A DNA stretch of 25,171 nucleotides from a virus: positions 1 through 25,171 of IMG/VR virus record IMGVR_UViG_3300022743_000019, one strand, 5' to 3'. Under the pieces are notes generated by a model that searched no databases, had not been told where the DNA came from, and saw nothing but the letters and a program-made list of their open reading frames with translations. Positions 1 to 25,171 of the stretch are shown one piece after another. The translations under genes were made by a program, and so were the position numbers. The first letter of the stretch is position 1. Each line of letters opens with the position of its first letter.

Positions 1-60
1 TTATGCAAATTTATTTTTGTCGAAAATCATGAAAAATCAAAGAAATTCGTCAATAAAACG

Positions 61-90
61 AAAAAAAGCGAGAAAAAACTCGCTTTTTGT
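61..90 (-). terminator. Rho-independent terminator after gp46
   Basis: A perfect 5-bp GC-rich stem (GCGAG 68-72, CTCGC 79-83) encloses a six-A loop and is flanked by A5 on one side and T5 on the other. It can therefore fold and end in a U-tract on either strand. It lies 17 bases past the stop of the gp46 gene, so its main role is probably to end the minus-strand gp47-gp46 transcript. It could equally stop plus-strand transcription entering from the left. In bases 1-60 nothing else was found except a 9-codon open frame that is not credible. Confidence 0.85.
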
Positions 91-106
91 GGATATTTTG
101 AAAATT

Positions 107-2200
107 TTAATTATTTCCGGCCAGTTCGTTATCCAGTCTGAAGTTGGTAAACCCGCATTCTTTAGTGACCATGAGGATTGTCTCGACCCGGCTGATCAAT
201 TCTTCCCGATGCGAGACCAAGAAGATATTTTTGTTCTGCTCCCGCCCCATGGCCTTCAAAATTGTCAATGCATTGTCCACACCATTTTGATCCATTCCGG
301 AATCCACCACTTCATCCAGCAAATACAGGTTGATAGAATGATTCAAGCTTTCGAACACATCCCGGAATGCCCAACTCATGGAGAGAATCAATCGGTTCCT
401 TTCCCCCCGGGATAGATTATTGAAATCAAATTCTTGACCCAATTGAATGATTTGCACAGACAGATCACTTTGGAATTTGACCTGATGTGGCAATCCGATC
501 TTGGTCAAATAGTTATCCAGCCGGTGGTTTAGGTATTGCAAATTTTGCTCAATAATTCGTTTACGGATAAATGAATCTTTATTAGTCAACAGTTTCAATA
601 GGAACTCTTGATGTTCATGCAATTTACTTAATTCATTGATTTCTGTCCATGAAATATCGGTCAGAGCATTTGTCTTGAGATGATCGGCTTGTTCTTTGTA
701 TGGATCAGTTTCCAGCAATTTGGTTTCAAGTTGCTTGTATAGATTGTCGATTGTGGTCTTATGGTTGATGGCATCATCAATATTCCCATAGAATACTTCT
801 GGCTTGGGGCCAAGATTAATCGGGGATAGAGATGATAGTTGTTCACCAAATGGATTTACTTCGGCACTTTTATCTTCCAATGTCTTCTTCAAATTGGCTA
901 GATCACTAGAGTGACGAATGGCTTCCGCCTCAGTTCGGTATTGTGTGACTGGCTTGGAACCAATATCCTTCACCAACTCTAGGGTTTGTTCCAGAGTGGA
1001 CTGAAATTGGGCCAGAGAATCTTTTGCAGTATGCAGGTCATTCTTTTTGGCAGTGATGACTGTATTATGCTGGGCATCATGGAAGTCTTGTCCGCAGGCA
1101 TAGCATTTGTGATCCTCCAAGGATAGGATTTCGGTTTCTAGCTTGGCGATTACTTTTTGTTCATGTGCAATATTCTTATTCAGGGCAGTGATCATAGCGG
1201 ATAGCTGACGTTGCTCTTCCTCTACCTTTAGCCATTCTTTTAGGTCGGCCCAAGCTTGTAGTTCGGGTTCGATGTTGAAACTATTCTTATCGGAATATGC
1301 TTTCGTGGCAGTTTTCACCTCAAAGTCATGTTTTTGTTGCCATGCAGTGGACCGAGCAACCAATGCGTTATATGCATCTTGCTGATTCTTCTGGTCATGC
1401 CAGACGCTCAAATCCTTATGGGCCAATAGTTCTGCGTCAATGTCAATGTTCTCTAAAGCTTGGATGGCACCTTGCATTTGTTGGATATCGGCTTCCCATG
1501 TCTTGGCCCAATTGTCGGATCGTTTGATCAAATCGTCGATGCTGGATTGAATTTTATTATTGCTCTCCTGTTGGGCTTTGATTCGGAATTCTTCTTCTTT
1601 GATGGAATCCTTCACGGTTTTGTTCAATTTTCTGAGCAATTCGGCTTTTTCAGACAATTGAGTGATACCCAGCAGTTGTTCAATAATTTCTCGCTGTTCG
1701 GCTGCTTTGAGTCCCAAGAATGGGGTAGTGTAGGTATTGAGTCCGATCAAATGTTTGAACATTTCCGAACCGAACCCAAGAACACGCTCGACTTCTTGTT
1801 GGGTTAGTTTGTTCTCACCTTGGGCTTCATCGTTAGACTCATCTTCTTTTTTGAACTCTTTGTCACCAACAATAAATCGAAATACGTTTGGTTTGCGACC
1901 TCTTTCAATTTTGTACGACTGTCCGTTCTGTTCGAACTCGACAGTAACCAGCATGTTTTTTGCATTTGTGGCATTGATTAAAAAATCCTTTCTGATATCT
2001 GAGATTGAAACGCCGAATAACCCATAGCATAGCGCATTGATGAGGGTACTTTTGCCCACACCATTTCGGCTACCGTTACCGCCCATGTCTAAGTTATCCC
2101 CTAGAATGAGGGTTAGATTGTGTTGGTCAAAAATGATTTCTTGTGTAATATTTCCGACAGAAAGAAAATTTTTGATTGTTACTTTTTTGATGATTAGCAT
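107..2200 (-). CDS. 46: gp46-like recombination endonuclease ATPase subunit (Rad50/SbcC family)
   Basis: This is the SMC-type ATPase of the phage Rad50-Mre11 complex, which with gp47 resects DNA ends for recombination-dependent replication and host DNA degradation. Visible in the 697 residues are a Walker A motif (N46-G-V-G-K50-S51), long polar heptad-like coiled-coil arms, a zinc-hook C366-Y-A-C369 almost exactly mid-protein, an ABC signature (L596-S-R-G-E600), a Walker B with catalytic Glu (L-L-D629-E630) and a switch His in V-S-H664. Length and layout fit gp46/SbcC; T4 gp46 is somewhat shorter (about 560 residues). The ATG directly follows the gp47 stop (TAA-ATG, no gap) with no clear Shine-Dalgarno, so translation is probably coupled to gp47. 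A terminator follows. The family is certain; the role is inferred from the family. Confidence 0.96.
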   Translation of the reverse strand: MLIIKKVTIKNFLSVGNITQEIIFDQHNLTLILGDNLDMGGNGSRNGVGKSTLINALCYGLFGVSISDIRKDFLINATNAKNMLVTVEFEQNGQSYKIERGRKPNVFRFIVGDKEFKKEDESNDEAQGENKLTQQEVERVLGFGSEMFKHLIGLNTYTTPFLGLKAAEQREIIEQLLGITQLSEKAELLRKLNKTVKDSIKEEEFRIKAQQESNNKIQSSIDDLIKRSDNWAKTWEADIQQMQGAIQALENIDIDAELLAHKDLSVWHDQKNQQDAYNALVARSTAWQQKHDFEVKTATKAYSDKNSFNIEPELQAWADLKEWLKVEEEQRQLSAMITALNKNIAHEQKVIAKLETEILSLEDHKCYACGQDFHDAQHNTVITAKKNDLHTAKDSLAQFQSTLEQTLELVKDIGSKPVTQYRTEAEAIRHSSDLANLKKTLEDKSAEVNPFGEQLSSLSPINLGPKPEVFYGNIDDAINHKTTIDNLYKQLETKLLETDPYKEQADHLKTNALTDISWTEINELSKLHEHQEFLLKLLTNKDSFIRKRIIEQNLQYLNHRLDNYLTKIGLPHQVKFQSDLSVQIIQLGQEFDFNNLSRGERNRLILSMSWAFRDVFESLNHSINLYLLDEVVDSGMDQNGVDNALTILKAMGREQNKNIFLVSHREELISRVETILMVTKECGFTNFRLDNELAGNN

Positions 2201-3220
2201 TTAGTTCAAGTTGTTGTAGATATCAATTAGGAGGGATTTGTTGATCTTTTCACTGTCAATCGCGGATAACTGTGTCAGGACAATTTTATCCACACTTTCA
2301 AATTCAATATTTTCATCCCCCCATTCCTCTGAATGCTCTTCATTTTTTGGAGGAACGAAAGAGATTTCCCGTACCTCATATAGGGTTTGAAAATTGTCTT
2401 TCAGTAGGTTAGATTCCTCGAATGACAAATCAACGTCCACCGTCACCTTGGCAAACGTATTGGAATCCAAGTATAGTTCTGGATTCTCCAGCAATTTACT
2501 CAGGGTAAGTGTTCTGAATTTTGGAGCATCCGGCCATGCCTCGTAATGAGGTTTGCCGCCCCATTCTAGCATCATCATGCCACGTTCGTCATCCCATGCA
2601 TCTGCAAATGTATGGGGGAAGGCATTTCCAATGTAATGGATGTTGCCCCGACTCTGGCGTTTATGGAAGTGCCCCGTGAAGACGTACTCTTGATTCGGAA
2701 ACTCATTAGAGGTTAGGCCCCCATGATCCGGCATTAAAACCTGTGCATTCATGTAGAAATTAGGAAGCTCTAGGTGGGCAAATAGATATTTCGAATGAAT
2801 TGTTTTCATCTTTCGCCATTCTTCCCCCACTAGCCATGGCACGAGTGCGACATTCCCGACTTCCATAATTTCGTTCACGATTGTGATATTTGGGAAATGA
2901 CGAGCATAGGGAAAACTGTTCAAATCTAGTGAATGTTTGTGAAAACTATCGTGGTTTCCTTGAATTAGATACACTTTTTCAAAGTTTTTGCTCAATTTCT
3001 CGATACAACGATCACTGTACGTTAGGGTAGTGACGTGGATAGTCGCCCTGTGATCATGCCAATCGCCGAGAATGATGCAGGTATCGCAATCATTCTTCTT
3101 GGCGGTATGGATGAACCAGTCGATGAAGTTTTCACAGTCATCGTTATGGGCTTTGCTGTTGTTGCGACGGCCAAAGTGTAGGTCCGTCGCGGCTGCAACT
3201 TTTTTGAATAGATTTGTCAT
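2201..3220 (-). CDS. 47: gp47-like recombination endonuclease nuclease subunit (Mre11/SbcD family)
   Basis: This is the metallophosphoesterase partner of gp46; the pair processes DNA ends for recombination and replication. All Mre11 metal-binding motifs are visible: D13-x-H15, G-D53-x-H55, G-N89-H90-D91, H149, and G-H184-x-H186. The 339-residue length matches T4 gp47. The start is fixed: an in-frame TAG lies four codons upstream, inside the -10 box, and D13 is a catalytic residue, so no later start is plausible. The gene is first in a two-gene operon with gp46. Its sigma70-type promoter lies so close that the predicted +1 is the A of the ATG, and no Shine-Dalgarno is present. The family call is firm; leaderless expression is an inference. 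Confidence 0.96.
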   Translation of the reverse strand: MTNLFKKVAAATDLHFGRRNNSKAHNDDCENFIDWFIHTAKKNDCDTCIILGDWHDHRATIHVTTLTYSDRCIEKLSKNFEKVYLIQGNHDSFHKHSLDLNSFPYARHFPNITIVNEIMEVGNVALVPWLVGEEWRKMKTIHSKYLFAHLELPNFYMNAQVLMPDHGGLTSNEFPNQEYVFTGHFHKRQSRGNIHYIGNAFPHTFADAWDDERGMMMLEWGGKPHYEAWPDAPKFRTLTLSKLLENPELYLDSNTFAKVTVDVDLSFEESNLLKDNFQTLYEVREISFVPPKNEEHSEEWGDENIEFESVDKIVLTQLSAIDSEKINKSLLIDIYNNLN

Positions 3221-3226
3221 GCGAAG

Positions 3227-3255
3227 ATTCTAGCACAACCAAAAGGAAAAGGCAA
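3227..3255 (-). promoter_or_regulatory. sigma70-type promoter for gp47-gp46
   Basis: On the minus strand, TTGCCT (3250-3255) is the -35 and TAGAAT (3227-3232) the -10, with a 17-bp spacer ending in the extended -10 element TGC. The predicted start site (7 bases past the -10) is 3220, the first base of the gp47 ATG. The -35 lies within the 3' arm of the gp55 terminator. Confidence 0.75.
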
Positions 3256-3272
3256 CATCTCTGTTGCCTTTT
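3247..3272 (-). terminator. Rho-independent terminator after gp55
   Basis: A perfect 10-bp inverted repeat (3247-3256 with 3263-3272) has the core GGCAAC/GTTGCC, a 6-base loop and A4/T4 ends. It starts 7 bases after the gp55 stop on the minus strand and separates gp55 from gp47. The hairpin is symmetric, so it could also act on the plus strand, though no plus-strand gene ends here. Confidence 0.9.
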
Positions 3273-3279
3273 ATTGGGT

Positions 3280-4218
3280 TTATTCGAACAGTGACGGGGG
3301 TAGAGTCTCTGCTTCATCCGGCTCATCCGGCTCTGACTCCTTCAATGCCGCTGCCCTCTCTCGTTCAGCCACCAATGCATACTCATGTTCTAGTTGACGG
3401 GTGAAGCTGGGAACTTGGCCTGTTTCAATGAGTAGATCGTCTCGAATGATCTGATTTTTCTTTTCTGTTAGAACGATTCGGCGAAATGAATTGGTCAACA
3501 CAGTTGTGTAGTAGGCAAATGGATTATCGGACTTGGATTCATCAAACTGTAGGCCGATCTGACTTAGTTGTAGAAGTGCTTGGCCCCGCATTTCTTCGAT
3601 GTAAGTATACCCCCTCCAGTTGCTCCGCATCGAATAGCGCTCGCATAGTTTCATGTACATGAGGGCTAGGCCTTTGGTGGTGATCCCCTTGTCAATCGTG
3701 AATTCGCCCTCTTCCGGGGTGCCGGACCAATGACTTCGCACGACTTCGGTTAGTTTACCATCAATAAATGCATGGTGTTGGAAAGGTGCAAAATTGACAC
3801 GTGCATGGCGGTCAGCAACACTTCTTGGGGTTTTCTTGCGGGATGAATCTAATGGAATATGCGAATAAGTCATTATTCGAAAGACCAGATCAGATTCTAG
3901 GACTGAATCTGCATTGACTCGAAATTGAGAGGCTTTTGGTTTGTCGCCTTTGCAGCCATTTTCTTGCCAACTAATTACGCCTTTTTCCCATAGTTCTGCG
4001 GTTCGTTTATCGGCTTTGCGTTGTTTTGCATGGGCGATTGCGCCGTCCGGGAATTTATCGGTGGGCTTATGGTTAATATCATCCAATGTTGGAACAATGA
4101 CATCATATTCGGCGTACTTTTGATCCAGTACCCAACTGTATGTCAGCTTGCTTTTATGGATTTCTTTTAATAACTCTTTGTTACTTAGGTAGATTTTGGT
4201 GGTGGAAGTGTTCAACAT
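3280..4218 (-). CDS. 55: gp55-like sigma factor for late transcription
   Basis: In T4, gp55 replaces the host sigma on RNA polymerase, recognises TATAAATA late promoters and couples late transcription to replication through gp45 and gp33. The sigma-like part is in the C-terminal half, with a helix containing M-R-G-Q-A-L-L-Q, then a stretch ending D-N-P-F-A-Y-Y-T, then R-R-I-V-L-T-E-K-K-N-Q; these match the region-2-like core of phage gp55 proteins. The C-terminal tail is acidic and ends in L-F-E. A hydrophobic-acidic C-terminus is where T4 gp55 binds the sliding clamp. I place the start at ATG 4216-4218 (312 residues, longer than T4 gp55 at 185). The frame stays open to a TTG at 4308, but that would run through the promoter. 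No Shine-Dalgarno precedes the ATG. Confidence 0.85.
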   Translation of the reverse strand: MLNTSTTKIYLSNKELLKEIHKSKLTYSWVLDQKYAEYDVIVPTLDDINHKPTDKFPDGAIAHAKQRKADKRTAELWEKGVISWQENGCKGDKPKASQFRVNADSVLESDLVFRIMTYSHIPLDSSRKKTPRSVADRHARVNFAPFQHHAFIDGKLTEVVRSHWSGTPEEGEFTIDKGITTKGLALMYMKLCERYSMRSNWRGYTYIEEMRGQALLQLSQIGLQFDESKSDNPFAYYTTVLTNSFRRIVLTEKKNQIIRDDLLIETGQVPSFTRQLEHEYALVAERERAAALKESEPDEPDEAETLPPSLFE

Positions 4219-4224
4219 AATACG

Positions 4225-4253
4225 ATTATACCAAGAATATTTCGTAATGTCAA
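4225..4253 (-). promoter_or_regulatory. Consensus sigma70 promoter for gp55
   Basis: On the minus strand there is an exact TTGACA (4248-4253), a 17-bp spacer and an exact TATAAT (4225-4230), with the extended -10 element TGG. This is about as strong as a sigma70 promoter can look, as expected for an early phage gene. The predicted +1 is 4218, the first base of the gp55 ATG. Confidence 0.9.
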
Positions 4254-4275
4254 TACCTTTTGAGTTAAATTTTTG

Positions 4276-4283
4276 CATAAATA
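4276..4283 (+). promoter_or_regulatory. Late-promoter-like octamer upstream of the nucleotidyltransferase gene
   Basis: CATAAATA is preceded by a five-T run and matches the T4 late promoter TATAAATA at 7 of 8 bases. It lies 24 bases before the ATG at 4308. An AAAGGG at 4288-4293, within the predicted leader, may be a poorly spaced ribosome binding site. It would drive the plus-strand tail operon. Confidence 0.6.
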
Positions 4284-4307
4284 CATCAAAGGGAATACAT
4301 ACAATCA

Positions 4308-4916
4308 ATGCGCATTACTGAGTTGTCCAGATTATTAGTGATCATGCCGGGTAGATTTCAGCCGTGGCATATTGGTCATCGCACGGCGTATATCAATCTA
4401 TGCAAATCGTTTAGGGCTAGTCCTGTCTATATTGCCACCAGCAATAAGGTTGAATATCCTAAAAGTCCGCTGTCATTTTCTCAAAAGGCATATCTAATGG
4501 GATTGACTGGGATTGATCTGGATAAAGTCGTGGAAACAGAGCAACCCTATAGGGCTACTGAAATTACTTCGAACTTCGATTCACGCAAGACGGTATTGGT
4601 TTATGCTGTATCCGAGAAAGATATGGGAATTGATCCAAGATTTAGTTTTGAGCCATTGAAAGATGGGACTCCGAATTATTTCCAGCCGTTTGATCCCCAT
4701 TTGGACATGAAGCCATTCGGGGAACACGCATATATCTATGTGATGCCAACGGTTGAATTCTCAGTATTGGGGGAACCCATGTCATCTGCATCCGAAATTC
4801 GGGACATGTATTTGAATGCAAATGTGAATCAGCGGATGCGTATTATTGCCAACTTGTATGGGAAATTCGACAAGAGTGCATTTGAAATATTAAATAATGG
4901 AATTTGTCATGAGTGA
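4308..4916 (+). CDS. Nucleotidyltransferase of the cytidylyltransferase/NMN adenylyltransferase fold
   Basis: The protein has the hallmarks of the HIGH-type nucleotidyltransferase superfamily: G15-R-F-Q-P-W-H21-I-G-H24 near the N-terminus, and S159-S-A-S-E-I-R165 near the C-terminus, matching the ISSTxxR motif. Its 202 residues are typical for single-domain enzymes of this fold. Such enzymes transfer a nucleotidyl group from NTP to a phosphorylated acceptor (NMN, pantetheine phosphate, choline or glycerol phosphate); the acceptor here cannot be read from sequence. It is first in the plus-strand tail operon and overlaps the next gene by 8 bases, so it is probably expressed with virion genes. 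The fold is well supported; the substrate is unknown. Confidence 0.85.
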   Translation: MRITELSRLLVIMPGRFQPWHIGHRTAYINLCKSFRASPVYIATSNKVEYPKSPLSFSQKAYLMGLTGIDLDKVVETEQPYRATEITSNFDSRKTVLVYAVSEKDMGIDPRFSFEPLKDGTPNYFQPFDPHLDMKPFGEHAYIYVMPTVEFSVLGEPMSSASEIRDMYLNANVNQRMRIIANLYGKFDKSAFEILNNGICHE

Positions 4917-5523
4917 TAATCGTGTATTTTTGAGAATGAAACGGGGAAGTGCTGATCCACTATTTCAAAATGAAGTATTGGCACCATTGAAAAAACATGG
5001 GGGAATCCTATTCCCATATAGTCCCACTATTACGCACGTTCAGCAAGTAAATTGGTCAACATTAAGTTTGACGCATACAAACTATCAGCCCCAAGTGTTT
5101 ACTAATTCCCAGAATCCGAAAATCAATATCAACTCCGCAAAGTTCACTGCAACTACACAGGAGGATGCGGAATACTTATTGGGGGTCTTGTACTTTTTGA
5201 AATTGGTAACCAAAATGAATTTCGGTACAAAAGACCCAATGCGGGGAACACCTCCGCCAGTCTTGGAATTAAGTGGATTCGGAGAAAGTCAGTATCAAAA
5301 TGTTCCTGTTGTGATCACCAGTGTAAACTATTCTTATCCGAATGATGTGGATTATGTTACTATTAATCCGGTATTCCACGGATCGAATTCTACTGAAATG
5401 GTTCCGACCATAATGGATATCAGTATTGACTTGATGGTGCAATATAATATCAAGAATATTCGAGATACATTTAGTATTGCAGACTTGGCATCTGGTAGTC
5501 TCTCTAATAAAGGATATATTTGA
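4909..5523 (+). CDS. Putative baseplate tail-tube cap protein (gp48/gp54-like)
   Basis: The 204-residue protein contains a block with Y-L-L-G-V-L-Y-F-L-K-L-V-T-K-M followed by P-P-P-V-L-E-L-S-G-F-G and V-P-V-V-I-T. I associate this pattern with T4-like tail-tube cap or tube-initiator proteins, whose fold resembles tube subunits. It lies immediately before gp53, which fits a baseplate role. The start at 4909 is preferred over an in-frame ATG at 4897: GGA at 4899-4901 is a plausible ribosome binding site for 4909, and nothing suitable precedes 4897. The start overlaps the end of the nucleotidyltransferase gene. T4 gp48 and gp54 are longer, so the exact orthology is uncertain; it may be another tube-related structural protein. 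Confidence 0.6.
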   Translation: MSDNRVFLRMKRGSADPLFQNEVLAPLKKHGGILFPYSPTITHVQQVNWSTLSLTHTNYQPQVFTNSQNPKININSAKFTATTQEDAEYLLGVLYFLKLVTKMNFGTKDPMRGTPPPVLELSGFGESQYQNVPVVITSVNYSYPNDVDYVTINPVFHGSNSTEMVPTIMDISIDLMVQYNIKNIRDTFSIADLASGSLSNKGYI

Positions 5524-5525
5524 AT

Positions 5526-5813
5526 ATGGAATATGCTAACTCTAGTCCGTATCGGGACACTCCCATGAATCGATTCTTTTTGGATGTTGGAATCGTTAGT
5601 ATAGCCCGAGATGGTACAGAAATACCAGTCATCATCGAGGCTAAGTACCATCGCAGACCGGATTTATTGGCATACGAATTATATGGCTCAAGCAGACTCT
5701 GGTGGATTTTTTCTGCGGTAAATCCAGACACATTGAAAGACCCAGTGTTCGACTTCACTACTGGAAAAGAAATTGTATTGCTGACAAAAGAGCGTGCCGC
5801 TATCTATAAGTGA
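5526..5813 (+). CDS. 53: gp53-like baseplate wedge subunit
   Basis: This short protein (95 residues) carries the gp53 signature: P-D-L-L-A-Y-E-L-Y-G-S-S-R-L-W-W-I-F followed by N-P-D and D-P-V-F-D-F-T-T-G, resembling the LysM-like core of gp53. In T4, gp53 joins wedges around the hub during baseplate assembly. It is shorter than T4 gp53 (196 residues), as in many exo-T4 phages. ATG 5526 is preferred; an in-frame TTG at 5520 overlaps the previous stop. The AAAGGA at 5509-5514 sits 11 bases before the ATG and 5 before the TTG, so the choice is not fully settled. Confidence 0.8.
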   Translation: MEYANSSPYRDTPMNRFFLDVGIVSIARDGTEIPVIIEAKYHRRPDLLAYELYGSSRLWWIFSAVNPDTLKDPVFDFTTGKEIVLLTKERAAIYK

Positions 5814-5814
5814 T

Positions 5815-5841
5815 CAGGAATAACAGGAATAACAGGAATAA
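5815..5841 (+). repeat. Three tandem copies of CAGGAATAA forming a triple ribosome binding site
   Basis: The 9-bp unit CAGGAATAA occurs three times without interruption (5815, 5824, 5833), filling the gap between the gp53 stop and the ATG at 5845. Each copy holds an AGGA Shine-Dalgarno core; the last one is 7 bases from the ATG, an ideal spacing. The unit length is a multiple of three. Confidence 0.9.
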
Positions 5842-5844
5842 TAT

Positions 5845-7068
5845 ATGAGAATATTTGAAATCATCAACGAGGCATTGAAGCCAAGCGAATATCGTCCCTA
5901 CGTCAAAGGGTGGGACAAGGCTAAATGGAATGATATATTTGATGGGAAGTACCGTCTTTATATTCCATTGATTGGCAGTGCTGGTGCCGGTACAGAAATC
6001 GACCCTAATCCAAAAGTGGCGGATGCATTGGCATCGGTGGGGTTTATCATTTCTGATTATGCGAAGGGACTGGCGACAAAATCTGATAGTTTGAAAAATA
6101 CACAATATAAAATCGGTAAAATTATTGCCGATCCCAGATTTGAAATCGACCCGTCCATTAAATCATTATTTGATAACGATCCAGCACGTGCCTCTGTTAA
6201 GACGGTTTCCGATGATTTATTGGTAGTAATTTCACGCCACCCATACGATGTGGCGGGAATGAGTACTGATAGGGGCTGGTCCAGTTGCATGAACCTGCGG
6301 ACTGGAATCAATAAAGAGTACGTCGCAATGGATGTCAAATATGGGACACTAGTTGCATACCTGATCCACAAAGATGATACCAACATCAAATCCCCAATAG
6401 CCCGGATGTTGATCAAACCATTTGTGAACGTATTCGACCCATCCGAGGTGGCATTCGGGGTGGAAAATAAAGTTTATGGGACAGCACCGGTATCATTCGC
6501 AAAAACGGTGGTTGATTGGGCAGATTCAATGAATGAGCAGAGGAAATTGAATGGGGTATATATGTTCTCCCCTAATTTATATCTGGACAATGACTCGACT
6601 GACCCCGTTAAAGTTGTCGGGAATATTGCGGATACAAAGAGTGAAACAGCGGAAATTAAAAAGGTGATTCGTGATGGGTTAGCCATCCAAAATATCAAGA
6701 ATCCAAGTGAACGGGTTCAATTAGCTGCAGTTAATCAGAATGGGAATGCAATTCAGTATATCAAGAATTCAAGTGAACAGGTTCAATTAGCTGCAGTTAA
6801 TCGGAGTGGGAATGCAATTTGGCATATCAATAATCCAAGTGAACAGGTGCAATTAGCTGCAGTGAAACAGAATGGGAATGCAATTGGTTATATCGAGAAT
6901 CCGAGTGAACCGGTGCAATTAGCTGCAGTGAAACAGAATGGGAATGCAATTTGGCATATCAATAATCCAAGTGAACAGGTGCAATTAGCTGCAGTGAAAC
7001 AGAATGGGAATGCAATTGGTTATATCGAGAACCCGGCACCTAGCGTATTGAAATTATACGAACGGTGA
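5845..7068 (+). CDS. Phage protein with C-terminal 22-residue tandem repeats (DUF4116-like)
   Basis: The function of this 407-residue protein is unknown. The N-terminus reads M-R-I-F-E-I-I-N-E-A-L, a short leader-like stretch similar to ones I recall at the N-termini of unrelated T4-like phage proteins. A globular region follows, with a conserved-looking block S-R-H-P-Y-D-V-A-G-M-S-T-D-R-G-W-S-S-C-M-N-L around residues 130-151. From about residue 280 there are five full repeats and one partial repeat of the pattern I-x-N-P-S-E-x-V-Q-L-A-A-V-x-Q-N-G-N-A-I, like the repeats called DUF4116 in phage and bacterial proteins. These probably form a helical solenoid. It sits between gp53 and the baseplate hub gene, so it may be a virion or assembly protein, but nothing proves this. 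The triple AGGA site upstream supports the start. Confidence 0.75.
   Translation: MRIFEIINEALKPSEYRPYVKGWDKAKWNDIFDGKYRLYIPLIGSAGAGTEIDPNPKVADALASVGFIISDYAKGLATKSDSLKNTQYKIGKIIADPRFEIDPSIKSLFDNDPARASVKTVSDDLLVVISRHPYDVAGMSTDRGWSSCMNLRTGINKEYVAMDVKYGTLVAYLIHKDDTNIKSPIARMLIKPFVNVFDPSEVAFGVENKVYGTAPVSFAKTVVDWADSMNEQRKLNGVYMFSPNLYLDNDSTDPVKVVGNIADTKSETAEIKKVIRDGLAIQNIKNPSERVQLAAVNQNGNAIQYIKNSSEQVQLAAVNRSGNAIWHINNPSEQVQLAAVKQNGNAIGYIENPSEPVQLAAVKQNGNAIWHINNPSEQVQLAAVKQNGNAIGYIENPAPSVLKLYER
6682..7050 (+). repeat. 66-bp in-frame tandem repeats
   Basis: Units start at 6682, 6748, 6814, 6880, 6946 and 7012 (the last partial), each encoding 22 residues. Units 3 and 5 (6814-6879 and 6946-7011) are identical. 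The perfect match extends over 93 bases, from 6807-6899 to 6939-7031, showing that a two-unit, 132-bp block was duplicated recently. Earlier units have diverged more. Confidence 0.95.
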
Positions 7069-7074
7069 ACTACC

Positions 7075-7093
7075 GCGAGGCTAAATACCTCGC
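7075..7093 (+). terminator. Stem-loop with CTAAATA loop after the repeat gene
   Basis: GCGAGG (7075-7080) and CCTCGC (7088-7093) form a perfect 6-bp GC-rich stem starting 7 bases after the stop of the repeat protein. The 7-base loop is CTAAATA, which resembles the late promoter core. The downstream run (AGCTTTCTT) is only weakly U-rich, so it may be an RNA end-stabilising hairpin, a weak terminator or a regulatory element. Confidence 0.5.
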
Positions 7094-7130
7094 AGCTTTC
7101 TTGCTTCAGTTCTTGTAAAGTCGTGGGTCG

Positions 7131-7158
7131 ATGGCCTCATTGTCGCCATTTATTTTTC
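7131..7158 (+). terminator. Possible weak terminator before the hub gene
   Basis: ATGGC (7131-7135) can pair with GCCAT (7145-7149) around a 9-base loop, followed by TTATTTTTC. The stem is short, so this is tentative. The T-rich run may instead be the upstream part of the adjacent late promoter. Confidence 0.3.
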
Positions 7159-7160
7159 AG

Positions 7161-7168
7161 TATAAATA
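7161..7168 (+). promoter_or_regulatory. Late promoter (exact TATAAATA) before the hub gene
   Basis: This is an exact match to the T4 late promoter octamer, preceded by a T-run and CAG (the same TTTTTCAG precedes the copy at 15713). Only four bases separate the octamer from the ATG at 7173, and an in-frame TAG overlaps its end. By T4 geometry the start site would fall on the start codon. Confidence 0.75.
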
Positions 7169-7172
7169 GGGT

Positions 7173-9587
7173 ATGTCCGATAAACCCTCAGTTGATGAAA
7201 CGTCAAATAAAGCCAAATTGGTTGCCGCAACCATGGCTAATTCTCCTGCACTTGCCAATGCACGTGCAGCACAGGTGCGGGAGTCAGCATCTCCAAGTAC
7301 CGTAACGCCTGCCCAAGAACAATTGGCAAACGGGGCGGAATTCAAGGAAAATATTTTACAGGCATATGATAGCTCCACGTACTACATGCGTCTGACCATG
7401 GTGAACCCCGCATTAGTGGAAGAGTTCAATCCAAAAAATGGTATCATCATTGCGGAAACTGGCACGACCACTGACATTGTGATCAAAGACTGCACCCTCA
7501 ATACAATTGTTGGGTGGAGTCCAAAAAGTCAGGGCGCATTTGCATCAAGTGGAAAAATGACATTGGTGGAACCTCTGGGTGTAAAATTTCTGGATAAATT
7601 GATCAATGCGGCCCGAGCATTAAGAATCCCCAATCACACTCAGGCCAGATACTATCTTGAAGTAGGGTTTACCGGGCGGGATTACCGCACGGGCGATGCA
7701 GTGATCATCCCCAGTGGCCCAAACGAAAAGATGGTCCAAAAGAGTGCAAATGATACGTTCCCCCATATTTGGAGCATTTTCTTCAATAAGGTGGAGATGA
7801 CTATTTCCGAAACCGGGGGTGTGTACGATGTTGACTTCAGAAATCAATTAGAAGCAGCCCAAGAAAATACGGTGGAAAATTTGAAAGATGTTGTGAACGT
7901 CGCCGCAAACAATTTAGGTGATTACTTCAGCGGGTTGGCAAAAGCATTGAATGATCGCGAAGAGAATAATGTGGGTATCACAAAATTTGTGAAAAATGAA
8001 TTCAACTTTGTCCTTGATCCGAAAATCGCGAACTACAAGTTTGCAAACTTCAGCCCATCCGAAGTATCCAAGGCCAAGAACTCCCAAACTAAAGATGGCA
8101 AGAATGTACCAACTTTCCGGGAAGGTACGGGTATTCTGGGTCTAATCAATGTCATCATGAGTGGAACGGAAGACTTCCAGCAAATGCAAAAGGACAAAAC
8201 TGGTCCAAGTAAAAAGACAAATGAGGGGGTTGCAACCAAGAAAGATAAAGAGCAAGCAGATGTCACGGCGGATTTGAATACATTTTTCCGAGTGCAGACA
8301 TGGTGTGAGTGCACTGAATTCGACTTCTTCACGAAAGATTATGCCAAGAAATTGACATACTTCATTTTTCCTACGTTGACTCCACAATTGGTCACACCAT
8401 CCGAGCACGATGCTGCAACCACGGGGGCCTACAAAGAGTATATTACTAACCAGAAAAAGCAAGCTCTTAAAAATAAAGGGTTACTTGCAAAAAGATACGA
8501 TTACGTCTATACTGGTAATAACGACAGTGTCATCAGCTTCAAGATTCAATTGACGCATAGTTTCTTCCAAGCTCAGCCCCCGTCTGATAGCAGCTTTGTG
8601 AGTGATGCAAGCCAACTTGGTGCCAAGATGGACCCTAATCTTACTCCTGAATTATTGAAAAATAAACAGGAAGTGAAAAAACGTTGGGAAACCAATCGCA
8701 CACAAATCATCGAATTAGAAAAAAAGGGTAATGGCAATAGTGCTGATGCTAATCGACTACGAAAAGAACAAGAACAATTAAAGCAAGCAGTCATCTCCAC
8801 TGAACAGGAAATGAAGCGAAATGCATTGGGCGAAGTTCGAATATTTGATGTCAATGGTGGAAGAGCATCCATCTCGCCCAAATTGCACTACACGGATGAT
8901 CCGACCGCAAAGAGAGTGAGTGATAATGAATTGGACCCCCAATATATCGTCTATCGATTCTTGGAAGATGATGTTGGTACCGAGTTAACCAATGGTGGCA
9001 TCGAGGGTCCCAATACCAAGAACCGTGGTGCATTCGCATACATGTTCAATCAGCTTCGCCAAAGTGGTGACCTGATTCAAATCAAATTGGACATTGTGGG
9101 TGACCCATACTGGTTTGGCAGAGACAATAAATCATTGGCACACCTGAAACAGAACATTGCCGGAAAGCAATCCATGAGTGCGGATGATTCCAACATTCTA
9201 TCCAAGAATTATGCAGATTACGAAAAAGGTAGTAACTATTTTTACATCCGAATACAAGGACCGGCTGATTATGATCCGGCCACGGGTTACATGAAATTCG
9301 ACACGAATGATGTGATCAGCGGGGTATATTGCGTCAAAACAGTGACATCAAATTTCAGTGATGGTAAATTTACACAGACGATTGATGCAATTAAGGATTT
9401 GAGTATTCTATCCCCATTCATTGAGAAGTCAGAAGCACAATTCGCGAAAGAGCGAAATGACCGACTTGTCGCGGATAAAGAGTTTGCACAAGCCAATAAG
9501 ACAGAGGTGCAGAAATTGGCAGATTCAAACAGTAAATACTCGGATAAAGCAAAAGAAATGCTGACCAAGTTGAACAGCAAGAAATGA
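7173..9587 (+). CDS. Putative baseplate hub/structural protein
   Basis: This is a large (804-residue) structural protein directly upstream of the gp5-like spike gene, where a hub partner (gp27-like) would be expected. The C-terminal third contains F-N-Q-L-R-Q-S-G-D-L-I-Q-I-K-L-D-I-V-G-D-P-Y-W-F-G (around residues 627-651) and then S-G-V-Y-C-V-K-T-V-T-S-N-F-S-D-G-K-F-T-Q, patterns I recall from hub and tail proteins of large myoviruses. Residues near 490-550 are polar, charged and probably helical or coiled. No signal peptide or membrane segment is seen. The start is set by an in-frame TAG two codons upstream. T4 gp27 is about half this length, so orthology is not claimed. It is separated from the spike gene by 5 bases. 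Confidence 0.65.
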   Translation: MSDKPSVDETSNKAKLVAATMANSPALANARAAQVRESASPSTVTPAQEQLANGAEFKENILQAYDSSTYYMRLTMVNPALVEEFNPKNGIIIAETGTTTDIVIKDCTLNTIVGWSPKSQGAFASSGKMTLVEPLGVKFLDKLINAARALRIPNHTQARYYLEVGFTGRDYRTGDAVIIPSGPNEKMVQKSANDTFPHIWSIFFNKVEMTISETGGVYDVDFRNQLEAAQENTVENLKDVVNVAANNLGDYFSGLAKALNDREENNVGITKFVKNEFNFVLDPKIANYKFANFSPSEVSKAKNSQTKDGKNVPTFREGTGILGLINVIMSGTEDFQQMQKDKTGPSKKTNEGVATKKDKEQADVTADLNTFFRVQTWCECTEFDFFTKDYAKKLTYFIFPTLTPQLVTPSEHDAATTGAYKEYITNQKKQALKNKGLLAKRYDYVYTGNNDSVISFKIQLTHSFFQAQPPSDSSFVSDASQLGAKMDPNLTPELLKNKQEVKKRWETNRTQIIELEKKGNGNSADANRLRKEQEQLKQAVISTEQEMKRNALGEVRIFDVNGGRASISPKLHYTDDPTAKRVSDNELDPQYIVYRFLEDDVGTELTNGGIEGPNTKNRGAFAYMFNQLRQSGDLIQIKLDIVGDPYWFGRDNKSLAHLKQNIAGKQSMSADDSNILSKNYADYEKGSNYFYIRIQGPADYDPATGYMKFDTNDVISGVYCVKTVTSNFSDGKFTQTIDAIKDLSILSPFIEKSEAQFAKERNDRLVADKEFAQANKTEVQKLADSNSKYSDKAKEMLTKLNSKK

Positions 9588-9592
9588 AATAA

Positions 9593-11554
9593 ATGGCAAA
9601 GGCATCATTATCCGGGCAAGTACGGGACCAATACAAAGACAATTCTAGTGGCAGAATTAACGTTGCCTCGGGGATTTATGTTGCCATTGTAAAAAACAAT
9701 GTGGACGAGCAGAATATGGGCCGTCTATGGGTATGGGTGCCAGAGTTTCGCAGTGACCCAGAGGATGAAACAAGTTGGGTGCCAGTGAGTTATTGTAGCC
9801 CATTTGCCGGTGCAACTGATCCATTCAAGTTGGGGAATAATCCGCAATCATTTGAAGATACCCAAAAGAGCTATGGATTTTGGGCAGTTCCGCCCGACAT
9901 CAACAACGAGGTGGTAGTTGCATTTCCCAGTGGTGATTTGTCAAGGGGTGTTTGGATCGGAAATCTTTTCCAGAAATCCAGTAATTATGCAGTGCCGGGT
10001 ATTGCATATGGCAACACCTACGGGGAAAATAATAATGAATATTATCCCAGTGCAGAGAAAAATAAAAAAGACCCGGATAGCAACGAAGAGCTAAGGCCAA
10101 AACACACGACAATGGGACATGCATTAAACCAGCAGGGCCTACTGACTGATCTGTTAAGAGGTGCAGGTACAAGTTCGTCACATCGTGAAAGTCCCAGTAA
10201 AGTAGTCGGGATATTAACTCCCGGACAGCATCAGTTTGTTATGGATGACGGCGATGCGGCTGGTGGAAATAAATTAATTCGGTTTCGGACAGCAAATGGT
10301 GCACAAATCTTAATTGATGATACATTTGGATTGATCTATTTTATTAATAGAGACGGAACTGCATGGATGGAATTGAGCCAAGAGGGGCACATTGATGCGT
10401 ATGCAGGCCAAGGTATTAACCTGAATGCAACGGGTGATTTTAACATTCGTTCCGGTGGAAATATCAATATTGAAGCAGCCGGAAATCTGAACATCAAATC
10501 CGATAACCTGAATGCACTGGCTAACTCTGCATTGAATGTGACTTCAGTTTCTGGAACACGGTTATCCTCTGGTGGCAATACTGAAATCGGCAGTGGGGGA
10601 GACCATATTGAAACTGCCGCAAATATCCACATGAATGGCCCAACAGCTACATTGGCTGACCCTCCGACCGTGAATCAATTGGCAATGAATACGATTGTTC
10701 GTAAAAGTATTGCCAGTCGGGTCCCAGAGCATGAGCCATGGAAAGGTCATGCCACTACTGCGAGCACCTTGAGTAGAGGTCAAAGCAGTCAGGGTGCAGC
10801 GGGCAGTGATGGCTCAGTATCGGGCCAAGGTGCGGGTCAATTGGTGGATATGTCTGATATCACACCAACGGAGAACGTTGATACGACCACAAAAACTCCT
10901 ATCCAAGATTTGCATGTAAGCAAAAATATCGTGGACTACATTATATCCAAAGAGCGATGGAGACCAATAGAGTATTGGGACTTCCGGAGTAATTCCATTG
11001 GGTTTGGACACTTGCAGGATGGGAAGTCCTACGATTCTCCCTCCGAATTTGATAAGGGACTGGACTGGGATGCCGCCTACAATAAATTCATACAGGATAT
11101 TCAATCTTTTGAAAAATCTGTCAAGAGTATTTTCAAAAGTGCCAAAACAATGACGCAGAACCAATTCGATGCATTGGTGTCTGCTGCGTACAATATGGGT
11201 GCAGGCAATTTAATGAAATGCAATGCGAATGGGAAGAGCATTTCTGATAATGCGACTGCAGGGGATTGGAGCAATGTGGGTGCCGCATTGGCTGGATACC
11301 CACATGAAAACGGCAGACGACAGGAAGAGGCTTGCATACTTATAAAGGGTTACTATCCACCAAGTACCAAAAATAAGCAAGAACTTATCAATGAGGGATT
11401 GAAAGTCTGTAAGAGTCAGATTGAAAATAATCGCGCCCAAATAAAAGGCCCACCGGTTGACGGCAGGCCCGGGGCATTTAAGCCAGTATTTGGACCACCC
11501 ACCGAGCGCCAGAAGGCACAGTGGGCAGTCATCAAAGCAAAATACAACGTTTAA
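9593..11554 (+). CDS. 5: gp5-like central spike with C-terminal GH24 lysozyme domain
   Basis: The 653 residues show three parts. An OB-fold of the gp5/VgrG type spans about residues 27-127 (G-R-L-W-V-W-V-P-E; then G-F-W-A-V-P-P-D and N-E-V-V-V-A-F). A beta-helix-like stretch spans about 266-350, with short N-I-x/G-G-N repeats. From about 440 to the end there is a phage lysozyme domain (GH24) with E454, D463, G-F-G-H473, F-D-A-L-V-S-A-A-Y-N-M-G and R-R-Q-E-E-A. It would form the cell-puncturing tip and cut peptidoglycan locally during infection. In T4 gp5 the lysozyme lies between the OB-fold and the beta-helix; here it is last. The position of the T4 catalytic Thr holds Ser, with four rather than five residues after the Asp. 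No strong Shine-Dalgarno is seen. Confidence 0.88.
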   Translation: MAKASLSGQVRDQYKDNSSGRINVASGIYVAIVKNNVDEQNMGRLWVWVPEFRSDPEDETSWVPVSYCSPFAGATDPFKLGNNPQSFEDTQKSYGFWAVPPDINNEVVVAFPSGDLSRGVWIGNLFQKSSNYAVPGIAYGNTYGENNNEYYPSAEKNKKDPDSNEELRPKHTTMGHALNQQGLLTDLLRGAGTSSSHRESPSKVVGILTPGQHQFVMDDGDAAGGNKLIRFRTANGAQILIDDTFGLIYFINRDGTAWMELSQEGHIDAYAGQGINLNATGDFNIRSGGNINIEAAGNLNIKSDNLNALANSALNVTSVSGTRLSSGGNTEIGSGGDHIETAANIHMNGPTATLADPPTVNQLAMNTIVRKSIASRVPEHEPWKGHATTASTLSRGQSSQGAAGSDGSVSGQGAGQLVDMSDITPTENVDTTTKTPIQDLHVSKNIVDYIISKERWRPIEYWDFRSNSIGFGHLQDGKSYDSPSEFDKGLDWDAAYNKFIQDIQSFEKSVKSIFKSAKTMTQNQFDALVSAAYNMGAGNLMKCNANGKSISDNATAGDWSNVGAALAGYPHENGRRQEEACILIKGYYPPSTKNKQELINEGLKVCKSQIENNRAQIKGPPVDGRPGAFKPVFGPPTERQKAQWAVIKAKYNV

Positions 11555-11793
11555 CTCAGGGCCGGAACCGTTGGATTTCCTTGAATGAGTGCCCCGACGA
11601 GTGCGTCGTGTTCATTCTTGAAATCCAGAAATACTTTCCCATAATCATATCGAACACTGTATTCAGTGATGCCCCTATTATGCAGAATAGTGGTCAACTC
11701 CAATATAGTGAAATATGCAGTCATACTTGAAAATGAATTGAACGTGAACGCAGCGGCATCGTCGAACACCAATACTGGATAAATGGGGTCCAT
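11551..11793 (-). CDS. Small hypothetical protein downstream of DNA ligase
   Basis: No function is recognised for this 80-residue protein. It is probably real because its ATG shares one base with the ligase stop (TGATG), the classic arrangement for translational coupling. It contains F-T-I-L-E-L-T-T-I-L-H-N-R-G-I and Y-S-V-R-Y-D-Y-G-K-V-F-L-D-F-K, suggesting a small alpha/beta fold. It is last in the minus-strand ligase operon. Its stop codon overlaps the stop of the convergent spike gene, and no terminator hairpin is seen between them. Confidence 0.7.
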   Translation of the reverse strand: MDPIYPVLVFDDAAAFTFNSFSSMTAYFTILELTTILHNRGITEYSVRYDYGKVFLDFKNEHDALVGALIQGNPTVPALS

Positions 11794-13109
11794 CAGATTT
11801 TCTCTCCCGGCTCAAATCCACGGAATCGTTTGTATCGAGGGAATCGAAGGCTATATGTCAAATCCTGATTCATGGTGATGGCATCCGCCTCAACTTCCAC
11901 GATTCGACCAAACAGATCATCTTTGTAGTTCCAGAATTCTTCTCGTTGCTGATCTGTCAGACCAGAGCCGACATTCACTGAAATGACTCGTCCACTATCT
12001 TCGCCTTCGCATACAAGTGAACCAAGTTTCCCGACGTTTTTGCCGGTACCCTCTTCCACTCCGACAATTGTCAAATCGACTGAAATGGTTGGTTTGATCT
12101 TGAGCCAATCATGTGTGCGTTTGCACTGGTATGCACCATTGGGGGTTTTCACCATGATGCCTTCCAGACCTTCGGCAATCGCGATGGTATTGATTTCATT
12201 GAATCGGGACTTCCCTTCCGGAGTATCCAGATCAACGATTTCATCATCCAACACTTTTACATTGGGGATGACATCTTTCCATTTTTCATGCCACTTCTTC
12301 AGGGTTTCCGAACGAGTGGTTTGATCGGTATTGCAAATGCCAAGATTGAAATCTTTGAGGGGAATAATGTCAAACAGATACAACACGACATCGTCGGTTT
12401 GCACATCAGTTTTGCGGTGCATTTGTTTCATCAAGTCTTGGAAACTTCCCGACATGATTTCACCATCAAATACCATGGGTTCATCAAAATGGTCACATGT
12501 TTCCGACATTTGAGACTTGATCTTTTCAAAATTGAGCAATTCCTTGCCATTTCGTGAAAATTGATCAACTGCCCCGGATGGATAAACAATAGTGAGAACA
12601 CGGGAGCCATCCAATTTATTGGAGATTTGCTTCTTCCCCGTCATATGTTTTGGGTGATCCGTGCCATCCTTTGCTAATTGGCAAGTGAAAACGGGGATAA
12701 TCAGATCGTCGCGGTTTGCTTTTTTCAGAACGGAATTAATAGTGTTCTCGGTGAGACCGCATCGCAAATCCTTGATCAGAATCGGGCGATACCAGAAATT
12801 CCATTGATCTTGGGTAGCACAATCCATGGCAAGTTGGATTGCATCACGGGCATCATGACCAGTGAGTTCTCGATTGCGAAGGCTATTTGCAAGTTCGACA
12901 AATGCTTTCCATGGGAATCCCTGACCGCCATTAATCAGTTTTTCCGGGACTTGTTTGACCCCAAAAGTGATCAGACTGTCATAGCACAGTTTTGCACCTT
13001 CAAAGAATGTAGAGGCATCGGGGTCGGCCAGAGCAGCCTCCACGATTGCCTCTTTTGCTTTTCGGCTGGAGTCTGCTGCCAGCGCTTTCGTAATTTCCCA
13101 TGGGGTCAT
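11793..13109 (-). CDS. 30: ATP-dependent DNA ligase (gp30-like)
   Basis: The enzyme seals nicks using ATP, forming a lysyl-AMP intermediate; in T4 this activity joins Okazaki fragments and serves repair and recombination. The nucleotidyltransferase motifs are in order: motif I K165-L-D-G-S-R170 (K165 is the adenylated lysine), motif III F214-D-G-E217, motif IV E316-G-I-M-V-K321 and motif V W335-L-K-I-K339. An alpha-helical N-terminal domain precedes them (residues 1-150) and an OB-fold follows. The 438 residues are close to T4 ligase (487). AAGGA lies 8 bases before the ATG, and the start overlaps the preceding small gene by 4 bases (ATGA). It belongs to a minus-strand early operon. Confidence 0.96.
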   Translation of the reverse strand: MTPWEITKALAADSSRKAKEAIVEAALADPDASTFFEGAKLCYDSLITFGVKQVPEKLINGGQGFPWKAFVELANSLRNRELTGHDARDAIQLAMDCATQDQWNFWYRPILIKDLRCGLTENTINSVLKKANRDDLIIPVFTCQLAKDGTDHPKHMTGKKQISNKLDGSRVLTIVYPSGAVDQFSRNGKELLNFEKIKSQMSETCDHFDEPMVFDGEIMSGSFQDLMKQMHRKTDVQTDDVVLYLFDIIPLKDFNLGICNTDQTTRSETLKKWHEKWKDVIPNVKVLDDEIVDLDTPEGKSRFNEINTIAIAEGLEGIMVKTPNGAYQCKRTHDWLKIKPTISVDLTIVGVEEGTGKNVGKLGSLVCEGEDSGRVISVNVGSGLTDQQREEFWNYKDDLFGRIVEVEADAITMNQDLTYSLRFPRYKRFRGFEPGEKI

Positions 13110-13279
13110 GCTTTGTTTCCTTTTTGATGTTTGTATTCGCGTTTAAGCCAGTATTTGTACTTCTCGAAATACTCTTTCAGATTATACTCCGGATTTTTGC
13201 CGGTCCAATTAAAAACTTCATTGGAGTGCTCATACCAGATATTGTTGAGCCAAATCCGAAAATCAGAAATATAAGGCAT
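13106..13279 (-). CDS. Small conserved-looking phage protein (57 residues)
   Basis: A 57-residue frame starts MPYISDFRIWLNNIWYEHSN and ends in a basic tail (Y-W-L-K-R-E-Y-K-H-Q-K-G-N-K-A). It is very rich in aromatic and charged residues, with no membrane segment. Three things support it: an AAAGGA ribosome binding site 8 bases before the ATG, an ATGA overlap with the ligase start, and tight placement in the operon. The function is not recognised. Its basic, aromatic character would suit nucleic-acid or polymerase binding, but that is only a guess. Confidence 0.82.
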   Translation of the reverse strand: MPYISDFRIWLNNIWYEHSNEVFNWTGKNPEYNLKEYFEKYKYWLKREYKHQKGNKA

Positions 13280-13306
13280 GAAATTGTTCCTTTGGGTAGA
13301 TTGAAA

Positions 13307-13726
13307 TCACTCAGCAGTGAGTTCGTATGGCTTATTCCACTTACCGACATTGACATCGATGTACCATCCAGTATTGAAGTAATCCGTTTGGACATCGCTA
13401 TGGTCATAGTTTCCATTGTTCATGGCTGGGATAACTTCGCTCAGGAAATCCTTAGCAATGCCAGAAAAATGATCTTTGTACCAATAGTGGTTGACATCCA
13501 GATTGCCATTTTTGCGAATGGATTCGATGTGGACGGCGGACATTTCACGACGACTGCCAAATGTGGAAATATAGTTCTCGATGAAATCGATGTTACTGGA
13601 TTTGATATTCAGCACGAGGGTGGAATGATGGCGAACTGCAATAGATGCTTTGACATTGTATTTCTTGCAAATAGCCTTGATAGTGGGTGCCAGTTTTGCT
13701 TTGAGGTCCTGAGAAACATAAGCCAT
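13307..13726 (-). CDS. Conserved-looking phage protein of unknown function
   Basis: The 139-residue protein begins M-A-Y-V-S-Q-D-L-K-A-K-L and has an alpha/beta look, with a likely strand S-I-A-V-R-H-H-S-T-L-V-L-N-I-K near residue 30. It ends G-W-Y-I-D-V-N-V-G-K-W-N-K-P-Y-E-L-T-A-E. The pattern faintly recalls the small 'large polyvalent protein-associated' domains of phages, but I cannot assign it. The ATG at 13724-13726 is chosen over an upstream in-frame TTG (13735). It is first gene of the operon that continues with the 57-residue protein, ligase and the 80-residue protein, and it is driven by the promoter at 13760-13788. Confidence 0.75.
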   Translation of the reverse strand: MAYVSQDLKAKLAPTIKAICKKYNVKASIAVRHHSTLVLNIKSSNIDFIENYISTFGSRREMSAVHIESIRKNGNLDVNHYWYKDHFSGIAKDFLSEVIPAMNNGNYDHSDVQTDYFNTGWYIDVNVGKWNKPYELTAE

Positions 13727-13734
13727 GATATTCA

Positions 13735-13769
13735 ATCCAATGTTTGTTGCGATGTATGAATTATAGCAA
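13735..13769 (-). repeat. 35-bp repeat, copy A (promoter -10 plus leader)
   Basis: This copy is identical over 35 bases to 14758-14792. On the minus strand it runs from the extended -10 element through the whole 5' leader to a few bases before the coding sequence, so a promoter-plus-leader cassette has been duplicated in front of two unrelated genes. Confidence 0.95.
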
Positions 13770-13788
13770 GAAATGAATTAATCACCAA
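13760..13788 (-). promoter_or_regulatory. sigma70-type promoter for the ligase operon
   Basis: On the minus strand, TTGGTG (13783-13788), a 17-bp spacer ending in TGC, and TATAAT (13760-13765). The predicted start site near 13753 gives a leader of about 27 bases. The -35 lies within the last codons of the upstream gene. Confidence 0.85.
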
Positions 13789-14224
13789 ATGCCAGCAATT
13801 CTTCCATGAGCCATTCTTTGTACAAAATTTGGGCGGAATTATACCCATCGACATTTATCTGGGAGGTTCCTGACCAATGTCGAGCAACCCCGAGTGCGGC
13901 ATCAATCGATTCAGTAGGGTTGAGCTTGGTGGCGTGCAGGGCCGAAAGATATGCATTGTATGCAGGTCTCTCAGAATAGGCGGCAGTATCTACCAAACTG
14001 TTTAACTCAATATTCCCACGCATGTATTCCCGAATGGATTTAATGGCTAGAAAAGATGCATTTCCGGGGTCCCGGAATAATTCATGATATGTCTGAGCGT
14101 TCTGACATGCATGCTCCACTATCCGAGCAAGCCATGCCTTGATCACTGTCGGCGGCAATTGCTCAGTATCATCCTTTGATCGGATATCAATCCCGCCATA
14201 CTTGATCACATCAAACAGACTCAT
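13778..14224 (-). CDS. Hypothetical phage protein
   Basis: No family is recognised for this 148-residue, mainly helical, mildly acidic protein. It begins M-S-L-F-D-V-I-K-Y-G-G-I-D-I-R and contains L-P-P-T-V-I-K-A-W-L-A-R-I-V-E-H-A. There is no signal peptide or membrane segment. It starts 3 bases after the stop of the gene at 14228 and has no clear Shine-Dalgarno, so it is probably translationally coupled and transcribed from the promoter at 14783-14811. Confidence 0.72.
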   Translation of the reverse strand: MSLFDVIKYGGIDIRSKDDTEQLPPTVIKAWLARIVEHACQNAQTYHELFRDPGNASFLAIKSIREYMRGNIELNSLVDTAAYSERPAYNAYLSALHATKLNPTESIDAALGVARHWSGTSQINVDGYNSAQILYKEWLMEELLAFGD

Positions 14225-14227
14225 GAC

Positions 14228-14749
14228 TCAAACAAATTCGTGGTTGTCCACGCGCAAAGCGGTCACTGAATCAATGTCAAATGTACGGACAATAACCTTG
14301 TCTTCCAACTCGCCTTGAGATTTTTCATCAGAGTGAGATGTCACCAGACCTTGGATTTCAGATGCATCAATGGATTTGCCATCCAAGAAGTATTCAGTTT
14401 TGCCACTTTTCAGGAAAATGACTTCCAGATAGTTTTTCTCGGTGCCATCCTTGACATGTTTCACAATGGGCATGTTCTCGACACGGGTGCCCCACTTGCG
14501 GTCACCCAGCTTGAAGCTATCTGGGTTCTTACCTTCGTTGCGCAGACGGCGCTTCACCATATTCTCATATCCATTGGAATTCTTGTTTTGAAAAACCATA
14601 ACGCTGGCACCGACCATGCGCTTTTGGACACGGCCCTGCATTGGGTTGCTTTTGCCCCCAGCCAGTTTAGGGACGGTCATGGTATCAATGCCGACAAAGC
14701 TTGCACCGTTGACGTTTTCAAATGCGTTCAGAACTGTAGAGAATTTCAT
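14228..14749 (-). CDS. Conserved-looking phage protein of unknown function
   Basis: The 173-residue basic-to-neutral protein has a striking block around residues 35-90: N-P-M-Q-G-R-V-Q-K, V-M-V-F-Q-N-K-N-S-N-G-Y, M-V-K-R-R-L, then L-G-D-R-K-W-G-T-R. I recall similar stretches in hypothetical proteins of large phages but cannot attach a function. The C-terminal half reads like a small beta domain (Y-L-E-V-I-F-L-K-S-G-K-T-E-Y-F-L-D-G). The basic N-terminal block could bind nucleic acid, but this is a guess. It is first in a two-gene unit with its own sigma70 promoter and a leader of about 27 bases. Confidence 0.78.
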   Translation of the reverse strand: MKFSTVLNAFENVNGASFVGIDTMTVPKLAGGKSNPMQGRVQKRMVGASVMVFQNKNSNGYENMVKRRLRNEGKNPDSFKLGDRKWGTRVENMPIVKHVKDGTEKNYLEVIFLKSGKTEYFLDGKSIDASEIQGLVTSHSDEKSQGELEDKVIVRTFDIDSVTALRVDNHEFV

Positions 14750-14757
14750 GATTTTCG

Positions 14758-14792
14758 ATCCAATGTTTGTTGCGATGTATGAATTATAGCAA
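14758..14792 (-). repeat. 35-bp repeat, copy B (promoter -10 plus leader)
   Basis: This copy is identical over 35 bases to 13735-13769. Upstream of it, the -35 and spacer resemble the third promoter (15043-15076) more closely than copy A, suggesting a mosaic history. Confidence 0.95.
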
Positions 14793-14811
14793 ATTTCGAA
14801 TTTATTGCCAA
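14783..14811 (-). promoter_or_regulatory. sigma70-type promoter for the 173-residue protein gene
   Basis: On the minus strand, TTGGCA (14806-14811), a 17-bp spacer ending in TGC, and TATAAT (14783-14788). The -35 follows the stop codon of the upstream gene by a single base, so the promoter is packed against that gene. Confidence 0.88.
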
Positions 14812-14812
14812 A

Positions 14813-15016
14813 TTAGGCGAAGTCGAAGATGTATTCGGGTTTGCACTGTGATTTGGATGCGATGACCCGGTGATCGGCACTATTGTTCAGATGTTGGTAG
14901 ATTTTGCGAGCCACGGGCTCATCGCATTGCACATAAAGTGCGCCATCAAAGAAATATGCATGGCTCCCCTTCAAGACGGGATGAATCGTGGACATGATTG
15001 ATTTTTCGAATTTCAT
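14813..15016 (-). CDS. Small hypothetical protein (67 residues)
   Basis: No function is recognised. The frame is open to 15073, but the promoter at 15045-15073 would start transcription near 15038, so the first usable ATG is at 15014-15016, giving a protein beginning M-K-F-E-K-S-I-M-S. The product contains H-A-Y-F-F-D-G-A-L-Y-V-Q-C-D-E-P-V-A-R-K-I-Y, typical of a small alpha/beta protein. The ribosome binding site is weak. It has its own early promoter and is followed directly by the next promoter. Confidence 0.7.
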   Translation of the reverse strand: MKFEKSIMSTIHPVLKGSHAYFFDGALYVQCDEPVARKIYQHLNNSADHRVIASKSQCKPEYIFDFA

Positions 15017-15044
15017 GGTATGGGTTCTTAAATTTAAAGATCGA

Positions 15045-15073
15045 ATTGTAGCAAATTTTGAATTAATTGCCAA
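15045..15073 (-). promoter_or_regulatory. sigma70-type promoter for the 67-residue protein gene
   Basis: On the minus strand, TTGGCA (15068-15073), a 17-bp spacer ending in TGC, and TACAAT (15045-15050). Across 34 bases (15043-15076) it matches the promoter at 14781-14814 at 31 positions, including the spacer. Confidence 0.82.
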
Positions 15074-15096
15074 ATTTGACTATGCTGGTCGGTAAC

Positions 15097-15125
15097 TTGA
15101 CTCTGGTCCGGGTCTGTGCTATCAT
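15097..15125 (+). promoter_or_regulatory. sigma70-type promoter for the HNH gene
   Basis: On the plus strand, TTGACT (15097-15102), a 17-bp spacer ending in TGC, and TATCAT (15120-15125). The predicted start near 15132 gives a leader of about 27 bases. It diverges from the minus-strand promoter at 15045-15073. Confidence 0.65.
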
Positions 15126-15144
15126 GACAGAGATGTTTTCCCAT

Positions 15145-15152
15145 AATAAATA
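15145..15152 (+). promoter_or_regulatory. Late-promoter-like octamer at the HNH gene
   Basis: AATAAATA (7 of 8 matches to TATAAATA) lies six bases before the HNH ATG and downstream of the sigma70 promoter. By T4 geometry the start site would be about one base before the ATG. Confidence 0.55.
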
Positions 15153-15158
15153 CTCCCG

Positions 15159-15686
15159 ATGTCTGATACTTTAGTTTTGAATGGCGACTACCAGCCGCTT
15201 TGCTTTTTTCCATTGAGCACGATTGATTGGCGAACAGCCATCAAGGCGGTCTATTCTGAAAAAGTAAATGTAGTCAAAAACTACGACAACTGGGTAGTCC
15301 ATAGCCAAAATTTATCCATCCCCGTGCCCAGTATTGTGGTCATGCGAGAGTACGTGGATTCGTCTAAATCCCGGGAGGCAATGTTTAATAGAACTAGCAT
15401 TTATGTCAGGGATAAATTCACATGCCAGTATTGTGGTAAAAAATTCGGATTTGTGGATTTAACACTGGACCATGTTATTCCAAAATCGACCGGAGGTGAT
15501 ACTTCTTGGGATAACATCGTCTCGGCATGTGTCCCATGCAATCAGAAAAAAGGGGACAAGTTCGTCCGCCCCATCAAACAGCCATTTGTCCCGACATTCC
15601 GTCAATTAGAGGCAAATTATCGAAAGGCACATGATTTTCCTTTGGACGAAGTCCACGAATCATGGGTTGAGTATCTGGGAACGTAG
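15159..15686 (+). CDS. HNH endonuclease
   Basis: The 175-residue protein matches the common bacterial and phage HNH family beginning T-L-V-L-N-x-D-Y-x-P-L. A zinc-binding C89-x2-C92 and C124-x2-C127 frame the catalytic D104-H105, N119 and N128, within L-T-L-D-H-V-I-P-K-S-T-G-G. The fold cuts or nicks DNA; in phages such enzymes act as homing endonucleases, packaging aids or DNA-processing enzymes, and the role here is not determined. The start is fixed by an in-frame TAA four codons upstream and by agreement with the family N-terminus. It stands alone between an early minus-strand island and the gp25-gp6 operon, with both a sigma70-type and a late-type promoter. Confidence 0.9.
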   Translation: MSDTLVLNGDYQPLCFFPLSTIDWRTAIKAVYSEKVNVVKNYDNWVVHSQNLSIPVPSIVVMREYVDSSKSREAMFNRTSIYVRDKFTCQYCGKKFGFVDLTLDHVIPKSTGGDTSWDNIVSACVPCNQKKGDKFVRPIKQPFVPTFRQLEANYRKAHDFPLDEVHESWVEYLGT

Positions 15687-15712
15687 CCCATAGTTTCCGA
15701 TCATTTTTTCAG

Positions 15713-15720
15713 CATAAATA
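15713..15720 (+). promoter_or_regulatory. Late-promoter-like octamer upstream of gp25
   Basis: CATAAATA is preceded by TTTTTTCAG, as at the exact TATAAATA at 7161. It would give gp25 a leader of about 50 bases that contains the hairpin at 15736-15757. Confidence 0.65.
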
Positions 15721-15735
15721 CCCTATAAACCCGAG

Positions 15736-15757
15736 AAATTAAGTTTAGACTTAATTT
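15736..15757 (+). other. AT-rich hairpin in the gp25 leader
   Basis: A perfect 9-bp inverted repeat (15736-15744 with 15749-15757) has a 4-base loop, TTAG. It lies between two late-promoter-like motifs and 20 bases before gp25. The stem holds only one G-C pair and is followed by a G-run, so it does not look like a terminator. A leader-RNA structure or protein-binding palindrome is more likely. Confidence 0.6.
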
Positions 15758-15761
15758 TGGG

Positions 15762-15769
15762 GGTAAATA
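15762..15769 (+). promoter_or_regulatory. Second late-promoter-like motif adjacent to gp25
   Basis: GGTAAATA ends seven bases before the gp25 ATG (15777) and overlaps an in-frame TAG. It shares the TAAATA core with the other late motifs but differs at the first two positions, so it is a weaker candidate than 15713-15720. Confidence 0.35.
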
Positions 15770-15776
15770 GGTATAT

Positions 15777-16154
15777 ATGGCAACAACACTAACTAACGTA
15801 GGATATTCTTCCACCAGCCCCACCAACACTTTGTATGATTTGGAGTTGGCAAAAACTGACCTCATGAATCATTTTATGACTCGCAGGGGTGAGCGGGTGA
15901 TGGCACCCCAATTTGGGAGCGTTATTTGGGATTTCTTGTTTGACCAATTGACCCCAGACGTAATTAGCATTATACAAGACGATGCAGTGACAATTCTCAG
16001 AACTGATCCTCGATTTGAGGTTAATTCTGTGAATGTGACCGAAGTCGAGCACGGAATCTATCTGGAAATTGATGCCTATTACATTCCACAAAATGTAAAC
16101 ACTACATTGGCTGTCACGTTTGACAACAATGCCGCACAGGGAACCACGCTATGA
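15777..16154 (+). CDS. 25: gp25-like baseplate wedge protein
   Basis: The 125-residue protein carries the gp25 family core R-R-G-E-R-V-M-A-P-Q-F-G-S-V-I-W-D-F-L-F-D (residues 36-56). It is close to T4 gp25 (132 residues). In T4 it lies in the inner baseplate wedge, contacts gp6 and gp53, and helps start sheath assembly; homologues occur in R-pyocins and type VI secretion (TssE). The ATG is fixed by an in-frame TAG three codons upstream. It overlaps the gp6 start by four bases (ATGA), so the two are translationally coupled. Confidence 0.92.
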   Translation: MATTLTNVGYSSTSPTNTLYDLELAKTDLMNHFMTRRGERVMAPQFGSVIWDFLFDQLTPDVISIIQDDAVTILRTDPRFEVNSVNVTEVEHGIYLEIDAYYIPQNVNTTLAVTFDNNAAQGTTL

Positions 16155-19100
16155 CACAGGCTATCCGACAAGACAATTTATTTTCCGCCGAAAACTGGCA
16201 AGCAGTATATCAGAGTTTCCGCAATGCAGATTTCAAGGCATACGACTTCGACACATTGCGCTCTGCGATGGTGGATTATATCCGACTTTCTTACCCAGAG
16301 AATATCAACGATTGGATTCAAAGTTCTGAATTCGTTGCACTGATTGACCTTATTGCATTTTTAGGTCAAAACTTGGCTTTCCGTATCGACCTCAATAGTC
16401 GGGAAAACTTTATTGACACGGCTGAACGACGTGACAGCGTCTTGCGTCTTGCAAGATTCTTGAGCTATAACCCAAAACGAAACATCGCTGCGACTGGTCT
16501 ACTGAAAATCAAGGCCATTAAGACTACTGAGTCAGTGTTTGACACGATGGGACAAGATTTGAGCAATAAATCTATTCAGTGGGTGAATGTGAACGATCCT
16601 GATAATTACGAGAAGTTCATCACCATCATGAATGCAGCCTTGAATGCTGACCATAAATTCGGCAACCCAGTCAAGGCAGGAACAGTGGATGGCATTACTA
16701 CTCATCAATATTCGCTTGCATCCGTGACTGGGGATATCGTATCAATCGGTTACAGCGCGAACGTGAGCGGAAATTCTGAAAGTTTTGAAATCACGAACTC
16801 GGATTTCTTGGATAACAAGTACTTCCGTGAGATGACGCCCAATCCATACAGCACATTCAATGTCTTGTATCGAAATGATAATTCTGGAAACTCCAGTACC
16901 AATACTGGATTCTTCGTCCTATTCAAACAAGGCAACTTGACCAAGTCTGATTTCCAGATCAATGATTACATGGAAAATCGCGTCATCGACTTGGATATTC
17001 CAAACATTAATGAATCGGACGTGCACGTACAAACAGTCGCAACGGATGGATCGGTTATTGAAACTTGGGATAAAGTGCCAAACGTGGCTGGCAATAACGT
17101 AGTTTATAACTCGTATGCCCGGGGTAAGCGTAAAATCTACAGCGTGATTACCCGAGAAGATGATAAGATCAGCATCAAATTTGGGGATGGATTGTTCTCG
17201 GATGTTCCCATGGGTATTATCCGAGTATGGACACGCAAGAGTAACGGATTGGCATATACGATCAAACCCGTGGACATGAAGAATATTACTTGGGATAATC
17301 CATATTACGATGCACAGGGGAGAAAGCAATATCTAACGATTGTCGCTGATCTGGAGTACACTGTGAACAACAGTAGCCCTGCCGAATCTATGACAAGCAT
17401 TAAGCGTAATGCCCCATTGGCTTATGCTACGCAGGATCGCATGGTGACAGGCGAGGACTACACGGTATATCCATTGACCCAGAGTTCTGACGTACTGAAA
17501 GTCAAGGCAGTTAACCGTATTCATAGTGGATTCAGTCGGTACACTGACCCATTGGACCCGACCGGGACATATCAGAGTATTGATATGCTGGCGGATGATT
17601 TCTACATGTACAAAGAAAATGATTATGAGATTTCATCAATGGAAATCTCTAGCCAATTGTATATCAGGGATATTGTCCAGCAGTTAGAAAACAGTCTAAC
17701 GAATGGCGGGACATTGAACCTGTATTATGCCAACTATCCAGCCGTGGATTGCACATCCATTGATGTGACATGGAAACAGGTCAGCGCAGCGGCTGGCACA
17801 TGTACTGGGTATTTTGTGAAAGATGGTGATCCAACTCCTATTGGGACGAGGGAGTACACGACTGCACTGCGCCAGTTGGTACCGGGTGCATTGGTTGAAT
17901 TTAGCAATGGTCAATGGGCTGCGGTGACATCTGTTGCATTAAGCGGACTGGGTATGGACAATTCATCTGGCAATAGTACCGGATTGAAATCATCTGGTGA
18001 AGGCTGTGTGTCCCTATCCAAAATCATTCCAGATTCTGCGCGAATTACCAGAATTGTCCCTGCATACAAAAAGAAATTCAACTTAGTAGAATCTGACGCC
18101 ATCAAAAATCAGATTCAATTAAAAAATAATTTTGGCATTCGTTACAACCACACATCACAGTCATATAACATTGTGACTGCGGACAACATCAATCAATCCG
18201 TGTTCTATAGTGCCACCAATGCAGGGGACACAAGCGGGAGAAATCTCGATTCAAGCTGGCTTTACTATATAACTTACCAAGATGGTAAGTATCTTGTTCG
18301 CCAGAAGGTCTTGCAATACATCATTGGCTCTGAGGCTAAGTTGAAATTCGGCAACATCAACTTCTCTGAAAAAAATGTCAATCAGGCCAGAACGGATAAG
18401 ATTAAGTTCTTGAAAATTAACAGTGTCCCGGATAACTCTGGTCTACTCGGTTCTCCTATTGAATTCTCGGTGGCTGGATATTTCGTGGACGACAGTGGAT
18501 ACGTAGATAATAGCAGAGTGATCGTCAAGATTGCAGATGCAAATTCAGACTTTTTGCCGGATAATCCGTATACCTTCGAGAAAATTGTGGGCAATACGAA
18601 GGTGGACGTGACGGCCCAGACTAGTATTTCGGGAATCGTGAAAACTGTCGTATCAGAATCCTCGACGGCAGCACTATCGGGTAGAACGGCATTAATCGGT
18701 CAATGGAATCATATTGCTGAAAGCAATCAGCGTATTGACCCTGCCACGGTGAACATCATTGACTTGTTTATTTTGGGTGCAAATTATGACACTGAATATC
18801 GCCGTTGGATCAAGAATGATGGCACTGCAGCAAATCAACCATTGCCGCCCACGACAGTTGAAATGAATCAGCAATTTGCCGATCTTGATTTAGTCAAGAC
18901 AAGCAGCGATACCATTATTTTCCGCCCAGCAAAGTACAAACTATTGTTCGGTAAATTGGCGGATGCATCCTTGCAGGCAAAGTTTAAGGTAGTGAAAATG
19001 CCCGGTACTAGCTTGAATGATAACGAGATTAAGAGCAAGATTGTATCAGCATTGGATGCGTTTTTCGATATTGCGAACTGGACCTTCGGGGAGACATTTT

Positions 19101-19309
19101 ACTTCACCGAATTGGCAGCATATATACATACAGTGCTTGCGGGAAGTATTAGCTCTGTGGTGATTGTGCCAATGACGGGTTCCGGGACATTTGGTAAATT
19201 ATTCCAAGTCACATCGAATTCCGATGAACTTTTCGCAAACTGTGCAACCGTGAATGACATTGAGATTATTAATCAAATCACGGATACTAATATCAGGATT
19301 GGAAAATAA
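16151..19309 (+). CDS. 6: gp6-like baseplate wedge protein
   Basis: This 1052-residue wedge protein corresponds to T4 gp6 (660 residues), the main ring-forming part of the baseplate. The N-terminal 110 residues carry the family pattern: D-Y-I-R-L-S-Y-P-E-N-I-N-D-W, S-S-E-F-V-A-L-I-D-L-I-A-F-L-G-Q-N-L-A-F-R-I-D, and R-D-S-V-L-R-L-A-R-F-L-S-Y. The C-terminal part has the gp6/J-like core near S-L-N-D-N-E-I-K-S-K-I-V-S-A-L-D-A-F-F-D. The size is typical of the longer exo-T4 forms. AGGGA lies 8 bases before the ATG, which overlaps the gp25 stop. Its stop overlaps the next start by one base (TAATG). Confidence 0.92.
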   Translation: MTQAIRQDNLFSAENWQAVYQSFRNADFKAYDFDTLRSAMVDYIRLSYPENINDWIQSSEFVALIDLIAFLGQNLAFRIDLNSRENFIDTAERRDSVLRLARFLSYNPKRNIAATGLLKIKAIKTTESVFDTMGQDLSNKSIQWVNVNDPDNYEKFITIMNAALNADHKFGNPVKAGTVDGITTHQYSLASVTGDIVSIGYSANVSGNSESFEITNSDFLDNKYFREMTPNPYSTFNVLYRNDNSGNSSTNTGFFVLFKQGNLTKSDFQINDYMENRVIDLDIPNINESDVHVQTVATDGSVIETWDKVPNVAGNNVVYNSYARGKRKIYSVITREDDKISIKFGDGLFSDVPMGIIRVWTRKSNGLAYTIKPVDMKNITWDNPYYDAQGRKQYLTIVADLEYTVNNSSPAESMTSIKRNAPLAYATQDRMVTGEDYTVYPLTQSSDVLKVKAVNRIHSGFSRYTDPLDPTGTYQSIDMLADDFYMYKENDYEISSMEISSQLYIRDIVQQLENSLTNGGTLNLYYANYPAVDCTSIDVTWKQVSAAAGTCTGYFVKDGDPTPIGTREYTTALRQLVPGALVEFSNGQWAAVTSVALSGLGMDNSSGNSTGLKSSGEGCVSLSKIIPDSARITRIVPAYKKKFNLVESDAIKNQIQLKNNFGIRYNHTSQSYNIVTADNINQSVFYSATNAGDTSGRNLDSSWLYYITYQDGKYLVRQKVLQYIIGSEAKLKFGNINFSEKNVNQARTDKIKFLKINSVPDNSGLLGSPIEFSVAGYFVDDSGYVDNSRVIVKIADANSDFLPDNPYTFEKIVGNTKVDVTAQTSISGIVKTVVSESSTAALSGRTALIGQWNHIAESNQRIDPATVNIIDLFILGANYDTEYRRWIKNDGTAANQPLPPTTVEMNQQFADLDLVKTSSDTIIFRPAKYKLLFGKLADASLQAKFKVVKMPGTSLNDNEIKSKIVSALDAFFDIANWTFGETFYFTELAAYIHTVLAGSISSVVIVPMTGSGTFGKLFQVTSNSDELFANCATVNDIEIINQITDTNIRIGK

Positions 19310-22300
19310 TGGCAAACGATAAGTTTAAAGCAACTCCCGTGACGGCAGTGGATGCTACTGTGCCGGGTAATATTGCGCCCGAGAAAATTAACTCGGTGGA
19401 GTTTTTGCCGAAGTACCACCAGACCTCCACGAACACTAAGTTTTTCAATGCGACACTTGATCCATTATTGAGCAAGGGTGCAGCAGAAGATGTGAATGCA
19501 TATGTGGGTCGCAGAAGTGGCACCGTCTACAATCCTGCAAAAGACCCGTATGTTTCTGAAATTCGAAAAGAGCGAGAAGAATACCAACTGGATGTGGGCA
19601 TTGTGTCAAAGGATGCGAATGGGAATATTTCCCATAAAATGGCGTATGCGGATTTGTTATCCACATTTCAGTCCAAAATTCCACATTTTAAACCGGACAA
19701 CCTAGACACGGATTATTACAGTTGGAATCCCCCGATTGACATTGACAAATTCGTCAATTTCTCGCACTATTATTGGTTCCCAATGGGTCTACCACCCGTG
19801 GAGATTGCCGGTAACATCGACATTGATGCTGAAATCATCGGTGGGGCCGATTGCACTATTGGCGCAGAGTATGACCCCAATCCAGTACTGGAAAATAAAA
19901 AAGCACTGCCCCTTAAAAATGGAATGAAACTGTATTTCACTAACAATTCAGTGGCAAACTCCAAGTACCTAACTACAACGGACGGGGAGAGAACTTTCCA
20001 TTCAGTGGATGCAACTACACTGTTCGATGTAAGCGATCTAGTGGGCAATAATTATTCCCTCCAGATTGATTGTACATTCACTACCCAAGAGGATTTCTTT
20101 GGCATGCACACGGTTCGCCGCAATGCATTCATGCCCGAGTATCAGAAAGACGCAAGCGGTAATATTCTGCACCGAAACTGGGTGGAAGTATCCCCGGGCG
20201 TAATTCAATTGTCATTTGATGGCATCTTGCAGGGAATCGACCCAAGTACAGTGCAGGTACGAGTTCGAGTCATTAATCACCCCATTTACTTCATCGTGAG
20301 TGGAGTGGGCCAGCGTATTCAACTGTTAGATGAGTCAAAAACAAATCCACGTTTGTCATACACCCTAGGTATTCCAGAGGGATATGATACGGTTAAATTC
20401 GACATGGACACATGGGACGCAACGACGCAGAGTATTATTGCTCCAGAATATATCGTGATGCAAAAAGATGCACAGAACAACAATGCATGGAGTCGAGTCA
20501 ATCAGTGGCATCATATCAGTGCCATTGTGGCGGTGTTCTCGCATCTTGGTCAGACGGTAAACTTTGATACGATTGGTGCGAGCCGAGCAAAGCGCCCGAT
20601 TATTGAATTCTTGGCCGATATGGAGATGATCAATCACGGCACTTCGTCAATTGATCCAGTGGATTTATTTTCAAAATCAGTTGCAGTTACTGACATATCC
20701 GGTCATGTTCGAGCAACCGTGGATGGTGTCGAGGTTAAAGATAAACAGCGAATCCTATTTTCGGAGACCGGCGTATCGATTTACGACAATAGAGTCGCAA
20801 CGGTATCCGGGGTTGGTAAATCAATCGTCCTAACCTTCTCTGATCTATTGCCTGTCTGCACTTCGGTATTGGTGAAGTCAGGTTCGCGATTCGCGAATAG
20901 CGAATGGTGGTTCAGTGGTGCAAACATTGTCCCGGCGCAGCAAAAAACAAAACGCAATCAACTTCCAATTTTCGCATTGTATGACGTGAATGGAATTAAA
21001 TTAGATGATGCTTCGGTGTACAAGAGTACAAACTTCACGGGCAGCACTGTATTCCAGTACAAGAGTGGCACATTTTCGGATACGGAATTGGGCTTTGGCG
21101 TAGAGTATGAAAATACAAGCTATGATGTCCTCAATAACTATAGCCCATACGCCAAAAACTTCGCTAACTTGAAATTCATTTGGACACAGAATGCATCTGA
21201 CGTTTTCTATGATAACAACGGCACCCGTGCGAATATCCCCGGGACGTATTATGTGAGATTCAACAACAACGGCAAAAGCGAATTCAGTAATGGATGGACA
21301 CGTAATGCAACCGAGGCACTGACACTTCAGCGCATCACGCACATTGTGGCCGACACTGCTATTGACAATTCAATCATTGTTCCGGGTGATGTTACCCCCA
21401 GATATGAATACCAAGCATACATTGATAATGGAGCGGTGCAATTTGATCTAATCGGCAAGGATGGAACAGTAAAGACGTGGAACGCAGATGGCTCGTTGCT
21501 CTTCCCAATCGGGGGAACTGCGACGATCCACAACTACACGGGGCATGCATTCACTGTATATGGAAAGAATGGTGCAGTTGTGCAACCAGCACATGCATCC
21601 GGAAAAATCGAAGTAACTATTGGAAGTTTATCCGAGAATGGTGAATCTCCATACATGTCATATGAATGCAGTGGACAAACGGGCTCAATACAACTGGTCG
21701 ATCCATTCAAGGAATCACGATCTTTGCAAGTCCGCCAAAATGGCAAGAAATTGAATATTCTGCAGGACTTCGCCATTGCATACAACATGGTGGATAACAC
21801 TTATACACTGAGCGTGATTAATATTGCAAAGTCTGACATCATTGAGGTATTGTTCTCAAGTAATGTTCACGCTGGTGTGTACAGTACGCATTCGACTATT
21901 GAGGCTAACCCGGATAATGCCAGCATTCAAGAAACAAGCTTTAGTAAAATGTTCGAGCATTTTACGTCGATTATTGCATCCCAGCCCATGATCAGTGGAT
22001 CAACTTATGGGGAAAATACATGGGTTGATTCATCTAAACAAAGTGGTACTGGGTATGTCATTCAGCAACAAGATAATGGATCACTGTTGCCCGGTATTCT
22101 GTTGGCCGGAAAAATTGATCCAATCGTGGTTCTATCCAAGGCAGCAGATCAATATGCATCTTACCGGACCAAGGTAATCGCAAAACTGCAACAAATCAGC
22201 CAGCAACTAGATGTCACTGCCATATCATCTGCTGATTTAGTGGACAAAGTATTGGCACAATTGAATGTCGGTAAGAACTCAACATTCCCCCATGCATACA

Positions 22301-25171
22301 GTGACATGGTGCTATGGGAATCTAAATTGCAGACTGCATACATCGGCGATGGATATGAAACACAATTCGCCCACAATGCAAGTTACGATCCAACGAGTTT
22401 GCTGAACGATCACATTTACGTCTATGTTAATGGCACGTTAATTGTCGATTCTTACACTTTGACCGGCACGAATGTCGTATTCAACTCGGTGCCTGCGGAT
22501 ACTGCGAGTATCACAATCCGGGTGTATCGCAAATCGCAGTACAGTTTCGTGCCCCCGAGTTTGGCAAAACTGGGCATTACGGAATGGTATTTGCCATCCA
22601 TGCAAACAGACAAGACTATCAATCGCAATTACATCATTTGTCATGATGGCACCGAGTTGAGTGCCTTTGAAAATGCCTACATGAACGATGCAATCCTTGA
22701 GTTTGAAAATAGAATTTATTCAGCGACATCGACTGGTGCAACTAAACAACTGAAAAATACACCGGGGTATTATCGTCAAGGTGCATACAGTATATCGGAC
22801 AAGAATGCATTCTTGAATCAATTTTATGACAAGTGGGCATCCGACAATGCAGTCAATTCTATGGATAACATAGGATATGATGCGGCAAATCCATTCACTT
22901 GGAATTATACATCTCCTGCAAACACGGTGGTGGGTAGCTGGAAGGCCATTTATTCATTCTTGTTTGATACTATTCGTCCACATATTGCCCCATGGGAAAT
23001 GTTGGGGTACGGCACTGAGCCAACATGGTGGTCTTCAAATTATTCATGGACCGATGTGACCAAGAGACTGTTGTTGGAAGCAGCATTGCGTCGTGGCATT
23101 GTTTCGGAGCCCGGTAAACCAATCACGATAAAGGCTGAATTTGCACGCCCAAATGCAGTATTTCCTGTATCTAGCACGGGTGAATTGTTGAATCCGATTG
23201 ATGCTAAGTTAGCCAATCGTCCCGGCTCCGAATACGCAGCCGCTCCTTGGAAATTTGGGGATCATGGCAATCAAGAATCCGCATGGCGTCGTAGTGCATA
23301 CTTTCAGTGGGCCGAGGCTGTCTGGAACTATTCAGTTTCTCCGAACAAATTTTTCGGCAAATATTTTGACACATTCAATTCAGTGGAATCCATTGATGGT
23401 CAGATTGTATCAAAGGACACGCATCGCCGTCCCCAAGTTTCCGACTTGGTTATGCATCGACAAAATGGTGCATACAAGACTGGATTGAATCAACTAATTG
23501 CAGAATATGTAATTTCTCAAAATAGAAATCTAGACACTGATTTTTACAACCTAGTGAACAATGGCTCCGTGCAATTGATGTATCGAGTGGGCGGATATGC
23601 GGACAAGAGAACCCTCCGATTCAAGGCTGACACGTTGAAGCAAAGTGCATCCAGTAACTTTATCCCTGAAGAGAACTTCAATATCCAGTTATACAAAGGT
23701 GCACCCTTTAAGAATGTGTTTTACAGTGGTGTGAAAGTTGTGTGGACCGGAAATGGATATGAGGTCTCCGGGTATGATCGCGTCAAAAATTCATTCACAG
23801 TATATCTACCCAAAAATGGATCACGCAGCAAGGCCATCACATTCAGTAATGTGAATATGCTGGATGTATACGATTTCGAGTTGACTACGACTGAAATTCC
23901 GTATGGCACCGTATACAAGACTCGCCAAGAGGTTTATAACTTCTTTGCTGGATTGAACAAGGCCATGATTGAAAATGGATTTGTGTTTGACCAGTATGAT
24001 TCCACATTGGATTTATTGATTGACTTCAAATTGTCCGGCAAACAATTCATGTTCTGGAGCGAATCAACATGGGCCGCAGGAAGCTATATTGCCCTGAGTC
24101 CGATGTCCGATTTGGTAAAATACAATCATGGGTACGGTCTTGTGGATGACTTCACCCAACATGCAGACTATGACCCTATTTTGGCAATTGATGGAGCCAG
24201 AATTCCGGTATCTGATCTGTCTTTCGATAGAACATCGGGTGGTGTCTTCTTGGCATCTCCACGGAATTCCGGTACTGGTATTTTCGGGTTGGCAATTAGC
24301 CTAGTCGAGATGGAGCATGCCGTGATTTTCGATAATGTGACAACATTCGGGGATACTATCTATAATCCATTGTATCGTTTGAAGCAGTATAGATTGAAAT
24401 ATGTGGGCCAAAAGACTTCGGACTGGAATGGCACAACATACAGTCCCGGCTTCATGCTCAACAATGACAAGATCATCGGAAACTTTGATAGAACAATTTC
24501 GGATATTTCCGACAGGTACTATGGGGTCGAGGGACATACACAAAACTCACGATTGCTCAATACGGCCAGACATTCTACTGGAATGCAGGGCACGGGTGCA
24601 TTGCCAGAATTAATCGATGATCAGAACGTCATGTTCGAGTTTTCAAAATCGATGATTCGCCAAAAAGGCACACCAGCAGCATACAACAAGATTCTCCGCA
24701 ATGCATATGTTGAGGGTGCAACTGACACTCTATTGGCGGACGAAGAGTGGATGTTCAAGATGGGAGAATTCGGAAATGTCAACAGTATTCAGTCATGGGA
24801 GTTCAGAGTAAAACAGGAAGACTTCAAGGACAGTAAACAGTTGATTCGGTTTGATGACAACTACACATTCAATGCGAACGGCCACACATATAGAAAAATG
24901 ATTGATTCACCATTGGATCAGATCATCGATATGCCTATGGATGATCCACGTTGGGTACATAAAGCAGTTGACATGAGTACATCCAGTTTATCCGGGCAAT
25001 TTGATCTATTCCCGACCAGACAAGCGACCATTGGGGAATACCAAAATGATCCGATCAATGCAGGGTATGCACTATCGAATGAGGCAGACTTTACGGCAGT
25101 GGATATTGATGGGTTAAAATCATTGCATTCAACCTTGACTACACAAGTTAATGGAACTTTGCCAGACTATC
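19309..25171 (+). CDS. Giant virion structural protein (gp7 position), 3' end beyond window
   Basis: An uninterrupted frame of at least 1954 codons starts M-A-N-D-K-F-K-A-T-P and is still open at the window end. Its start overlaps the gp6 stop by one base; AGGA at 19295-19298 is 10 bases upstream. Recognisable stretches include F-L-P-K-Y-H-Q-T-S-T-N-T-K-F near residue 32, N-F-S-H-Y-Y-W-F near 150, R-N-Q-L-P-I-F-A-L-Y-D near 550, and R-P-H-I-A-P-W-E-M-L-G-Y followed by P-T-W-W-S near 1225. I associate these with the very large structural proteins found after gp6 in exo-T4 phages. By position it would correspond to T4 gp7 (1032 residues) in the wedge, but I do not claim homology. Confidence 0.85.
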   Translation, partial: MANDKFKATPVTAVDATVPGNIAPEKINSVEFLPKYHQTSTNTKFFNATLDPLLSKGAAEDVNAYVGRRSGTVYNPAKDPYVSEIRKEREEYQLDVGIVSKDANGNISHKMAYADLLSTFQSKIPHFKPDNLDTDYYSWNPPIDIDKFVNFSHYYWFPMGLPPVEIAGNIDIDAEIIGGADCTIGAEYDPNPVLENKKALPLKNGMKLYFTNNSVANSKYLTTTDGERTFHSVDATTLFDVSDLVGNNYSLQIDCTFTTQEDFFGMHTVRRNAFMPEYQKDASGNILHRNWVEVSPGVIQLSFDGILQGIDPSTVQVRVRVINHPIYFIVSGVGQRIQLLDESKTNPRLSYTLGIPEGYDTVKFDMDTWDATTQSIIAPEYIVMQKDAQNNNAWSRVNQWHHISAIVAVFSHLGQTVNFDTIGASRAKRPIIEFLADMEMINHGTSSIDPVDLFSKSVAVTDISGHVRATVDGVEVKDKQRILFSETGVSIYDNRVATVSGVGKSIVLTFSDLLPVCTSVLVKSGSRFANSEWWFSGANIVPAQQKTKRNQLPIFALYDVNGIKLDDASVYKSTNFTGSTVFQYKSGTFSDTELGFGVEYENTSYDVLNNYSPYAKNFANLKFIWTQNASDVFYDNNGTRANIPGTYYVRFNNNGKSEFSNGWTRNATEALTLQRITHIVADTAIDNSIIVPGDVTPRYEYQAYIDNGAVQFDLIGKDGTVKTWNADGSLLFPIGGTATIHNYTGHAFTVYGKNGAVVQPAHASGKIEVTIGSLSENGESPYMSYECSGQTGSIQLVDPFKESRSLQVRQNGKKLNILQDFAIAYNMVDNTYTLSVINIAKSDIIEVLFSSNVHAGVYSTHSTIEANPDNASIQETSFSKMFEHFTSIIASQPMISGSTYGENTWVDSSKQSGTGYVIQQQDNGSLLPGILLAGKIDPIVVLSKAADQYASYRTKVIAKLQQISQQLDVTAISSADLVDKVLAQLNVGKNSTFPHAYSDMVLWESKLQTAYIGDGYETQFAHNASYDPTSLLNDHIYVYVNGTLIVDSYTLTGTNVVFNSVPADTASITIRVYRKSQYSFVPPSLAKLGITEWYLPSMQTDKTINRNYIICHDGTELSAFENAYMNDAILEFENRIYSATSTGATKQLKNTPGYYRQGAYSISDKNAFLNQFYDKWASDNAVNSMDNIGYDAANPFTWNYTSPANTVVGSWKAIYSFLFDTIRPHIAPWEMLGYGTEPTWWSSNYSWTDVTKRLLLEAALRRGIVSEPGKPITIKAEFARPNAVFPVSSTGELLNPIDAKLANRPGSEYAAAPWKFGDHGNQESAWRRSAYFQWAEAVWNYSVSPNKFFGKYFDTFNSVESIDGQIVSKDTHRRPQVSDLVMHRQNGAYKTGLNQLIAEYVISQNRNLDTDFYNLVNNGSVQLMYRVGGYADKRTLRFKADTLKQSASSNFIPEENFNIQLYKGAPFKNVFYSGVKVVWTGNGYEVSGYDRVKNSFTVYLPKNGSRSKAITFSNVNMLDVYDFELTTTEIPYGTVYKTRQEVYNFFAGLNKAMIENGFVFDQYDSTLDLLIDFKLSGKQFMFWSESTWAAGSYIALSPMSDLVKYNHGYGLVDDFTQHADYDPILAIDGARIPVSDLSFDRTSGGVFLASPRNSGTGIFGLAISLVEMEHAVIFDNVTTFGDTIYNPLYRLKQYRLKYVGQKTSDWNGTTYSPGFMLNNDKIIGNFDRTISDISDRYYGVEGHTQNSRLLNTARHSTGMQGTGALPELIDDQNVMFEFSKSMIRQKGTPAAYNKILRNAYVEGATDTLLADEEWMFKMGEFGNVNSIQSWEFRVKQEDFKDSKQLIRFDDNYTFNANGHTYRKMIDSPLDQIIDMPMDDPRWVHKAVDMSTSSLSGQFDLFPTRQATIGEYQNDPINAGYALSNEADFTAVDIDGLKSLHSTLTTQVNGTLPDY

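Follow-up and report, generated by a model that had tools for sequence, protein, structure and literature searches.

Our analysis suggests, with high probability, that the phage genes gp55 and gp47 are expressed from leaderless mRNAs and that they belong to a leaderless mode of expression found more widely in their lineage, a reading that best explains both the two genes and the pattern in related genomes. Leaderless expression in the window (the whole stretch of DNA that was analysed) is strongly supported for gp55 and moderately supported for gp47, and its recurrence in the lineage, among early and late genes alike, is predicted with good support. In the mechanism we propose, the host sigma70 RNA polymerase would transcribe gp55 and gp47 early, with +1 on the A of the start codon, and the resulting mRNAs would begin with 5'-AUG and be translated without a Shine-Dalgarno (SD) sequence by direct binding of the ribosome to that AUG; the 5' ends and the manner of ribosome initiation are what we infer from the DNA. 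Later, the gp55 polymerase would likewise start on the A of the ATG at late boxes. If gp55 is made early from a leaderless mRNA, it would connect the two classes, as the sigma factor for the late leaderless genes would itself come from a leaderless message. The window's phage belongs to a group of jumbo and uncultured phages related to T4, and this lineage would in this way keep two initiation modes, one leadered with an SD and one leaderless with the promoter abutting the ATG. The putative sigma70 leaderless set includes gp55, gp46, gp47, the phrog_298 exonuclease, primase and thymidylate synthase, and the putative gp55-type set includes the gp25 wedge, tail tube, head proteins and HNH endonuclease.

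The window is a whole IMG/VR record of 25,171 bp, a genome fragment; a tRNA search of the window returned none, and gp55 was found in none of the bacterial genome contigs in which it was sought, giving no hint of a host. The gp55-gp47-gp46 block lies on the minus strand, with plus-strand genes for head, baseplate and tail beside it; the gene order is that of PA5oct, RaK2 and 121Q. The T4-type late sigma factor gp55 (3280..4218, minus strand; phrog_12791 E=4.6e-76, phrog_234 E=9e-20) starts at ATG 4218 and its protein ends in ...LPPSLFE, at the C terminus where a hydrophobic clamp-binding motif would be expected in this family. The SbcD-like recombination nuclease gp47 (2201..3220, minus strand; phrog_100 E=9.6e-66) starts at ATG 3220 and has a metallophosphoesterase domain (PF00149, 27.7 bits against a cut-off of 21.5). 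The ATG of the SbcC-like gp46 (107..2200, minus strand; phrog_77 E=4e-105) abuts the gp47 stop (TAAATG), and gp46 is presumably translationally coupled to gp47. Between gp55 and gp47 lies a terminator-like hairpin of 11 pairs (3247..3272, both strands), which overlaps the gp47 -35 box and would set gp47 apart from the gp55 transcript. The nearest cultured relatives share 42-44% identity with the window at gp55 and about 50% at gp47, and identity to the window gp55 is at most 60% among the relatives found, the highest being that of L304.

Upstream of gp55 we found the sigma70 promoter TTGACA-17-(TG)-TATAAT (4225..4253, minus strand; -35 box 4253-4248, -10 box 4230-4225), the full consensus that the initial annotation had described, matching at 12/12 positions and separated from ATG 4218 by CGTATT. 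The gp47 promoter, TTGCCT-17-(TGc)-TAGAAT (3227..3255, minus strand), has a -35 box at 3255-3250 (4/6) and a -10 box at 3232-3227 (5/6), followed by CTTCGC and ATG 3220. In both genes, as had been claimed, the -10 hexamer ends 6 nt before an ATG, a spacing that puts the predicted +1 on the A of the start codon (4218 and 3220) and would give each mRNA a 5'-terminal AUG. The claim that neither gene has an SD also held: the best anti-SD energies are -2.8 and -2.6 kcal/mol, and the sequences responsible are unusable because they lie at or upstream of the -10 box, outside the predicted mRNA. The absence of an SD is by itself not diagnostic, because several leadered early genes of the window also have poor SDs (-3.1 at 14749, -1.4 at 15016).

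Of the 44 promoter-like sites found in the first 20 kb, the gp55 promoter alone matches at 12/12 positions, and its consensus pattern occurs once in the whole record. Promoters matching at 9/12 positions are not significant per se in the window (44 found compared to 47.7 expected in shuffled DNA), and since such sites are as common in shuffled DNA, the evidence for the gp47 promoter, itself a 9/12 match, is its position. Using dinucleotide shuffles of 20 upstream regions and a simple sigma70 score model, with a score and cut-off of our own choice, 0.002 genes would be expected to have a promoter of that score at a spacing of 6 and 0.006 at 5-8, compared to the 2 observed (per-gene P of 1e-4 for gp47 and <5e-5 for gp55). 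Among the 20 gene starts of the window, these are the only promoters that strong at 5-8 nt.

The gp47 start cannot be moved, as the initial annotation had argued: the in-frame TAG in the -10 box upstream and D13 (in TDLH) downstream are both present. This argument is limited to gp47, because the gp55 frame of the window is open upstream, to TTG 4308. For gp55 we take the homologues to settle the start: the window protein and its relatives in contigs G001 and G002 align without gaps from M1, L087 and L088, which have the same kind of upstream sequence, carry an in-frame TAA 7 codons before the gp55 ATG, and the remaining homologues start within a few residues of the window M1. The N-terminal alignment of relatives, which had been proposed as a check, is favorable for gp47 as well, which aligns with its homologues from residue 1-4.

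The same promoter arrangement is found before gp55 in a minority of relatives. In a first set of 45 distinct gp55 homologues with a clear sigma70 promoter, 3 (the window, L087 and L088) have it 6, 7 and 7 nt from the ATG and lack a usable SD, whereas in the other 42 the -10 box is 18-44 nt from the ATG and nearly all have an SD of -3 to -9 kcal/mol. Throughout L084-L088 the gp55 box is 6-7 nt from the ATG with no SD. A second search found gp55 of L304, the closest relative found (60% identity), with TTGACT-18-TACAAT at 6 nt and no SD, and gp55 of L335 (6 nt) and L373 (7 nt), both also without an SD, while all remaining homologues were at 18-42 nt with an SD. No clear gp55 promoter in either search lies at 8-17 nt. 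In PA5oct and L002 the early gp55 promoter is present and a leader of about 17 nt is kept. A single origin of leaderless gp55 was considered and is not favored: at least two changes of state are required on the gp55 tree, but the window is a long branch there and the tree did not include L304, L335 and L373.

The partner of gp55 is more variable. Short spacing of the gp47 promoter without an SD occurs in L089 (5 nt), L069 (6 nt, with a weaker promoter) and L147 (8 nt), and gp47 of the close relatives L304 and L087 is leadered with an SD. In G013, the contig of L304, it is gp46 that appears as the leaderless partner (TTGACA-17-TAAACT, 7 nt). As gp55 appears leaderless in relatives in which gp47 has an SD, with gp46 instead in G013, leaderless promoters seem to come and go within the block. 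Of the two coordinated leaderless genes that the initial annotation had proposed, the leaderless gp55 recurs in relatives, but its gp47 partner is not conserved and has an SD in the closest ones.

Promoter-to-ATG spacings were pooled over five large contigs of relatives (G008, G009, G010, G012 and G013) by counts made without a gene caller; these counts and public annotations guard against our simple caller, which takes the first ATG. TTGACn-16..18-TAnnnT ended 6 nt before an ATG 30 times compared to 7.9 expected (P=1.4e-9), and the NATAAATA late box ended 5 nt before an ATG 42 times compared to 7.2 expected (P=5e-19), where the P values are to be read as effect sizes and not as a blind test, since the peaks had been spotted in some genomes before pooling, and where one orthologue can enter the count from several genomes. 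Both peaks are confined to a single base (30 at 6 nt with neighbours of 9 and 8; 42 at 5 nt with neighbours of 14 and 8), and the five contigs show no excess of GTG or TTG at 5 nt (4 compared to 5.8 expected). G013, which was added after the peaks had first been seen, has 9 sites at 6 nt compared to 2.1 and 4 at 5 nt compared to 1.0. The T4 late box is 8 bp long with its first position at -13 (PMC2988020) and the sigma70 -10 box spans -12 to -7 (PMC7598289), so both spacings would put +1 on the A of the ATG; two different spacings, each fitting the geometry of its own promoter, are hard to explain otherwise.

The SD is missing in the short-spacing class only: SD energies at short compared to longer spacing have medians of 0.0 and -5.5 (p=1.6e-5) and of 0.0 and -4.2 (p=1e-9), and 30-60% of the genes in these genomes have a strong SD. 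In L084-L089, the nearest multi-contig group to the window, the late spacing is 7 and not 5, and in a cyanophage-like group the late-box peak is at 6 nt. Neither spacing peak was seen in T4, RaK2, 121Q or the examined part of Phosso, and KVP40 lacks the late-box peak. The two genes had been described as an unusual case for a T4-like phage; what had looked like a two-gene peculiarity appears to be a recurring mode of the lineage that includes late genes.

Within the window, the late promoter box TATAAATA (7161..7168, plus strand) ends 4 nt before ATG 7173 of a virion structural protein (7173..9587, plus strand; phrog_11190 E=5e-48), a predicted leaderless late gene without an SD. A second late box, AATAAATA (15145..15152, plus strand), ends 6 nt before ATG 15159 of an HNH endonuclease (15159..15686, plus strand; phrog_16726 E=1.5e-31), with a predicted leader of 0-1 nt; this gene also has a second, leadered promoter of sigma70 type, TTGACT-17-(TG)-TATCAT (15097..15125, plus strand), 33 nt before the ATG. 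Orthologues of the HNH gene in G010 and G013 have a late box at 5 nt and no SD. Window gene 15777 was considered as a further leaderless late gene and rejected, as its SD is strong (-9.7), the box GGTAAATA is 7 nt from the start and another box lies 56 nt upstream. Leaderless-looking starts are nevertheless found in many gp25-like orthologues of this gene. Across relatives, the baseplate wedge gene gp25 has a late box at 5 nt and no SD in about 10 contigs from several groups, and further leaderless-type late genes encode the tail tube, head proteins and HNH endonuclease. Sigma70 promoters of leaderless type precede the phrog_298 exonuclease in G009, G010 and PA5oct, unlike in 121Q and RaK2, where this gene is leadered with an SD. 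Such promoters also stand before the primase genes of G009 and G010, the thymidylate synthase gene of G009 and, in G013, before gp46 and a MazG-like gene. The split between the two promoter classes fits the expected timing, with DNA metabolism early and structure late.

Cultured phages offer cases in which the predicted starts can be compared with annotation. In HTVC008M (L398, NC_020484), a T4-like Pelagibacter phage, ATAAATA-N5/6-ATG occurs 10 times compared to 2 at 12-13 nt, and all five sites checked are annotated starts (tape measure, DNA end protector, tail tube cap, baseplate wedge and wedge initiator). PA5oct resembles the window in its gp55-gp47-gp46 order, in its gp55 (44% identity) and gp47 (50%), and in having one sigma70 and one late leaderless candidate: the exonuclease PQE65_gp244 (TTGACA-17-TATAAT, 7 nt) and the structural gene PQE65_gp262 (TATAAATA, 5 nt), both annotated from the predicted ATG. 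It differs in that its own gp55 and gp47 are leadered, and its late peak is weak (8 compared to 3.8). Like this lineage, T4 has a gp55 and late genes preceded by NATAAATA boxes (TATAAATA; PMC2988020), but it shows no excess of boxes 5 nt from the ATG (2 compared to a background of 2.3). Sigma70 leaderless promoters in T4 were considered and rejected, with 4 sites compared to 0.6 at 5 nt, background at 6 nt, and the listed sites looking like chance matches inside genes.

The type case of a leaderless mRNA is that of lambda cI, whose 5'-terminal AUG is bound directly by ribosomes. In Sinorhizobium meliloti, 171 leaderless mRNAs have been mapped (PMC3616915). The window genes are predicted to share with known leaderless mRNAs a +1 on the A of the AUG, an AUG start and the absence of an SD; the lineage would differ from them in that leaderless expression is predicted for many lytic genes and from two promoter classes. 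The late promoters of phiKZ type (T-3ATG+1 motif at the transcription start; PMC7598289) also place an ATG at the transcription start of a jumbo phage, but phiKZ is an unrelated system with a phage-encoded RNA polymerase, no -10 box and +1 on a G. The AR9 paper describes phage transcripts as 'often leaderless', and in the open-licence literature we found no report that genes of T4-like phages, cyanophages or jumbo phages are transcribed without leaders in this way.

Other explanations of these data have to be weighed against leaderless initiation. If the promoters are real and +1 falls a few bases off, the genes would have leaders of 1-5 nt and be near-leaderless without an SD; the gp47 promoters at 8-11 nt without an SD in L147, L134 and L101/L130, the late-box peak of the cyanophage-like group and the spacing of 6 at 15159 agree with this, but the narrowness of the pooled peaks and the A of the ATG as the expected initiating purine there make it quite improbable. 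For gp47 only, the box could be accidental, with expression of the gene depending on read-through or re-initiation on the gp55 transcript, the likely situation in RaK2 and 121Q, where the genes overlap. We consider this unlikely: although the 4/6 -35 box lies inside a terminator arm and the gp55-gp47 arrangement comes with an SD in L304, L087 and PA5oct, the hairpin separates the two genes, gp47 has no SD, a promoter at this spacing has P=1e-4, and gp47 of L089 and L069 likewise combines a close promoter with the lack of an SD.

It is extremely unlikely that gp55 carries an N-terminal extension (from ATG 4278 or TTG 4308) encoded on a longer transcript while the promoter serves something else. 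The open frame and an AAAAGG at about 4260 would allow it, yet close homologues share M1 and have an in-frame stop before it, the extension is absent from the homologues, the gene upstream of gp55 is divergent and our scan found no other promoter between them. The large share of genes without a strong SD in these genomes could also mean that the host ignores SDs and that initiation is ordinarily SD-independent, with promoter spacing incidental; this is very unlikely, as SD loss tracks promoter spacing and the peaks are base-exact and AUG-specific.

If leaderless initiation is correct, the DNA of T4-related phages reveals two modes of translation initiation, the leaderless one common to host-sigma and phage-sigma promoters and lacking in their classic relative T4, and start-codon and SD-based annotation would change for many uncultured phage genes. 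The leaderless mode may suit a host that is good at leaderless translation, or protect genes when SD initiation drops. A more speculative proposal, to which we give little credence, is that the leaderless class is kept on purpose, with phage takeover weakening SD-dependent 30S initiation, the early and late leaderless genes continuing to be translated, and the initiation mode acting as a second layer of gene control in lytic T4-related phages. PA5oct and HTVC008M would be cultured, testable examples for the question of why lytic phages keep leaderless genes.

Several minor observations were made in the course of this work. An early promoter is repeated before three short minus-strand genes of the window (13724-13790, 14747-14813 and 15043-15076), which have leaders of about 22-27 nt and weak SDs; two copies share the 5' UTR TATAATTCATACATCGCAACAAACATTGGAT (85% identity over 67 nt) and the third shares the promoter part, and the repeated leader CTATAATTCATACATCGCAACAAACATT was found in no contig of the viral contig collection. 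In the PA5oct primase gene (L257 9384; PA5oct 145884), the -10 box of a full-consensus promoter directly adjoins the annotated GTG, and 6 nt beyond the box, at the leaderless position, is another in-frame GTG. Divergent from gp55 in the window is a cytidylyltransferase-like gene (4308-4916, plus strand; weak phrog_395 match) with the late box CATAAATA 24 nt upstream of the start codon, and Phosso has an annotated adenylyltransferase at the matching position. The protein encoded at 5845-7068 (plus strand) ends in about six 22-aa repeats (NPSEQVQLAAVKQNGNAI) and begins with MRIFEIINEA, which we take to resemble the capsid-targeting N-termini of internal head proteins in T4; similar starts (MRLKEFEIFEA, MKIAELTEA) are found in several predicted late leaderless genes of relatives.
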